Assembly (NCBI GenBank): GCA_025963715.1 | Contig: JAOQAG010000049.1 | Span: 1 to 64,000, forward strand | DNA length: 64,000 nt | Direction: 5' to 3' | Origin: Bacteroidota bacterium | GTDB taxonomy: Bacteria > Bacteroidota > Bacteroidia > 2-12-FULL-35-15 | Part shown: piece by piece, positions 1 to 64,000 of the stretch | How positions within the stretch are numbered: position 1 is the first letter of the stretch | Layout of the letters: each line of letters starts with the position of its first letter | The notes under the pieces: model-generated | What the model was told of the DNA's origin: nothing | What the model saw: only the letters and a program-made list of their open reading frames with translations | Database searches by the model: none | Translations under genes and position numbers: made by a program

Positions 1-73
1 AACAGATCCCGGGTCAAGCCCGGGATGACAGTATTATTTGTGAATATTGTAAAAAAACATTTTACTACAACAT
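1..73. repeat. R2 MITE-like element, right part (cut by window edge)
   Basis: This is the right part of the R2 element, seen more completely at 232-357 and 63824-63948. It has the GC-rich hairpin (arms around CCCGGG at 7-25), then a spacer resembling GTATTATTTGTGAATATTGT, and ends in ACTACAACAT at 64-73, which matches the terminal inverted repeat of the copy at 63824-63948. The left end lies outside the window. Confidence 0.6.
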
Positions 74-103
74 AACCTTTTGTATTGCTAATTTTAATTT
101 GCA

Positions 104-190
104 CGTCATTGCGAGGGCTTTTCGCCCTCGCAATGACGTTTTAAAATAATTTCATCTTTTTAGTACAAAGTTCCCGATACTCATTAAAGT
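104..190. repeat. R1-type palindrome, short form
   Basis: A perfect 15-bp stem (CGTCATTGCGAGGGC and its complement, TTTTC loop) occupies 104-138. The right flank to about 190 resembles the right flank of the longer R1 copies at 16510 and 20760. This copy lacks the central GAAGCAATCTCA arm pair, so it is either a minimal or an internally deleted form. Confidence 0.6.
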
Positions 191-231
191 TTAATTATTT
201 TATCTTAACCACGCACAGCAATCCTTTTTCA

Positions 232-357
232 TTATGTTGTAGAACAATGTTGCTATGGTAACAGAAATATTCTCCAGAACTGTCATCCCGCACCTGTTGC
301 GGGATGACTGTATTATTTGTGAATATGATAAAAACAACGAGAGTTCCCTACAACAAC
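232..357. repeat. R2 MITE-like element
   Basis: About 126 bp, starting TTATGTTGTAGAACAATGTT and ending CTACAACAAC, so the ends are inverted repeats. The centre is a GTCATCCCGCA hairpin followed by the same spacer as the copy at 1-73. It has no coding capacity. It is best matched by the copy at 63824-63948, which has perfect 11-bp termini. Confidence 0.6.
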
Positions 358-455
358 ACCATCTTTTTTTATCCGTTTTTATTCGTTTAATCTGCGTCAT
401 CTGCGTTCCAATAAATTAATTTTTTGTTTACATTAGCGTGCATAAAATAAGGATC

Positions 456-1616
456 ATGAAAAAAATTATGCTGCTCGGTTCGGGCGAACTGGGGAAAGAA
501 TTTGTAATTGCTGTAAAGCGTTTGGGGCAATATGTGATTGCGGTGGATTCGTACAACGATGCACCGGCACAACAGGTTGCCGACGAACGTGAAGTGATCA
601 ACATGCTGGATGGTGCAGAGCTGGATCGTATTGTTGCCAAACACAAACCGGATCTTATTGTTCCGGAGATCGAAGCCATCCGCACCGAGCGTTTTTATGA
701 GTATGAAAAACAAAATATACAGGTAGTGCCCAGCGCAAAAGCAGCAAATTTTACGATGAACAGGAAAGCGATCCGCGACCTGGCAGCAAAAGAACTGGGA
801 TTAAAAACGGCGAAATATGAATATGCCAACAGTTTTGAAGAATTATCCGCTGCGGTAAAAATTGTTGGGATTCCCTGTGTGGTAAAACCATTGATGAGCT
901 CATCCGGAAAAGGACAATCCGTTATAAAAACAGAAAGCGATATTGAAAAAGCCTGGAACTATGCACAGGCAGGTAAACGCGGCGATTATACAGAGGTGAT
1001 CGCGGAAGCATTTGTAAAATTTAATTCAGAAATAACATTACTTACGGTCACACAAAAAAATGGCGACACGCTGTTTTGTCCGCCGATAGGGCATCGCCAG
1101 GAGCGCGGCGATTACCAGGAAAGCTGGCAGCCTGCCGTAATAAATCCGGAACATTTAACAGAAGCGCAGGAAATGGCTGCAAAAGTTACCAAAGCGCTTA
1201 CCGGTGCGGGCATCTGGGGTGTGGAATTTTTCCTTGCGGATGATGGCGTTTATTTTTCGGAATTATCACCGCGCCCGCACGATACCGGGATGGTAACACT
1301 GGCCGGAACGCAAAATTTTTCTGAATTTGAATTGCACGCACGCGCCATACTCGGCTTCCCGATCCCGGAAATTACACTTGAAAGAGTGGGAGCAAGCGCC
1401 GTAATTTTAGCGGAAAAAGAAGGAACAAATCCAACATATTCAGGCCTTGAAAAAGCAATGAACAACAAACTCAGCGACTTGCGTATTTTCGGAAAACCCG
1501 TTACCCGTCCGTACCGTCGCATGGCCGTTGTACTTACCTACGATAAAGTGGGAAGCAATGTGGATGTAGTAAAACAACGGGCGATAGAGATTGCTGCAAT
1601 GGTAAAAGTAGACTGA
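456..1616 (+). CDS. purT: Formate-dependent phosphoribosylglycinamide formyltransferase (PurT)
   Basis: Cytosolic ATP-grasp enzyme that makes formyl-GAR from GAR, formate and ATP, a folate-independent route for the third step of purine synthesis. The protein is 386 residues, close to the family's usual length. The N-terminal pre-ATP-grasp fold starts with GSGELGKE (residues 8-15); the nucleotide-binding loop SSSGKGQS is near residue 148, and the SPRPHDTGM segment, typical of the active site, is near 270. I chose the ATG at 456 because the family begins just before the GSGELG turn; an in-frame ATG at 438 would add six residues. No other purine gene is adjacent, so it is probably transcribed alone. 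It is followed at once by a repeat array. Confidence 0.93.
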
Positions 1617-1936
1617 TCTGCTAAATACCAATTAATACGAATATACTAATCTGGGTGGTTACAAATTACGAGTCAATACAAATTTACGAATCTGTGTGTG
1701 ATAAATTGATACTCGATTGTTGTAGGAAAATGTTTATTTTACCTGATATTTCATTTCGATTTGTCAGGAGAGTATTTCTGTTTCCAGGGCAACATCGTTC
1801 TGCAACGGAACCATATTCATTAACCTAAGGCGTAAGAAATAGTACACACAGCATACATAGAGCTACCAATTAACCAATGAACAACTGAACCAGTAAACAA
1901 TAAAAACCTTACCTTTCTTTTATAATTCAAATCAAT
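1617..1936. repeat. Intergenic region built of word arrays and an R2 copy
   Basis: No gene is visible in these 320 bases. From about 1620 to 1710 runs a degenerate array of words such as CTAAATACCAATT and TACGAATATACTAATCTG, sense-oriented after the purT stop. From 1717 to 1808 lies an R2 element in reverse orientation: its ends match the R2 termini, but its centre lacks the CCCGGG hairpin. From 1863 to about 1910 is another array (ACCAATTAACCAATGAACAA type), antisense and just ahead of the transporter start. A weak -7-like TACCTTTC occurs near 1909. Confidence 0.6.
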
Positions 1937-3421
1937 ATGGAGCAACAACTTACACTGGATCAAATCCAGGATTTTAAAGGAAAATATCCGAAACAACTCT
2001 GGTACTTATTCTTAGTAGAAATGTGGGAGCGTTTCTGTTTTTATGGAATGCGCGGAGTCCTTACTATTTTTATGGTGGGTGAGCTGGGACTATCAGATAA
2101 AGAATCTAATTTAAAATATGGTGCGATACAGGCATTTGTATACGCTTTTACTTTCATTGGTGGAATATTTGCGGATAAGATATTAGGTTTTAAAAAATCT
2201 CTTTTCTTTGGAGGAATCATCATGATATTAGGAAATCTTATCATTGTTGCATCCCCTAAAGAATATTTTTACATTGGAATCACACTTTCGATCATTGGTA
2301 CCGGATTTTTCAAACCGAATATCTCTTCCATGGTTGGAGAGCTGTATCGCGAAGGAGATGAAAGAAGAGATGCCGGTTTTGGTTTGTTTTATGCCGGAAT
2401 AAATGTGGGAGCTCTGTTAGGAGGTGCATTGATTGTTTATCTGGGTAAATACGTTTCCTGGAGCTCCGCTTTTTTAGCCGCGGCAATTGTAATGATGGTA
2501 GGGCTTCTGACTTTTCTTTTTACTAAAAAATATTTAGGTCCTATTGGCGACTCACCATTAAAAAATATAAACGTAAATAAACGCAGAATAAGAGAGATTA
2601 CAGTTTATATAGCAGCGCTGGTCAGTATTCCATTAATCCTGATCATGGTTCAAAACAGTGATTATACGGATTACTTTATGTATACTATCGCGCCTTTATC
2701 GATCATTTATTTCTTATTTGAAACGTATAGGGTAAAGGAAAGAAAATTACAATTAAAGCTACTGGCTGCGTTTGTTTTCATTTTTTTCTACTTTTTATTC
2801 AATGCAATTTTTGAGCAAAGCGGAGGCTCTTTATCTCTTTTCGCTGAGAAAAATTTAAGTCATGTTTTGTTGTTTTTCTCCATTGATCCAAATATTATTA
2901 ATAATAGTTCCAATTCTTTATTTGTAATTATTCTTAGTCCTTTGATTGGTTTGCTTTGGCTCTGGATGGCCAAAAAGAAAATGGAACCCAACACTATTAT
3001 TAAATTTGGAATAGGCTTTCTTTTTCTGGCAGCTTCATTTTATATTTTTTATTTTACCCGGTTTTTTGCCGATGCTAATGGAATAACCTCTCTTGGCGTT
3101 TTCACATTTGCTTATTTTATAACTACAATCGGAGAATTATGCCTGGGTCCTATTGGAATGTCAACCGTTACAAAGCTTTCTCCTAAAAAATTAACAGGAA
3201 TGATGATGGGATTATGGTTTTTGGCAAGTGCCTTCGGACAGTTTGCGGCAGGTAAAATAGGTGCTGAAATGTCAACAACAGATAATAATGCTTCGCTGAT
3301 GACTAAATTAATGTCTTATACCGACGGATATTATCAACTCACTTTTTACGCCTTAGTATCAGGTATTGTATTAATCATAATGTCGCCGCTTATCCGAAAA
3401 CTGATGGGGGAAGTAAAATAA
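1937..3421 (+). CDS. POT-family proton-coupled peptide transporter
   Basis: Inner-membrane major-facilitator protein of the proton-dependent oligopeptide transporter family, importing di- and tripeptides with protons. It is 494 residues with at least 12 hydrophobic helices. The diagnostic first-helix motif ExxERF is present as EMWERFCFYG around residues 28-37, and the loop motif GGIFADKILG follows near residue 72. The C-terminal half carries GELCLGPIGMS, typical of bacterial members. The mnmH start lies 5 nt after its stop, so the two may be cotranscribed although their functions are unrelated. Substrate range (dipeptide versus tripeptide) cannot be told from sequence. Confidence 0.93.
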   Translation: MEQQLTLDQIQDFKGKYPKQLWYLFLVEMWERFCFYGMRGVLTIFMVGELGLSDKESNLKYGAIQAFVYAFTFIGGIFADKILGFKKSLFFGGIIMILGNLIIVASPKEYFYIGITLSIIGTGFFKPNISSMVGELYREGDERRDAGFGLFYAGINVGALLGGALIVYLGKYVSWSSAFLAAAIVMMVGLLTFLFTKKYLGPIGDSPLKNINVNKRRIREITVYIAALVSIPLILIMVQNSDYTDYFMYTIAPLSIIYFLFETYRVKERKLQLKLLAAFVFIFFYFLFNAIFEQSGGSLSLFAEKNLSHVLLFFSIDPNIINNSSNSLFVIILSPLIGLLWLWMAKKKMEPNTIIKFGIGFLFLAASFYIFYFTRFFADANGITSLGVFTFAYFITTIGELCLGPIGMSTVTKLSPKKLTGMMMGLWFLASAFGQFAAGKIGAEMSTTDNNASLMTKLMSYTDGYYQLTFYALVSGIVLIIMSPLIRKLMGEVK

Positions 3422-3426
3422 ATATT

Positions 3427-4440
3427 TTGCCAGCCAGCGTTCACATAAACGAATTTTTAAAATTATCGGAAACATATCCCATACTGGATGTGCGTACACC
3501 TGCGGAGTTTGAGCATGGCCACATTCCGGGTGCGGTCAACATTCCGCTGTTCGATAATGAAGAGCGCAAAACAATCGGAACGCTTTACAAACAGGAAGGA
3601 AAACAACCGGCTATCTTAAAAGGATTGGAACTGGTTGGCCCGAAAATGCACCGCTTTATTTCCGATGTGATGAAAATTCCCAATACGGGAACATTTCTTT
3701 TTCATTGCTGGCGCGGTGGTATGCGCAGCTCCAGCATGGCCTGGCTTTTCGAAACGTATGGTTTTAAATGCATCACGCTCAAAGGCGGATACAAACAATT
3801 CCGGAATCATGTACTAAAAAGCTTTGCAGAGCAAAAGGAAATAATCGTAGTAGGTGGAAAAACCGGGTCAGGAAAAACACTCATCCTGCACGAACTGCAA
3901 AAACAAGGCGAACAGATCATTGATCTCGAACAGCTGGCACATCATAAAGGTTCTTCCTTCGGCGCATTTGGCGAAGAAAAACAATTAACACAGGAACAAT
4001 TCGAGAATAATTTAGCAACAGCATTTTCAAAAATTGACCCTGCAAAAAAATGCTGGCTCGAAGATGAAAGCCGCAAGATCGGTATCAATGTGTTGCCTGC
4101 CGGGCTGTGGGAACAAATGCGTGCTGCAAAAGTAATATGCATTGATCTGCCGCTGGAAGAACGTGTAAATTACCTGATAAAAGAATACGGAAAATTTTCA
4201 AAAGCAGAGTTGATCGCAGCCACGCAGCGCATTACTCGGCATTTAGGACATTTACAGGCAAAAGTTGCAGTAGATGCTATTGAAGAAGGCGATCTTGCAA
4301 CTGCCTGCAGTATCAGCCTCAATTATTATGATAAAACGTACAGTTTCGGATTGGATAAACGGGAGAAAGAAAAAATTGTGCATTGCGAATTTGAAAAGTT
4401 GGCGCCGGGAGTGATCGCGGAAGCAATCAGGAAAATGTAA
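3427..4440 (+). CDS. mnmH: tRNA 2-selenouridine synthase MnmH (SelU/YbbB)
   Basis: Replaces sulfur by selenium in the wobble 2-thiouridine of Lys, Glu and Gln tRNAs, through a geranylated intermediate, using selenophosphate from SelD. An N-terminal rhodanese domain (about residues 1-125) carries the catalytic loop HCWRGGMRSS with Cys94. It is followed by a P-loop domain with GGKTGSGKT (143-151). Length (337) is near the usual 340-370. The likely start is TTG at 3427, 5 nt after the transporter stop; the next in-frame ATG would cut into the rhodanese fold at LDVRTP. selD lies 112 nt downstream on the same strand, so the selenium donor and its consumer are paired. No selA, selB or selC is in the window. 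Confidence 0.92.
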   Translation: MPASVHINEFLKLSETYPILDVRTPAEFEHGHIPGAVNIPLFDNEERKTIGTLYKQEGKQPAILKGLELVGPKMHRFISDVMKIPNTGTFLFHCWRGGMRSSSMAWLFETYGFKCITLKGGYKQFRNHVLKSFAEQKEIIVVGGKTGSGKTLILHELQKQGEQIIDLEQLAHHKGSSFGAFGEEKQLTQEQFENNLATAFSKIDPAKKCWLEDESRKIGINVLPAGLWEQMRAAKVICIDLPLEERVNYLIKEYGKFSKAELIAATQRITRHLGHLQAKVAVDAIEEGDLATACSISLNYYDKTYSFGLDKREKEKIVHCEFEKLAPGVIAEAIRKM

Positions 4441-4552
4441 TCATTAACACGCAAGCTCTGCGAACTCTGCGCCTCCTTTGCGCCCTTTGCGGTTAAAAAG
4501 CACAGCATCTGCGCACAGCAAACTTTGAACTTGCAACCTTGAACTTAAAAAA
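4441..4552. repeat. Word arrays between mnmH and selD
   Basis: About 4455-4495 holds a stutter of CTCTGCG / CTTTGCGCCC words; related stretches occur near 16400, 20915 and 62570. About 4505-4552 holds GCGCACAGCAAACTTTGAAC followed by more GAACTT words, antisense relative to selD. The same words reappear in sense orientation just after the selD stop (5603-5639), so selD is flanked by inverted copies. Confidence 0.55.
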
Positions 4553-5590
4553 ATGGAACCGATAAAACTTACTCAATACTCCCACGGCGCGGGTTGCGGC
4601 TGTAAAATAGCGCCACATGTGCTGGAAGAAATTTTAAAATCAAATTTTATTGCACCGCAAAATGATAAATTAATTGTGGGAAACAGCACCAAAGATGATG
4701 CAGCAGTGTACGATCTCGGTAACGGACAAGGACTGATCAGCACCACCGATTTTTTTATGCCGATCGTGGATGATGCATTTGATTTTGGTAAAATTGCTTC
4801 TGCAAATGCGATCAGCGATGTGTATGCCATGGGCGGAAAACCCTTGATGGCGATTGCGATCCTCGGTTGGCCGATCAATAAATTACCGCTGGAGCTGGCA
4901 CAAAAAATAATTGACGGCGCACGCAGCATCTGCGCAGAAGCGGGCATTCCGCTTGCAGGCGGACACAGCATCGATAGTCCTGAGCCAATTTTTGGATTAG
5001 CCGTTTCCGGAATGCTGGATCTGAAAAATTTAAAACAAAATAACACTGCCAAACAAGACGATCTGTTATACCTCACCAAAAAAATCGGTGTGGGAATTTT
5101 AACTACTGCAGAAAAAAAAGGTGTTTTAAAAGAAGAGCACAAAGGAATTGCCTCAGTGCAAATGATGCAATTAAATAAGATCGGTGAAAAATTCGGGCAT
5201 TTAAATTACGTAAGCGCCATGACGGATGTAACCGGTTTTGGCTTGCTCGGGCATTTGATTGAAATGGCAGAAGGTGCAAATTTATCGGCAGAGCTCGATT
5301 ATGCAAATGTTCCATTGATCGATGATCTGAATTTTTATACTTCACAAATGTGCGTGCCCGATAACAGCTTTCGTAACTGGAGCGGCTACGATCCTAAAGT
5401 TTCCGGCATTACCGGCGATTCGCTGCTTACATTGTGCGATCCTCAAACAAATGGCGGCTTGCTGGTTTCCATTGATCCTGCATTTAAAAATGAATTTGAA
5501 AAATTGCTCATCAGCGAAAGCTTGCAGCAATTTGCAAAACCAATTGGGAGAATGATGGAAAAAAAGGAGAAGGTCGTTACGATAATTTAA
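4553..5590 (+). CDS. selD: Selenide, water dikinase (selenophosphate synthetase)
   Basis: Makes selenophosphate from selenide and ATP, the activated selenium donor. It is 345 residues, the full family length. The N-terminal glycine/cysteine loop HGAGCGCK has Cys15, Cys17 and Lys18, equivalent to the catalytic Cys17 and Lys20 region of the E. coli enzyme, so this is a cysteine rather than a selenocysteine form. Conserved ATP/Mg motifs [21 protein letters not shown] and [11 protein letters not shown] are all present. With mnmH immediately upstream, the likely use of selenium here is tRNA modification. The start ATG follows an A-rich tract that ends the upstream repeat array. Confidence 0.95.
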
Positions 5591-5602
5591 TTCGAAAAAA
5601 AT

Positions 5603-5778
5603 AGTTCAAAGCTGCAAGTTCAAAGTTTGCTGTGTGTAGCTCCGCAGGAGCCACACACAGCAAAACTCTTTTTCTCCTTTTTCTTCTTAGTGCCTTAGTG
5701 GTAAAATCCGGCTCTGCAGGAGGCACACACAGCATCCGCACACAGCAAACTTTGAACTTTGAACTTGCAACCTTGAAC
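5603..5778. repeat. Convergent word arrays after selD
   Basis: The sense array after selD (5603-5639) uses AGTTCAAAG words and ends TTTGCTGTGTG. Around 5685-5705 is a CTTAGTGCCTTAGTGGT word that recurs at 12011-12029. From about 5735 to 5778 is the mirror array, which in minus-strand reading directly follows the stop of the neighbouring barrel gene and ends in TTTGCTGTGTG. The two arrays together form an imperfect inverted repeat between convergent genes and could act as a bidirectional terminator, although no clean U-tract stem is present. Confidence 0.5.
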
Positions 5779-6966
5779 TTAATATATATCCTGCGCATCA
5801 ATCAGATCCGTTACTTCCTCCGCTGATGTTTTGTGCATTTTTTTAGGCGTTACAGGAATATTGCCGTTACCCGGATTTACATTGTTATCACCCGGATCAC
5901 TGGAATTATTCAGATCCATCAAATCGTACATCAGGCGGTTGTTGTAGAATGCTTTTGTTTTACCGAAACGTACCACCAAACCAACATTCACAAACAAAGT
6001 TGATTTGATATTTTCTTTATAATAACTGTTGTATTGCGATAAATTATCGCGGGAACGCGTTGGAAAAAGTGCGACATAATTACTGGTCGTTAATCCGCTG
6101 CTTACATAAAAACTAAAATGTTTTGAAGGCAATACATCCACGCGCGCACCCGATAAAAATTCGTAACGGCCGAAATATAATTTTTTGTCATCATCCGGAT
6201 TTCCTACGCGCAGCGAATCTACGTTGGCGAAGGAATACAATCCGCCCTGCGGCTTTGTGAATAAGCTCGCGCGCACGTATCTGCCCACAGGCACATTAAA
6301 CGTAATGCTGCGCGGGAACTGAATGCTGAAATTTATTTTGTCCAGCTTCCCTACACGGATCCCGATGTACGGCAATTGAAAACGGTTTCCCCACAAAAAC
6401 GAACGGGTAAATCCCAATCTGAAACTAAAATAATCGTTTACAGAACAATCGTATAAAACCGTGGTAGCAAGCCGGTACGTGCGGGTGTAGCGATAACCCA
6501 CATCCTTGGTTACAAATGGCGCCAGCTCTACAAAAAAGATGGATTTTTTTCCGTTGTTGTACATTCCGCGAAAGCCCAGCGCCGCTTTCGATAAGTAATG
6601 CCGGTCGATCCCGTCGAAATTAAGATTGATGCGGTTGTAGCTCCCCGTCAGTAAAAAATGAATGTTCGAAATTTTTGTACTGTCGGTGTTGTAAAAATCT
6701 TTTGTCACCACCGGAATATTAAAACCCAGCGTAACCTGGCTCAGCTGGTACGAATGCAGCTTTTTTGAAACCAAATTCACCGTATCCAGATCCCTTTTTC
6801 CGATCGAATAATAATCCAGGAAAATACTGTTGCTGAAATAATGTTTGGGAACTGTTACAATTTTTGTTTTCGCAACCGTGGTTGTATCGCTGTTAAATGC
6901 CGAAAGCTTTGTAACGGAAGTCACAAAGCCAATGGTAATAAAAATGAGTAACAGTCGCTTGTTCAC
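5779..6966 (-). CDS. Probable outer-membrane beta-barrel protein
   Basis: Unrecognised at family level; possibly a DUF6268-like barrel. With a GTG start at 6966 the protein has 395 residues and opens with NKRLLLIFITIGFVTSVTKLS, a good signal peptide. The body alternates polar and aromatic residues in short strands (for example YIGIRVGKLDKINFSIQFP), as in barrels. It ends with a Pro/Asn/Gly-rich linker and an acidic tail. An ATG at 7002 would overlap the upstream gene by 32 nt and place 12 polar residues before the signal, so I prefer the GTG, 4 nt after that gene's stop. It is the last gene of the sigma-factor operon and may be a regulated envelope component. Confidence 0.6.
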   Translation of the reverse strand: MNKRLLLIFITIGFVTSVTKLSAFNSDTTTVAKTKIVTVPKHYFSNSIFLDYYSIGKRDLDTVNLVSKKLHSYQLSQVTLGFNIPVVTKDFYNTDSTKISNIHFLLTGSYNRINLNFDGIDRHYLSKAALGFRGMYNNGKKSIFFVELAPFVTKDVGYRYTRTYRLATTVLYDCSVNDYFSFRLGFTRSFLWGNRFQLPYIGIRVGKLDKINFSIQFPRSITFNVPVGRYVRASLFTKPQGGLYSFANVDSLRVGNPDDDKKLYFGRYEFLSGARVDVLPSKHFSFYVSSGLTTSNYVALFPTRSRDNLSQYNSYYKENIKSTLFVNVGLVVRFGKTKAFYNNRLMYDLMDLNNSSDPGDNNVNPGNGNIPVTPKKMHKTSAEEVTDLIDAQDIY

Positions 6967-6970
6967 AGGA

Positions 6971-7411
6971 TCAGTTTTGTTTAATGTATTTGATAAGTTC
7001 AATTTTAAATTCTTCTTCCGCTCTTCTCAACGCCGCTACTTTTTTCACAGGCATTATTTTCTGGAACTTGTCATAATATTCTTTGTAGATCTCCACTTCT
7101 TTTTGTTTCATTAATAGTTCGGCATTCAGGTATGCCTGCGCTTCCTTGTCCGTTGCAAAATTATAGTTGGTGTTAGCGTTGTATTGCAGGCGGAATGTTT
7201 TCAAATTAGCATCCAGCTTATCGTTCATTTCGTTGTATAACGGCCAGAAAGCGCGTGATTCCTGATCTGTGAGCGCCACTTTTTTCGCAATAAAAGCAGT
7301 TCTCAGCGCGTCTATTTTGTCTTTTTTTGCATCTGATACCTGCGCCGATATGCCGGTGGCAAACAGCAAAAGCAGCAGCGAAAAAAAGAGTTGTTTGTAT
7401 GGGTGGTTCAT
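6971..7411 (-). CDS. Small exported helical protein of the ECF operon
   Basis: 146 residues with a clear signal peptide (hydrophobic stretch at about residues 8-22, cleavage near ISAQ). The mature part is almost entirely charged helix, with the pattern AFIAKKVALTDQESRAFWPLY followed by long Lys/Glu helices. This resembles the Spy/LTxxQ type of periplasmic helical sensors and chaperones often found beside ECF sigma factors, but I do not see a strict LTxxQ motif, so this is only a similarity of form. It lies 12 nt after the anti-sigma-like gene and 4 nt before the barrel gene, so all are likely one transcript. Confidence 0.7.
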   Translation of the reverse strand: MNHPYKQLFFSLLLLLFATGISAQVSDAKKDKIDALRTAFIAKKVALTDQESRAFWPLYNEMNDKLDANLKTFRLQYNANTNYNFATDKEAQAYLNAELLMKQKEVEIYKEYYDKFQKIMPVKKVAALRRAEEEFKIELIKYIKQN

Positions 7412-7423
7412 TACAAAAGCGTA

Positions 7424-8239
7424 TTATTTTTTATTTAGACTATCCATGTTTTTCAGTTGTACCGCTAACGAATCCGTTGCCAGCGAATCCGCCGAAAGCC
7501 TTTTATCCAGTGCATCCACATCCACCATGTCGTACAGGTCATCCGTATTCATTTCGCGGATTGTGTGATCGTTCAGCATTTCTCTTTTCTCCAAACAAGC
7601 CAGCGTTTTACAATCGCCGGAAACCGTTGGAAGAATTTCTTCTTTTTGTTTGCTATTGTTGTAAAAAACGCCTGCTCCAATGATCAGCATAACGCTGTAG
7701 GTAAAGGCAACACGCGGTTTTAATAAAAACGCAAACACGTTGCCGAATACAGATGTGCGTTGTTGCTGCGCACGATATTTTTCTTTTACACGATCGGCCA
7801 CCGTTTCAAAATAATGGGCGTTTACGGCAAAATTATTTTCTTTTTCCAATGCCGCCAGCGTGCTGTATTCGCTCAGCTCTTCGGTGATCTCCATACGTTT
7901 CAGCACTTTTTCATCCAGTGCAGCAAAGTAGTCCGCTTGCGCTTCTTCTTTCAATACCGGTTTCCCGATTTTTGCCAGCGCTTCAAATTCACTTAATTCA
8001 TGTTTGTATTCCAGCTCATTTTCCGCCGCTTTAAAATAATCCGCCGGGATCTCAAACTGCGGTTCTTTTTTGATGGAAGCCAACAACGCAAATTCTTCCA
8101 TTTCCGCTTCCAGTTCTATCCGCGCCATAATGCGGTCCGACAGTTTTTCAAAATAACCATCGGGCACTACAAAAGAATGCTGCTTACCCTTTGCAGGCAA
8201 ATCAAATTCTTCATCGTGATCGTTATTGTGCGGATTCAT
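7424..8239 (-). CDS. Repeat-containing single-pass membrane protein, probable anti-sigma factor
   Basis: 271 residues. Residues about 20-160 contain four related units, each with an aromatic pair in a PDGYFEKL / PADYFKAA / ADYFAALD / NAHYFETV frame followed by an acidic helix containing EFALLASI, EFEALAKI or EYSTLAAL. One transmembrane helix follows (VAFTYSVMLIIGAGVFY, about 177-193), then a periplasmic tail with two Cys and a run of Asp/Leu motifs. The gene starts with the ATG directly adjoining the sigma-factor TAA. Position, topology (cytoplasmic N-terminus, one TM) and operon order fit an anti-sigma factor, but no zinc-binding anti-sigma signature is present, so the role is inferred. Confidence 0.65.
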   Translation of the reverse strand: MNPHNNDHDEEFDLPAKGKQHSFVVPDGYFEKLSDRIMARIELEAEMEEFALLASIKKEPQFEIPADYFKAAENELEYKHELSEFEALAKIGKPVLKEEAQADYFAALDEKVLKRMEITEELSEYSTLAALEKENNFAVNAHYFETVADRVKEKYRAQQQRTSVFGNVFAFLLKPRVAFTYSVMLIIGAGVFYNNSKQKEEILPTVSGDCKTLACLEKREMLNDHTIREMNTDDLYDMVDVDALDKRLSADSLATDSLAVQLKNMDSLNKK

Positions 8240-8788
8240 TTAACTGTTTTTTAAATATTCTTCTACTTTTTTCGCTGCCAGATGATAAGAAGCTCTCAGT
8301 GCGCTTGCCGATGTTTCCAGGATCTCCGCCATTTCATCATACGGCGTTTCATCGTAATAACGCATATTAAATACAATGCGTTGTTTTTCCGGCAGCGTTA
8401 AGATCGCTTTCTGCAATTTCATCTGGATCTCATCTCCTTTAAAGTACGAATCGCTTTCCAGGTTTTTGCTCAGCTGATCTTCCAGCGTGTGGATCGATGT
8501 GAGGTTTGCCTGCTTTTTTTTCCTTAGAAAGCTGATCGATTCATTGGTAGCAATGCGGTACAGCCAGGTATAAAGCTTCGAATCTTCCTTGAACGTTGCC
8601 ATTCCCTTCCATGCCTTAATAAATGTATTCTGCAGCACATCATCCGTATCATCGTGATCAATAATTATTTTGCGGATGTGCCAGTACAAACGTTGCTGAT
8701 ACTTTTTGATCATAAAATGCACCGACATATTCCGCGATGGTTCATCGCGATACATTTCGAGTAATTCCTGATCCGTGTAATCCTGCAT
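8240..8788 (-). CDS. ECF (group 4) RNA polymerase sigma factor
   Basis: 182 residues. Region 2 includes HIRKIIIDHDDTDDVLQNTF and the -10-recognition helix with WLYRIATNESISFLR; region 4 has LPEKQRIVFNMRYYDETPYD followed by a helix-turn-helix with LRASYHLAAKKVEEYL. Length and the lack of regions 1 and 3 mark an extracytoplasmic-function sigma. It heads a four-gene minus-strand operon with an anti-sigma-like protein, a small exported protein and a barrel, so it probably directs an envelope response and its own operon. The promoter region upstream of 8788 is repeat-rich, and I see no clear -33/-7 pair there. Confidence 0.93.
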   Translation of the reverse strand: MQDYTDQELLEMYRDEPSRNMSVHFMIKKYQQRLYWHIRKIIIDHDDTDDVLQNTFIKAWKGMATFKEDSKLYTWLYRIATNESISFLRKKKQANLTSIHTLEDQLSKNLESDSYFKGDEIQMKLQKAILTLPEKQRIVFNMRYYDETPYDEMAEILETSASALRASYHLAAKKVEEYLKNS

Positions 8789-9381
8789 ACTTTTTTTGCT
8801 TTGACGCTGTGAAATTGGGAATGCTTAATGGGAAGCAACTTAAATTAAATTCAGGCTTAATACATTGATTATCAGTCTATTTTAACAACAAAAAACCAAC
8901 ACAGTACGTCATTGCGAGGGCTTTTCGCCCGAAGCAATCTCATTCCAGTTTATACGCTGCTGTGAGATTGCTTCGCTACCGCTCGCAATGACGTACTTAA
9001 TTATATTATTAGTTTAGCAAATAACACACGGCTATCTTTTTTGATCTTAACAATCATAATGATTTGCGTTCCTATCATACAACACACCCCTAACCCCTCT
9101 CAATGGCTCCTACGCTGAAGCTTCGGCGCAAGCGTAAGGGGAATTTGATCCTGCATGCACTTTAAATTAGTACAGAAAGTCATCAATTTATCCGTTCAGA
9201 TCCGTTTTATCGGTATCATCCGCGTTCCATCACACCCAGGTTTGTATCTGCAAACATTCATGAGATCCCGGGTCTGGCCCGGGATGACAGCTCCGAAGGA
9301 GGATCCCATTCAAATGAACATTTTACACAGCATCACACACAGATTGGTATATTCGTATCAATTTAGTATTTAGTAGATGCG
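8789..9381. repeat. Repeat-filled intergenic region
   Basis: No gene is seen in these ~590 bases. 8905-8995 is an R1 core: a long palindrome of GTCATTGCGAGGGC and GAAGCAATCTCA arms. 9083-9144 is a variant R3 element whose stem begins CACCCCTAACCCCTCTCAA and contains a second inner hairpin (CTTCGGCGCAAGCG). 9264-9288 is the CCCGGG hairpin also found inside R2 and at 62668-62694; its flank ACATTCATGAGATCC is shared with that second copy. About 9335-9380 is a word array that in minus-strand reading directly follows the stop of the desulfurase gene. Confidence 0.6.
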
Positions 9382-10524
9382 TTATTTCAGTTCATTTACG
9401 GCTGCACTCACCTTTTCAATCACATAATCAATCTCTTCCAGCGTCGTATATTTTCCCAAACTAAAGCGTACGGAGCTGTACGTATCCTCATCGCTCAAAC
9501 CCATTGCTTTTAATACATGCGACGGTTCTGCTATTGCCGAAGTGCAGGCAGAGCCCATTGCCACAGCAATGTTCGGGATCTTACTGATCAGCGATTCGGA
9601 GCGTGTGCCCGGAAAGGCAATGTTGGTGGTATTGAACAAACGATGCCTCGTACTTCCGTTGATGTAGATGCCAGGCAGGTCGCATAAAAATTGCTCCAGT
9701 TTGGTACGTAATTTCGAAATGCGTACGGCATCGTCCCACATTTCTGCCTGTGCAATTTCGCAGGCTTTTCCAAATCCCACAATCCCGGTTACGTTGAGTG
9801 TTCCGGAGCGCAGGCCGCGTTCATGTCCGCCGCCATCTATCTGTGGAAACAGCGTTACTCTCGGATTTTTCCGGCGTACATACAAGGCGCCAACACCTTT
9901 GGGTCCGTATAATTTATGTGCGCTCATACACATCAGGTCAATGTGTTCCTCCTCCACATCAATGTTCACTTTTCCGATCGCCTGTGTGGCATCGCACATA
10001 AAAATACTGTTATTGGCATGCGTCAGATCGGCAATTTCCCTGATCGGCTGGATCACGCCCGTTTCATTGTTGGCAAACATTACGGTCACTAAGATGGTTT
10101 GCGGCGTTAGCGCGTTTTTTAAATCCTGCAGGTCGATCAATCCTTCCCGGTTTACCGGTAAATAAGTGATTTCCGCACCTTTTTTCTCCAGCGCTTTGCA
10201 GGTATCCAGCACCGCTTTGTGTTCGGTTTGAACCGTAATAATGTGTTTTCCCCTGGTTTGGTAATTTTCCCAAACGCCTTTCAGCGCAAGGTTAATGGCT
10301 TCGGTGGCGCCCGATGTAAATACAAGTTCCTGGTCCAGACAATTGATGAGATTGGCAATTTGGAGCCGGGCTATTTTTACGGTATCATCGGCAATCCAGC
10401 CAAAAGCATGGGTTCGGCTGGCGGCATTTCCGAATTTTTCGGTAAAATACGGAAGCATCGTTTCCAACACCCGCGGATCAACCGGCGTGGTGGCATTATA
10501 ATCTAAATAAACGGGCGTTTTCAC
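9382..10524 (-). CDS. Cysteine desulfurase, IscS/NifS type (group I)
   Basis: PLP enzyme that removes sulfur from cysteine as an enzyme-bound persulfide for Fe-S clusters and thio-tRNA. It is 380 residues. The PLP lysine is Lys204 in SAHKLYGPKG, the cofactor-stacking histidine is His102 in TEHKAVLD, and the persulfide cysteine is Cys328 in MGSACTSA, within the long loop of group I enzymes. The start codon is GTG at 10522-10524. A -7-like TACTTTTA lies only 4 nt upstream, suggesting a leaderless transcript. It is divergent from sufS, 178 bp from the chosen sufS start. A role in tRNA thiolation beside the SufS pathway is plausible. Confidence 0.93.
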   Translation of the reverse strand: MKTPVYLDYNATTPVDPRVLETMLPYFTEKFGNAASRTHAFGWIADDTVKIARLQIANLINCLDQELVFTSGATEAINLALKGVWENYQTRGKHIITVQTEHKAVLDTCKALEKKGAEITYLPVNREGLIDLQDLKNALTPQTILVTVMFANNETGVIQPIREIADLTHANNSIFMCDATQAIGKVNIDVEEEHIDLMCMSAHKLYGPKGVGALYVRRKNPRVTLFPQIDGGGHERGLRSGTLNVTGIVGFGKACEIAQAEMWDDAVRISKLRTKLEQFLCDLPGIYINGSTRHRLFNTTNIAFPGTRSESLISKIPNIAVAMGSACTSAIAEPSHVLKAMGLSDEDTYSSVRFSLGKYTTLEEIDYVIEKVSAAVNELK

Positions 10525-10528
10525 ACCG

Positions 10529-10536
10529 TAAAAGTA
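10529..10536 (-). promoter_or_regulatory. -7 box of the desulfurase gene
   Basis: TACTTTTA (minus strand) is one mismatch from the Bacteroidota -7 consensus TAnnTTTG and ends 4 nt before the GTG start. Transcription would begin at or next to the start codon. Confidence 0.4.
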
Positions 10537-10644
10537 AGGATTTACCAGCGGATAAATGCCAATTTATAGTATAAATTCCATCATCGGTACACCGCTTAAA
10601 ACACTTTATTTGAAAGGAAAAAACCTTCTATTTAGAATTATTCT

Positions 10645-10652
10645 TAACTTTG
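10645..10652 (+). promoter_or_regulatory. -7 box of sufS
   Basis: TAACTTTG matches TAnnTTTG exactly. It would start transcription at about 10658, which makes the ATG at 10703 (leader of about 45 nt) more likely than upstream in-frame ATGs. No good TTTG is seen at the expected -33 spacing. Confidence 0.45.
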
Positions 10653-10702
10653 TAGCCGCTATTATGAATGAATCAATCCTCCTCAGCAAAACAGGTTTCG
10701 AC

Positions 10703-11911
10703 ATGGAGAAGATCCGTGCCGATTTTCCACTGCTTTCACGCAGTGTAAATGGTGCCGCTTTGGTGTATTTTGATAGTGGCGCAACGGCGCAAAAACCGCA
10801 ATCGGTAATTGATGCGCTCGATCATTATTACAAATACCAGAATGCAAACATTCACCGCGGCGTACACACACTTAGTCAGGATGCAACCACAGCTTATGAA
10901 GCAGCGCGTGCCACCATTCAAAAACATATAAATGCAGCACATGCACACGAAATTATTTTTACCCGCGGCACCACCGATTCCATCAATCTGGTAGCAAGTT
11001 CCTTCGGTAAAAAATTTATTTCCAAAGGCGATGAGATCATTGTTTCCGCCATGGAGCACCATTCCAATATTTTGCCATGGCAGCAGTTGTGTGAGGAAAA
11101 AGAAGCGATTCTGAAAGTGATCCCGATCAATGAGGCCGGTGAATTGCTGATGGATGAATATAAAAAACTGCTGAGCGGAAAAACGAAGATGGTTGCCATT
11201 ACGCACATTTCGAATACGCTGGGTACCATTAATCCTATTAACGAAATTATTAAACTGGCGCATGCCAAAAATATTCCGGTATTGGTGGATGGTGCGCAGG
11301 CAGTAGCGCATACTTCCGTAGATGTGCAGGCAATGGATGCCGATTTTTATGTGTTCAGCGGGCATAAATTATTCGGGCCAACCGGCGTAGGGATTTTATA
11401 CGGGAAAGAAAAATGGCTGAATGCCATGCCAACCTATCAGGTAGGCGGCGGAACGATCAAAACCGTAACATTTGAAAAAACAGAATATGCCGATCTGCCA
11501 CTAAAATTTGAAGCAGGCACGCCCCACATTGAAGGCGGAATAGGGCTTGCAGCAGCAATTGATTATGTGAATGCTATCGGATTAAAAAATATTGCAGCTT
11601 ACGAACATGAGTTATTATTATATGTAACGGCTGCCCTGGAAAAAATAGAAGGTGTAAAAATTATTGGTACAGCAAAAGAAAAAGCAAGCGTTATTTCGTT
11701 TGTGGTGGCCGGTTTACATCCGTTTGATGTGGGAACTATCCTGGATCAGCTGGGAATAGCCGTGCGTACCGGGCACCATTGCACGCAACCATTGATGAAT
11801 TTTTATTGCGTGCCGGGAACGATCCGTGTGTCGCTTGCATTTTACAATACAAAAGCGGAGATCGATTTATTTATAAAAGGGTTGGAACGCGCGATTAAAA
11901 TGCTGCGCTAG
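10703..11911 (+). CDS. sufS: Cysteine desulfurase SufS (group II)
   Basis: PLP enzyme that mobilises cysteine sulfur for the SUF Fe-S assembly pathway, passing it to SufE. From the ATG at 10703 it has 402 residues, the usual length, starting MEKIRADFPLL as SufS proteins do; the frame stays open upstream to 10556, but a -7 box at 10645 argues against those starts. The PLP lysine is Lys222 in SGHKLFGPTG, with His119/His120 in MEHHSN. The catalytic cysteine lies in RTGHHCTQP near the C-terminus, the short-loop form that needs SufE. sufE follows 122 nt downstream. sufB, sufC and sufD are not in the window. Confidence 0.93.
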   Translation: MEKIRADFPLLSRSVNGAALVYFDSGATAQKPQSVIDALDHYYKYQNANIHRGVHTLSQDATTAYEAARATIQKHINAAHAHEIIFTRGTTDSINLVASSFGKKFISKGDEIIVSAMEHHSNILPWQQLCEEKEAILKVIPINEAGELLMDEYKKLLSGKTKMVAITHISNTLGTINPINEIIKLAHAKNIPVLVDGAQAVAHTSVDVQAMDADFYVFSGHKLFGPTGVGILYGKEKWLNAMPTYQVGGGTIKTVTFEKTEYADLPLKFEAGTPHIEGGIGLAAAIDYVNAIGLKNIAAYEHELLLYVTAALEKIEGVKIIGTAKEKASVISFVVAGLHPFDVGTILDQLGIAVRTGHHCTQPLMNFYCVPGTIRVSLAFYNTKAEIDLFIKGLERAIKMLR

Positions 11912-11915
11912 TTTT

Positions 11916-12032
11916 TTTTCACCACTAAGGCACTAAGTGCACTAAGAAAGTAAAAAAAGGAGTAAAGTATAAAACAGTTATTATAAAAGTATTAAAATAG
12001 ACTAAATGTTCTTAGTGCCTTAGTGGTGAAAA
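11916..12032. repeat. 117-bp element with perfect 22-bp inverted ends between sufS and sufE
   Basis: The arms are 11916-11937 (TTTTCACCACTAAGGCACTA...) and 12011-12032, exact reverse complements. They surround an AT-rich spacer with AAGAAAGTAAAAAAAGG. Words of the same type (CTTAGTGCCTTAGTGGT) occur near 5690. The element separates sufS from sufE without an obvious U-tract terminator. Confidence 0.65.
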
Positions 12033-12033
12033 C

Positions 12034-12456
12034 ATGACAATCGAAGAAACAGAGAATGAGATCATAGAGGAGTTTGAGATCTTTGAGGATTGGATGGGGA
12101 AATACGAATACCTGATCGATCTTGGAAAATCGTTGCCGATGATCGATGAAAAAAATAAAACGGATGATAAGCTCATCAAAGGCTGTCAGAGTCGCGTATG
12201 GATGCATTCGGAATTGAAGGACGGCAAAATAATTTTTACTGCCGACAGTGACGCGATCATCACCAAAGGAATGGTAGCATTGATGATCCGGGTTTTATCC
12301 GGCCACACACCCGACGAGATCATTAATTCAAAGCTGGATTTTGTAGAAAAGATCGGCTTGACAAAACATCTGTCGCCAACGCGCAGCAACGGATTATTAA
12401 GCATGATCAAACAAATGAAATTGGATGCGTTTGCTTACAAACAGTTTAAAGTTTAA
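12034..12456 (+). CDS. sufE: SufE-type sulfur acceptor
   Basis: Accepts persulfide sulfur from SufS and enhances its activity. It is 140 residues, the normal size. The family motif GCQSRVW lies near residues 50-56, with the acceptor cysteine in that loop, and the C-terminal part has KHLSPTRSNGL. The ATG at 12034 comes 1 nt after the end of the repeat arm described above, so that element forms its whole leader. The last residues (QFKV and the stop) are encoded by an AGTTTAAAGTT word array, meaning the repeat has been built into the gene's end. sufS is upstream and a SufT/DUF59 gene downstream. Confidence 0.92.
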   Translation: MTIEETENEIIEEFEIFEDWMGKYEYLIDLGKSLPMIDEKNKTDDKLIKGCQSRVWMHSELKDGKIIFTADSDAIITKGMVALMIRVLSGHTPDEIINSKLDFVEKIGLTKHLSPTRSNGLLSMIKQMKLDAFAYKQFKV

Positions 12457-12593
12457 AGTTGGAAAGTTTAAAGTTTGCTGTACGCAGAAAAAAACCGGAT
12501 TAAATTATTAATGAAATAAAAAACACGTTGTGAAGTAGAATGTTTAAATGAACAACTTTGAACTTTAAACTTTCCAACTTTGAACTAAAAGGA
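12441..12593. repeat. Inverted word arrays between sufE and the DUF59 gene
   Basis: A sense array (12441-12487) of AGTTTAAAGTT words overlaps the sufE stop codon and ends TTTGCTGTACGCAG. About 60 nt later, 12553-12593 holds the reverse-complement array (AACTTTGAACTTTAAAC words) directly before the next start. In RNA the two would pair as a long imperfect stem. Confidence 0.6.
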
Positions 12594-12595
12594 AA

Positions 12596-12925
12596 ATGCC
12601 TGCAATTATAAACACACACAATACAGAACTTACCCAGCGTGTGATCGACACGATCAAAACCTGTTACGATCCGGAAATTCCGGTAGACATTTGGGAGCTG
12701 GGACTGATCTACGAAATAAACATTGACGAAGAGAACAACCTGTTGGTGAAAATGACATTGACATCGCCGAGCTGTCCGGTTGCTGAAACGCTCCCGCCCG
12801 AAGTAGAACAAAAATTACGCGATGTGGAAGGGATCCGCTCTGCTAAAATTGAGCTGACCTTTGAACCGTCCTGGGAAAAAGACATGATGAGTGAAGTGGC
12901 GCAGCTGGAATTAGGATTTATGTAA
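12596..12925 (+). CDS. DUF59/MIP18 Fe-S assembly protein (SufT-like)
   Basis: 109 residues, a single DUF59 (MIP18) domain. It has the characteristic DPEIPVDIWELGLIY motif near residues 24-38, and TSPSCPVAE with the conserved cysteine near residue 62. Family members such as SufT help mature or target Fe-S clusters. It lies after sufS and sufE in the order usual for Bacteroidota suf clusters. Cytosolic. Confidence 0.9.
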   Translation: MPAIINTHNTELTQRVIDTIKTCYDPEIPVDIWELGLIYEINIDEENNLLVKMTLTSPSCPVAETLPPEVEQKLRDVEGIRSAKIELTFEPSWEKDMMSEVAQLELGFM

Positions 12926-12959
12926 ATTAAGATCCAGGATGCAAGACACAAGAATCAAG

Positions 12960-13499
12960 ATGAAAACAATTGCAATGTTCATTGTTTTCGTTTCTTTTTT
13001 TGCATCGGCTTCAATTGCGCAGAAAAATCCCGCTTCGAAAATCGATTCCGTTTCGGAGCAGCTAAAAGTATATGTTTTTCTTTCCGAAACCTGTCCTATT
13101 TGCCAGAGCTATACGCTGACATTAAAAACACTTTCCGAAAAATACAGCTCCAAAAATGTAGTTTTCCTGCTTGTATTTCCTGATTATTATTCGGGTGCGG
13201 ACAGCGTAAATGCCTTCATCAAAAAATACAATTTGCCGTTTTTCCCGATCGTAAATTCGGCAAAAGAACTGGCAAAAGAATTCAACGCCACCATCACGCC
13301 CGAAGTATTTGTACAGGATGCAAAAGGAAAAATACTGTACAGCGGCCGTATCGATGATTCGTTTTATTCATTGGGGAAGCGCCGGACCGTAATTTCTTCC
13401 AACGACCTGGATGATGCATTGCAGGCGATCACCGGCAAACAAAAAGTAAAAAACGCCAGAACACAGGCAGTTGGCTGTATCATTTCATTGTCGGAATAA
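12960..13499 (+). CDS. Exported thioredoxin-like (redoxin) protein
   Basis: 179 residues from the ATG at 12960, which opens a clean signal peptide (hydrophobic IAMFIVFVSFFASASIA, cleavage near AQK). The mature part is a thioredoxin/AhpC-type fold with the redox pair in SETCPICQS and the cis-Pro region in ATITPEVFV. A further cysteine (VGCIISL) is near the C-terminus. Likely a periplasmic thiol oxidoreductase or haem/copper-handling redoxin. It is followed by an unknown exported protein and a haem/copper monooxygenase-like protein, and may serve their maturation. The trio separates the DUF59 gene from the DUF2480 gene. Confidence 0.8.
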   Translation: MKTIAMFIVFVSFFASASIAQKNPASKIDSVSEQLKVYVFLSETCPICQSYTLTLKTLSEKYSSKNVVFLLVFPDYYSGADSVNAFIKKYNLPFFPIVNSAKELAKEFNATITPEVFVQDAKGKILYSGRIDDSFYSLGKRRTVISSNDLDDALQAITGKQKVKNARTQAVGCIISLSE

Positions 13500-13567
13500 T
13501 TGTGTAGTTTTAATGTGGATAAAACAAACAGAGTATGGTCAGATGAAGAGCCGAATGTTGAAGAGCA

Positions 13568-13636
13568 GGCGTCACCCTGAGCCTGTCGAAGGGTTTGGGA
13601 AGTCAGCGCAGGTGTTTCGACAAGCTCAACATGACC
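13568..13636. repeat. REP-like hairpin
   Basis: GTCACCCTGAGCCTGTCGAA at 13568 and its near complement TTTCGACAAGCTCAACATGAC ending at about 13636 form an imperfect stem. A related fragment (TCATCCTGAGCGGAGCAGAA) is at 54343-54362. Confidence 0.6.
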
Positions 13637-13666
13637 ACGCACAGAGAACCGGATAAAACAAAAAAC

Positions 13667-14239
13667 ATGAACGTATTTAAAACCACCTGTTGCATTTTTT
13701 CACTTGCACTTATTTCCATTTTTTCCACTTCATTTACAAAAGGCGGCGATGACAAAGAGCTTGATCCCGAAACTTTTTATTCCATGGGAGAAGTAAAAGC
13801 CATGTCGGCGGATAGCATTCCGTACGGTACCTATGTGGCGCTGACAAAAGAAGTGATGGATAAAAAAAATAACATCATCACGATGAAGTCGATCACCATT
13901 GATCAGAAAGGTGAAACTGTGGAATACAATTACACGATGAACATCAACGATCCAAAATTTGTGGTGAAAGATGTGGACGGGAATTACAGCGGTGTAGGCA
14001 AGCTGCACGGTAAAAAATGGAAATGGACCAGCTGGGATTACAGCTTGTATTATACCAATCCGGCAGGCGGGCGAATGGAAGCATTCAATTACATTTCGCT
14101 GGTGGGATTGGTGGTGAACAAAGCGTTTTACGATGCCAATGGAAAAATGTTGGTGCGTTACAAAGAGCATCATAAATTTATTACGAAAGAAGAATTTGAG
14201 ATCTTGTATTTACAGGTATTAAAATGTTCAACAAAATAA
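13667..14239 (+). CDS. Hypothetical exported protein
   Basis: 190 residues from the ATG at 13667; upstream in-frame ATGs lie in the repeat and would put charged sequence before the signal peptide. The N-terminus (TCCIFSLALISIFSTSF) is a signal segment. The mature part is rich in beta-type, aromatic segments (GKKWKWTSWDYSLYY) and resembles no family that I can name. It sits between the redoxin and the monooxygenase-like gene with an 18-nt gap to the latter, so joint function in the envelope is likely but not shown. Confidence 0.7.
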   Translation: MNVFKTTCCIFSLALISIFSTSFTKGGDDKELDPETFYSMGEVKAMSADSIPYGTYVALTKEVMDKKNNIITMKSITIDQKGETVEYNYTMNINDPKFVVKDVDGNYSGVGKLHGKKWKWTSWDYSLYYTNPAGGRMEAFNYISLVGLVVNKAFYDANGKMLVRYKEHHKFITKEEFEILYLQVLKCSTK

Positions 14240-14256
14240 ACAGCGCTGAATTTTAG

Positions 14257-15792
14257 ATGAAAAAGCAATTATTTATTTTCCTTTTTATTGGCATCTGCAT
14301 CGCTGCAAAAGCGCAAACGGTAACCTATACCGAAACTGTTGCGCCCATCATTTACAATAAATGCAGCTCCTGCCACCATGCAGGCGGCATTGCACCAATG
14401 GCATTTACCAATTATTCCGAAGCAAAAAAATATGCAGGAATGATCACGATGGCGGCACTGGATCCGAAAAATAAATTTATGCCGCCCTGGATGCCCGATA
14501 CTGCCTACAGTCATTTTGCAGACGAACGCACATTAACATTAACGGAAACGGAAGCTATAAAAAAATGGATCGCAGATGGAATGCCGCAGGGAAACCCGGC
14601 AGCAGAGCCTGAATTGCCGCTGTATCCAAAAGGCTCGCAATTGGGAAAACCGGATCTGACGGTTTCGATGGCGGAATCGTTTACGCATACCGGCAACAAC
14701 AAGGATGAATACCGCGTGTTTGTATTGCCAACGCACTTAACGGAAGGCCACAATGTAAAAGCAATTGAAATCGTTCCGGGAAATCCGAAAATTGCACATC
14801 ACATTATTTTAGGTTTGGATACCACGCGGATGGCGGATCAGCTGGATGCAAAGGACGAAGCGTATGGTTACGAGCAATATTCCGGTTTTGGATTTTACCC
14901 GACGTATGATAACTGGAGCGGTTGGGTGCCTGGAAATAAAGCGCGCTTTTTTCCGCAAGGCATCAGCAATTATATGTTGCCTAATTCAAAAGTGCTGCTG
15001 CAGATGCATTACGGGCCATCGCCAATTGATGCAAAAGATTCCACAACAGTAAATATTTTTTACAATGATAAATCCGCCGATCGTTTTATCAAAGGCTGGG
15101 TGATCAGTCCGAACGATATAAAAGACGGCCCGTTTTACATTCCTGCAAATACAAAACGAACCTTTCATGCGCAATTTAAAGTCACATCGGATTACAGCCT
15201 CATCAGCGTAACGCCGCACGCACATTGGCTGGGTAAGCAATGGGAAGTATATGCGGTGCATCCCAACGGGGATACCACGCACCTGATCCGTGTAAACGAC
15301 TGGGATTTTAACTGGCAGAATTTTTTCAGCTTTAAAAAATTCATCAAGCTCGAAAAAGGAACCATTATTTATTGCAATGCCACGTACGACAATACCGAAA
15401 AAAATTACCGCAATCCAAACCGACCGCTCAAAAATGTGGCCTGGGGCGAAAGTGCAAAGGATGAAATGTTCCTGTTTTATTTTTCGTATGTACCCTATAA
15501 AACCGGTGACGAAAATGTGGAGATCGGCGGAAGCGTGAATTACCTGAATCCGGTGTATGATGCGGCAGCAAAAAAAATACGGATCGATTACAGCACCACG
15601 GATAATTCGGGCGTAAACCTGAAGCTGTGCGATGATAAAGGAAAAACGGTGGCGCTGGCGTTGAACAACGAACGGGTGGAATCAGGTCGGCACCAGTCGG
15701 AAATAGACACAAAAACATTAAAATCCGGCATTTATTGGTGCAAATACAGCACCGGATCGTATACGGATAGTAAAAAAATAGTAATTGAGTAG
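14257..15792 (+). CDS. Secreted c-type cytochrome fused to a copper type II monooxygenase-like domain, T9SS type A tail
   Basis: 511 residues. A signal peptide (1-20) is followed by a haem c site CSSCH (36-40) with a downstream methionine-rich KFMPPWMPD. Next is a peptidylglycine/dopamine-monooxygenase-like fold with candidate copper ligands in KIAHHIIL (His180, His181), QMHYG (His251) and TPHAHWLG (His321, His323). The C-terminus (LKSGIYWCKYSTGSYTDSKKI) resembles a T9SS type A sorting tail. The combination suggests an extracellular copper oxidase or hydroxylase receiving electrons through its own haem. Substrate unknown. The upstream redoxin and the small exported protein are probably its partners. 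Confidence 0.82.
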   Translation: MKKQLFIFLFIGICIAAKAQTVTYTETVAPIIYNKCSSCHHAGGIAPMAFTNYSEAKKYAGMITMAALDPKNKFMPPWMPDTAYSHFADERTLTLTETEAIKKWIADGMPQGNPAAEPELPLYPKGSQLGKPDLTVSMAESFTHTGNNKDEYRVFVLPTHLTEGHNVKAIEIVPGNPKIAHHIILGLDTTRMADQLDAKDEAYGYEQYSGFGFYPTYDNWSGWVPGNKARFFPQGISNYMLPNSKVLLQMHYGPSPIDAKDSTTVNIFYNDKSADRFIKGWVISPNDIKDGPFYIPANTKRTFHAQFKVTSDYSLISVTPHAHWLGKQWEVYAVHPNGDTTHLIRVNDWDFNWQNFFSFKKFIKLEKGTIIYCNATYDNTEKNYRNPNRPLKNVAWGESAKDEMFLFYFSYVPYKTGDENVEIGGSVNYLNPVYDAAAKKIRIDYSTTDNSGVNLKLCDDKGKTVALALNNERVESGRHQSEIDTKTLKSGIYWCKYSTGSYTDSKKIVIE

Positions 15793-15800
15793 TATCTTTG
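15793..15800 (+). promoter_or_regulatory. -7 box before the DUF2480 gene
   Basis: TATCTTTG fits TAnnTTTG exactly and lies 4 nt before the GTG start, directly after the stop of the upstream gene. A leaderless transcript is implied; read-through from upstream is also possible. Confidence 0.4.
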
Positions 15801-15804
15801 TATC

Positions 15805-16317
15805 GTGGAAAATGAAATTTTAAATAAGGTAGCACAAAGCGGTTTGGTGACGATCGACCTGGAAGAATATTATCCGACAGGAGAGCGTTTTTTATTCGAT
15901 ATCAAAGACCTGCTTTTCCAGGGATTGATCCTGCGTGAAAAAGATTTCAGAGAATACATCAAAAACGAGGATTGGACAAAATACAGAGATAAATACGTAG
16001 CGCTTACCTGCTCCGTCGATGCAATTGTACCAACCTGGGCATACATGCTGCTGGCAACGCAATTGGAGCCGGTTGCAAAGCGTGTGGTGTTTGGCGATCT
16101 CGAAACGCTGGAAGCAATTTTATACAATGAAGTACTTTCTAAGATCAATCCCAACGATTATAAAGATGCCCGCATTGTGATCAAAGGATGTGGAAATTTA
16201 CCTGTACCCAAAGCGGCGTATGTTCAGATCACAAGTATACTGCGCCCGGTAGCGAAAAGCATCATGTACGGCGAACCCTGCTCTACGGTGCCTTTGTACA
16301 AGCAACCGAAACAGTAG
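15805..16317 (+). CDS. DUF2480 family protein
   Basis: 170 residues starting at GTG 15805; the ATG at 15812 is out of frame. The sequence matches the DUF2480 pattern: an acidic N-terminal half with LVTIDLEEYYPTGER, a central CSVDAIVPTWAYMLLAT and a C-terminal KGCGNLPVPKAAYVQ with conserved cysteines. The function is unknown, but members are commonly found with sufE and DUF59 genes in Bacteroidota, so a link to Fe-S clusters is reasonable. Here the group is interrupted by three envelope genes. A diverged second copy of the last 50 bp of this gene occurs at 16442-16491. Confidence 0.85.
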   Translation: MENEILNKVAQSGLVTIDLEEYYPTGERFLFDIKDLLFQGLILREKDFREYIKNEDWTKYRDKYVALTCSVDAIVPTWAYMLLATQLEPVAKRVVFGDLETLEAILYNEVLSKINPNDYKDARIVIKGCGNLPVPKAAYVQITSILRPVAKSIMYGEPCSTVPLYKQPKQ

Positions 16318-16441
16318 TTGGTCTTTAGTAGCTGGTCATTAGACTGTGTAGCTTCTGCGAAAGCAAAGCCTCAAAAACACACAAAAAACATGCAGTACAG
16401 GTAAAACCTCTGCGAACTCTGCGTCTCTGCGAGAAAAAGTT

Positions 16442-16491
16442 ATGTACGGCAAACCTTGTTCTGGGTGCCTTTGTATAAGCAACCGAAATAA
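16442..16491 (+). pseudogene. Duplicated 3' end of the DUF2480 gene
   Basis: This stretch (ATGTACGGCAAACCTTGTTC...) repeats bases 16264-16314 of the DUF2480 gene with a handful of substitutions and a one-base deletion. Between the two copies lie 127 bases after the stop, holding a CTCTGCGAACTCTGCG word array. It encodes nothing on its own. Confidence 0.7.
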
Positions 16492-16494
16492 ATT

Positions 16495-16645
16495 TTTTTT
16501 AATTGATACATCATTGCGAGGGCTTTTCGCCCGAAGCAATCTCATTCCTGCGTATATTCTGGTGTGAGATTGCTTCGGGCGAAAAGCCCTCGCAATGACG
16601 CTCTTAAAGTAATTTCTTTTTATAGTAAATAATTCCAGGTACCCA
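16495..16645. repeat. R1 element
   Basis: 16510-16600 is the R1 palindrome with both arm pairs (GTCATTGCGAGGGC type and GAAGCAATCTCA type). The right flank to about 16645 resembles that of the copy at 20760. It lies between the convergent DUF2480 and histidine kinase genes. Confidence 0.6.
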
Positions 16646-17740
16646 TTAATTCTTAAAAGAAATAGTGAAAGTGGTGCCTTCATTCACGGCGCTTTCTACT
16701 GCAATTGTTCCGCCTAATCCGGTCACGTGATTGTACACCAGGTACAATCCTACTCCCTTGCTATCGGAATGTTCATGAAACGTTTGGTGTAATCCGAAGA
16801 GTTTGTCTTTTACCTCGTTCATGTTAAGCCCCATACCATTATCGGAAATGATCAGCTGATTTTTCCCGTTTGTGATTTTAGAATAAATAGATAGAACAGG
16901 AGCGTGGCCCGGTTGTGTATACTTAATCGAATTGGTGATCAGGTTTAAAAAAATACTTTCAAGATAAGTTCTGTTAAAAATGATCTTTTCGAGTTCTGAA
17001 AAATCAATGTTAATGATTGCCCGCGAATGTTCCACCAACGAATGAACAGAGCGCAGCACCGTCTGCAGGCAATCCATCATTTCCAGCTCTTCCACCGGAA
17101 CATTTATGTTATCCTTTTGGATGATCGAATCGATCTGATCATTGATGGTTTGGCTTAAGCGTACGCTTGCCGATTTTAAAAGCTCCAGGAGCGTGAGTGT
17201 TTCCCCATCATTAATTTTAGAAACATCCAGCAGGCTTAAAATAGAAAGTAAATTATTAACCGGCGAGCGGAGATCGTGAGATGCCGTATAACTGCGCTGT
17301 TTGAGATCTTTGTTGCTTTTTGTAAGATTGGCGAGCAACAAGTTCCGCTCATCTTCCAGTTTTTTATTATGTGTAATGTTTTTCGCAATTGCAAAAACAA
17401 GTTGTTCACTGTCGATCGGCATGGAGGTCCACGACAGCCATACTATTTCGCCACTTTTAGTAACATAGCGATTTTCGAAATGCAACAACGGATTATTCTT
17501 TTTTAGCCCTTCACGTGCACGACTGGTTTTACTGCGGTCTTCGATGTGTACAAACTCATCAATAGGCCTCGAGAATAATTCCTCATCGGTGTAGCCTAAT
17601 AATTTAGAAACAGAAGAATTTATTTTTTTGAAAAAGCCGTCATAACCGGCAATACACAATAGATCGGGCGACAACTCGAAAAAATGTTCGAATCTATATG
17701 CGGTTTCCTCATCCAGTTTTAAATCGGGTTTATCATTCAT
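16646..17740 (-). CDS. PAS-domain sensor histidine kinase
   Basis: 364 residues, no transmembrane segment, so a soluble sensor. A PAS domain covers about residues 15-125 (ELSPDLLCIAGYDGFFKKIN onward). A short coiled coil then leads to the H-box SYTASHDLRSP with His155. The catalytic domain has the N-box NLITNSIKYTQPG, G1 box DNGMGL and G2 box KGVGLYLV. No response regulator gene is adjacent, so it is an orphan whose partner is elsewhere. The PAS ligand or cofactor cannot be told from sequence. Confidence 0.92.
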   Translation of the reverse strand: MNDKPDLKLDEETAYRFEHFFELSPDLLCIAGYDGFFKKINSSVSKLLGYTDEELFSRPIDEFVHIEDRSKTSRAREGLKKNNPLLHFENRYVTKSGEIVWLSWTSMPIDSEQLVFAIAKNITHNKKLEDERNLLLANLTKSNKDLKQRSYTASHDLRSPVNNLLSILSLLDVSKINDGETLTLLELLKSASVRLSQTINDQIDSIIQKDNINVPVEELEMMDCLQTVLRSVHSLVEHSRAIINIDFSELEKIIFNRTYLESIFLNLITNSIKYTQPGHAPVLSIYSKITNGKNQLIISDNGMGLNMNEVKDKLFGLHQTFHEHSDSKGVGLYLVYNHVTGLGGTIAVESAVNEGTTFTISFKN

Positions 17741-17811
17741 TTTTTATATTCGGAATAGTGAGTATGTATTAACGGAAATAGAAAGAAATAAGTATAAAAA
17801 TAACCGGGATT

Positions 17812-18768
17812 TTATTCCTGCACGCCAATGTGCATGAGCGCATCACCCTGGTTGATCACCGGCTGGTTATTGATTCCCACGATGTAACCATCCACCGGCG
17901 AAATTAATTTTTCTTCGTGCTCGCCGTACGGATCACAGATCATGCCGATCAATTCTCCTTTTGCAATATGCGCCCCGTTTGTTTTGGATGTATGGAACAA
18001 ACCCGATGATTTGGCGCGTACCCAGGTGCTTTTGTTCAGTGCAACGGTTGGATTTGTTGGCAGATCCAGCTCGATCATTTCCAAATGTTTCATCAGGCGC
18101 AAACACCCGTTCATACCTTCGTTGATGGATAAATAATCAAAACGCGATGATTCACCGCCTTCAAAAACAAGGATCGGTTTTCCCTTTTTTGCCGCTTCTT
18201 TTCGCAATGTATTATCGCGGAAGGGCGAATTTAAAATAAGTGGCGGCGAAAATTTTTTACCAAGGTCGATGTTGATCTTATTATTGAACACACAGCGCAA
18301 CTGCGGATAGTTGTTGATCTTGGCGCCTCCTGTATGAAAATCAACACCGAAATCAATTTGCGGAATAATTTCATTCATCAGGTCGTATGCGATCCTGCTT
18401 CCCAGCGATCCTGTTTTGCTTCCCGGGAAACAGCGGTTCAGGTCGCGCCCGTCGGGCAGATCCCGTGTGCCCGATAAAAACGAAATGATATTGATCACCG
18501 GAATGGCAATGATGCTGCCGCAGATTGGTTTTTTTACATCATCGCGCGTGATCAGCCTGCGCACAATTTCGATCCCGTTGATCTCATCGCCGTGCATTCC
18601 TGCAAGGATCAGTAATGTAGGCCCCGGATTAATAGAGCGGAAAACATAAACCGGGATCTCAATCACCGTTTTTGTCGGAAGCTGGTACCAGTTTAAACTC
18701 ACCTGCGCATTTGTGCCAGGCTTAATGTCCATTCCGTTGATGTGAATGTTTTTAGTGGAGTAGTGCAT
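17812..18768 (-). CDS. Succinylglutamate desuccinylase/aspartoacylase family protein
   Basis: 318 residues, a zinc carboxypeptidase-fold amidohydrolase. The zinc-binding motif is GMHGDEINGIE (about residues 58-68); further active-site elements are DLNRCFPG, and DFHTGG with the third zinc-ligand histidine. The C-terminal domain (KGELIGMICDPYGEHEEKLISP) is the biotinyl-like lobe of AstE/aspartoacylases. In this context, upstream of which lie rimK and a RimB-like protease on the same strand, it is probably the deacylase/deglutamylase-type partner often encoded with RimK. A 376-bp repeat-rich gap separates it from rimK, so cotranscription is uncertain. Confidence 0.88.
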   Translation of the reverse strand: MHYSTKNIHINGMDIKPGTNAQVSLNWYQLPTKTVIEIPVYVFRSINPGPTLLILAGMHGDEINGIEIVRRLITRDDVKKPICGSIIAIPVINIISFLSGTRDLPDGRDLNRCFPGSKTGSLGSRIAYDLMNEIIPQIDFGVDFHTGGAKINNYPQLRCVFNNKINIDLGKKFSPPLILNSPFRDNTLRKEAAKKGKPILVFEGGESSRFDYLSINEGMNGCLRLMKHLEMIELDLPTNPTVALNKSTWVRAKSSGLFHTSKTNGAHIAKGELIGMICDPYGEHEEKLISPVDGYIVGINNQPVINQGDALMHIGVQE

Positions 18769-18841
18769 TCTTTTTTAATTATAAATGCTGAATTATAAAT
18801 GATGGATCAGCGCCATTTTTTTTAATTTGTCATTCGGAATT

Positions 18842-18986
18842 ACACACCCCTAACCCCTCTCAAGAGGGGAATGTATCCTACATACATTAATGTCTTTTAT
18901 TGTTATTTCATAATTTTCTAAAAACTATAATTTCTATATTCTGTAGAATGATTCAATTCCCCTCTTGAGAGGGGTTAGGGGTGTGT
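18842..18986. repeat. R3 MITE-like element with perfect 31-bp inverted ends
   Basis: The arms are 18842-18872 (ACACACCCCTAACCCCTCTC...) and 18956-18986, exact reverse complements, around 83 bp of AT-rich sequence. A second copy with the internal part in the opposite orientation is at 53653-53803, and single or altered arms occur at 9083-9144 and 58476-58508. It has no coding capacity. Confidence 0.75.
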
Positions 18987-19015
18987 TCTGCATTCCAATC
19001 CCATAATAGCATTAC

Positions 19016-19125
19016 CCAGCAAACCAATGAACCAATGAACAAGTAAACCAATAAACGTAAAGCACACACAAATTAGTACATTAGTACAAATTGGTATTTA
19101 GTAGATACAGATTCGTAGTTTCGTT
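19016..19125. repeat. Word arrays downstream of rimK
   Basis: In minus-strand reading, about 20 nt after the rimK stop, comes a TACTAAATACCAATTTG / ACTAATGTACTAA array (about 19063-19120), then a TTTATTGGTTTACTTGTTC array ending in TTTGCTGG (19016-19062). Both are sense relative to rimK, as after the other genes in the window. Confidence 0.55.
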
Positions 19126-19144
19126 TTTTATTCGCTATTCGTAC

Positions 19145-20032
19145 TTATGCGTCATGATTAAACTCATTCCTTTCAATATACTCAATGATCTTTCCCGCAA
19201 TATCCACGCCCGTTGCGCCTTCAATACCTTCCAATCCCGGCGATGAATTTACTTCCATTACCAATGGGCCGCGCGATGATTGCAGCATATCCACACCCGC
19301 AACCGCCAATCCTAATTTTTTTGCCGCTTTGATCGCCGTTTCGCGTTCTTCTTTTGTAAGTTCGATCACGTTAGCGCTTCCACCGCGGTGTAAATTACTG
19401 CGGAATTCACCCGGTAAGCCCTGGCGTTTCATGGCGCCTACAATTTTTCCGTCTACAATAAATGCACGAATATCCGCGCCGCCCGCTTCTTTTATAAATT
19501 CCTGCACAAGAATGTTCGCTTTCAAAGCCAGGAACGATTCGATCACCGATTTTGCCGATTTATGTGTTTCCGCCAAAATTACCCCGATGCCTTGTGTACC
19601 TTCTAATAGCTTGATCACACAAGGCGCACCGCCAACCTGTTCCAATACCGTTTCAATATTTTTTGGTGCCGATGCAAATGCTGTTTTCGGCATCCCGATC
19701 CCTGCTTTTGCTAATAATTGCAAGCTTCTCAGCTTATCGCGGGAACGCACCAGCGCCTGTGATTCCACAGATGAAAATACTTTCATCTGCTCAAACTGGC
19801 GCACTACGGCTGCTCCGTAAAACGTCACGGAAGTGCCAATTCGCGGAATGATCGCATCAATACCCGTAACTTCCTTTCCACCGTAAAAAATATGCGGATT
19901 TCCTTTTTCGATCACCAGCACACATTTTAAATGGTCGAGCACCATCACTTCGTGGCCGCGTTGTTCGGCTGCTTCAACTAATCTGCGGGTGGAGTATAAT
20001 TTAGGTCCGCGTGACAGGATCGCTATTTTCAT
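19145..20032 (-). CDS. rimK: RimK-type alpha-L-glutamate ligase
   Basis: 295-residue ATP-grasp ligase. In E. coli RimK adds glutamates to the C-terminus of ribosomal protein S6. It has the N-terminal ATP-grasp entry [20 protein letters not shown], a nucleotide-binding [14 protein letters not shown] near 143, and the Mg/ATP motif [14 protein letters not shown] near the C-terminus. The protease-like gene is 12 nt upstream on the same strand and an aspartoacylase-like gene is downstream, giving the known rim-type triad of ligase, retropepsin-like protein and AstE-like hydrolase. Whether the target here is S6 or another peptide is not shown by the window. Confidence 0.92.
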
Positions 20033-20044
20033 ATAGACAAGGAA

Positions 20045-20500
20045 TTAAGGTTTAGATTTTTTCTTTTTTATAGGGGGAGGAATATTATTTAATAAGGAAA
20101 CATCCACTACAAAACGCTTTTTTAATAATTTTCTGCCGATCAGCACCGGGTAGCGCATTGTGCCACGGTCGGTTAACGAAATTAATGAATTAATCCGTCG
20201 CCGCCCGATCTTTATTACCGTTTTTATAATGTAACGCTTTTCCATTTCGCCGAATGAATTTTTGATCTCTTTCTGAAAATAAGAAGAAAATTGCTGCTCT
20301 TTTTCGGTATAATCCGGGTGGCTGGGATCCAGTAATTTAAAATACAAAATGCCGTTTTCTTCCCGGATATCGTGGCAGTGCAATGCAGTGGTATAAGCGC
20401 CGGTATCCACCTTTGCGGTAATATTGAACAATCCGAGTTCCGGAAAATCAATAAGCTCCCTGCGACCGATCGTTTGTTTTGCTTTTGCGCTTTGCATCAT
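20045..20500 (-). CDS. RimB-like retropepsin/'ATP-dependent zinc protease' family protein
   Basis: 151 residues from the ATG at 20498-20500; a second ATG follows immediately. An ATG farther upstream would add about 63 residues of hydrophobic translation from a low-complexity AAACAATAAAA tract and is not credible. The core has KVDTGAYTTALH with Asp32 in the DTGA motif of retropepsin-like proteins (PF05618), then KIGRRRINSLISLTDRGTMRYPVLIGR, the second conserved block. The gene directly precedes rimK, as in rimBK operons, and probably modifies or controls RimK products. Cytosolic. Confidence 0.82.
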   Translation of the reverse strand: MMQSAKAKQTIGRRELIDFPELGLFNITAKVDTGAYTTALHCHDIREENGILYFKLLDPSHPDYTEKEQQFSSYFQKEIKNSFGEMEKRYIIKTVIKIGRRRINSLISLTDRGTMRYPVLIGRKLLKKRFVVDVSLLNNIPPPIKKKKSKP

Positions 20501-20980
20501 GTGTGTTAAATCCAATGCAAGATAAAAAAGAAGTAGACAATAGACAAGGAAAAAGAAGCAGACAAAGGAAAAAAATAAACGGCAGTGGGCAAATAGGCAA
20601 ATAAAAAAATAAACAATAAAAAGGCAACAGCCCAAAAGGAAACAAATAATAAAAAACGGGCAAAAAATAATAATTGACAACCTCAGCAAATTAAAAACAA
20701 TTGAAATCCGAAAGTTTATACCCAGCTTATAACTGTTTTATTAAAATTTTTAATCAACGCGTCATTGCGAGGGCTTTTCGCCCGAAGCAATCTCATTCTG
20801 GATTATACACTGGTGTGAGATTGCTTCGGGCGAAAAGCCCTCGCAATGACGTTCTTAAAATAATTTCTTTTCATGGTGCAAAATTCCGGATACTTAATTA
20901 AAAACAAATAAAACCTTTTGCGTCTTTGCGGCAAAAAATGCTCCGTAGGAACAACCTGCATTATTCGTACTTTCGTAAAA
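20501..20980. repeat. Intergenic region with an R1 element
   Basis: 20520-20690 is an A-rich low-complexity tract (AAGAAGTAGACAATAGACAA-like words). 20702-20900 is a complete R1 element: the left end AAATCCGAAAGTTTATACCC is similar to the element end at 38256, the central palindrome is at 20760-20851, and the right end is GGATACTTAATT. A short TTTTGCGTCTTTGCGG word follows at 20915. A -7-like TACTTTCG at 20968-20975 precedes the next gene by 5 nt. Confidence 0.6.
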
Positions 20981-22036
20981 ATGGAAATTTACGATTACAT
21001 CATTGCCGGGCAGGGAATTGCCGGAACGGTATTAGCACAAACATTGCTGTTGCAGGGAAAATCGGTGCTGGTTATTGATGATCCCGCTTTATCCAAAGCA
21101 TCAAAAATTGCGGCAGGATTATACAATCCCGTTGTCTTCAAACGCCTTGTAAAAAGCTGGTTGGCAGATGAGCTAATCCCTGTAATGGATGATTTTTACA
21201 CAGGATCGGAAAAATTACTGAATACGAATTTTTATTTCAAAAAACAGATCGTAAAAATTTTTACCGAAGAAAACGAAAAAGCATTTTGGCTTAAAAAGAC
21301 AAATGAGGAGGTCGGGCGTTATTTAAGCAAAACCATCCAGGACGATTTTTTAAATACGATCATCTATAATCCGCTTGGTTCCTCGGAAGTGATCCATGCA
21401 GGAAATCTGGATACACAAAAATTCCTTTCCGCTTTCCGCGATCATTTTGCCAAAAATAATTGTTTGCTGGAAGAAAAACTGGAGTATGACCAATTACAAA
21501 TTACTGAAAATTCAGTAACCTATAAAAATAGAAGCGCTTCAAAAATTATTTTTTGCGAAGGCTTTAAAGTGCTTGAAAATCCTTATTTCCAGTGGCTGCC
21601 GTTTAAGCTTACCAAAGGTGAGATCATTACCATTCAGCTGGATGCAGGAAACGAAATTCCGGTTGATAAAGTGATCAACAAAGGTGTTTTTATTTTACCG
21701 CTTGGGAATAATACTTACAAAGTGGGTGCAACCTACGAATGGGCTGATCTTACCGAAATGCCTACCGAAAAAGGTAAATCTGACCTGATCGATAAATTAA
21801 ATAAAGTTATTAAAGTACCGTTTACCGTCATTGATCACCAGGCTGGCATCCGGCCAACGGTAAACGACCGGCGCCCGCTTTTAGGCATTCATCCGCAGTA
21901 TCCGGCATTGGGTGTATTTAACGGCATGGGAACAAAAGGCGTAATGCTGGCCCCATTTTTTGCAAAACAATTGGTGAATTTTTTGGAAAATAACATCCCG
22001 CTTGACCCGGAAGTGGATCTTAAAAGGTGTAAATAA
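20981..22036 (+). CDS. FAD-dependent oxidoreductase (DAO family)
   Basis: 351 residues from the ATG at 20981. The FAD-binding dinucleotide fold is right at the start (YIIAGQGIAGTVLA, then VLVIDD), which supports this start; the upstream in-frame ATG at 20918 lies in repeat sequence. The C-terminal part has AGIRPTVNDRRPLLG and a final GMGTKGVMLAPF, the pattern of D-amino-acid/glycine oxidase-like enzymes that close over the flavin. The substrate is unknown. It is transcribed alone, with a word array directly after its stop. Confidence 0.85.
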   Translation: MEIYDYIIAGQGIAGTVLAQTLLLQGKSVLVIDDPALSKASKIAAGLYNPVVFKRLVKSWLADELIPVMDDFYTGSEKLLNTNFYFKKQIVKIFTEENEKAFWLKKTNEEVGRYLSKTIQDDFLNTIIYNPLGSSEVIHAGNLDTQKFLSAFRDHFAKNNCLLEEKLEYDQLQITENSVTYKNRSASKIIFCEGFKVLENPYFQWLPFKLTKGEIITIQLDAGNEIPVDKVINKGVFILPLGNNTYKVGATYEWADLTEMPTEKGKSDLIDKLNKVIKVPFTVIDHQAGIRPTVNDRRPLLGIHPQYPALGVFNGMGTKGVMLAPFFAKQLVNFLENNIPLDPEVDLKRCK

Positions 22037-22055
22037 CGCTGATGCGTTGTTTTAT

Positions 22056-22300
22056 TAGTTCAATTGTTCAATAGTTCATTGGTTTGCTGTACGCAGATGT
22101 TGTATTAAATACATTTAATTTGCTGGGTGCAGAAAAAAGGAAAGCACTCAAAAATATCAATCTTTACACAGCAAACTTTAAACTAAGTACCTGTAGGCGC
22201 TAGGCTCTGCCTAGTGACAAATATTGAATGTCACTAGGCAGAGCCTAGCGCCTACTTGCGTACAGCAACTTTAAACTTTCTAACTTTAAACTTTGAACTT
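22056..22300. repeat. Word arrays around a perfect 27-bp palindrome
   Basis: 22056-22097 is a sense array (AGTTCATTGG words) ending TTTGCTGTACGCAG. 22193-22219 and 22229-22255 are exact 27-bp inverted arms (GTAGGCGCTAGGCTCTGCCT...) with a 9-nt loop. About 22263-22300 is the antisense CTTTAAACTTTGAACTT array just ahead of the macroglobulin gene. The hairpin lacks a U-tract, so it is not a standard terminator. Confidence 0.7.
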
Positions 22301-22368
22301 ATTTTTTATGGAATTTTGAATTAAATACATCTCAATTTAAAAACATTCACTTTAAAAACATTCCGGTT

Positions 22369-25300
22369 ATGAAAATAAAAAAAACATTCTTCCTCGTGAT
22401 CATTGCTCTTGCCAGTATTGCAGGAGCTTTTAGCGTTTACAGCCACCAGGGATTTTACAAACAATCGCTGCTGATCTTCCCCAAAGGCAGCACCTACGAA
22501 AAGGAATGGAAAAAAGTGGATTCGCTTACGGGGAAAGGTTTGACAAAATCGGCGCTGGAAGTAGTGCAGGGAATTTATGACAGATCCAAAGCCGAAAATA
22601 ATTCCTCCCAGTTTGTAAAAGCCATTATCCACCGCATGAAGCTGGAACAATACATGGAAGAATATTCACTGGTAAAATCGCTTAATAAATTAGAAGAAGA
22701 AGCCAAAGAAGCAACCTATCCCGTAAAGCCGGTGCTGCAATCCATGATCGCCGAAAGCTACTGGCAATATTACCAGAACAACCGCTGGAAATTTTATAAC
22801 CGAACGGCTACTACCAATTTTGATAACAGCGATATTACCACCTGGGACCTGAAAACCATTTTTTCGAATGTTGTAAAAAATTACGAAGCATCGCTCCAAC
22901 ATACCGATTCGCTCAAACGCACACCGCTTAATATCTATGACGATGTGTTGATCGTTTCACTTACCGATGCCCGCAAATTCCGCCCGACATTATATGATTT
23001 CCTGGCGCACCGTGCCGTTGATTTTTACATGAACGAAGAGCCGGACATCATCCGCCCCGTTTATAAATTCGAACTGAATTCAGAAAGCTATTTCTGGAAT
23101 GCAGCCGATTTCTCAAAATTAAAGATCGAATCACCCGATACACTTTCTTCCAAATTTTATGCGATCCGCATTTTGCAGGATTTAACCGCGTTCCATTTAC
23201 ACGATGAAAATCCGCAGGCATTGATCGATGTGGATCTGAAACGCTTACAATTTGTAAAAAATAAATCCGTTTCCGAGATCAGGGACAGTTTGTATTTAAC
23301 ATCGCTGCAGCAGCTGGAGCAAAAATATACGGCCGATCCTGCTTCCGCAGAAATAAATTACGGGATCGCGAAAGTATACATGGCAAAGGCAGCGAAGTAC
23401 AATCCGCAGCAATCGGAAGAAAATAAAGGGTACAACAAACAAGCGTTGGAAGTATGTGAATCGGTCATGAAAAAATATCCGGGAACGTATGGCGCTATCA
23501 ATTGCAATGTGTTAAAATCACAGATCGAAGCGCATTCGCTGGATTTTATTACCGAAAAAGCAACCGTTCCGGGTCAGCCATTCCGGGCACTGCTTACGTA
23601 CAAAAATTTAAAAACCGTGTACGTGCGCGTTGCAAAAATGGACATTGATAAATACAATAAATCCATTGAACGCTTTTACGGCGAAGAGCTGATCAAACAA
23701 TATTTGAAATTACCATTCATACAGGAATTCCAGGTAACTGTTCCCGATGACGGCGATTACCAGTTGCACACCACAGAAATGAAGATCCCCGAATTACCGC
23801 TCGGGCATTATGTGATCCTGGCTGCATCCGACAAATCTTTTTCCTATAAAAATAACGGTGTGGCGTATGGCGCGATGTGGATTTCCAACATCAGCTACAT
23901 CAACCGCAGAACAACAACCGGTGGTTATGATTTTTATGTGCAGCACCGCAGTACCGGTTTTCCGTTAAAAAATGTGTCAGCGCAGTTGTATTACGAAAAA
24001 TACAATTACACCAGCCGCAAATACGAATATGTGAAAGGCGAAAAATATAGCAGCGACGACAAAGGATCTTTTTATGTTGCTCCCGGAGATGAATACCGCA
24101 ATTACACCATTGATTTTACATACAATGAGCCTTCACCGGAAGGGACAGGTGAAACCGACCGTTTGCAAACGGATAACGGCTTGTACATGTATAAAGAATC
24201 GCCGCGGGATAAGATCAAAGAGCCGCGTACATTTTTCTTTACCGACAGGGCCATTTACCGTCCCGGGCAAACCGTTTATTTTAAAGGGATCATGATCCGT
24301 ACAAACGGCGAAACGAACGAGATCATGCCAAACACGCCTACAACTGTTACATTTTACGATGTGAATTCGCAAAAAATAACCGAGCTGAATTTAAAAACAA
24401 ACGAGTACGGAACATTCAACGGAACGTTTACAACGCCGGTGGGTGTGCTCAACGGACAAATGTACCTGGCGAACGGAAGCGGCTCCATTTATTTTTCGGT
24501 GGAAGAATACAAACGTCCGAAATTTGATGTATCGTTTAATCCCGTGGAAGGAAATTATCGCCTGGACGAAAACATAAAAGTAAATGGTACGGCAAAAGCA
24601 TATTCGGGAGCTAATATTGATGGTGCTGCTGTGAAATACCGCGTGGTGCGCACTGCTTCTTTTCCGTATTGGTGGTATTACTGGCGCGGGTATTATCCGC
24701 AATCGCCGGAAATGGAAATTACCAACGGCGTAACCACCAGCAATGATACCGGCGCTTTTTTTATTGATTTTAAAGCGATCCCGGATCTGAGCATTCCTAA
24801 ATCCTATCAACCTACGTATTCCTATATCGTTTATGCGGATGTGACCGATCTGAACGGCGAAACACACAGCTCACAAACGTATGTAAGCGCTGCTTATACG
24901 GCATTGAAGCTGGATGTGCAGATCCCGGATCTGTTGGAAAAAGAAACCAAAGATGCGTTCGCGATCTCCACCACCAACATGAGCGGACAGTTTCAAACGG
25001 CGCAGGGAAAAATAGAGATCTACAAATTAAAACAACCGGAAAAAACATATCGTTCGCGTTTGTGGAGCAAGCCCGATAAATACATTATCAGTAAAGAAGA
25101 GTTTGAGAAATCTTTCCCGAAAGATGAATACAAGGATGAGAATAACATGTACCAATGGGAGCGTGGCGAAAAAGTGTTTGAAAGATCATTCAGCAATCAC
25201 ATCAACGTAACCGCAATGCACAACGGCGAAAAAATAAATGATTCCGTTCGTATTCCCAACCTTCCGGCATGGAAACAGGGCAGCTACGTGATGGAAGCGC

Positions 25301-28300
25301 ACAGCAAAGATGCATACGGCGAAGACGTGAAAGATGTAAAATATTTTACCGTGTATTCCAATGCTGCTGTAGAAGTTCCGGGCAACGAAATCAACTGGTT
25401 TAACATGCTTACCACACAGCCGGTGGAACCGGGCGGAAAAGCAGCATTTGTGATCGGATCAAAAGAAGAAAATGTAACCGTGCTGTATGAGATCGAAAGC
25501 AAAGGCGTGATTGTTAAAAAAGAATTCATCACATTAAATAAAGAGCAAAAACGGATCGAGATCCCGGTAACGGAAAACGACCGCGGTAACATTGCATTCC
25601 ATTGTGCATTTGTAAAAGATAACCGCACGTATCTACAAGGCAGCGTGGTAACGGTTCCGTATACCAATAAAGAACTGGACCTGGAATTTGAAACTTTCCG
25701 GAATAAACTGCAACCCGGACAACTGGAAGAATGGAAAATAAAGATCAAAGATAAAACCGGCGATAAGTTTGCTGCCGAAATGATGGCCACGCTGTACGAT
25801 GCGTCCCTGGATGCATTCAGGCCGAATAATTGGAACTTTGATATTTACCAGCGTTATTATTCGCAGCTCAACTGGGAAACAACCGGTGGTTTTGGAACAG
25901 TGAATGCACAATTGTTTACCAACGGATGGAATTTATTTCCGGCTGCTGCATATCGTTATTACGATCGTTTGAATTGGTTTGGATACAATAATAACGGCCG
26001 TTATTACGATGATGACCAGGTATACACCCGGGGAGCAAGAGCAGAAGGTGCAGCGGCTTACACCTATGCATGGGCTACTCCGGATTCGGCGCCAGCTGCG
26101 CCAGCAGAGCAAAAAGCATTGGAAGAGGAAACCGAAAAAGGGGACAAGAAAAATGCTGCCGGAAAAGGAACCATTACCACAGGAAGCGTTGCCGGTCAGT
26201 TTGCAGATGAAACAACCGTAGCCGATAATCAAATGGACAGGTTATTCGGAGGTAGCATCGATGGAAAATCCGGAGAACGGCAGGACCTTACAAAAGTAGC
26301 GGCACGCAGCAATTTTGCTGAAACTGCATTTTTTTATCCGGCTATGGAAACCGATAAAGACGGTAACGTGATCATTAAATTTACCATTCCGGAAGCGCTT
26401 ACCAAATGGAAAATGATGGGATTCGCGCACACCAAAGATTTAAAATTCGGGATGATCCAGAAAGAGCTGGTAACACAAAAAGACCTGATGGTGATCCCGA
26501 ATGCACCGCGCTTTTTCCGCGAAAACGACAAGATGGAATTCAGTACCAAAATTTCCAATTTATCGGACAATGAGCTTTCCGGAAATGCACAGATCTTTTT
26601 TTACGATGCTACAACGATGAAAGACATTACCGTGCAACTTTTAAAAACGGGTGAAAATGTACAACCGAAATTTACCGCTAAAAAAGGACAAAGCGCATTG
26701 GTGGTTTGGAACATCAACATCCCGGAAGGCATTGGTGCCATTATGTATAAAGTAGTGGCAAAATCGGGAAGCTATACCGATGGAGAAGAAATGGCATTGC
26801 CGGTATTGACCAATCGCATGCTGGTTACGGAAACATTACCATTGCCTGTGCGTGGCAACGAGACAAAAACATTCCGCTTCGAAAAGCTGATCTCGCAAAA
26901 TAACAATTCAACCACCTTGCGCAATCAGAAACTAACGTTGGAATTCACTTCCAACCCGGCCTGGTATGCTGTGCAATCCTTGCCTTACCTGATGGAATAT
27001 CCGTATGAATGCGCCGAACAAACATTCTCACGTTTTTATGCAAACAGTATTGCATCGCACATTGCCAATTCATCACCAAAAATAAAAGCAGTGTTCGACA
27101 GCTGGAAATCGCAAACGCCGGATGCGTTGGTTTCTAATCTTGAGAAAAACCAGGAATTAAAATCGCTGATGCTGGAAGAAACGCCATGGGTGCTGGATGC
27201 AAAAGATGAAACCGAGCGTAAAAAGCGTGTTGGCTTGTTGTTCGATCTGAATAAAATGAGCAACGAACTGGGCCGCGCCATGCAAAAACTGGAAAAAATG
27301 CAATCGCCGAACGGTGGCTTTCCATGGTTTGAAGGAATGCCGGATGACCGTTACATTACGCAGCACATTGTTACCGGTATGGGACACCTGGATCATTTGG
27401 GCGTGAAAAATATCCGGGAGGATAAACAAGTATGGAGCATGGTAAATGCCGGTGTAAAATACCTGGATAACCGCATCCGCGAAGATTATGAATGGATCCT
27501 GAAATACGATAAAGCGCACATCAGTGATAATCATTTGAGTTACGAGCAGATCCAGTATTTGTATGCCCGTAGCTATTTTAAAGACATTGCCATTGAGAAC
27601 CGAAATCAAAAAGCATTTGATTATTATTTGGGCCAGGAGAAAAAATACTGGCTGGAAAACAGTCGCTACATGCAGGGAATGATTGCACTGGCGCAAAACC
27701 GTTATGCGGATAAAACCACCGCTCTGGCGATCATGAAATCGCTGAAAGAAAATGCGCTGAACTCCGAAGAAATGGGAATGTACTGGAAAGAAAATTACGA
27801 AGGTTTTTACTGGTACCAGGCGCCAATTGAATCGCAGGCATTATTGATCGAAGCATTTGACGAGGTGACAAACGATAAAAAATCGGTGGACGATCTGAAA
27901 GTATGGTTATTAAAATCCAAACAAACACAGGATTGGAAAACCACCAAAGCAACTACCGAAGCAGTGTATGCCTTGTTATTGAGAGGCACCGATTGGCTCT
28001 CGACCGAAAGCAATGTGGAGATCAGCATGGGTGATGTAAAAATTGATCCGAAAAACCTGCCGGATGTAAAACAGGAAGCCGGTACCGGTTATTTTAAAAC
28101 ATCCTGGAGCGGTAGCAATATCAAACCGGAAATGGGTGAGATCACTGTTACTAAAAAAGACAATGGTGTAAGCTGGGGTGCGGTTTACTGGCAATATTTT
28201 GAACAGCTGGATAAGATCACGCCTTCGAAAACACCATTGGTGCTGAAAAAACAATTGTTCCTGCAAAAAAATACGGATGCAGGTCCGGTGATCGAACCCA

Positions 28301-28656
28301 TTACTGAAAAAACGTTATTAAAAGTAGGCGATAAAATAAAAGTAAGGATTGAATTACGCGTGGACCGTGATATGGAATATGTGCAGATGAAAGACATGCG
28401 CGCATCCGGTTTCGAGCCCACCAATGTGATCTCCACATACAAATGGCAGGATGGTTTAGGATATTATGAAAGCACACGTGATGCCGCAACCAATTTCTTT
28501 TTTGATCGTTTGCCGAAAGGAACCTACGTTTTTGAATATCCGCTGGTGGTAACTCACAATGGCGATTTCTCGAATGGCATTACCTCCATTCAATGCATGT
28601 ATGCACCGGAATTTTCAAGTAATTCGGAAGGCATTCGTGTGAAAGTAGGGAGATGA
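22369..28656 (+). CDS. Alpha-2-macroglobulin family protein
   Basis: A very large exported protein of 2095 residues. The N-terminus (KKTFFLVIIALASIAGAFSVY) is a signal peptide. About 550 residues of helical and MG-type sequence precede the MG2 domain signature DRAIYRPGQ (626-634). An acidic/Ala-rich linker (about 1240-1280) probably corresponds to the bait-type region. The A2M complement-like region carries the thioester-type motif CAEQ (Cys1548-Gln1551). Such proteins trap proteases in the periplasm or at the surface. No penicillin-binding protein 1C gene is adjacent, unlike in many proteobacteria. The TGA stop lies inside a GATTACTGATTACTGATG word array. Confidence 0.93.
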   Translation: MKIKKTFFLVIIALASIAGAFSVYSHQGFYKQSLLIFPKGSTYEKEWKKVDSLTGKGLTKSALEVVQGIYDRSKAENNSSQFVKAIIHRMKLEQYMEEYSLVKSLNKLEEEAKEATYPVKPVLQSMIAESYWQYYQNNRWKFYNRTATTNFDNSDITTWDLKTIFSNVVKNYEASLQHTDSLKRTPLNIYDDVLIVSLTDARKFRPTLYDFLAHRAVDFYMNEEPDIIRPVYKFELNSESYFWNAADFSKLKIESPDTLSSKFYAIRILQDLTAFHLHDENPQALIDVDLKRLQFVKNKSVSEIRDSLYLTSLQQLEQKYTADPASAEINYGIAKVYMAKAAKYNPQQSEENKGYNKQALEVCESVMKKYPGTYGAINCNVLKSQIEAHSLDFITEKATVPGQPFRALLTYKNLKTVYVRVAKMDIDKYNKSIERFYGEELIKQYLKLPFIQEFQVTVPDDGDYQLHTTEMKIPELPLGHYVILAASDKSFSYKNNGVAYGAMWISNISYINRRTTTGGYDFYVQHRSTGFPLKNVSAQLYYEKYNYTSRKYEYVKGEKYSSDDKGSFYVAPGDEYRNYTIDFTYNEPSPEGTGETDRLQTDNGLYMYKESPRDKIKEPRTFFFTDRAIYRPGQTVYFKGIMIRTNGETNEIMPNTPTTVTFYDVNSQKITELNLKTNEYGTFNGTFTTPVGVLNGQMYLANGSGSIYFSVEEYKRPKFDVSFNPVEGNYRLDENIKVNGTAKAYSGANIDGAAVKYRVVRTASFPYWWYYWRGYYPQSPEMEITNGVTTSNDTGAFFIDFKAIPDLSIPKSYQPTYSYIVYADVTDLNGETHSSQTYVSAAYTALKLDVQIPDLLEKETKDAFAISTTNMSGQFQTAQGKIEIYKLKQPEKTYRSRLWSKPDKYIISKEEFEKSFPKDEYKDENNMYQWERGEKVFERSFSNHINVTAMHNGEKINDSVRIPNLPAWKQGSYVMEAHSKDAYGEDVKDVKYFTVYSNAAVEVPGNEINWFNMLTTQPVEPGGKAAFVIGSKEENVTVLYEIESKGVIVKKEFITLNKEQKRIEIPVTENDRGNIAFHCAFVKDNRTYLQGSVVTVPYTNKELDLEFETFRNKLQPGQLEEWKIKIKDKTGDKFAAEMMATLYDASLDAFRPNNWNFDIYQRYYSQLNWETTGGFGTVNAQLFTNGWNLFPAAAYRYYDRLNWFGYNNNGRYYDDDQVYTRGARAEGAAAYTYAWATPDSAPAAPAEQKALEEETEKGDKKNAAGKGTITTGSVAGQFADETTVADNQMDRLFGGSIDGKSGERQDLTKVAARSNFAETAFFYPAMETDKDGNVIIKFTIPEALTKWKMMGFAHTKDLKFGMIQKELVTQKDLMVIPNAPRFFRENDKMEFSTKISNLSDNELSGNAQIFFYDATTMKDITVQLLKTGENVQPKFTAKKGQSALVVWNINIPEGIGAIMYKVVAKSGSYTDGEEMALPVLTNRMLVTETLPLPVRGNETKTFRFEKLISQNNNSTTLRNQKLTLEFTSNPAWYAVQSLPYLMEYPYECAEQTFSRFYANSIASHIANSSPKIKAVFDSWKSQTPDALVSNLEKNQELKSLMLEETPWVLDAKDETERKKRVGLLFDLNKMSNELGRAMQKLEKMQSPNGGFPWFEGMPDDRYITQHIVTGMGHLDHLGVKNIREDKQVWSMVNAGVKYLDNRIREDYEWILKYDKAHISDNHLSYEQIQYLYARSYFKDIAIENRNQKAFDYYLGQEKKYWLENSRYMQGMIALAQNRYADKTTALAIMKSLKENALNSEEMGMYWKENYEGFYWYQAPIESQALLIEAFDEVTNDKKSVDDLKVWLLKSKQTQDWKTTKATTEAVYALLLRGTDWLSTESNVEISMGDVKIDPKNLPDVKQEAGTGYFKTSWSGSNIKPEMGEITVTKKDNGVSWGAVYWQYFEQLDKITPSKTPLVLKKQLFLQKNTDAGPVIEPITEKTLLKVGDKIKVRIELRVDRDMEYVQMKDMRASGFEPTNVISTYKWQDGLGYYESTRDAATNFFFDRLPKGTYVFEYPLVVTHNGDFSNGITSIQCMYAPEFSSNSEGIRVKVGR

Positions 28657-28745
28657 TTACTGATTACTGATGTGCAGATTTCTGATTTGCTGTGCGCAGA
28701 AAATATTCTCTAATGTTTATTGGAAGTGCTTTTAAAAAGAACGAA

Positions 28746-28778
28746 CCCCTTTCAGGGCTTTTTTGTCCCTGGAAGGGG
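28746..28778. repeat. R4 palindrome
   Basis: CCCCTTTCAGGG, a CTTTTTTGT loop and CCCTGGAAGGGG form a 12-bp stem with one mismatch. Identical 33-base copies lie at 29413-29445 and, inverted with an altered edge, at 32297-32328. Here it is about 90 nt after the macroglobulin stop and may end its transcript. Confidence 0.6.
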
Positions 28779-28872
28779 TAGGTAACAAACTTTGGTATGG
28801 AAAGTAAATGAAATGCAGATAATTTCTAAAATATTTTTCCCCGGCTTAAAATTTATTTCTAAATTTACACCG

Positions 28873-28966
28873 CATAGGAGGTTAGATTAAATTACACTAC
28901 TCCGTGGACTTTAAATTCTTTTATGCACTACTCCCTCTGTTCGAACGCGGAGGGAGTTTTTATTTT
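28873..28966 (+). ncRNA. Candidate small RNA or structured leader ahead of the ABM gene
   Basis: A -7-like TAAATTTAC at about 28859-28867 is followed by a stretch with GGAG...CTCC that can pair (28877-28904) and then a clean 7-bp stem (CTCCCTC at 28931-28937 with GAGGGAG at 28950-28956) followed by TTTTTATTTT, an intrinsic terminator. The terminator lies 22 nt before the ATG of the ABM gene, so the segment could be a free sRNA of about 95 nt or an attenuator. A 24-codon reading frame from the ATG at 28923 runs through the hairpin and ends just inside the ABM gene. Confidence 0.35.
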
Positions 28967-28987
28967 AATCAGAAACATTTATAAACC

Positions 28988-29311
28988 ATGTCACTGATCT
29001 CAAAAACTCCCGCACCACCTTATTATGCTGTTATCTTTACTTCCGAAAAAATGGCGGATGATAACGGATATTCCGAAATGTCCGACCACATGATGAACTT
29101 ATCCGAACAGCAGGATGGATTTTTAGGAATAGAATCCGTAAGAGAAGAGTTAGGCATCACCGTTTCATACTGGCGTGATCTGGAATCCATCAAAAAATGG
29201 AAAATGCATACCGATCATATCCAGGCCCAACAAAAAGGAAGAGCCAACTGGTATAAAAATTATAAAGTAAGGATTTGCCTCGTGGAGCGGGATTATGGAT
29301 TTGAGAAATAG
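28988..29311 (+). CDS. ABM-family (antibiotic biosynthesis monooxygenase-like) protein
   Basis: 107 residues forming one dimeric alpha/beta ABM barrel. Recognisable segments are YYAVIFTSEK, the GFLGIESVRE strand-turn typical of the family, and ISYWRDL-like TVSYWRDLESIKKWKMHTDHIQ. Members are quinol monooxygenases, haem-degrading enzymes or simply stress proteins; nothing here chooses between these. The ATG at 28988 follows a terminator-like hairpin and may be controlled by it. The stop codon TAG is the first part of a TAGATGTGCAAATTTCTGATG word array. Confidence 0.85.
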   Translation: MSLISKTPAPPYYAVIFTSEKMADDNGYSEMSDHMMNLSEQQDGFLGIESVREELGITVSYWRDLESIKKWKMHTDHIQAQQKGRANWYKNYKVRICLVERDYGFEK

Positions 29312-29632
29312 ATGTGCAAATTTCTGATGTGCAGATTTCTGATTAGCTAACCGCCGAAAAAGATTTTCTGATAATGTTTAATGCTATACTTGAAGCGTCT
29401 ATAAAAGAACATCCCCTTTCAGGGCTTTTTTGTCCCTGGAAGGGGTAGATAAGCGTTTAGTACATCAGCTTTAAGAGCGGAAATAAAACAATTATATATA
29501 ATAGAAGTATAAAATACAGGAATGGCAGGATGCCATAAAATAAAGAGGCACGAGTGGGATACTCGCGCCTCCACATCAGTAATCCCTTTCACAAAGTACG
29601 TATCTGCACATCAGAAATCTGCACATCAGCAA
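29312..29632. repeat. Intergenic repeats between convergent genes
   Basis: 29310-29346 is a sense array for the ABM gene (GATGTGCAGATTTCTGATT). 29413-29445 is an R4 palindrome. 29572-29632 is the mirror array, sense for the minus-strand membrane gene. No gene is visible. Confidence 0.6.
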
Positions 29633-30283
29633 TCAGAAAGCGACAGCTTTCCTCCGCACTCCCATATACATCACAATCATGCTGATCATAATAAATATAT
29701 GAGCAATATCATTGTAATTAAAGTAATCGTGCAGCGAAAATTTTGTTCCATGTACGATCGCTGTAATAAATGAAACCAAAATCCCGTAACCGATCCATTT
29801 ATAGTATTCCTCTTTTTTCTTCGCGGTAAAATGTACCACCATGATCGGGATCAGGCCCAATGCATTATCGATGATCGTTACCACATATTTTTGGACGATC
29901 AGCAATACTATATAATACACAACCAGCTGGATGGTATAGCTCCATTTCCAGGTAGTGTATTGTTTTGAGTTTTTTAATGCCGATAATAAAGTGGCCTGCT
30001 GCGCAAAATAAATAGCCAGTCCGTTCACCAGTTGCATCGTCAGCCAAACGCTTTTATAGGCAACACCTTCGTGGATGCCGAAATAAGCATGTGCGCTTCC
30101 GCCGAAAAGCGTGGACAATGCTAAAAACAGAAAAAACAAGCGCCAGTATTTTACAACCGGGTTACTGGTGGAAGGGATCTTCCAGAAGCAGGTGAGCCCG
30201 ATGATCGTAATGATATAATCTGTGAATGCGGTTACAGGTTCATGAATTGCAAGTGAGCCTATATATATAGTAGTATCAACCAT
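29633..30283 (-). CDS. Hypothetical polytopic membrane protein (DUF6962-like)
   Basis: 216 residues with about seven hydrophobic helices. The N-terminus has HEPVTAFTDYIIT, followed by GGSAHAYFG and, near the end, HGTKFSLHDYFNYNDIAHIF. The conserved Ser, Asp and several His on the same membrane face recall the CREST superfamily (ceramidase-like hydrolases), but I cannot confirm this; DUF6962 is my best guess. The stop TGA falls within the word TTTCTGATTGCTGATG of the downstream array. It stands alone on the minus strand, divergent from the rRNA methyltransferase-like gene. Confidence 0.65.
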   Translation of the reverse strand: MVDTTIYIGSLAIHEPVTAFTDYIITIIGLTCFWKIPSTSNPVVKYWRLFFLFLALSTLFGGSAHAYFGIHEGVAYKSVWLTMQLVNGLAIYFAQQATLLSALKNSKQYTTWKWSYTIQLVVYYIVLLIVQKYVVTIIDNALGLIPIMVVHFTAKKKEEYYKWIGYGILVSFITAIVHGTKFSLHDYFNYNDIAHIFIMISMIVMYMGVRRKAVAF

Positions 30284-30356
30284 GTTGCAAAATTATAAAT
30301 TTTTTAATTGCTGATTTCAAAATTATCGGCTTATCAGCCGTTTCACTAATTAATAG

Positions 30357-30364
30357 TACTTTTG
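30357..30364 (+). promoter_or_regulatory. -7 box of the RsmB-like gene
   Basis: TACTTTTG matches TAnnTTTG and ends 4 nt before the ATG at 30369, so the transcript is probably leaderless. Confidence 0.45.
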
Positions 30365-30368
30365 TGGC

Positions 30369-31601
30369 ATGACAAAAAATTTCTATTTAAAACATCATAT
30401 CTATCACATTAAAGCCATTTTTGCTGCTTTAAAAGATGTTTTCGAAAATAACGTGTTTGCCGATAAAGCAATTGAAAAAGTAATGCGCGCCAATAAAAAG
30501 TGGGATGTGCGTGAACGGAGCTTTGTAGCCGATGTTACGTATGATATGATCCGCAACTGGCGCTTATTAAATACATCGGCCGCGACCGAAGGAAAGCTTA
30601 CAGATAAAAATTTATGGATGCTCCTGGGAACGTACCTGATCTTTGACGGATATGAATTGCCCGAAAGTGAATATTTCAGAAATGTGACCGAGAAGAAAGT
30701 CATTTCGCAGCTCGAAAAATTTTCCCGCATCCGCAAGATCCGCGAATCTGTTCCCGATTGGTTGGATGTACTTGGCGAACAGGAACTGGGAAAATCATGG
30801 GATAAAACATTGCGAGCGCTCAACCAGCGCCCAAGCATGGTGCTGAGAGCAAACTCGCTTTTGATCACACCAAAGGAGCTGCAGCAAAAACTGGAGGAAG
30901 AAGAACAGATCATGGAATCGGCATTGGTGACCTGGTCGCCGGATGCTGTTGAATTAAAATTCCCGCGCAACGTTTTCAGAACAGAGGCATTTCACAAAGG
31001 ATTGTTTGAAGTACAGGATGCCGCTTCGCAAATGGTTTCCGAATATCTGAATGTTGCTCCCGGCATGCGCGTGATCGATGCCTGTGCAGGCGCAGGAGGA
31101 AAAACATTGCACCTGGCTGCCTTAATGAAAAATAAAGGCCGCATCATTGCCATGGATGTAAAAGAGAATAAATTGGCGGAATTAAAAAAGCGTGCAACAC
31201 GTGCAGAAGTAAAGATTGTTGAAACACGTACCATCGATTCTTCCAAGGTTGTGAAACGCCTGAAAGATTCAGCCGACAGGTTGTTACTGGATGTTCCGTG
31301 TTCGGGTTTAGGTGTGTTGCGACGCAATCCGGATAGTAAATGGAAATTGTCACTGGAAGAGATTGAACGCGTGAAAGGCATTCAGCGTGAGATCCTGAAA
31401 AACTTTTCCGATATGACCAAAGTAGGTGGTAAAATGGTGTATGCTACATGCAGCATTCTTCCCGGTGAAGGTGAAGAACAGGTAAAATGGTTTTTGAATG
31501 AAGTAGGTGATCGCTGGAATTTTGCAGGAGAAAAAAGATACCTGCCGGATGTGCATCATGCCGATGGTTTTTACATGGCATTGCTTGAACGTGTGAAATA
31601 A
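30369..31601 (+). CDS. RsmB/NOP-family RNA (cytosine-5) methyltransferase
   Basis: 410-residue SAM-dependent methyltransferase. An N-terminal NusB-like helical domain (about 1-150, HHIYHIKAIFAALKDVF) is followed by the Rossmann domain with the SAM motif DACAGAGGKTLHLA and the two catalytic-cysteine motifs DVPCSGLGVLRRNP and YATCSILPGEGEEQ. RsmB modifies C967 of 16S rRNA in E. coli; exact target here is unproven. The start fits the family, which begins a few residues before the first helix, and a -7 box lies just upstream. An A/T-rich hairpin at 31613 follows. Confidence 0.9.
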   Translation: MTKNFYLKHHIYHIKAIFAALKDVFENNVFADKAIEKVMRANKKWDVRERSFVADVTYDMIRNWRLLNTSAATEGKLTDKNLWMLLGTYLIFDGYELPESEYFRNVTEKKVISQLEKFSRIRKIRESVPDWLDVLGEQELGKSWDKTLRALNQRPSMVLRANSLLITPKELQQKLEEEEQIMESALVTWSPDAVELKFPRNVFRTEAFHKGLFEVQDAASQMVSEYLNVAPGMRVIDACAGAGGKTLHLAALMKNKGRIIAMDVKENKLAELKKRATRAEVKIVETRTIDSSKVVKRLKDSADRLLLDVPCSGLGVLRRNPDSKWKLSLEEIERVKGIQREILKNFSDMTKVGGKMVYATCSILPGEGEEQVKWFLNEVGDRWNFAGEKRYLPDVHHADGFYMALLERVK

Positions 31602-31612
31602 GTTTTAGAAAA

Positions 31613-31646
31613 AAAATCATTCAAAAACATCGAAAAGAATGATTTT
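31613..31646 (+). terminator. A/T-rich hairpin after the methyltransferase gene
   Basis: AAAATCATTC (31613-31622) and GAATGATTTT (31637-31646) form a perfect 10-bp stem with a 14-nt loop, followed by AGAAAAAATTCT rather than a U-tract. Confidence 0.45.
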
Positions 31647-32013
31647 AGAAAAAATTCTAAAAAATAATTTAAAATAATTCAGTGCATTTATTCCATTTGA
31701 GATCATGCTGAAAAGCAAATTTGAAATTTTAAAAGCGAGAGATTGTTTTTATTGAATGTAAAAATTAAAAAACAATAACGTTCTGTACATATTGTAAAAT
31801 CAATGCATGCAAGAGGACGAATAAAAAAATGTTTTTTTATTCGCTGATAAAATGAAAAGAAGAATGCTTTTAAAAATGTAAATGCATCAAAACTCAAATC
31901 AACGATATTAACAATATCAACATTTTGGTGTTAATAAAATAAAGTCTAATTTTTTCGTTTGTGTTAATAAATTTTCTTACTTCGTATCAAATAATTTAAT
32001 AACCAAAAAAACC
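31647..32013. other. AT-rich intergenic region with terminator-like palindrome and promoter
   Basis: No gene is recognised. 31818-31843 is a perfect 12-bp palindrome with 7-A and 7-T runs (CGAATAAAAAAA arms), a possible bidirectional terminator. TTTG at 31958-31961 and TACTTCG at 31978-31984, 16 nt apart, form a likely promoter for the small basic-peptide gene; the start ATG is 29 nt downstream. Confidence 0.5.
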
Positions 32014-32121
32014 ATGGCAAAAAAAGTAGCAAAAAAAGCAGCTCCAAAAAAAGCTGCAAAAAAAGCAGCTCCAAAAAAAGCAGCTAAAAAAGTAGCAAAA
32101 AAAGCTGCTAAGAAAAAGTAA
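32014..32121 (+). CDS. Lys/Ala/Pro histone H1-like peptide
   Basis: A 35-residue protein made only of Met, Ala, Lys, Val and Pro: it begins MAKKVAKKAAPKKAAKK and repeats a KKAAPKKAA unit, ending in KKK. Such sequences resemble the C-terminal tail of histone H1 and bacterial Hc1/AlgP-like proteins and bind DNA or RNA by charge. The gene is well delimited by a promoter (TTTG/TACTTCG) and a textbook terminator directly after the stop. Its dedicated strong terminator suggests high monocistronic expression. Genome-wide role is inferred only from composition. Confidence 0.75.
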   Translation: MAKKVAKKAAPKKAAKKAAPKKAAKKVAKKAAKKK

Positions 32122-32126
32122 GAAAG

Positions 32127-32152
32127 AAGGCTCGAAAGAGCCTTTTTTTTTT
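32127..32152 (+). terminator. Intrinsic terminator of the basic-peptide gene
   Basis: AAGGCTC, a GAAA tetraloop, GAGCCTT and a run of ten T (overlapping the stem end) form a perfect rho-independent terminator 6 nt after the stop. Confidence 0.9.
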
Positions 32153-32296
32153 GACCTTTATTTTCCTTCCTGATTTATTTTCTATGCTGGCGCGAGTGTC
32201 CCAACGTGCCAATTTATTTAATGGCATCCTGTCATTGAGCAACACGGCAAATCAGCAATCAATTTTGTCTTCCATACCAATGTTTGCTATCTAACC

Positions 32297-32377
32297 CCCC
32301 TTCCAGGGACAAAAAAGCCCTGAAAGGATCGGCTTCAATTTAACACAGTACATCATCAGAAATCTGCACATCAATAA
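32297..32377. repeat. R4 palindrome and word array after the epimerase gene
   Basis: 32297-32328 is an inverted R4 copy. About 32345-32397 is a minus-strand-sense array (TTGATTACTGATTTCTGATT words) that includes the last codons and the stop of the epimerase gene. Confidence 0.6.
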
Positions 32378-33406
32378 TCAGAAATCAGTAATCAACTTCA
32401 CGCCAATTCCCGGCAGATCCTTCAGCACGATCTTACCATCATTAAAAGTGATCCCTTCAAATAAATTATTTTTGATCAGCAATGGTCCGTCAAGGTCCGC
32501 ATGATCTGCAAATGGAGTTAATTGCGCTGCTGCAGATACAGCACAGGAAGTTTCACTCATGCAGCCGATCAATACTTTCAGATTTAATTCCCGCGCACGT
32601 ACAATCATTTTATATGCTTCCAGCATCCCGGTGCATTTCATCAGCTTGATGTTGATCCCGTGAAAACAATCTTTTACCAGTTCTATATCTGTATAACGCT
32701 GTATGCTTTCATCGGCATACAAAGGCAGCGGACTTCTTTCAAACAGCCAGCGTGCATCGTCATAATTATTCTTCGCCATTGCCTGCTCTACAAATAAAAT
32801 ATTTTTACCGGCCAGCCATTCCGTCATTTCCAGGGCCTGCTCTTTTGTTTTCCATCCCTGGTTCACATCCACAGCAATCGGTTTATCAGTAAAGTTCCTG
32901 ATCGTATTGATCGCGGCCCGGTCATCCACACCATTCAGTTTTACTTTCAGGATCTTAAATTCATTTCCTTCCACAATTTTTTGCCGGATCACTTCCGGTT
33001 CATCCATTCCTAATGTATAAGTGGTGTACGGCGTTTTATTTTTATCAGCCCCCAGCAATTGCCAGCAGGGCCGGTTTTTTAATTTTCCTGTAAGATCGTG
33101 CAGCGCTATGTCGATGCTTGCTTTTGCGGCGGTATTGTTTGGCGCCGCTGCATCAATTGTTTGCAGGATGTATTCCGGATCAAACGGATCTTTCTGCGCT
33201 TCCAGGAAAGGTTGTACCTTTTTTAAAAAAGTCATCACCGTTTCATGATCTTCACCCAGGTAAGGCGGCATACATGCTTCTCCGTAACCGGTCACACCAT
33301 CATGCTCCAGCTGTACGATCACAACAGGGGTGGAGGTGCGGGTGCCGTGTGCAATTTTAAACGGATGCTTGAAATAAAGCGTCTGCGGAACAAAAGAAAG
33401 CTTCAT
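32378..33406 (-). CDS. Dipeptide epimerase (enolase superfamily, Ala-Glu epimerase type)
   Basis: 342-residue muconate-lactonizing-type enolase-superfamily enzyme, probably interconverting L-Ala-L/D-Glu or related dipeptides in murein-peptide recycling. The general acid/base lysine is in LKVKLNG, the metal ligands in AVDVNQGW, FVEQAM and ADESIQ, and the second lysine in NIKLMKCTGM. The C-terminal GCMSETSCAVSAA is typical of this family. The last residues (LITDF) and the TGA stop are encoded by the word TTGATTACTGATTTCTGA of a repeat array, so the repeat has been absorbed into the gene. A -7-like TACTTTCG (minus strand) lies at 33424-33431. Confidence 0.88.
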   Translation of the reverse strand: MKLSFVPQTLYFKHPFKIAHGTRTSTPVVIVQLEHDGVTGYGEACMPPYLGEDHETVMTFLKKVQPFLEAQKDPFDPEYILQTIDAAAPNNTAAKASIDIALHDLTGKLKNRPCWQLLGADKNKTPYTTYTLGMDEPEVIRQKIVEGNEFKILKVKLNGVDDRAAINTIRNFTDKPIAVDVNQGWKTKEQALEMTEWLAGKNILFVEQAMAKNNYDDARWLFERSPLPLYADESIQRYTDIELVKDCFHGINIKLMKCTGMLEAYKMIVRARELNLKVLIGCMSETSCAVSAAAQLTPFADHADLDGPLLIKNNLFEGITFNDGKIVLKDLPGIGVKLITDF

Positions 33407-33483
33407 AGATCATAATTTTAGTACGAAAGTAGCGGAATCATTTCACAGAGAAGGAAGCTGTTAATTTTTTCTGAAAACATTGT

Positions 33484-33516
33484 TTTGCATAATATCAACT
33501 ATATAATTTATATTTG
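33484..33516 (+). promoter_or_regulatory. Promoter of the small lipoprotein gene
   Basis: TTTG at 33484-33487, a 21-bp spacer and TATATTTG at 33509-33516 form a consensus Bacteroidota promoter. The leader to the ATG at 33552 would be about 30 nt. Confidence 0.7.
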
Positions 33517-33551
33517 CTCTACAAACAAACAACAAACAAACTACTAAAAAA

Positions 33552-34067
33552 ATGAAAAAATTACTTTTATTATTAGCAGCGCCTGCACTATTATTTTTTG
33601 CAGCTTGCGGAGGTACTAAACCAGCCGATACTGCTGCAATGCCCGGAATGACCGAAACCACCATCACCGTAAACGGTAACCAGCTTACACTGATGGTGCC
33701 TGATTCCACAAAAGGAAAACTGGAAGTGGTAGAACAGTCCTGGGGAGCAACCGAAGTGAAAGTTGGAAAAGAATTCCAGATCTCGATCACAGAAGGTGAA
33801 GGAGATGTAGCATTAACAAAAAGCGACATTGCCGGAAACGACGTAAATAAATTCAAACGCTTTATTAAAGACGAACCAACCCTGTTATTCTGGGAATCGG
33901 AAATCACCGCTCCTGAATGTCATTTTTACACCATCGTAAAACCGGCAACAGTTTCTTATGTGGTAGAAGATATCAAAGGAGAAATGTTCAACGAAAAAAC
34001 AGCACAAACAATGATCGATGCTGCTAAAACATTAAAACCAAAAGATGCAGCAAAGCCAAACGCTTAG
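33552..34067 (+). CDS. Hypothetical lipoprotein
   Basis: 171 residues. A lipoprotein signal peptide ends in the lipobox FFAACGG with Cys at about residue 19. The mature domain starts with a Pro/Met/Ala linker and then alternating strands (ITVNGNQLTLMVPDSTKG...). I do not recognise the family. It has a consensus promoter and its own terminator, so it is monocistronic, and it probably sits in the envelope facing the periplasm. Confidence 0.75.
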   Translation: MKKLLLLLAAPALLFFAACGGTKPADTAAMPGMTETTITVNGNQLTLMVPDSTKGKLEVVEQSWGATEVKVGKEFQISITEGEGDVALTKSDIAGNDVNKFKRFIKDEPTLLFWESEITAPECHFYTIVKPATVSYVVEDIKGEMFNEKTAQTMIDAAKTLKPKDAAKPNA

Positions 34068-34089
34068 TTCTGTCTAATAATTGATTCAT

Positions 34090-34120
34090 AAAAAATGCCC
34101 TGCAATGCGGGGCATTTTTT
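34090..34120 (+). terminator. Terminator of the lipoprotein gene
   Basis: AAAAAATGCCC and GGGCATTTTTT surround the loop TGCAATGCG, giving a stem ending in a T-run 23 nt after the stop. Confidence 0.85.
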
Positions 34121-34705
34121 ATTACACTTATCGTCGGTATTCTTATTTCGAAGAACGATCTTTATTCTTCTTTTGTCATCCCGGATCTGTTCATTCGAAA
34201 CCGGCAACCGTTTAATCCCGTTTTATTACAATAAAATATTACTCTTAAAAACGATACTCATTCGGTTGACTCTTTTGCCCCTGTTCAGTAATAGCGGTAA
34301 AAAATCGCCCCGTAATCAAAATTGAGAGAAATATGATTTAATTTTATAAAAATTAAGGATATGTGTACTGGCGATTATTTATCCGCGGTTGTCGGGCCAC
34401 GCCAGTGGCAGGACAAATTACCTTACAGGGAAAAAAAGGTTTTTGTTACTTTTTGGCTCCAAAAAGTAAAAAGTAAATTTAAAACTATAATTATTTTTTT
34501 AATTAAAATGAAATCGGAAAGTTTATACTAAGCTATCTTGTTTAAAAACTTAATCAACGCGTCATTGCGACACGCGGTCGCAATGACGTTCTTAAAGTAA
34601 ATCTTTTTAATCAAACGTCTGGCGGAAGAAGAGATTACCTGGCCAAAAAAGCTTTTGTAAATTTCACCTTCAAAAAGTTAAAAAACAAAATAAAAACAGG
34701 ATCAT
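34121..34705. repeat. Repeat-containing intergenic region
   Basis: No gene is supported. 34446-34469 is a perfect 11-bp palindrome (TTACTTTTTGG, CT, complement). 34506-34615 is a shortened R1 element: left end AAATCGGAAAGTTTATACT and a small GTCATTGCGA hairpin at 34561-34587 without the GAAGCAATCTCA arms. The rest is AT-rich. Confidence 0.55.
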
Positions 34706-36658
34706 TTACTTCGACAACAACTGCAAATACCCATGTCGCTCAATCAACTCATCATCCTTGCCCGTAGCTTTTAAAATATAATAATACGTCCCGTCCGGCG
34801 CCAGCTTTCCGCTTTTTGTTTGTCCGTTCCAGCCTCCGGCAATCCCATTGTGCTCCGCAATCTCCAATCCCCAGCGATCATAAATGATGTACGAAAGATC
34901 CTTAATATTTACCGTATGGATCAAAAACAGATCATTCACCAAATCACCGTTCGGAGTAAACACATTCGGAACAGCAATCGTAGATTCGCCTTCCACTATT
35001 ATGCAATATTGCACCGAATCGGTACAACCGTTTGCATTGGAAGCGATCAGCAAAATACAATAATCACCTTCGTGCGCATACGTATGCGATGGCGAAACCG
35101 CAGTGGAAAAATTCCCGCTTCCGGATAATGTATCGCCAAACAACCACAAATAAGTAGTAGCGCCACTGGAAGTGTTGGTTAAATGAACAGATGTATTTTC
35201 CGGAACCGGGGATGAAGGCGTCATTGAATAATCAGCAGTAGGAACCGGGTACACATTGATCATCGCGGCAGTGCTTGCCGTACCCACACAACCGTTCGCG
35301 TCTGTGCAGCGGATCGTAACCGAATACGTTCCCGGTGCATCATAATGATGCAGCGCCGATGCGGTGGTGGCCGAATCACCGTCTCCAAACGTATACAATA
35401 CGCTTGCGCAGGCAGCACTTCCGGTTTTGTTAAAATGAACATCCAGTGTTCCGCAGCCGCTTACCACATCCGATGTAAATGCAGGTGTTGGCAATGCATG
35501 CACCGTTACCGTTTGTGTAGCCGTATCGCCGCAGCTTCCCGAAAAAATATGTGTGATCGTAAATGTTCCCGCGCCGGATACAGCCGGATTAAATGTTCCG
35601 TTCGTCGTGTTGGTAATTCCGGTTCCACTCCAGGTTCCGCCCGCTGTTGCCGATGTAAAATTAAATGCCGGATCGCTGATGCAATGCGCCGGTTGTGGGT
35701 TGATCGTAGCATTGGGCGCTGCAGGCAGTACTTCTATAATGGAAGTATCTCTTGCAAGGCAGGGCGTAGTGATCGTATACACCACCGTGTATGTTCCCGT
35801 TCCGGCCGTTGCCGGATTAAATGCACCGCTGCCTGAGTTGATACAGGAACCGCAGCTGGCTGTCCAGGTGCCGCCGCTGGAAGCGGATGTAAATGTTACA
35901 GAAGGAGTGGTGGTACACACCGTAAAATTATTTGCCGGTGAAAGGATCGTCGGATCGCCGGTTACAGGCGGTGCGCTAATACTGTTTTGTGCAAGAAAAC
36001 CTTCGTATGCCGGTCCTGATGAAATTTTAATGATCAGCTCATTTAATCCCGGTTGCCAGTCGCGGCAAATCGAAAAAGATGATCCGCCTGCAGCACTAAA
36101 CCCCACATACGAATACGGGCCTGCTACCGGAATCCCCGGTAAATACCCGCTTTCCGTATGTCCGTTCACATACACTTCATCAATGGCATTGTCGGAAAAA
36201 AAATCCATGTTCAAACAAAACGTAGCCGAATCCGAATACGATGCACCGCAGGAATTAACACAGGGAAGATAAAAAGTAGTTTTATAATAAAAGTCGGTAT
36301 TTACCGAATGGATTCCCGTAGCATCATGTGAGATCCAGTTGCAATCCGGCCACGGACTGGTATAATACGAGCCCGGAACGCTGCTCATAACTATTGCAGG
36401 CACATACGGGCCGGTAAGCGATCCGGTAGAGATCAGCCAGTTATTGTCGTTGCTGCCACCCGGCAACACACCGCCAACACCATTTGTAGCCGTATTGAAT
36501 TTTGCTCCCGTAGGCACGGTTCCGCCCGAACAATCCGGGTCCATGCAATCGATCAATCCGTCACCATCATCATCTACACCGTTTCCACAAATTTCCTGCG
36601 CACTTGCTGCACACATGATAAAAAAGAAGAAGGAACAAAAAAAGGTTATTTTTTTCAA
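34706..36658 (-). CDS. Secreted PKD-domain protein with T9SS type B (gliding-type) C-terminal domain
   Basis: 650 residues. After the signal peptide (about 1-20) comes CGNGVDDDGDGLIDCMDPDC, an acidic calcium-binding motif typical of MYXO-CTERM/thrombospondin-3-like repeats. A Cys-containing beta-rich region follows, then Thr/Gly-rich repeats, and two PKD-like domains with YTFGDGDSATT and YLWLFGDTLSG. The C-terminus (VPNVFTPNGDLVNDLFLI ... YDRWG ... GTYYYILKA) is the gliding-motility-associated type B sorting domain. It is thus exported by T9SS to the surface; its binding partner is unknown. Confidence 0.88.
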   Translation of the reverse strand: MKKITFFCSFFFFIMCAASAQEICGNGVDDDGDGLIDCMDPDCSGGTVPTGAKFNTATNGVGGVLPGGSNDNNWLISTGSLTGPYVPAIVMSSVPGSYYTSPWPDCNWISHDATGIHSVNTDFYYKTTFYLPCVNSCGASYSDSATFCLNMDFFSDNAIDEVYVNGHTESGYLPGIPVAGPYSYVGFSAAGGSSFSICRDWQPGLNELIIKISSGPAYEGFLAQNSISAPPVTGDPTILSPANNFTVCTTTPSVTFTSASSGGTWTASCGSCINSGSGAFNPATAGTGTYTVVYTITTPCLARDTSIIEVLPAAPNATINPQPAHCISDPAFNFTSATAGGTWSGTGITNTTNGTFNPAVSGAGTFTITHIFSGSCGDTATQTVTVHALPTPAFTSDVVSGCGTLDVHFNKTGSAACASVLYTFGDGDSATTASALHHYDAPGTYSVTIRCTDANGCVGTASTAAMINVYPVPTADYSMTPSSPVPENTSVHLTNTSSGATTYLWLFGDTLSGSGNFSTAVSPSHTYAHEGDYCILLIASNANGCTDSVQYCIIVEGESTIAVPNVFTPNGDLVNDLFLIHTVNIKDLSYIIYDRWGLEIAEHNGIAGGWNGQTKSGKLAPDGTYYYILKATGKDDELIERHGYLQLLSK

Positions 36659-36788
36659 AGCGTGGCGTATTTAGTTATATACACATTCAGAAGCAAATTG
36701 CGCTAAAAAGGTTGCATCTGCGGCTTTTTAGCTGCAAAAAAGCAAAAACGGCTTTTGCCGGAATTCTTATCTTTGACATTCAACAATT

Positions 36789-37997
36789 ATGAACCGCCTG
36801 TTTTCCGCATATCTCAAATCGTTTGCAAACATTCAGCGGAATGTCTGGATCCTGGCCATTGCTATGTTCATCAACCGCAGCGGCTCCATGGTGCTGCTGT
36901 TCACATCGCTTTATTTAACAAACGATCTGCATTTTACCATTGCGCAAGCCGGGATCGCACTTAGCTTTTACGGCATCGGAAGCGTAGCCGGTTCGTATGC
37001 CGGTGGCTGGCTTACCGATCGCCGCAATTTTTTTAACATCATGATCTTTTCATTGCTTTGCAGCGGTTGCATTCTGTTGTTGCTGCTCATTGCAAAAACA
37101 CCTTTCCACATCGCAGTCATTATTTTTGCGTATGCATTTACCGCCGATATGTTCCGGCCAGCCAACTCAAAAGCCATTGCTTCCTACAGTACCACCGAAA
37201 ATCGTACACGTTCCGTTTCGCTGGTGCGATTAGCCATTAATTTAGGTTTTTCACTCGGCCCTGCTGCCGGTGGTTTCACCGCTTTATACCTGGGTTATAA
37301 ATGGTTGTTTGTGATCGATGCCTGCACCAGCTTTGCTGCTGCGCTGATGTTGTTTTTTTATTTACCGAAAGAAGCAGGTCAGCCAAAACAGGAGCGTACA
37401 CAGGCACTCAGCGATCACAGCACTTCCGCTTACCGCGATGTGCCTTACCTTATCTTTATTTTACTGGTTGCATTTTATGGTATTTGCTTTTTCCAGCTTT
37501 TTGCAAGCATCCCGCAATACTTCAGCAAAATTTGCCATTATCAGGAAGATACCATTGGATTGTTGCTGGCATTAAACGGATTATTGGTAGTGATCATCGA
37601 AATGCCCCTGGTGACCATCCTCGAAAAAAACCGGCGCTTGTTTCCCTTCATCATCACCGGAACGTTGTGCATTCCGGTATCATTCTGCTTTTTACTTTTT
37701 GGAAAAGGATTGATGGCAAGTGCAGTGGCGTATACATTTGTGATCACTTTTTCAGAGATCTTTGCCATGCCGTTCATGATGAATTATTCCTTGTCGCGGC
37801 CCGCAAAAGAACGGCAGGGACAATATTCAGCGCTGTATTCCATTTCATTCGGACTCGCAAATATTTTTGCTCCCCTGCTTGGTCTGGGGATCGCCGGAAG
37901 ATATGGTTTCAATAATATGTTTTATTTTTTGATCCTGCTCAGCATTTTAACGGCATCGGGTTTTTGGTTGCTGAGCAAAAGAAGAATAAAAAATTAA
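36789..37997 (+). CDS. MFS transporter
   Basis: 402 residues with 12 predicted membrane helices, of the major facilitator superfamily drug/metabolite exporter type. The loop-2 signature is present as GSYAGGWLTDRRN near residues 65-77. A -7 box TATCTTTG lies at 36768-36775, giving a leader of only about seven bases. No substrate can be inferred. A lone R1 end (AAATCGGAAAGTTTATACCA) starts 2 nt after the stop, at 38001. Confidence 0.88.
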   Translation: MNRLFSAYLKSFANIQRNVWILAIAMFINRSGSMVLLFTSLYLTNDLHFTIAQAGIALSFYGIGSVAGSYAGGWLTDRRNFFNIMIFSLLCSGCILLLLLIAKTPFHIAVIIFAYAFTADMFRPANSKAIASYSTTENRTRSVSLVRLAINLGFSLGPAAGGFTALYLGYKWLFVIDACTSFAAALMLFFYLPKEAGQPKQERTQALSDHSTSAYRDVPYLIFILLVAFYGICFFQLFASIPQYFSKICHYQEDTIGLLLALNGLLVVIIEMPLVTILEKNRRLFPFIITGTLCIPVSFCFLLFGKGLMASAVAYTFVITFSEIFAMPFMMNYSLSRPAKERQGQYSALYSISFGLANIFAPLLGLGIAGRYGFNNMFYFLILLSILTASGFWLLSKRRIKN

Positions 37998-37998
37998 G

Positions 37999-38453
37999 TG
38001 AAATCGGAAAGTTTATACCATTTTGAAAAAAACAATCAAGCTGATAAATGTAGCAGACACTCAAAAATGCTGCTGTGTATAGGAACGCAGATCAAAAATG
38101 ATTTTTATGATGTAAAAAAGATCGCCTGTGGCGCTTATGATTGAAAATTATGATTTGATTGGTTGCAAATTTATCAAAGGGGTATTTAATAGTGATATAG
38201 AACTCTATTTTTGAACTTGTCAGTAATAGCCGGTAATGAGCGTGAAATAATTATAATTGAAATCGGAAAGTTTATACCATAAAAAGAATTTACTTTAAGA
38301 ACGCCATTGCGAGGGCTTTTCGCCCGAAGCAATCTCATTCTAGTTCATATCTGGTGTGAGATTGCTTCGGGCGAAAAGCCCTCGCAATGACGAGTTGATT
38401 AAATTTTTTTAAATAAAATAACTATAGCTTGGTATAAACTTTCCAATTTCATT
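37999..38453. repeat. Full R1 MITE-like element and a solo end
   Basis: 38256-38453 is the best R1 copy: inverted ends of about 24 bp with two mismatches (AATCGGAAAGTTTATACC and complement), enclosing the palindrome 38303-38392. A separate left end lies at 37999-38020. The 235 bases between contain nothing that I recognise. The whole lies between the convergent MFS and alkB genes. Confidence 0.7.
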
Positions 38454-38496
38454 AAAAATTAACAACTTCCTGGTAAAGCTATTTTTAATTTCCGGG

Positions 38497-39114
38497 TCAG
38501 GTAACAATCGTCCGGAATGTAAGATTGACCCTTGGTCGCTTTACCTTTGTTGTCGGGGGTAAGCGATGCATCCAGTTGGTTTGTGTTTCATCTTTCATCA
38601 CCAGCAAACTTCCGTGTTCCAAAAGAATAGAAACCGTTTGTTTTGTCCGCTTGTGTTTGAATGAAAATTTTCGTTCCGCTCCCAGCGTCAGCGAAGCAAT
38701 GATCGTATTTTTTCCCAGCGATTCTTCATCATCACTGTGCCAGGCCATTCCTTCATCGCCATTGTGATATAAATTCAGCAGGCAGGAATTAAATTCAGCT
38801 CCTGTTAATTGTTCCACCATCGTTTTTAATTCCAGTAATTCCTTGGTCCAGGCCAATGCCCGCTTGGTTGTACCCGAATACGTATACGAATAATCCGCAT
38901 CACCATACCAGGCTATTTTCCGCGCCGTTACAATGTGCTTCCCAAATATCAGCGCTTCATCATTTTTCCACTCAATAGTTGTTAAAAGCGCATCCATGTA
39001 TTGATTGGCAGCTGCAAGCGGAATTATACACCCGTAATAACTGGCTGTACCGTCGTACGGCAGTATATTTATTAGTTCATCTGTACTAAAAAGATCCATT
39101 TTTTCCTTTATCAT
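38497..39114 (-). CDS. AlkB-like 2-oxoglutarate/Fe(II) dioxygenase
   Basis: 205 residues. Repairs 1-methyladenine and 3-methylcytosine in DNA or RNA by oxidative demethylation. The iron ligands are His126 and Asp128 in MAWHSDDE and His183 in WMHRLPP; the 2-oxoglutarate arginine motif RPRVNLTFR has Arg195 and Arg201. NLYHNGDEGMAWHSDD matches the ABH2/AlkB2-like group. The ATG at 39114 overlaps the upstream Ada metal-domain gene by 29 nt; a second ATG at 39099 would shorten that overlap. It is the third gene of a compact alkylation-repair operon. Confidence 0.92.
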   Translation of the reverse strand: MIKEKMDLFSTDELINILPYDGTASYYGCIIPLAAANQYMDALLTTIEWKNDEALIFGKHIVTARKIAWYGDADYSYTYSGTTKRALAWTKELLELKTMVEQLTGAEFNSCLLNLYHNGDEGMAWHSDDEESLGKNTIIASLTLGAERKFSFKHKRTKQTVSILLEHGSLLVMKDETQTNWMHRLPPTTKVKRPRVNLTFRTIVT

Positions 39115-39331
39115 ATTCTTTTTTCATGCAATGTCCGCAAGGCCGGTAACCGCATTCAATTGCTTCGGCTTCGGAAATAAAAAACACACGATTCTCTTTT
39201 TTCATGCGTTTGCCGGCTCTGCAACCGAGCGTTCCGTATATTTTTAATTTGCTGTTTCCACCAAAAAAAATCGTTTGCCGCCGGATTTCTTTTCGCAGAT
39301 CTGCATCATCTATTTCTTTATGCCGGATCAT
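39086..39331 (-). CDS. Stand-alone Ada metal-binding (methylphosphotriester) domain
   Basis: 81 residues from the ATG at 39331. The sequence IYGTLGCRAGKRMKKENRVFFISEAEA...GYRPCGHC follows the N-terminal domain of Ada. Cys37, Cys65 and Cys68 line up with three of the four zinc cysteines of Ada; the fourth position (+4 after Cys37) is Lys41, and Cys60 or His67 could replace it. In Ada the first cysteine is the methyl acceptor. The gene overlaps the AraC-Ogt gene by 14 nt and alkB by 29 nt, so translation is probably coupled. It may be the methyl-sensing half of a split Ada. Confidence 0.82.
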   Translation of the reverse strand: MIRHKEIDDADLRKEIRRQTIFFGGNSKLKIYGTLGCRAGKRMKKENRVFFISEAEAIECGYRPCGHCMKKEYDKGKNGSF

Positions 39332-40175
39332 TCTGCAAGTCGGTTTTTGCAGCTTCCCAGCCAATGATCGCCGTTTTACGCGTAGTTCCCCACATGTAAC
39401 CGCCAAACATCCCGGTCGACTGGATCACACGATGGCAGGGAATTAAAAACGCTACCGGGTTACTCCCGATCGCAGTTCCCACTGCACGCGAAGCATTCGG
39501 ATTGTTCATTTTACCGGCAACCGTTCCGTACGTTGATAATTGACCCATCGGTATTTTCAACAACGTTTCCCACACTTTCAACTGAAAATCCGTTCCCTTC
39601 AAATGTAATTTTATTTGATTGATCCTGCTCCAGTCGTGTGTAAAAACCGACAATGCATTTTGCTGGATCAAATCTGTCATTTGCCGGTACCGTGCATTCG
39701 GAAAATGGTGCATCAGCTCAGCGATCGCTTTTTCTTCGTCCGTTGTAAACGCCATGTAACAAATACCTTTTGGAGTAGATGCTACGATCATATTTCCAAA
39801 CGGGCTTTCTGCGTAACTGTAATTAATAACCAGTGTTTCGCCGCCGTTTTTGTATTCGCCCGGCGTCATTCCTTCTATGTTTATAAACAGATCGTGTAAA
39901 CGGCCCGTGCCCGAAAGCCCCGTTTCAAAAGCCGCATCGGCCAATGTTACAGCCTGTTCTTTTAACAATTGTTTTGCATGCTCCACACTGATGTACTGCA
40001 AAAACTTTTTAGGGCTCACTCCCGCCCAATCAGTAAATAAACGCTGAAAGTGAAAGGGGCTCAGATGGATCTTCTCCGCAACCTCGTCCAGCGCCGGTTG
40101 TGATTTAAAGTTTTTTGTAATGTAATCGATCGCTTCCGCGATGCGTTTGTAATTGACTTCTTCCTGTCCGTTCAT
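39318..40175 (-). CDS. AraC-type HTH plus O6-methylguanine-DNA methyltransferase (Ada without its metal domain)
   Basis: 285 residues. Residues about 8-108 form an AraC DNA-binding domain (LSPFHFQRLFTDWAGVSPKKFLQYI). Residues about 115-275 form an Ogt domain with the methyl-acceptor motif PCHRV (Cys247) and the flanking SNPVAFLI. This is the order of the C-terminal two domains of Ada; the N-terminal metal domain is a separate gene immediately downstream. It heads the alkylation-repair operon and, by analogy, may regulate it. Confidence 0.92.
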   Translation of the reverse strand: MNGQEEVNYKRIAEAIDYITKNFKSQPALDEVAEKIHLSPFHFQRLFTDWAGVSPKKFLQYISVEHAKQLLKEQAVTLADAAFETGLSGTGRLHDLFINIEGMTPGEYKNGGETLVINYSYAESPFGNMIVASTPKGICYMAFTTDEEKAIAELMHHFPNARYRQMTDLIQQNALSVFTHDWSRINQIKLHLKGTDFQLKVWETLLKIPMGQLSTYGTVAGKMNNPNASRAVGTAIGSNPVAFLIPCHRVIQSTGMFGGYMWGTTRKTAIIGWEAAKTDLQNDPA

Positions 40176-40245
40176 GACAAATGTTTTTTTTATAATACAA
40201 AATTACACAGCAGATCATGAACGGCAAACCCAAAACTTGCGGAGT

Positions 40246-41031
40246 TTATTTTTTTGTTACAGCCATTGCTTTTTCCGTCATTTTTACCATCTGTGCAAAC
40301 AACAATCCCGGCGCCAACCGGCTCATCACGTTCATCATCCTGGCCATTCCCGGATAGATCTCGTAATTGTTTTTCATCAAACCTACGATCGCTACATCAA
40401 TTAATTTTTCCGGATCCATCAGCATGCCAGCATTAAAACCGGGATCATTTATAAATTTATCATTCAGCGGTGTGCCGGAACCAGGTGCCACCAGCTCAAA
40501 TACCTTGATGCCGGTATTTTTTAACTGAACGCGCAATGATTTTGTATAAGAGCGCAAACCCGATTTAGTAGCACCGTACACCGGCGATATTGGAAAAGGT
40601 ACCAGCGCAATTCCCGATGTTACATTCATGATCGCAGCATTCTTTTTTGTTTTTAAATGCGGTAAAAATTGTTGCACCATCCGGATCGGCCCCGACAGGT
40701 TAATGTCGATCTCGCGGGTGATATCAAGCAGATCGATAGAAGCATCCTGCAAATTTATTTTGCGCATTTCTCCGGCATTATTGATCAGCATGTTCAGCTC
40801 CGGAAACTGTTTGGTTACCTGTTCAAAAAGCTGTGTGATCGATGCCGGATTGCTTACATCGCTCTGAAATATATGCACACCCGGCAATTGTATTTTTGTT
40901 TCTTCCAGCTTTGCCGGATTTCTTCCGGTAATGATCACGGTATTGCCAAGCGCCATAAGCTTTGAAGCAAACAAGTAACCGAAGCCGCTGGTACCACCTG
41001 TGATTAAGATCGTGTTGTTTTTGAGTTCCAT
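40246..41031 (-). CDS. Short-chain dehydrogenase/reductase (DltE-like)
   Basis: 261 residues. NAD(P)-binding GGTSGFGYLFA (residues 12-22), NNAGEM near 86, catalytic serine region MNVTSGIAL and YGATKSG with the catalytic Tyr and Lys near 155-159. Substrate unknown. The closest neighbour is the AraC regulator gene 96 bp upstream on the same strand; two copies of TTTGCAAARTTCAA lie between them 21 bp apart, which suggests that this gene is the regulator's target. Confidence 0.9.
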   Translation of the reverse strand: MELKNNTILITGGTSGFGYLFASKLMALGNTVIITGRNPAKLEETKIQLPGVHIFQSDVSNPASITQLFEQVTKQFPELNMLINNAGEMRKINLQDASIDLLDITREIDINLSGPIRMVQQFLPHLKTKKNAAIMNVTSGIALVPFPISPVYGATKSGLRSYTKSLRVQLKNTGIKVFELVAPGSGTPLNDKFINDPGFNAGMLMDPEKLIDVAIVGLMKNNYEIYPGMARMMNVMSRLAPGLLFAQMVKMTEKAMAVTKK

Positions 41032-41085
41032 CTTTTTTTGTTTTAAAATGAGGATACAAAGGTGAGATGGAAATCCAGCGGAGTG

Positions 41086-41122
41086 TTTGCAAAGTTCAAT
41101 CCATTGTTTGCAAAATTCAAAT
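41086..41122 (-). promoter_or_regulatory. Tandem AraC-type operator sites upstream of the SDR gene
   Basis: TTTGCAAAGTTCAAT at 41086-41100 and TTTGCAAAATTCAAAT at 41107-41122 are direct repeats with starts exactly 21 bp apart, two helical turns, as for an AraC-family dimer. They lie 55-91 bp upstream of the SDR start. A third copy precedes the regulator gene at 42046-42061. Confidence 0.6.
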
Positions 41123-41127
41123 CATGT

Positions 41128-42033
41128 TTATTTCCGGAATTGCAGCGGGGTGAGTTTGGTTTGTTTCTTAAAAAAGTTGGAAAAGTGCGCTACTTCTTCA
41201 AATCCCAGGCAATACGCCACTTCCGAGATATTCCAGTCGGTTTGTTTTAACAGCAATTTTGCTTCCCTGGTGATCCGGCTGCCGATCAGGCCGGTTGTGG
41301 TTTTGCCGGTATTTTCCTTCAGCACTTTATTCAAATGGTTCACATGTACCGAAAGCCTGTCGGCATAATCTTTTGCAGTGCGCAGCTGCAACCGCTGTTG
41401 CGTGGATTCGATCGGGAACTGGCGTTCCAGCAGCTCAATAAATAAAGAAGAAACACGCTCGGAAGCATTGTGAGCAGGATACAATGCTGTAACCGGCTGC
41501 AGCTTTTGCCCGATGTGAATCAGCTCCAATACATAATTGCGCAGCAGATCATATTTATAAGCATAATCGGAAGAAATTTCTTTGTGCATTTTTTTAAAGA
41601 TCGCAGTGGTCTCTTTCGTATCTTCTTTTGACAGCTGAAAGATCGGGTAACCGCCCGCCTGGAAGATTGGCAGCTCATCCAGCACCACACCGCTTTTACT
41701 TTTTGTTAAAAAATCAGCAGTAAAAACACAAAAATATCCCGATTGATCTTCATCCTGCGGAATGTAGTTATACGGAATTTTAGGCGTCGCAAATAATAAG
41801 GCCTGCTTTTCAATGTGAATAACCTTATCGGCATACTCCGCAACATTCCGCCCTTTGATAATACTGATCTTGTAGTAATTCCGCCTGTTGTAAGGCATCA
41901 CATGTTTTTTCTTGTAATTGGCGATCATGTCCGCCACACTAAACACATTAAAGTGTCCGATCTCCCTGCTGATCCCTTCCGGGAGCAACATGGCGGTTTC
42001 TTCGTAAAATTCTTCGATCGATACTGGTTTCAT
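41128..42033 (-). CDS. AraC-family transcriptional regulator
   Basis: 302 residues from the ATG at 42033; the frame opens a little farther upstream at a TTG (42039). The N-terminal half is a cupin-like effector domain (YYKISIIKG... VIHIEKQALLFATP), the C-terminal about 100 residues carry two HTH motifs (DYADRLSVHVNHLNKVLKEN and NISEVAYCLGFEEVAHFSNF). TTTGCAAAATTCAAAT directly upstream of its own start and twice before the SDR gene suggests that it regulates both. The inducing ligand is unknown. Confidence 0.9.
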   Translation of the reverse strand: MKPVSIEEFYEETAMLLPEGISREIGHFNVFSVADMIANYKKKHVMPYNRRNYYKISIIKGRNVAEYADKVIHIEKQALLFATPKIPYNYIPQDEDQSGYFCVFTADFLTKSKSGVVLDELPIFQAGGYPIFQLSKEDTKETTAIFKKMHKEISSDYAYKYDLLRNYVLELIHIGQKLQPVTALYPAHNASERVSSLFIELLERQFPIESTQQRLQLRTAKDYADRLSVHVNHLNKVLKENTGKTTTGLIGSRITREAKLLLKQTDWNISEVAYCLGFEEVAHFSNFFKKQTKLTPLQFRK

Positions 42034-42045
42034 GTACAATTTAGA

Positions 42046-42061
42046 TTTGCAAAATTCAAAT
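42046..42061 (-). promoter_or_regulatory. Putative autoregulatory operator of the AraC gene
   Basis: TTTGCAAAATTCAAAT, identical to the site at 41107-41122, ends 12 nt before the start codon, a position suited to autorepression. Confidence 0.55.
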
Positions 42062-42160
42062 GTACGAAAAAATAAAAATCAATCGGATGATGTTTATCCT
42101 GCATAAAAAAAGCGCGATCAATAATGGCCGCGCTTTTCTTATGAATTGTGTAATGCCGGT

Positions 42161-42649
42161 TTACTTTATTTCCTCTTCTTCTTTTACACTTTTGGCTGCA
42201 TCATTAAATAAAGAATCCATTTTTTCCTGTTCCCTTTCTTTCATTTTCATTTCCTCTTCTTCCGTGTTTCCGCCAAAACCTTTTTTTAACGTTTCATCTA
42301 TTTTATCCGTCAGGAACACATTTCCAAAAACGCCAACTCCAATGATCCTGGTTTCGCCATTCCATGTTATTTTTGTGAGGGAGAACAAAACATAATTGTC
42401 TTCGCTCACACAAGTATTCACAAGCTGCTCTACAATCGCGCCGCCAATCATACTGCCAAGTCCCATTCCGGCTTGTGCTAATGGACTATTCACGTCGCCC
42501 ATCTCATCAACCGGTTTTTGCAGCGTTAGCGTTAATGACAGGATTTTCGATTTCACTGCAGATTTGTGCCTGTCCTCATTTGGATTTGTGATCACAGCAA
42601 TTAAAATAACAAATGCGACGATCCCAAAGATTAAATATTTTGTTTTCAT
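42161..42649 (-). CDS. DUF4359-like membrane-anchored protein
   Basis: 162 residues from the ATG at 42649, which opens directly with a signal anchor (KYLIFGIVAFVILIAVITNPNED); starting farther upstream would add unlikely charged residues. The TNPNEDRHKS segment after the anchor is typical of DUF4359 proteins. The C-terminus is a highly charged Glu/Lys helix. The function is unknown. It is monocistronic, about 120 bp upstream of the AraC gene on the same strand. Confidence 0.65.
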   Translation of the reverse strand: MKTKYLIFGIVAFVILIAVITNPNEDRHKSAVKSKILSLTLTLQKPVDEMGDVNSPLAQAGMGLGSMIGGAIVEQLVNTCVSEDNYVLFSLTKITWNGETRIIGVGVFGNVFLTDKIDETLKKGFGGNTEEEEMKMKEREQEKMDSLFNDAAKSVKEEEEIK

Positions 42650-42835
42650 TTTTATGATGATTTGTTTGAATACCAATTGCAATAATCAACCATTTTTTTG
42701 ACATCTCAATGGACACTTTTCCACTTCCGTGACATTTATAACAAATAATTAATTGATTTTTAATTTGGAAGACATGTAAGTAAACGGCAAGCACAGATCC
42801 CGCTTAAACCTATAACTATAAGTAACTCTTTTTTA

Positions 42836-43015
42836 TCAAAACTGTTTAGGCTTCAATTTCTGAGATGCAAGTACTGCTATTTCGGATATTCGTTTTTGCC
42901 TGGTTTCCGGGCGTTTGGCAAGGACAAGCCATTGCAAAATACTTTTTCTGACAGACTTGCTCAGGCTTAAAAATGATGGCGAGAGCAAATTATATTATTG
43001 CGCAGCATCAAACAT
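42836..43015 (-). pseudogene. C-terminal remnant of a YdeI/OmpD-associated family gene
   Basis: In one minus-strand frame the sequence reads LSPSFLSLSKSVRKSILQWL..., AKRPETRQKRISEIAVLA, KLKPKQF and stop. This is the signature of the C-terminal domain of YdeI/OmpD-associated (PF13376-type) proteins. An in-frame TAA interrupts it after MFDAAQ, and nothing of the N-terminal domain is found upstream. The remaining flanks (42683-42835 and 43016-43187) hold nothing that I recognise. Confidence 0.6.
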
Positions 43016-43187
43016 TTTGTATAAGAGTATAAAAAGATAGACTTTGTTTTACTTGAGATGAACGGAATATTAAAAAATAAAACACACTCTAAGTTGGATA
43101 ATGCTTTCAACTCCTATCCGCTAAGTTTGTTTTTTAATTGCCCTATTCAAATATAAGTAACTGATAATCATTGTTTTGAAAAGTAAA

Positions 43188-43231
43188 AAATAATAATCTA
43201 AATACTTTAGATTATTATTTTAGTACCTTTG
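43188..43231 (+). promoter_or_regulatory. Promoter with overlapping perfect palindrome (likely operator) of the metal locus
   Basis: AAATAATAATCTAAA at 43188-43202 and its exact reverse complement at 43206-43220 (TAC between) lie directly upstream of the -7 box TACCTTTG at 43224-43231. A repressor bound there would cover the promoter. The start codon is at 43238, so the transcript is nearly leaderless. The position fits a metal-responsive regulator such as a Fur/Zur or DtxR-type protein, but the sequence is not a textbook box for either. Confidence 0.6.
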
Positions 43232-43237
43232 TCTTCA

Positions 43238-43549
43238 ATGCAAAATATAAAAAAAAATTTTTCTGTATTCTTTTTGCTGCTATTTCTCTTTCCCCTGGTG
43301 GAGAAAGAAGTGCATAGCATTGAGCACAGAAAAGATTTTCATTGCAATTCTATAGACCAGCATTTTCACAAATTAGAGCATCACTGCCCCATTTGTGATT
43401 TTACGTTTACATCTTCAGAAAAACCCAAAAAAGCTGAATATTCCATTTTTATATCCAGCAACTTCTTTTTATATCTTCCTTTAATCAATTCTATTTATAG
43501 CATAAATAAAATTGATAATACCAGCCCACGGGCTCCTCCTATCGTTTAA
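43238..43549 (+). CDS. Small His/Cys-rich membrane protein (DUF2946-like)
   Basis: 103 residues from the ATG at 43238. An N-terminal hydrophobic helix (VFFLLLFLFPLV) is followed by a histidine cluster (His26, 30, 35, 42, 44, 48, 49) and HHCPICDF with Cys50 and Cys53, then a second hydrophobic segment and a C-terminal SPRAPP. The layout recalls DUF2946-type small proteins found with metal uptake or resistance genes and is matched by the gene at 47169. It probably binds a transition metal in the periplasm. It heads the locus, right behind a palindrome-covered promoter; the next gene is 234 nt away. Confidence 0.65.
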   Translation: MQNIKKNFSVFFLLLFLFPLVEKEVHSIEHRKDFHCNSIDQHFHKLEHHCPICDFTFTSSEKPKKAEYSIFISSNFFLYLPLINSIYSINKIDNTSPRAPPIV

Positions 43550-43783
43550 GTACCTTTTCTGAATCTTTCAGATTTCCGCTGTTGTTCATTCCAACAGCTG
43601 TTCCGTAATTCCATTATCCATTTATTGAACTTGTTGTAAATCCCGGTAACAGTTATGCTGTTTCCTCATTTATTGCTACGTAATGTTGCTTAGTTGCATC
43701 ATGAAGCAGGTTTTATATTGAGATTGTTTTTTAAGGAATACCGGAACATCCAGGTCTAACTAATCAATTATAACAACAAACAA

Positions 43784-44275
43784 ATGAAAGGAAAAACACT
43801 CAAAAACTATTTTCTCATTCTTATTATTTCCTGTTTTAACCTTGGCTGCAATAATTCAGACACTCATGAAAAATTAAAAGCCGCACATCAAAAAATGGAA
43901 GAAGAGCATGTTAAAATGGAAGCGGATTATGCAAGGCTCAAGTTAGAACACGAGCAACTTGAAAAAGAAAATGAGGCAGATCATGATACAAGCAATGATT
44001 CAGCGTATGTGAATATGGAAAACAGGCACAGGGCACTGATAGAAAAACTGGATATACTGGTGGAAAGACACAAAGATTTAATTAAAAACCACGAGGCGCT
44101 TGAAGAAAGCCATGAAAGAGGTGAAAAGACAGAAGAGCAGGTCAACGAAGAACATCAGGACATGCAGGAAGATCATGATTTAATGAAAGCCGAACATGAA
44201 CAAATTATTATTGATTATAATAAAATGCAAGCAGACCATGATAAACTTCTTAAAGCCAACCAGCATAAAGGATAA
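43784..44275 (+). CDS. Lipoprotein coiled coil with heptad-phased histidines
   Basis: 163 residues. A lipoprotein signal ends in FNLGC (Cys22). The rest is almost pure charged helix without Pro. Fourteen histidines are present, and twelve fall in two exact seven-residue registers: 28, 35, 42, 56 (with Tyr49 filling one slot) and 82, 96, 103, 110, 124, 131, 138, 152 (Tyr145 filling one). Such a stripe of His along one face of a coiled coil suggests metal binding or a pH-sensitive zipper. No family is recognised. The next gene overlaps its end, and the TonB receptor follows, so it probably hands metal to or from the receptor in the periplasm. Confidence 0.75.
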   Translation: MKGKTLKNYFLILIISCFNLGCNNSDTHEKLKAAHQKMEEEHVKMEADYARLKLEHEQLEKENEADHDTSNDSAYVNMENRHRALIEKLDILVERHKDLIKNHEALEESHERGEKTEEQVNEEHQDMQEDHDLMKAEHEQIIIDYNKMQADHDKLLKANQHKG

Positions 44276-44828
44276 GAAACATTGGGGAGTGCTGGCATAT
44301 AGAAAAAAAAGAGCTGATAAACAGCTTTTAGGCCGGAAGAAAGATCAAAAGCTTTTTATAATTTTTTGGATTGTATTAATAACAATTGCTTTCTGGAACT
44401 ATTACCTGATCGGTAGCCGTAAGACATTCCAACAGCAGTTTAAAGAAAGCAAAACTACATTGGTGCAAATGGATTTAATATTGGAATCAGAACATATCCG
44501 GCTGAATACGCAACATTATCAGTGGCTGGTAGCATGCAGAACACGGAATATTACAAATGACATCCGGCATAACAATCTGCAAGAGAATTATGCGAAAGTG
44601 TTAAATGAGCATGCAGCGCTTATTACGAGGTATAAAAAAATGTTAGAAAGGTATTTCGTTTTAGAAATGATGTATCAGGATAAGGACAGGGACGAACTAA
44701 CTATAAAAGAGAGGTATGAGGTTTTACTAAATGATTTTGATAAAATAAAATACGAGAATGATTCCATAAGGTCATTTAATAAATCAATGAAAACAAATTA
44801 CCTGGCCCTTTTAAAAGCAATAAAATGA
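44238..44828 (+). CDS. Membrane-anchored coiled-coil protein of the metal locus
   Basis: About 196 residues if started at the ATG at 44238. Other options are ATG 44196 (80-nt overlap with the lipoprotein gene) or GTG 44289, which has GGGGA directly before it. A basic segment precedes one transmembrane helix (LFIIFWIVLITIAFWNYYLIG) and then a long helical region. It shows the same heptad phasing as the lipoprotein: Tyr, His, Tyr, Tyr and Tyr follow each other at seven-residue steps in NYAKVLNEH...RYKKMLERY...MMY. The two proteins are probably related and may form a coiled coil across the periplasm. Its stop overlaps the receptor start as ATGA. Confidence 0.65.
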   Translation: MINFLKPTSIKDKKHWGVLAYRKKRADKQLLGRKKDQKLFIIFWIVLITIAFWNYYLIGSRKTFQQQFKESKTTLVQMDLILESEHIRLNTQHYQWLVACRTRNITNDIRHNNLQENYAKVLNEHAALITRYKKMLERYFVLEMMYQDKDRDELTIKERYEVLLNDFDKIKYENDSIRSFNKSMKTNYLALLKAIK

Positions 44829-47176
44829 AACAACTGATAAGTATATTTATTTTTCTTAACGGACTGCATGCTTATGCGCAGTGCGATCTTGTGCTTTCCG
44901 GTAAAGTAATATCGGCGGCTGACCATGAAGTACTTTCATTCTCTACAATTTATATTAAAGAATTAAAAACAGGGGCGACCGCCAACGAAAAGGGCGTTTT
45001 TACTATTGATAAAATCTGCCCCGGGAAATATACTGTAGAGATCAGCCAATTAGGCCATACAACGTTGGATACGCTTATTGAGATCAATAAAAATGCTTTC
45101 TGCACTTTTAATCTACCTGTTAATGCCACCGAGTTAAAAGTAACTACTGTGGAAGCACTGGCAATAAAAAAGCAGGAAATACAAACGCTGCAAAAAGAAG
45201 AAATAAGCGGTGTTGAAATGGATAAAACAAGAGGATTGAGCCTGGGAGAATCTTTAAAATCAATAACAGGGGTAAACAGCATCCAAACCGGGCCGTCTAT
45301 TTCCAAACCAATGATCCACGGGATGTATGGCAACCGGATATTGATCATGAATAATGGCGTAAGGCTCGAAAGCCAGACCTGGGGTTCTGATCACGCTCCT
45401 GAGATCGATCCTTTTATTGCCACAAAGTTTAGTGTGATCAAAGGAGCGGCAAGCATACGTTACGGCACAAATGCAATTGCAGGGGTAGTATTGGTAGAGC
45501 CAAAAGAAATGCCTGCAACCAAATGCCTGAATGGGGAAGTAAATTTAGTTGGAACCAGTAATGGAAGATCGGGAACTGCATCTGGTTTTCTGGAAGGAGC
45601 TTTTGATAAAAAACTTTCCGGTTTGTCCTGGCGTGTGCAGGGTACAATTAAAGAAGGAGGTAATTACAGCACGCCTACTTATTATTTAAAAAATACCGCA
45701 ACAAAGGAAAATAATTATTCAGCGGCATTATCGTACAATAAAAAGAATTTTGGAGTAGATCTTTTTTACAGCAGATTTAATACGATGCTTGGAATTTACA
45801 CGGGGTCACATATCGGTAACCTCAATGATCTTTACCTTGCATTTAATAGTCCGGAGCCGATTGTAAAATCTGAATTTTCGTATAAAATAGAACGCGGCTA
45901 CCAAACGGTAGATCACCAGCTGATCAAGGCGAAAGCATTTTATAATTTTAAAAATGCGGGCAAGCTGGAATATACGTTTGCACGGCAGGAAAATAAGCGT
46001 GCTGAATACGGAGAAGATCTTTCCTACAATCAAAGCATTGTCGATCAGAATATTCCGGATGCCTATTTTCAGCTGATCACACACACTTCCGAGTTGGTGT
46101 GGGAACACAAACCTGTAAAGCACATTACCGGAAGTATAGGTGCCAGCTATATTACGCAGGGCAATGTATTCCGCGGACTGGATTACAGAGCCCTGATCCC
46201 AAACTATCGTACCTATGGTGGTGGTTTATTTATTTTAGAAAAGTGGAATAAAAGAAAATTAACAATCGAAGCCGGCGCACGTTATGATTATGAATGGATG
46301 AGAACGTACCTCCTTGATTTTACAACGTTAAAATCAAGATCGGATGATTACAGCTGGGAAAATTACAGCGGCACTGTGGGGGCTATTTACCAGTTTAACA
46401 AAAACCTGTCATTAAATGTTTCCGGTGGTATCGGCTGGCGGCCTCCTGCGCCGATAGAGCTATTTGCATTAGGCATTCACCAAAGTGCTGCATCGTTTGA
46501 AATAGGAGATACTTCATTACGGGCGGAACGTTCCTATAATTCCCAGGCATACCTGAATTACACAGGCAATAAGTTCAGCTTCGAGATTGGCGGTTATTTT
46601 AATGTAATTGATAATTTTATTTATTTAAAGCCTTTACCTGATCCTGTTACTACTATTGGCGGCGTATTTCCGGCTTATAAATACACACAGGCAAATGTAT
46701 ATTATTCGGGATTGGATGCAAACCTGAGCCTGAAGCTTACAAAAAACATCAGCCTTACTTCCAAAACAACCATTGTTTATGCGTATAACAGAAGCCAGCA
46801 CGAATATTTAATTTATGTTCCGGCTAACCGGTTTGATAATGGAATTTCCTTTTCAAAGGACAGTATCTGGAAATTTAAACAGGCTTATCTCAATTTTTCT
46901 GTATTAACGGTAGCCACACAAAACCATGTTCCGCCTCACAGCGATTATGTTCCGCCACCAAAAGGATATACGCTTCTCAATGCAGCAATCGGGTTTTCTA
47001 TTCCTGTAAAACAGCAGCTGATTAGTGTGAGCCTGGGAGTGACCAATATCATGAATGTTGTTTACCGCGATTATCTGAACAGGTTCAGGTATTATACAAA
47101 TGATCTTGGACGCAATTTTACAGTACGATTAAAAATTCCATTTAGTGTTTTCCACACGGAGAAAAAAGATGAGTAA
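44825..47176 (+). CDS. TonB-dependent outer-membrane receptor, probable metal (zinc/copper) type
   Basis: 783 residues. Signal peptide to about residue 20, then a carboxypeptidase-regulatory-like domain (CDLVLSGKVISAADHEVL, about 20-100), a plug and a 22-strand-type barrel. The plug has TWGSDHAPEID (186 onward), followed by VIKGAASIRYGTNAIAGVV; this DHA-P/ID pattern resembles ZnuD-like zinc receptors rather than siderophore or SusC receptors. The ATG overlaps the stop of the upstream coiled-coil gene (ATGA), so they are translationally coupled. A His/Cys small protein and a lipoprotein follow. Substrate assignment is inference. Confidence 0.88.
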   Translation: MKQLISIFIFLNGLHAYAQCDLVLSGKVISAADHEVLSFSTIYIKELKTGATANEKGVFTIDKICPGKYTVEISQLGHTTLDTLIEINKNAFCTFNLPVNATELKVTTVEALAIKKQEIQTLQKEEISGVEMDKTRGLSLGESLKSITGVNSIQTGPSISKPMIHGMYGNRILIMNNGVRLESQTWGSDHAPEIDPFIATKFSVIKGAASIRYGTNAIAGVVLVEPKEMPATKCLNGEVNLVGTSNGRSGTASGFLEGAFDKKLSGLSWRVQGTIKEGGNYSTPTYYLKNTATKENNYSAALSYNKKNFGVDLFYSRFNTMLGIYTGSHIGNLNDLYLAFNSPEPIVKSEFSYKIERGYQTVDHQLIKAKAFYNFKNAGKLEYTFARQENKRAEYGEDLSYNQSIVDQNIPDAYFQLITHTSELVWEHKPVKHITGSIGASYITQGNVFRGLDYRALIPNYRTYGGGLFILEKWNKRKLTIEAGARYDYEWMRTYLLDFTTLKSRSDDYSWENYSGTVGAIYQFNKNLSLNVSGGIGWRPPAPIELFALGIHQSAASFEIGDTSLRAERSYNSQAYLNYTGNKFSFEIGGYFNVIDNFIYLKPLPDPVTTIGGVFPAYKYTQANVYYSGLDANLSLKLTKNISLTSKTTIVYAYNRSQHEYLIYVPANRFDNGISFSKDSIWKFKQAYLNFSVLTVATQNHVPPHSDYVPPPKGYTLLNAAIGFSIPVKQQLISVSLGVTNIMNVVYRDYLNRFRYYTNDLGRNFTVRLKIPFSVFHTEKKDE

Positions 47177-47516
47177 AAATAAATTACATATCATCTGTTG
47201 TTATTTTCTGCTGATTGTATTTTCAGCAGGGCAATACGTTGTATTCTATCACCACCACAAAACCGAAAGCGTTTGTAATTTCATTTCGGAAAATAAGCAC
47301 CATGCTGCTAAATATCATTTGCACAGCGAAACGCTCAATTGCATGCTGTGTGAATTCATATTGCATCAGGTGTTTATGTTTGGTCGTTCTTTTTCAGAAT
47401 GGATCTGCTTTGCTGTTTTATTTGCATGGCTGTATTGCATCCCCGAAGCCATTTACAGAAGGAGTTTACACTTAAGATCAAGAGCACCACCTGTTTTTTT
47501 AATTATTCAACAATAA
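47169..47516 (+). CDS. Second small His/Cys membrane protein (DUF2946-like)
   Basis: 115 residues from the ATG at 47169, overlapping the receptor gene by 8 nt. It has an N-terminal hydrophobic helix (IICCYFLLIVFSAGQYVVFY), a His cluster (HHH at 28-30, KHHAAKYHLH at 43-52), LNCMLCEF with Cys58 and Cys61, a second helix and a C-terminal SRAPP. The order of elements is the same as in the 43238 protein although sequence identity is low, so they are probably diverged paralogues placed on either side of the receptor. Confidence 0.65.
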   Translation: MSKNKLHIICCYFLLIVFSAGQYVVFYHHHKTESVCNFISENKHHAAKYHLHSETLNCMLCEFILHQVFMFGRSFSEWICFAVLFAWLYCIPEAIYRRSLHLRSRAPPVFLIIQQ

Positions 47517-47546
47517 AAAAATATTTATTAAAACTAAAATCATATT

Positions 47547-48128
47547 ATGAAAAAGATAACAAACTGGCTCTTGTGTATAGCCGCAATAAGCACCCTTATG
47601 CTGGGTGCCTGTAAAAAAGAAGAAATAGCAGTTGCCCCCCCTGTACCGGGCAATGAGTTTATGACAACAGTTAAAGTCCGCCTGCAAAGCACCACAAATC
47701 CGAACGATACCATTTGGGCTGCATGGAGGGATTTGACCCCGGATGATACAAATCCACCTGATACAAGCATGGCGGTCATCAACATAAAAAAGAATACAAC
47801 CTATACTGCTACGGTTCATTTTTATGACGAAACAAAAACACCGGTGGTAGACATTACTCCGGAAATACAGGAAAGAGCAAATTACCATACATACTGGTTC
47901 TTTCAAACAGGTGGAATTATTGGTCATTTAACTACCACCGCTACCGACCATGATACAAATAGCCCCCCTATATTTATTGGTTTGGCAAATAATTTTGTAA
48001 CGGATGGAACCGTATGTAGTGGCCGCCTGGAAGGAGTTTTAAGACACCAGCCGAACAGTAAAAACGGAACCTTTGCTCCCGGCTCAACAGATTCTGACGT
48101 ATTTTTTACTTTAAATATCATTCCATAA
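47547..48128 (+). CDS. Lipoprotein of the TonB-partner 'type 1 periplasmic binding fold' kind
   Basis: 193 residues. The lipobox is LMLGACKK (Cys about 22). The mature domain alternates strands and contains YHTYWFFQTGGIIGHLT, ATDHDTNSPPIFIGL and GVLRHQPNSKNG, a pattern that I associate with small lipoproteins annotated as a type 1 periplasmic binding fold and found next to TonB receptors in Bacteroidota. It probably sits at the outer membrane and helps the receptor capture substrate. It starts 30 nt after the upstream gene. Confidence 0.65.
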   Translation: MKKITNWLLCIAAISTLMLGACKKEEIAVAPPVPGNEFMTTVKVRLQSTTNPNDTIWAAWRDLTPDDTNPPDTSMAVINIKKNTTYTATVHFYDETKTPVVDITPEIQERANYHTYWFFQTGGIIGHLTTTATDHDTNSPPIFIGLANNFVTDGTVCSGRLEGVLRHQPNSKNGTFAPGSTDSDVFFTLNIIP

Positions 48129-48145
48129 AACATATACTATATAAC

Positions 48146-48877
48146 ATGAAAAAAATATTAATATTAACGGTAGTAAGTGTATGCACATACACCATTTCTA
48201 TTGCACAGGATAATTCAACTCCGGCTAAAGCTCCAAGTTTTATTGGAGTTACAGTAGGGTATGCGCATGCAGGCGGAAATTTTACAAAAACGGATTATGA
48301 AAACGATAAAGCAGGTTTTGCAAACCCCGGAGGATTAAATTTAGGTATTGAAGGAGCATACTTTTTCCACAAGAATATTGGAATTGGTGGTGTATTTTCT
48401 AATAGCTCTTTTTATACAAAAGGAAAACAATCACTGGCCGATGGATATAAGGAGGCGTTTGATGTGGATAGCACAACGGTTACTGATAAAGGAAAGTATT
48501 CTACCTATAATTTCCTGATCGGGCCTTATTTTTCTTTTCCAATGAAAAAATTCACAATTGATACCCGGCTTGTTGTTGGTTATGTGAGCGCAAAAACTCC
48601 TGAATTAAGAGTTGACCTCGAAGATCAGGCGAATGCGACATTCTATCAAAGATCGGCAAAGGCAGGTACTTTTGGTTTTCAGGTAGGTGCGGGTATTCGC
48701 TACTCTATTGTTAAAAATCTATGTGTAAAGTTAAACGTGGATTATTTTTATAGCAAGCCTGATTTCAAGATCACCAATGACAACCGCGCAAATAATGCCG
48801 GAAGATTAATTGATGATTACAAGCAGCCAATTGCAGGAGTATTACTTAATTTTGGTATTGCTTATCAGTTAAATTAA
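48146..48877 (+). CDS. Outer-membrane beta-barrel (porin-like) protein
   Basis: 243 residues. Signal peptide to about residue 20 (YTISIAQD). The mature part shows typical 8-10-strand OmpA/OMP_b-brl alternation (FIGVTVGYAHAGGNF ... IGIGGVFSNSSFY ... FQVGAGIRYSIVKNLCVKLNVDYFYSKP) and ends in an aromatic/aliphatic strand GIAYQLN. It is the last gene of the metal locus, 17 nt after the lipoprotein gene. Its role (passive uptake, structural) is unknown. Confidence 0.75.
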   Translation: MKKILILTVVSVCTYTISIAQDNSTPAKAPSFIGVTVGYAHAGGNFTKTDYENDKAGFANPGGLNLGIEGAYFFHKNIGIGGVFSNSSFYTKGKQSLADGYKEAFDVDSTTVTDKGKYSTYNFLIGPYFSFPMKKFTIDTRLVVGYVSAKTPELRVDLEDQANATFYQRSAKAGTFGFQVGAGIRYSIVKNLCVKLNVDYFYSKPDFKITNDNRANNAGRLIDDYKQPIAGVLLNFGIAYQLN

Positions 48878-49002
48878 TAAAAATAAAATGGATATATGGG
48901 TAGCAGCCTTGCAAAGGGGTAGAATAAACAGAGAGATTTTGTCCTGCGTAAAGCTGTTCACCCGCCATTTTATTATTCTCAAATGTATTTAATCATTAAA
49001 GG

Positions 49003-49290
49003 ATGAGTGTATTTTTTTTCAAAAGCAAATATATTACAGGATTGATTATTGCGTTACTATTTATAACTAAAACAGTATCTGCTCAACCATACCGGCCCTT
49101 TCCGGATTCAAGTGCTGTGTGGACAATAGGTGTATATAATGTATTTGGCACCTTTTATTCTCACTACACTTATAGGATCGCCTCTGCCAGCGTGGATACA
49201 AGTATAAGCGGTCTTGACTATAAAAAAATATTCTATTTCAATTCAGGCAGTACCTCTTCCTCATACTTACCGTTGTACCAAAAAAAGAAT
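49003..49290 (+). pseudogene. Truncated exported protein fused to a recombinase remnant
   Basis: The frame starts with a signal peptide (YITGLIIALLFITKTVSAQP) and continues as a secreted-protein N-terminus (RPFPDSSAVWTIGVYN, then SGLDYKKIFYF). It stops making sense at about 49290, where the recombinase remnant begins. A full protein of this type would be several hundred residues with a T9SS tail, so this is the N-terminal stub left by a deletion or insertion. The preceding 125 bases hold nothing that I recognise. Confidence 0.55.
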
Positions 49291-49874
49291 AAAATGCTCA
49301 CAAGGGTATGTGCGTGAAAATATTGTGCTGGAACAAATGAAAGAACAGCTTTTAAAAATCGCCATGCCCGAAGAGTGATCGCCCGTTGTTTTTGCTCAAA
49401 TGGGAAAATGAGGAGCGCAAGGGAATGCAGGTCATTGCACAAAAAATAGAATTCTCCCTATCAGAAACCCAAATGAAACTCGATAAATTAGTAAATGGGT
49501 TTGTGGATGGGATCATAGACCGTGCAATTTATCTGCAAAAGAAAGAGGAACTCATTAAGCTAAAAATGAGTTTGGAGCAAAAACAAAAAACGCTGGTAAA
49601 GAAGGGCAACTTTTGGTTCGAACCAATGAGGGAGTTCTTCGAAACCTGTCAGAGCGCGGGAAAGATCGCTTTGTCTACAGATTTAAACGAAATTAAATCA
49701 TTTATAGAAAAAGTTGGAACGAACCGTATTATTAAGGATAAGAATGTTGTACTGGAATTTCACCAACCGTTTTCCCTGTTGCTTAAATACAAAAGGCTTT
49801 CAGAGGGAGCATTCAAAAAAGAAAAGGGCGAAAAAAAGGAAGGAGATGCAGCAAAAAATGCTACACCTCCAGTT
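49291..49874 (+). pseudogene. C-terminal remnant of a large serine recombinase, frameshifted
   Basis: From 49295 one frame reads CSQGYVRENIVLEQMKEQLL and AMPEE and then a TGA where a Trp is expected; a one-base shift later, from 49386, the frame continues FLLKWENEERKGMQ and IAQKIEFSLSETQ through the coiled-coil C-terminal region to about FHQPFSLLLKYK. This matches the zinc-ribbon-to-C-terminus part of large serine recombinases of mobile elements. The catalytic N-terminus is absent. The open frame then runs into the tRNA gene (the last residues, ESNQAPTDYESVALTE, are antisense tRNA), so the remnant directly abuts the tRNA 3' end. Confidence 0.7.
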
Positions 49875-49951
49875 TGGTGGGCCCACTTGGAATCGAACCA
49901 AGCACCCACAGATTATGAGTCTGTTGCTCTAACCGAATGAGCTATAGGCCC
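49875..49951 (-). tRNA. tRNA with CAT anticodon (Met or Ile2)
   Basis: On the minus strand: acceptor GGGCCTA pairs with TGGGCCC, D-arm TAGCTC...GAGC, anticodon arm ACAGACTCATAATCTGT with loop CTCATAA, T-arm with GGTTCGATTCC, discriminator A and an encoded CCA. The anticodon is CAT. Elongator Met and lysidine-modified Ile2 cannot be told apart with certainty by eye; it is not the initiator type. Confidence 0.93.
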
Positions 49952-50179
49952 TCTTATTACAAATAATAAGGATTGCGAAATTATATAATTGCAGTCAATT
50001 AGCAAAGCACTTTATCATTTAATTATCATTCTTTCATTCCCGTCCTTGTTTTCCGAACCCTGTTTTTTATACATTCTTAATGTAAAGATAATTTACATCA
50101 AAAATTCGCTTTATCCCCCGGATACCTTTTGTTTTCAGCAGCTCCGGCTTTCAGCAGTAAAAAAAACAAAGAACCGGTT

Positions 50180-50211
50180 TTTGTTCAGTTTTTAAAAAAA
50201 ATGCACCTTTG
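50180..50211 (+). promoter_or_regulatory. Promoter of the T9SS SprB-repeat gene
   Basis: TTTG (50180-50183), a 20-bp spacer and CACCTTTG (50204-50211, one mismatch to TAnnTTTG). Leader about 47 nt. The rest of 49952-50264 is AT-rich with no gene. Confidence 0.5.
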
Positions 50212-50264
50212 CAGGATAAAATAAATGTCAGGCAAAAAAACAAACATCAGAAAATAAACCAAAC

Positions 50265-52898
50265 ATGAAAATTTTTAAACCTTTTAATCACAGCAATCAC
50301 AGCGGAACAAAATTCTTTTTTTATTCCTTGTTCATCGGCTGTAGTATGCTGCAAGCTCAAAAGAGCACCGCGCAAACTGTTTCACTCACAACTCCGGGTA
50401 CACCGTACACCCAGAACTTTGATGCACTGGTAAACACCGCTGGCAGTACTACAAACACCCTCACGATCCAGGGCTGGTACCTTACAGAAACAGGAGGCGG
50501 TGCCAGGGACAATGAACAATATGCAGTTGACAATGGCGGATCCACGACAGGTGATACTTACGGTTATGGCACTACCGCCAGCACAGATCGTGCGATCGGA
50601 GGTCTCAGGAGCGGTACCCTGATTCCAAATATCGGAGCAAGCTTTACCAATAATACCGGTGCAGCAATCACTTCTATGGATATTAGCTACACCGGGGAAG
50701 AATGGCGCTTAGGAACTGCGGGACGAACCGACACACTCAATTTTGAATACAGCCTGAACGCTGCCAGTCTTACAACCGGTACCTGGACAGCCCTAAGCAC
50801 GCTTAACTTTATTACACCCAATACCGTTACCACAGGGGCAAAAGATGGAAATGCTACTGCGAACCGCACCGCTTTATCTGCAACCATCAGCGCTTTGTCT
50901 ATTCCAGACGGCACTACGTTCTGGATCCGCTGGACAGATATTGATGTAACAGGAGCTGATGACGGACTTGCGGTAGATGATTTTTCACTGACTGCTTTTA
51001 GTACCGTTACTCCAACAAATCCCGAAATGGACGTACTGGGGAATGGGGTTTCGATCGCAAACAATGATGCAACGCCATCCATAGCCGATTCTACTGATTT
51101 CGGCAACCAATCCGTTTGTACAGGTTCTATCAGCCATACATTTACGATCGCAAATACAGGAACAGCAGATCTTACACTTTCCGGTACACCGCATGTGGTA
51201 GTATCCGGGCCTGCTGCTGCCGATTTTACTGTAAGCGCACAACCGGCAACCCCCATAACTGCTGCCGGAACAACCACATTCACCGTTGTATTTGATCCTT
51301 CTGTAGCCGGTGCCCGCATTGCTGTATTGAGCATTGATAATAATGACAGTGATGAAAATCCATACGTTTTCTCCGTGCAGGGAACAGGAGTAGAGCTTTC
51401 CACAACACTTGATGCACAAACAAATGTATCCTGCAACGGCGGATCAAATGGCGTTGCAACAGTAGGCGCAAGCAGTGGAACGCCCTCATACAGCTATTCA
51501 TGGGCGCCATCAGGCGGAACAGCTGCTACCGCTTCAGGAATAACTGCTGGTACCTATACCTGCACCATCAGCGATGCCGGAGGCTGTTCACAAACACAAA
51601 CCGTTACCATTACAGAGCCATCGGCCATTGCATTCACTGCGGATACACATACGGATGTATCGTGTAACGGCGGATCAAATGCTACTGCGGCTGTAACTAC
51701 CGCTGCAGGCGGAACAGGTACATTTACATACGACTGGGCGCCGGGTACACCTCCTGGCGACGGAACAATCGCGATAACGGGCCTTAATGCCGGTTCCTAT
51801 ACATGTACTGCAACCGATAATAACGGCTGTACTGCCACTGCAGGCATTACGATTTCAGAACCAACTGTATTGACTGCTGCTACTGCTGCAACCTCTACCA
51901 TCCTTTGTAACGGAGGAACTGCAGACATCAGCGTAACCGCTACAGGCGGAACAGGCACGTACACAGGTACAGGCAGCTTTAACGTAAGTGCAGGAACATA
52001 TAACTATACCGTAACCGATATAAACGGATGTTCAGCCACCACAGGCATCACAGTTACAGAGCCTGCTGCATTGGTTGCTTCGGCCTCTTCCACCACTATT
52101 TTTTGTAACGGACAAACAACAGATATTACCCTGACCGCTACAGGCGGAACAATAGCATACACCGGTATTGGAACGTTTACCGAAAATGCAGGAACGTACA
52201 ATTATACAATTACAGATGCTAACGGATGTACAGATGCAACAAGCATTACCGTTACAGAACCGGCGCTCATCAGCGCATCGCAAACAGTAACGCTATGTTC
52301 CGGCGGAGTGCTTACTGTTGGAGTATTTACACATACTGTTGATGGAACATACACAGATACGATTCCTGCGCCGAACGGCTGCGACAGCATTGTTACCAGC
52401 AACTTAACGATCAACGCGGCAATTGATGCAAGCACCTCGCTGAGCGGAAACACTATTACAGCAACGCTTTCGGGCGCTTCTGCTTATCAGTGGATCGATT
52501 GTAACAATGGCAACGCATCTTTAACCGGCGAAACCGCACAAAGTTACACCGCTTCTGCAGATGGAAATTTTGCAGTAGTGATCACTGTTGGTTCCTGTTC
52601 AGATACCTCTTCCTGCGTTGCGATCGTTGGCACAGGCATTCATCCCGCTTCCGCAGATAACAAGCTGACGGTGTATCCGAATCCGGCAAACGATGTGGTA
52701 ACCGTGCAGATAGAGAATGTGCTGTTAAACAGATCAGCCACACTTTCTTTGTATAACACAACCGGCCAACTGATCTCTGAAACACGCATCAGCAAAGAAA
52801 AAACAGAGATCGATCTTTCATCTCTGCCAAAAGGTATTTACTTTATCAGGCTTCAGGATGAACACAACGTGATCACGAAAAAAATTACAAAACAGTAG
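50265..52898 (+). CDS. Surface protein with choice-of-anchor D and SprB repeats, T9SS type A
   Basis: 877 residues. Signal region to about residue 38, then a Thr/Gly-rich beta domain, a 'choice-of-anchor D' domain (GNQSVCTGSISHTFTIANTG, about 280-370), at least four SprB-type repeats (NVSCNGGSNGVATV..., each about 75 residues with CNGG and YTCTI/YNYTV), and a C-terminal T9SS type A sorting domain (LTVYPNPANDVVTVQI ... LPKGIYFIRL). It is probably an adhesin or gliding-related surface protein. A consensus-like promoter precedes it and a strong terminator follows. Confidence 0.9.
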   Translation: MKIFKPFNHSNHSGTKFFFYSLFIGCSMLQAQKSTAQTVSLTTPGTPYTQNFDALVNTAGSTTNTLTIQGWYLTETGGGARDNEQYAVDNGGSTTGDTYGYGTTASTDRAIGGLRSGTLIPNIGASFTNNTGAAITSMDISYTGEEWRLGTAGRTDTLNFEYSLNAASLTTGTWTALSTLNFITPNTVTTGAKDGNATANRTALSATISALSIPDGTTFWIRWTDIDVTGADDGLAVDDFSLTAFSTVTPTNPEMDVLGNGVSIANNDATPSIADSTDFGNQSVCTGSISHTFTIANTGTADLTLSGTPHVVVSGPAAADFTVSAQPATPITAAGTTTFTVVFDPSVAGARIAVLSIDNNDSDENPYVFSVQGTGVELSTTLDAQTNVSCNGGSNGVATVGASSGTPSYSYSWAPSGGTAATASGITAGTYTCTISDAGGCSQTQTVTITEPSAIAFTADTHTDVSCNGGSNATAAVTTAAGGTGTFTYDWAPGTPPGDGTIAITGLNAGSYTCTATDNNGCTATAGITISEPTVLTAATAATSTILCNGGTADISVTATGGTGTYTGTGSFNVSAGTYNYTVTDINGCSATTGITVTEPAALVASASSTTIFCNGQTTDITLTATGGTIAYTGIGTFTENAGTYNYTITDANGCTDATSITVTEPALISASQTVTLCSGGVLTVGVFTHTVDGTYTDTIPAPNGCDSIVTSNLTINAAIDASTSLSGNTITATLSGASAYQWIDCNNGNASLTGETAQSYTASADGNFAVVITVGSCSDTSSCVAIVGTGIHPASADNKLTVYPNPANDVVTVQIENVLLNRSATLSLYNTTGQLISETRISKEKTEIDLSSLPKGIYFIRLQDEHNVITKKITKQ

Positions 52899-52936
52899 CA
52901 TACCAATACGGTTATTCTTAATTTTACAACCATCAG

Positions 52937-52963
52937 AAAGCCCCGGACGTCCGGGGCTTTTTT
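52937..52963 (+). terminator. Intrinsic terminator
   Basis: AAAGCCCCGGAC and its complement form a perfect 24-nt palindrome followed by TTT, 38 nt after the T9SS gene. Confidence 0.88.
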
Positions 52964-52978
52964 GTAATCCATTTTCAC

Positions 52979-53599
52979 ATGAATGCAAACAACTACAAAA
53001 ATATAATCTTCGATTTTGGCGGTGTGATCATCAACATCGATTACAATCTTACCACAAAAGCGTTCCGTGATCTTGGACTCGATAATTTTGATGAACTGTT
53101 TTCAAAGCTCAGGCAAAGCGATCTGTTCGATCGTTATGAAAAAGGATTGATCTCCTCCAGCGATTTTCGTGCAGAGTTAAAATCAAACTTTCACTTAAAC
53201 GTGGATGATGCTGTATTTGACAAAGCCTGGAATGCGATGCTGCAAGATCTTCCGCAGGAACGCTTAACGCTCTTAAACCGGCTAAAAAGCACACACCGCA
53301 CGTTTTTATTAAGCAATACCAACGAGATCCACATTAATACAATCTGCGAACACATGAAAACCGAAATGAATATTCCTGATCTCTCTGTTTATTTCGAAAA
53401 GGTATACCTTTTCTACAAAGTAAAAATGCGCAAACCCGATGTGGAAATTTTTGAGCTCGTGCTGCGTGAAAACAACTTAGATCCTGCCGAAACACTTTTC
53501 ATCGACGATTCGCCCCAACACCTGGAAGGCGCTAAAAAACTGGGTATACAAACTTACTGGCTGGATGTGACTAAGGAAAGTATAACGGATCTGTTTTAG
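52979..53599 (+). CDS. HAD-family hydrolase (YihX-like phosphatase)
   Basis: 206 residues. HAD motif I is IIFDFGGVIINID (nucleophile Asp near residue 11), motif II FLLSNTNE, motif III lysine in YKVKMRKPD, motif IV FIDDSPQHLEGA. The cap is the small helical C1 type. Likely a sugar-phosphate or nucleotide phosphatase. It starts 16 nt after the preceding terminator, so it is transcribed separately. Confidence 0.9.
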   Translation: MNANNYKNIIFDFGGVIINIDYNLTTKAFRDLGLDNFDELFSKLRQSDLFDRYEKGLISSSDFRAELKSNFHLNVDDAVFDKAWNAMLQDLPQERLTLLNRLKSTHRTFLLSNTNEIHINTICEHMKTEMNIPDLSVYFEKVYLFYKVKMRKPDVEIFELVLRENNLDPAETLFIDDSPQHLEGAKKLGIQTYWLDVTKESITDLF

Positions 53600-53862
53600 T
53601 ACGGATAACAACAGGAACCAATGTTACAACCTGTATGTTTGCTGTGTGAAAACACACACACCTAATCCCTCTCAAGAGGGGAATTGAATCATTCTGCAAA
53701 ATGATTGTACATAGTCTTTATTGGTAATCGTTTTTATAAAATATACTTAAATTTTTATTCGTGAAGCGCCAAATTCCCCTCTTGAGAGGGGTTAGGGGTG
53801 TGTTCCATCTGGGGCTTCACACACAGCACACCAATCAACCAGTAAACGATTGAACCAATGAA
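53600..53862. repeat. R3 element and word array
   Basis: 53653-53803 is an R3 element, about 150 bp, with arms of about 31 bp (CCTCTCAAGAGGGGAATT type; a few mismatches on the left). Its internal part is inverted relative to the copy at 18842-18986. 53826-53866 is a word array that in minus-strand reading starts at the mce stop codon and ends TGTGCTGTGTG. Confidence 0.65.
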
Positions 53863-54264
53863 CTAACGGATCTCCTGGCACAATTCGATCAGCACACCGT
53901 TCGTTCCTTTCGGATGTAAAAAGCAGATCAGCTTATTGTCGGCACCTTTTTTCGGTTGCTCCGAAAGTAATGTAAATCCTTCGCCTTGCAGCCGCTTCAT
54001 TTCCGCATGAATATCTTCTACTTCAAAAGCAATGTGATGAATGCCTTCTCCTTTTTTTTCAATGAATTTTGCGATCGGGCTCTCGGGATTAGTAGCTTCC
54101 AGCAATTCGATCTTGTTATCACCCATCATAAAAAAAGAAGTGGAAACACCTTCCGTTTCTACCTTTTCCAGCTTGTAGGGTGTTTTACCAAATAGTTTTG
54201 TAAACAATTCATTGGATTGTTCCAGGCTTTTCACGGCAATTCCTAAATGTTCGATCTTCAGCAT
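53863..54264 (-). CDS. mce: Methylmalonyl-CoA epimerase
   Basis: 133 residues, a single vicinal-oxygen-chelate fold. Interconverts (2R)- and (2S)-methylmalonyl-CoA. The family start KIEHLGIAVKSLEQSNELF, central HHIAFEVEDI and C-terminal GTNGVLIELCQE supply the metal-binding His and Glu. Methylmalonyl-CoA mutase genes are not in the window. The TAG stop lies inside the word GTTAGTTCATTGG of a repeat array. Confidence 0.92.
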   Translation of the reverse strand: MLKIEHLGIAVKSLEQSNELFTKLFGKTPYKLEKVETEGVSTSFFMMGDNKIELLEATNPESPIAKFIEKKGEGIHHIAFEVEDIHAEMKRLQGEGFTLLSEQPKKGADNKLICFLHPKGTNGVLIELCQEIR

Positions 54265-54296
54265 CTTCAGCGGTTTTTAGCGTCGTTAGTACAAAA

Positions 54297-54328
54297 AAAT
54301 AATCCCGAATTTACATCCGGGATTATTT
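54297..54328. terminator. Terminator after the 54365 gene, ahead of mce
   Basis: AAATAATCCCG (54297-54307) and CGGGATTATTT (54318-54328) form an 11-bp stem usable in both orientations, because A- and T-runs flank it. Confidence 0.75.
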
Positions 54329-54364
54329 ATATTTTAATGTGTCATCCTGAGCGGAGCAGAAGGA

Positions 54365-55168
54365 TTATTTCTTGATGAACTCGCCCATCTTATTGTCGTA
54401 GTTCAGATAATAAGCACCTTTTGGGAGGTTGGAGGCATCTACTACCGATGCAAACCCTCGTTTTACAATGTTACCGAACTGGTCGTAAATTTCAAACATG
54501 GTTTCTGTCGGCGTGCTGCCTGCAGTAAACGTGATTTCTTTGGATACTTTTGCCGGGCTGAAAGAGATCTCCGGAGTAGTTGACAGGTAATCAACTGTTT
54601 TGGATAATTTTGGTGCTCCTGTATAATCTACCTGTTTAACGCGGTATTGATTTTTACCTGAGTGAGGAACAATTTTAAAAGAGTAATTATTTTCATCCGG
54701 TGTACCGTTACCTTCCACTTCGCCTACTTTCACCCATTTGTTCCAACGGAATTGTTCAATGGTATAAGTTAATTTTCCGGTTTCGCCTTTTGTGCTCCAT
54801 TTAAAAGTAAGGTCTTTATCAACGATCATTGATGTTACTTCAAATGTACTTTTTGGTTTTAATACTTCCGGGTTTAATACTTTTGGTTTGCAATCGTCTT
54901 TGTGCGTAATTTTTACTTCTACTTTATCTCCTAATTTTAATTGCAGGTTTCTAAAATCAATTTCAAATGCACTTGATGCGATCTCATCCGTGGTAACGTT
55001 ACCGTTCACACGTACTTCCTCTACGCAAAAACCAACGCCTGAACCGGCAAACGGATTTTGAACATACAGGTTTTTTCCCTGATAGTTTCCTTCCAACACT
55101 ATGACACCGGTTGAAAAACCTGCAGTTGAAACTAATAAACTAATTATCGCAAAAAGTATTTTTTTCAT
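54365..55168 (-). CDS. Hypothetical exported protein with T9SS-type tail
   Basis: 267 residues. Signal peptide (FAIISLLVSTAGFSTG). The mature part begins with a jelly-roll-like domain (VIVLEGNYQGKNLYVQNPF), followed by a fibronectin III-like domain (LTFKWSTKGETGKLTYTIEQF) and ends with ETMFEIYDQFGNIVKRG and LPKGAYYLNYDNKMGEF, which resembles the type A sorting domain. The function is unknown; probably exported by T9SS. Its upstream region (55169-55455) is AT-rich and shared with the divergent oligopeptide-binding gene; it contains a small hairpin CATCTTTGGTAAAGATG at 55367-55383. Confidence 0.75.
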   Translation of the reverse strand: MKKILFAIISLLVSTAGFSTGVIVLEGNYQGKNLYVQNPFAGSGVGFCVEEVRVNGNVTTDEIASSAFEIDFRNLQLKLGDKVEVKITHKDDCKPKVLNPEVLKPKSTFEVTSMIVDKDLTFKWSTKGETGKLTYTIEQFRWNKWVKVGEVEGNGTPDENNYSFKIVPHSGKNQYRVKQVDYTGAPKLSKTVDYLSTTPEISFSPAKVSKEITFTAGSTPTETMFEIYDQFGNIVKRGFASVVDASNLPKGAYYLNYDNKMGEFIKK

Positions 55169-55455
55169 TTTATTTTAATGTTAAAAACAAGAACTGGTTT
55201 GAATAGGGGTACTTATTTTCGAACGCAATATTATAATCTTATTTAATGAATTCAAAATAAAAAATGTATTATTTTCACATTTAGTCGCAAATTTAAACAA
55301 ATTTGTCTTACACAAAACATTATCCGTATTTTTTTGCAATATGTGCTATAATTCCATATTTATTTGCATCTTTGGTAAAGATGACGTAATCTTGCAATTA
55401 ATTTAAGCGTAGTTTTTAAGAGTTTTAACCCTATTTTTTAGATATTCTTTTCTTT

Positions 55456-57213
55456 ATGAAAAAATCATTGTTTTTTATTCTTTCGTTAGCAGTGTTTTAC
55501 ACATCATGCTCTAACTCAGGCAGTGAAAGCGGCTCAAACAGGGTTGCCAAAGGAGATAAGGTTTATGGCGGAACGTTACGTATCAACGAAACCGAACAAT
55601 ATCAGACCTTATACCCGTTTTCGATCACTGATATCGGATCTGCACACATCGCACAGCAGATCTATGAAGGATTAGTAAAATTCAATACAAAAGACCTTTC
55701 CATCATCCCATGCATTGCCGAAAAATGGGACGTGGATGCAGCCGGAACTACTTATACATTCCACCTTCGCCATGGCGTAATGTTCCAGGATAACGAGTGT
55801 TTTCCGGAAGGAAAAGGAAGAGAAGTAAAAGCAGGCGATTTTAAATATTCGTTTGAATTATTGTGTACCGATACAAAAGAGAATTCCAACTACAGCGCTA
55901 CTTTTAAAGACCGCGTTGTAGGTGCAAATAAATTTTTTGAAGCCAGCAAAGGCAAACCAAATGGTGAGATCGAAGGGATCAAAGTGATCGATGATTACAC
56001 TATCAAAATCATGCTGAATGCTCCAAGCAGCTCATTTATGTATGTGCTTGCTTCTCCTGCTGCTACAGTGATCCCAAAAGAAGCTGTTGAAAAATATGGT
56101 GTGGATGCAAAAGTGGGTACCGGCCCGTTCGTGTTCGCTTCCGCTTCTGCTGAAAAAGTGATCCTGAAACGCAACGACAATTACTACGCAACCGATTCTT
56201 TAGGAAATAAATTGCCATTTCTTGATTCGATCGTTGTTACTTTTTTACCAACCAAAAAACAAGAGCTTGATAATTTCCAGAATGGCGATTTAGCAATGGT
56301 GATCGGATTACCTTCCGAGTCAATCAAAGACATGGTAGAAAGCCAGATCGCTGATTTTCAGAACAAACCACCAAAATATGTGTTGGAACGTTCACCGGAA
56401 ATGGCAAGCCAGTATTATGAATTTAACCTGACCAAAGAGCCTTTCAATAATCTGAAAGTTCGCCAGGCATTTTCTTACGCGATCGATAAAAACAAGATCA
56501 TTGAAGACGTATTAAAAGGTGAAGCATACGGTCCGGGAACAAACGGAATTTCGCCTCCCTCTTTTAAAGGCTACGACATTACCAAAATTATCGGTTATGA
56601 TTTTGATGCAGCAAAAGCAAAAAAATTATTAGCTGAAGCAGGTTACCCGAACGGAAAAGGATTCCCGAAAGTAAAAATTGAATTGAACAGTGGTGGTTCC
56701 AAAAATGCAAACGTAGTATTGGAGATCCAAAAACAATTGAAGGATGTATTAAATGTAGATGTGGATTTTGAAGTTGTTCCTCAAAAACAAAAACTGGAAG
56801 ATGCAAAATATGCACGCGCGGAAATGTTCCGTTCTGCATGGATCGCGGATTTCCCAAGCCCTGAAAACTTTTTGTGGACCATGTACGGAGGATCTGTTCC
56901 TTCTGATCTGACATTGCCTTCTTACCCGAACACACCACGTTACAAAAATGCTGAATTTGATAAATTGTTTGTTGCCGGACAAATGGCAAAAACACAGGAA
57001 GAAGCATATGATAATTTCCTGAAAGCAGAACAGGTATTGATGTCGGATGCACCAATCCTGGTACTTTGGTATGACGAGAATTACCGCCTGATCAAATCAA
57101 ACGTTCGTAATTTCTTCTCTAACCCTATGCGTTACAGAGATTATTCCGCAGTGTATTTAAAAGATGCGGCCCCTGCTGCTACTGCAGATGCAAAAAAAGG
57201 AGAAGCAAAATAA
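55456..57213 (+). CDS. Oligopeptide ABC transporter substrate-binding lipoprotein (SBP_bac_5)
   Basis: 585 residues. Lipoprotein signal ends in YTSCSNS (Cys about 19). It is a family 5 extracellular solute-binding protein, with EQYQTLYPFSITD near the start, IAQQIYEGLVKF, KWDVDAAGTTYTFHLRHGV, and later LKVRQAFSYAIDKNKII. It binds peptides (or other small solutes) for an ABC permease, which is not encoded beside it. The orphan status is unusual for this family. A clean terminator follows. Confidence 0.9.
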   Translation: MKKSLFFILSLAVFYTSCSNSGSESGSNRVAKGDKVYGGTLRINETEQYQTLYPFSITDIGSAHIAQQIYEGLVKFNTKDLSIIPCIAEKWDVDAAGTTYTFHLRHGVMFQDNECFPEGKGREVKAGDFKYSFELLCTDTKENSNYSATFKDRVVGANKFFEASKGKPNGEIEGIKVIDDYTIKIMLNAPSSSFMYVLASPAATVIPKEAVEKYGVDAKVGTGPFVFASASAEKVILKRNDNYYATDSLGNKLPFLDSIVVTFLPTKKQELDNFQNGDLAMVIGLPSESIKDMVESQIADFQNKPPKYVLERSPEMASQYYEFNLTKEPFNNLKVRQAFSYAIDKNKIIEDVLKGEAYGPGTNGISPPSFKGYDITKIIGYDFDAAKAKKLLAEAGYPNGKGFPKVKIELNSGGSKNANVVLEIQKQLKDVLNVDVDFEVVPQKQKLEDAKYARAEMFRSAWIADFPSPENFLWTMYGGSVPSDLTLPSYPNTPRYKNAEFDKLFVAGQMAKTQEEAYDNFLKAEQVLMSDAPILVLWYDENYRLIKSNVRNFFSNPMRYRDYSAVYLKDAAPAATADAKKGEAK

Positions 57214-57230
57214 ATAACAATCATATTTTA

Positions 57231-57261
57231 AAACCCTGCCCGCATTATCAAGGCAGGGTTT
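57231..57261 (+). terminator. Terminator of the substrate-binding gene
   Basis: AAACCCTGCC (57231-57240) and GGCAGGGTTT (57252-57261) form a 10-bp stem followed by T-rich sequence. Confidence 0.88.
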
Positions 57262-57274
57262 TTTATTTTAGTAA

Positions 57275-58246
57275 ATGGCTTTTACAAATTATTATATCGT
57301 GTTGGGTGTGAAGAACACGGCCAGTTTTGAAGAAATAAAAGCTGCTTACCGCGAGCTTGCCAAAAAATACCATCCGGATAAAAATCCCGACAATAAAGCA
57401 GCAGAAGATTTTTTTAAAGAAATTCAACAAGCATATACTACGCTTTCCAATCCCGAAAAACGGAAAAAATTCGACCTTCGTTTCAGCTACACAAGTACAC
57501 AAACCACCACCACAAAAACACAAAGCACAAATACAGCGTACACCGGCAATGCTTACCAGTATGCACAACAACAGGCGCAATACAGGCAACAGCAAAGTCC
57601 AAAACCAAAGCCGGTATACAAGCAAAAAGCAAAGCCCGATAAATCAGAGAATTTTTATGTACTCATTAGCGTGGGTGTTGCCATTTTGCTGCTCTATTTT
57701 ATCATTAGCTATTCCAATAGCGTTGATAAAAAACGGATGGTTGCATTGGCCAGTCCGGATGTAACCGCTGTGGATTCAACAATTGAAGAAGCGGCGCCGG
57801 AGATCAGCGATGGCGATTCGCCTTACGATGCTTATTTTGGCGAAGGCGATTATATTGACGAAGGCAAAAACTATATTGACGTCCGCAACAGCGACGCAGC
57901 AGAAGCTGTGGTTTGCCTCGTGGATAGCCGCAGCAATAAAGTGATCCGCAATATATACATGGTTGCCGCCACCGCATTTAAAATGAACCACATTCCCGAT
58001 GGAAGCTATTATTTAAAAGTATATTACGGCATCCGCTGGAGCGGAAAAAAAACGCTGCTGGATGGAAAGATCAAAGGCGGTTTTGTAACCGATATTGATT
58101 TTGTAAAAATGTTTACCGGCAAAAATGTATTTGTAATGAAACAAAAAAAATCGGGCAGCAGCACCAATTTTTCATCGTATGAGGTTTTGCTGAATCCGTA
58201 TGATAACAACTCGGTTAAAATACCGCAGGAAGAATTCTTTAAATAA
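57275..58246 (+). CDS. J-domain (DnaJ-like) membrane protein
   Basis: 323 residues. An N-terminal J domain (about 1-70) has the Hsp70-activating HPD at 33-35 ([18 protein letters not shown]). A Gln/Thr/Tyr-rich linker leads to one transmembrane helix ([19 protein letters not shown], about 130-148), then an acidic and finally a beta-rich domain ending EEFFK. No zinc-finger or C-terminal substrate domain of true DnaJ is present, so it is a type III J-protein that recruits DnaK to the membrane. The start follows 13 nt after the preceding terminator. Confidence 0.88.
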
Positions 58247-58650
58247 GGATTACCGGATTAAGGAATTAGGAATTTCCCTGGTACGGATAACGCCCGCCTG
58301 AACGATTCGGGCAGGAACAGGAACGAAAAACGAATCTGTGGATCTACTAAATACCAATTTTTACTAATATACCAATCTGTGTATTCTGTTACAGATAACA
58401 AACAGGAACGAATATTGCGAATCTGTGTGGTTACAAATTACAAATCTGTGTGTGATGATAAATGCATGCAGGATCAATTCCCCTCTTGAGAGGGGCCAGG
58501 GGTGTGTAATTTACACCTGAAGGACAAAAAAGCCCTGAAAGAGAAGTTTTTCTTTTAAGGATAAGTTTTTTAGGGCTTTTTCTCCGCACAGCAAATCAGA
58601 AATCTGCACATCAGTAATCAATAATCAATTCACACATCAGTAATTAGTAA
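58247..58650. repeat. Intergenic region made of word arrays and repeat fragments
   Basis: About 58325-58460 is a long array of TACTAAATACCAATTTTTAC / GAATCTGTGTGGTTACAAAT words, sense after the J-domain gene. 58461-58508 is an R3 arm (AATTCCCCTCTTGAGAGGGG) preceded by TGCATGCAGGATC, which is also found in inverted form beside the R3 variant at 9144. 58516-58541 is a degenerate R4 piece. 58583-58650 is a minus-sense array for the thioesterase gene. No gene is seen. Confidence 0.6.
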
Positions 58651-59103
58651 TCAAACCTTCACCTTCATTTTATCCTTCGCTACAATCGAACACGTAAATC
58701 TACTTATGCAAGTCAAATCACCGGCTTCATTATAAATTTTGATCTCCCAGATGTGGTTACGCCCTTTTACGTGAATTGGCCTGCAAATACCCGTTACCAT
58801 GCCTTCTGTTACCGCTTTAACATGGTTGGCATTGATCTCGATGCCTACGCCGATAAATAATTCAGGGTTCACGATCAGCCAGGAGGCAATACTACCAAGT
58901 GTTTCGGCCAATGCCACGGAAGCGCCGCCGTGCAAGAGTCCGAATGGTTGCTTTGTACGCCCGTCCACCGGCATTGTTCCTTTAATGTAATCATCGCCAA
59001 TTTCGGTTACCCGGATGTGCAGCGAATCCGCAAGTGTGTTCCGGTTCATCCAGTCGAGGCTTTCCACGGTGGGATCGGTATACCATATTTTTTGATCGGA
59101 CAT
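58651..59103 (-). CDS. PaaI-type hotdog thioesterase
   Basis: 150 residues, hotdog fold. Conserved elements are GTMPVDGRTKQPFGLLHGGASVALAETLGS (the HGG/E active-site segment, about 38-68) and NANHVKAVTEGMVTG. It hydrolyses acyl- or aryl-CoA; substrate unknown. The TGA stop belongs to the word TTTGATTACTAATTACTGATG. A -7-like TACTTTTA (minus strand) is near 59186-59193. Confidence 0.88.
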   Translation of the reverse strand: MSDQKIWYTDPTVESLDWMNRNTLADSLHIRVTEIGDDYIKGTMPVDGRTKQPFGLLHGGASVALAETLGSIASWLIVNPELFIGVGIEINANHVKAVTEGMVTGICRPIHVKGRNHIWEIKIYNEAGDLTCISRFTCSIVAKDKMKVKV

Positions 59104-59254
59104 ATCCTGTTTTTTTATTTTTTGGATGCTTCCGAACCTTTTGAGGCTTATTTTCTACCGGACTTACCGGCGAAAGCAGGGATAAAAGTACATTATTTCG
59201 ACTAAAACACAATTATATAAGCTTAGCTTATAGCCAACTTAACAAGAAAATCAC

Positions 59255-59262
59255 TACTTTTG
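59255..59262 (+). promoter_or_regulatory. -7 box of typA
   Basis: TACTTTTG matches the -7 consensus exactly. The leader to the ATG at 59349 would be about 80 nt, AT-rich, with a possible role in cold or stress regulation; no hairpin of note is seen. Confidence 0.6.
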
Positions 59263-59348
59263 CACGCTCTTAATAAAAAAACAGTTATAAAATATCGTTA
59301 ACCGGTTTTTTACTATTAAAGAAACTTTAACGATTAATTAAACACACA

Positions 59349-61157
59349 ATGAAAAACATTAGAAACATTGCCATTATTGCCCACGTCGATCACGGAAAAA
59401 CAACCCTGGTTGACAAGATCTTACACACCGGAAAATTATTCCGTGACAATCAGGAGTCGGGAGAGCTGATCCTCGATAACAATGATTTGGAGCGTGAACG
59501 CGGGATCACCATTTTGGCAAAAAACGTTTCAGTACGTTATAAAGATACAAAGATCAACATTATTGATACTCCGGGCCACGCCGACTTTGGCGGTGAGGTA
59601 GAGCGTGTTTTGAACATGGCGGATGGAGTTGTTTTATTGGTGGATGCATTTGAAGGCCCGATGCCTCAAACACGTTTTGTGACGCAAAAAGCGCTGGCAC
59701 AGGGAAAACGTGTGGTATTGGTGATCAACAAAGTGGATAAGCCAAACTGCCGTCCGGATGAAGTGCATGACCAGGTATTTGACCTGTTCTTTAACTTAGA
59801 CGCGACTGAAGAACAATTGAATTTTAAAACGGTTTACGGTTCATCCAAACAAGGATGGATGGGGCCGGATTGGAAAAACCCAACTGATAGCATTACTTAT
59901 TTACTGGACAGCATCATCGAATTTTTCCCTGAAGCGCCAAGACAAGAAGGTACGCTGCAAATGCAGATCACATCACTGGATTATTCTTCGTTCGTAGGCC
60001 GTATTGCGGTTGGACGTGTATCCAGAGGCGAGATCAAAGAAAACATGCCTGTATCTCTTGTAAAACGCGATGGTTCGATTGTTAAATCCCGGATCAAAGA
60101 ATTATTTACATTCGAAGGTTTAGGTAAGTTAAAAGCTACTGCTGTAAAATCAGGTGAGATCGTAGCGATCACCGGGATCGAAGGTTTTGAGATCGGTGAT
60201 ACCATTGCCGATTTTGATAATCCAGAAGGATTAACACCGATCGCGATCGATGAGCCAACAATGAACATGTTGTTTTGTATCAACAACTCCCCGTTCTTTG
60301 GTAAAGAAGGAAAATTTGTAACATCGCGCCACTTACGTGACCGTTTGTTTAAAGAATTAGAGAAAAACTTAGCATTGCGCGTGGAAGAAACCAACTCTGC
60401 GGATTCATACTTAGTGTTCGGTCGCGGGATTCTTCACTTGTCGGTATTGATCGAAACCATGCGCCGCGAGGGATATGAATTACAGGTTGGACAGCCACAG
60501 GTAATCATCAAAGAAATTGATGGTGTGAAATGCGAGCCGATCGAGTATTTGACGGTAGATGTTCCTGAAGAATCTGCTGGTAAAGTAATTGAGTACGTAA
60601 GCCAGCGTAAAGGCGATATGTTGCTGATGGAGCCTAAAGGCGATCTGCAACACATTGAATTTGAAATTCCGTCACGCGGGATCATTGGTTTGCGTAACAA
60701 CATTTTGACGGCAACTGCAGGTGAAGCGGTAATGGCGCATCGCTTTAAAGCGTTTGAACCATGGAAAGGCCCAATCCCCAGCCGTAACAACGGCGTATTG
60801 ATCTCCGGAGAGATGGGAACTGCGATTGCTTATTCGATCGATAAATTACAGGATCGCGGTAAATTCTTTGTAGAGCCGGGCGAACCGATCTACACAGGAC
60901 AGGTGATCGGCGAGAACAACCGCCAGGACGATATTGTGGTAAACATTACTAAAGAGAAAAAACTGACCAACATGCGTGCTTCGGGTACGGATGATAAAAT
61001 GCGCATTGCACCAAAAATCAATTTCTCCTTAGAGGAAGCGATGGAATACATACAGATTGATGAGTATGTAGAGATCACACCGGGACACATCCGCTTACGT
61101 AAAGTATTATTGGATGAGAACGATCGTAAACGCCAGGAGAAAAAACTGGTAGGATAA
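59349..61157 (+). CDS. typA: Ribosome-associated GTPase TypA/BipA
   Basis: 602 residues, full length. G1 AHVDHGKTT (11-19), switch region [18 protein letters not shown]3 DTPGHADF, G4 NKVDK. Domains II, III, V and the C-terminal domain unique to BipA follow ([36 protein letters not shown]). It binds the 70S ribosome and helps 50S assembly and growth under cold or stress. It is monocistronic, with its own promoter and terminator. Confidence 0.97.
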
Positions 61158-61173
61158 TTTTACCCTGTTTTTG

Positions 61174-61203
61174 AAAGCGCCTCACAGAAATGTGGGGCGT
61201 TTT
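61174..61203 (+). terminator. Terminator of typA
   Basis: AAAGCGCCTCACA, GAAA loop and TGTGGGGCGTTTT form a stem with one G-T pair, followed by TATTTTA. Confidence 0.88.
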
Positions 61204-61246
61204 TATTTTAGGGGATTTGAGTATATTAGCTGAACCACGCCTGCGT

Positions 61247-61918
61247 ATGAAAACACCAAATTTAAAAAGATCGTTTGCTGTTATTATTATTTTAACGGTT
61301 TTTATTATTGCAGCTCATGTACTGACCTTGTTCAACATGGATCAAACCCCGACAGCAATAATAATTTACCTGGTTTTGCTTCTTTTTAATATTTTTTATT
61401 TTATTCAGCTGCGAAACAACTTAAACAAGCTACTATCAATTACCAATGTAAACTACAAGATTAACGCTATTATTATTTCGTATGTTGTTACGATTCTCGT
61501 GATAATTGCTTTTGCAATTATTAACAGGGATACCCCAAAACCCAAACCTGACGCGTTACACATCTCTTTATTATCAATATATTTAATCGCATTTTTTAAT
61601 TCGGTTGTCCAATATTGTATTTTAGGATACCGGTTAACAAAGAACATATCATTTCCTTATATAAAAACAGTAGGCTATTTATATTTATTTTTAAAACCTT
61701 TTGCAGACATTGTCGGTTTTTTCATATTTTTTAGTAGCTTGAAAATGTATTCGCAACTTTCCATTTTTTCTGAAGTTATTCCTTTGTGGCTTGTATACAA
61801 GCAATACAAAGAACTGATCGCGAAAGAAAATCAGAATAAGGAAACTTCCTTTATCACTAATGCAGGCGTAATTAATCACGAAGATGAAAGGGGTAACTCA
61901 ACTGAACATACTGCTTAA
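61247..61918 (+). CDS. Hypothetical five-helix membrane protein
   Basis: 223 residues from the ATG at 61247; the frame is open from 61190, but that part is the typA terminator. Five hydrophobic helices (for example FAVIIILTVFIIAAHVLTLF and AIIISYVVTILVIIAFAII) are followed by a short soluble tail with VYKQYKELIAKENQNKE and FITNAGVINHEDERG. No family is recognised. A decayed copy of the C-terminal part lies directly downstream (to 62142), so it was once duplicated. Confidence 0.7.
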   Translation: MKTPNLKRSFAVIIILTVFIIAAHVLTLFNMDQTPTAIIIYLVLLLFNIFYFIQLRNNLNKLLSITNVNYKINAIIISYVVTILVIIAFAIINRDTPKPKPDALHISLLSIYLIAFFNSVVQYCILGYRLTKNISFPYIKTVGYLYLFLKPFADIVGFFIFFSSLKMYSQLSIFSEVIPLWLVYKQYKELIAKENQNKETSFITNAGVINHEDERGNSTEHTA

Positions 61919-61928
61919 CTAATTTAAA

Positions 61929-62142
61929 ATGGCATCAGCATTCGGACATGCATTGATCCCGGATGCAGATGTGATCTCTTCTCAATTTGGCGTACATTAT
62001 TATTCTCGAACTGCTGCCTTATTGGTTTACTTATAAAATATACGGGGAGCTTATCGTCAGGGGAAATTCAGATAAAACCGATCATTTTTTTATTACCAAT
62101 GCTCCAATCATTTCGGGGGAAAATGAAAATCCCGGGATGTAG
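61929..62142 (+). pseudogene. Mosaic pseudogene: DUF457 fragment joined to a membrane-protein tail
   Basis: From the ATG at 61929 the frame reads MASAFGHA directly followed by LIPDADVISSQFGV. These are two separate conserved segments of DUF457 metal-dependent hydrolases (YdjM-like), so the stretch between them is deleted. In another frame, about 61993-62142, the sequence reads LELLPYWFTYKIYGELI, then TDHFFITNAPIISGENE and stop, a diverged copy of the tail of the 61247 protein (VIPLWLVYKQYKELI, FITNAGVINHEDE). The region is a scar of at least one deletion and one duplication. Confidence 0.6.
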
Positions 62143-62160
62143 TTTTAATCATCGCAGCTA

Positions 62161-62457
62161 TTATTTCCGGATCAATAATTCTGCATAAATTTCGAATGTA
62201 AGCACATCGAGTTCCTCCTGCGATTGCGAAAAATTCAGTTCATTTACTTTTTCAACCATGGAGAGGTAATGTTCAAACACACTGTCCGATCGTTTATTGT
62301 CTTCAAATCCCATCAACTCAAAAATAGTTTCGCTCAAATGCAGTGAATACAGGCTGGCATCCATTCCCAATGCATTGAGTCCACTCACCAGCTTGGTGTT
62401 GATGAGATTATCCTTGATCAGGGATAAGATCAGTTTTTGTTTGTTTGGCTCTGTCAC
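62161..62457 (-). CDS. Hypothetical small helical protein
   Basis: 98 residues, soluble and mostly helical (KLILSLIKDNLINTKLVSGLNALGMDA, SVFEHYLSMVEKVNELNFSQ). No cysteine and no signal. The family is not recognised. It stands alone on the minus strand, 18 nt from the end of the mosaic pseudogene on the opposite strand. Confidence 0.65.
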   Translation of the reverse strand: MTEPNKQKLILSLIKDNLINTKLVSGLNALGMDASLYSLHLSETIFELMGFEDNKRSDSVFEHYLSMVEKVNELNFSQSQEELDVLTFEIYAELLIRK

Positions 62458-62771
62458 AAGAAATTAAAGTAGAGGAAATTATTTTTATTAATAAAGCGAA
62501 TGTAGACCAAAAAACAAAACACGGCATATTTTATTTATCCCCAATCTCCTGCGGAGCAGTTTTTTTGCCACGAAGACGCAAAGGCACGAAGAAAAAATTG
62601 TTCTTATTGTTCTAATAAACTTTGGTAACACAAATTTATAATTTGAAATACAATTTTTATAATGTGCTGTCATCCCGGGCGCCGACCCGGGATCTCATGA
62701 ATGTTAGCAGCGCCCACACAGCGCTACACAGCAAGCTTTGAACTTTCCAACTTTAAACTTTGAACTGTTTT
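62458..62771. repeat. Repeat-rich intergenic region
   Basis: About 62565-62600 is a TTTGCCACGAAGACGCAAAG word stretch. 62668-62694 is the CCCGGG hairpin with the flank GATCTCATGAATGTTAGC that is also present, inverted, near 9253-9272. 62728-62766 is an array (AAACTTTGAAC words, CAGCAAG edge) that is sense for the aldo/keto reductase gene and starts a few bases after its stop. No gene is seen. Confidence 0.6.
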
Positions 62772-63758
<987 letters not shown>

Positions 63759-63823
63759 GATGCTGAAATTTTATTCAATGAATTTACTAAAAAGAGTTTG
63801 CATTTACTGTTAAATTAAAGGTC

Positions 63824-63948
63824 ATGTTGTAGAATAATGTTGCTAATGGAAACAAAAATACTCTCCAGACTTGTCATCCCGGGCGCCGACCCGGGATGAC
63901 AGTATTGTTTGTGAACATTGTAAAAACAATAACATTTTTCTACAACAT
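63824..63948. repeat. R2 MITE-like element with perfect 11-bp termini
   Basis: ATGTTGTAGAA at 63824-63834 and its exact complement at 63938-63948 bound a 125-bp element with a central hairpin around CCCGGGCGCC. It shares the internal words AATACTCTCCAGA and GTATTGTTTGTGAACATTGT with the copies at the left end of the window. Confidence 0.75.
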
Positions 63949-63968
63949 AGCCAAATAAAATTATTTAC

Positions 63969-64000
63969 ATGTAAAATATACCGATTGGTATATTTTACAT
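63969..64000. promoter_or_regulatory. Perfect palindrome at the window edge, operator-like
   Basis: ATGTAAAATATACC (63969-63982), GATT, and the exact complement (63987-64000). The core TATACCGATTGGTATA resembles TetR- or HxlR-type operator dyads. It probably controls a gene beyond the window. Confidence 0.45.

Follow-up and report, generated by a model that had tools for sequence, protein, structure and literature searches.

The heptad histidine stripe of p1, a lipoprotein encoded in the window (the whole stretch of 64,000 nucleotides analyzed here), was confirmed, and we consider it somewhat probable that p1 is an envelope zinc-binding protein with stacked tri-histidine sites in a three-helix bundle, encoded beside a zinc receptor. 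The p1 gene apparently shares an operon with this ZnuD-like receptor. The genes of this part of the window are as follows.

43238–43549, + strand: small His-rich protein, secreted or in the membrane, that carries a CPICDF motif; conserved beside the receptor, with counterparts in loci L011, L012, L040, L041 and L117
43784–44275, + strand: p1, lipoprotein with the lipobox FNLGC, heptad His and a predicted three-helix bundle
44238–44828, + strand: p2, a p1 paralogue predicted to form the same bundle after an N-terminal membrane-anchor helix; a start at 44196 is possible
44825–47176, + strand: ZnuD-like TonB-dependent receptor, whose start overlaps the p2 stop (ATGA)
47166–47516, + strand: another small His-rich protein, encoded downstream of the receptor and containing HHHK and CMLCEF; counterparts in L011, L040 and L041
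47547–48128, + strand: receptor-associated lipoprotein of the LRHQP...G motif family; relatives adjoin the receptor in nine loci (L011, L012, L040, L041, L043, L052, L117, L118 and L134)
48146–48877, + strand: outer-membrane beta-barrel protein (PF13505 at 3.8e-9); counterparts in L011, L012, L040 and L117

As the first-pass annotation had stated, 12 of the 14 histidines of p1 fall exactly into two heptad registers, the first comprising residues 28, 35, 42 and 56 and the second residues 82, 96, 103, 110, 124, 131, 138 and 152, with only His67 and His161 out of register. It had also described Tyr in two slots of these registers; Tyr does fill such slots, at positions 49, 75 and 145. Six i+7 His–His pairs were observed, where shuffles that preserve composition gave 1.2 (P about 2e-4 to 3e-4), and when His and Tyr were pooled, there were 11 pairs, compared with 1.8 expected from shuffles (P < 1e-5). 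These composition-keeping shuffles rule out a composition artefact as the source of the stripe. The two registers correspond to separate helices, with a predicted loop in between.

We defined a family from an alignment (A3) by a signal peptide, lipobox or transmembrane anchor, three helical segments, and H-x-x-[M/L/I] heptads in shared columns. All of these features are found in p1, and p2 has the anchor and the helices, with the His largely swapped for Tyr. A profile search of a phylum-wide sample gave matches in 20 of 395 species (about 5%; E ≤ 1e-5), one of which was a repeat artefact, and searches at the class and family levels recovered further members. Matches in genome G211 were set aside, as they represent several frames of short DNA repeats (L034, 1–440; L038, 1087–1871) that read as HSALITRHSSL... 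and mimic heptad His.

Across 24 members, the columns that hold His are distinct from those that hold hydrophobic residues, and the His–His spacing was 7 in 207 cases, 14 in 156 and 21 in 108, with any other distance up to 20 counted at most 15 times. The residue at H+3 was Met in 106 cases, Leu in 82 and Ile in 39, and Met was the commonest residue both at this position and at H–4 (118 cases). In the heptad assignment, His occupies the core 'a' position and Met, Leu or Ile the 'd' position, several 'd' columns having Leu or Ile instead of Met. Columns 56, 82, 89 and 96 contain His in at least 90% of the family, and the His columns are kept while overall identity to p1 drops to 14–31%; the first-pass annotation had made its proposal depend on such conservation among homologues, and the stripe proved to be conserved. 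No family in Pfam or NCBIfam covers the heptad-His group, for which these databases gave scattered weak coiled-coil matches only, and the score against the Lpp/OprI-type zipper model NF040598 was 16.5 bits, below the cut-off of 43. No published description was found in the open-access literature, and as far as that literature shows, the heptad-His proteins would constitute an undescribed family, as judged from their sequences.

AlphaFold2 with the family alignment predicted three helices in p1 (25–65, 73–111 and 117–162; pLDDT 88, pTM 0.77) and the same bundle in p2, following a long anchor-bearing N-terminal helix (pLDDT 87, pTM 0.64). Instead of long zippers, AlphaFold2 gives three-helix bundles within one chain. 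Because the models are single-chain bundles, a ladder would consist of layers of three histidines (His3) inside one molecule. In a fold search of the PDB, no match had an E-value under 0.001, and the matches were all generic helical bundles.

With loop midpoints at 69 and 114, residues were assigned to layers from the helix boundaries and conservation, not from measured distances. The 'a' layers inferred in this way, each followed by the number of members with complete His3 out of 28, were {28,110,117} (0), {35,103,124} (13), {42,96,131} (9), {49,89,138} (18), {56,82,145} (24) and {63,75,152} (12). The total of 76 was higher than that of 99.5% of family-wide re-pairings, whose mean was 60.5, and in each of the three helices His frequency climbs toward one shared end; within-layer covariation of His was weak (0.30 versus 0.17). 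The predicted models suggest that the 'a' histidines are probably stacked as three-histidine layers within the three-helix bundle. In p1, His3 was present in {35,103,124} and {42,96,131} only, {56,82,145} being HHY, and p2 has no His3 layer, compared with three in the single counterpart in genome G028. The two copies in the window have thereby lost some of the layers conserved in the family, mostly through replacement by Tyr.

Several members have Tyr, Phe or Leu in place of a layer His. Such replacements, together with the low-complexity E/K/D/H/M sequence and the persistence of the predicted p2 fold without the His, would be consistent with a structural spacer whose core merely tolerates His and whose stripe results from repeat growth and composition. 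We regard this explanation as unlikely, given that the same columns retain His at the low identities to p1 mentioned above and that His is commonest toward one shared end of the three helices.

In the cited open-access literature, core His3 layers, stacked or single, were found in designed proteins only. The designed three-stranded coil (GRW-H)3 forms a His3 site from 'a' positions that binds Co(II), and designed core His3 sites serve as carbonic anhydrase (zinc) mimics (PMC13262294); a metal-binding His3 site composed of 'a' histidines is therefore feasible. The likeness to p1 lies in one 'a' His per helix, contributed by three helices and meeting in the core; however, (GRW-H)3 is designed, trimeric and has one site, whereas the p1 family is natural, consists of one chain and has up to five predicted layers. 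Similarly, buried His form two or three layers of three in DpHF/pRO-2 proteins, single-chain versions included, and our profile search gave a weak match to DpHF18, although these are designed proteins in which His participates in hydrogen-bond networks with Asn, and they are not metal proteins (PMC11286511). When acidified, designed one-chain bundles that contain networks of three buried His disassemble sharply (PMC11286511), which raises the alternative that the heptad-His proteins are pH switches, in which buried His layers would keep the bundle together at neutral pH and let it open on protonation, with no role for metal. The occurrence of some members outside metal clusters is compatible with this alternative, but we consider it very unlikely in view of the recurrent zinc neighborhood described below; moreover, in the designs His is paired with Asn networks, none of which were seen in the heptad-His family.

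The start of p2 is more likely ATG 44238 than 44196, and its start region overlaps the end of p1. Numbered on the 210-aa open reading frame from 44196, its stripe is Y132-H139-Y146-Y153-Y160, followed by Y174, in agreement with the Tyr-His-Tyr-Tyr-Tyr at seven-residue steps reported earlier. Six i+7 pairs of His and Tyr were counted, compared with 1.0 in shuffles (P = 3e-5); for His alone, the pairs were not significant against shuffles (P = 0.09). The earlier proposal that the two proteins are related was borne out by BLASTP (E = 6e-8 across 154 aa), by a single profile that recovers both, and by the same predicted fold. A relative of p2 within the same genus exhibited 35% identity.

In a phylogenetic tree, p2 groups with the genes of G028, G086 and G581, and p1 is placed in the other main clade (98/100), with long branches. 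Because the tree puts them in different clades, p1 and p2 look like old paralogues, and a recent tandem duplication was rejected, provisionally in view of the long branches. The earlier suggestion that the two proteins may pair with each other found no support, since they look like old paralogues and most His are gone from p2, and no support was obtained for gating by metal or pH either. Since p2 groups with those three genes and lacks His3 layers, it looks from the sequences like the syntenic copy with its ligands lost, p1 being the His-bearing sister. A pattern that echoes p1 and p2 was seen in the f74 group, where a heptad-His lipoprotein is followed by a His-poor lipoprotein with a weak match to the same profile. 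This gene order was found in L056, L058, L064, L068 and L069, and the pattern with a weakly matching second lipoprotein was noted at L056, 10231–10938; L058, 8930–9532; L068, 10373–11017; and L069, 10381–11058.

The best PDB match of the receptor was ZnuD (4rdr; E = 2.6e-21, or 2.3e-41 with a receptor-family profile). Against the ZnuD model NF038289 it scored 138 bits, below the cut-off of 950, and we accordingly call it ZnuD-like rather than ZnuD. The zinc ligands of ZnuD are Asp99, His100, Glu340 and His499 (PMC4557270). Of these, Asp99, His100 and His499 align with identical residues of the receptor, in SDHA and LGIH motifs, and Glu340 falls outside the alignment, with the invariant E394 as a candidate equivalent. 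The receptor is flanked by Cys-x-x-Cys His-rich proteins (43238–43549 and 47166–47516) in the window as well as in L011, L040 and L041; they could be assigned to no family. The lipoprotein at 47547–48128 had no match in Pfam or NCBIfam and is conserved beside the receptor in nearly every locus examined.

In four families, heptad genes were found in zinc or metal clusters, with genes for a ZnuD-like receptor, ZigA, CDF or a Fur-family regulator. The heptad gene lies at most a few kb from the receptor in G000, G028, G086, G581, G726 and G364, and the G581 copy overlaps the gene of a CDF transporter; relatives of the receptor adjoin genes for a ZigA-type zinc chaperone and ZIP in L040 and L043. 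As a test of this context, the surroundings of four additional members were read after these had been detected solely by profile, and all four (G777, G807, G821 and G826) were located in metal clusters. In G777, the row consists of ZigA, the heptad gene, MerC, CDF and the receptor; in G807 and G821, the heptad gene adjoins a Fur-family regulator, a putative Zur, with ZigA also adjoining in G821; and in G826, it adjoins two ZigA-type genes. A universal zinc link was nevertheless rejected because many members occur outside metal clusters, namely those in Flavobacteriaceae, the f74 group, G300, G329, G372, G707 and a Persicobacter plasmid, where the copy adjoins a ChrA-like gene. In the stretches examined, the loci unlinked to metal clusters had no match to ZigA, Fur or the receptor.

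A Fur-like box, GCAAC-N3-GTTGC, was found upstream of the genes for the receptor, ZigA and ZIP in L043 (span 5877–13678) and flanking the heptad gene in L132 (8300–9533) and L133 (7736–12167), with two to three copies per locus, compared with 0.02 expected. The sequence marks this box as a candidate operator of a Bacteroidota zinc regulator. In the window, the box is absent and its degenerate form is not enriched. A perfect palindrome with 12-bp arms, ATAATAATCTAAATACTTTAGATTATTAT, is located at 43190–43218, immediately upstream of the gene that opens the unit (ATG 43238); it is a possible operator, unlike the box of the G807/G821 and L043 loci.

The frequent Met at H+3 and H–4 might also indicate a sponge for soft metals (Cu+ or Ag+), in which His-x-x-Met on one helix face protects the envelope. 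In this respect the family resembles SilE, a small periplasmic protein that carries HxxM motifs on a helix face, binds several metals per chain and becomes more helical when metal is bound (PMC5008109). However, SilE is disordered without metal and its motifs are irregular, whereas the p1 family has strict heptads and a confident predicted fold without metal; the SilE and PcoE families were absent from the Pfam and NCBIfam matches, a comparison with family models only. The neighbors, namely the ZnuD-like receptor, ZigA, ZIP, CDF and the Fur-family regulator, also argue against a soft-metal role, as do the Leu or Ile residues that take the place of Met in several 'd' columns, and no copper or silver export genes were seen in the loci examined; such a role therefore seems improbable to us. 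A further alternative is the same ladder with cobalt or nickel in place of zinc. The CDF neighbors scored best against the model of the Co/Ni exporter DmeF, at 234 and 212 bits for a cut-off of 250, and there are NicO genes nearby, but the receptor and the GTPase neighbor are closest to zinc proteins (ZnuD and ZigA, the latter at 637 bits, above the cut-off of 600), and the ZIP gene carries the same GCAAC-N3-GTTGC box. We give cobalt or nickel only a very small probability.

From the computed heptads, conservation, predicted fold, gene order and recurring zinc neighborhood, we infer metal binding, zinc as the metal, and the direction of its flow. According to this zinc-ladder proposal, p1 would be lipid-anchored in the envelope and would bind metal, most likely zinc. 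Its mature part would form a one-chain three-helix bundle in which the core 'a' histidines come together in His3 layers, spaced by one heptad (about 10 Å) and with Met/Leu/Ile layers between them, and several Zn2+ ions could be bound in a row along the core. Zinc from the neighboring ZnuD-like TonB receptor would be buffered or handed on by p1, and p2, a membrane-anchored paralogue that keeps the bundle with most ligands gone, may be a partner or a relaxed copy. In gene setting, likely metal and compartment, p1 resembles ZnuD, ZepA and ZinT (PMC4557270, PMC10957091); a local H-X2-9-H-F/Y-H motif has been described for ZepA, but none of the three has been described as a heptad-His bundle. More specifically, a one-chain bundle whose core stacks as many as five Zn(His)3 sites might act as a zinc store or conduit for the receptor, a suggestion that we make tentatively and with some doubt. 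As for the metal ladder of the first-pass annotation, the gene context points to zinc, and the arrangement has changed to predicted His3 layers within one chain; with this change, the idea is a hypothesis well motivated by conservation, the predicted fold and context.

In guts, soils and lakes, Bacteroidota are a dominant phylum, and to our knowledge, envelope zinc handling after TonB-dependent import is poorly known in this phylum. The heptad-His family, whose sequence code is simple (H-x-x-M/L heptads), is a candidate buffer or carrier of zinc. Should zinc bind at the His3 layers, the family would represent an evolved counterpart of designers' metal coiled coils, with natural variants predicted to have from zero to five complete layers. 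Because their genes repeatedly adjoin zinc-uptake genes, the heptad-His proteins may be natural ladders for capturing zinc.
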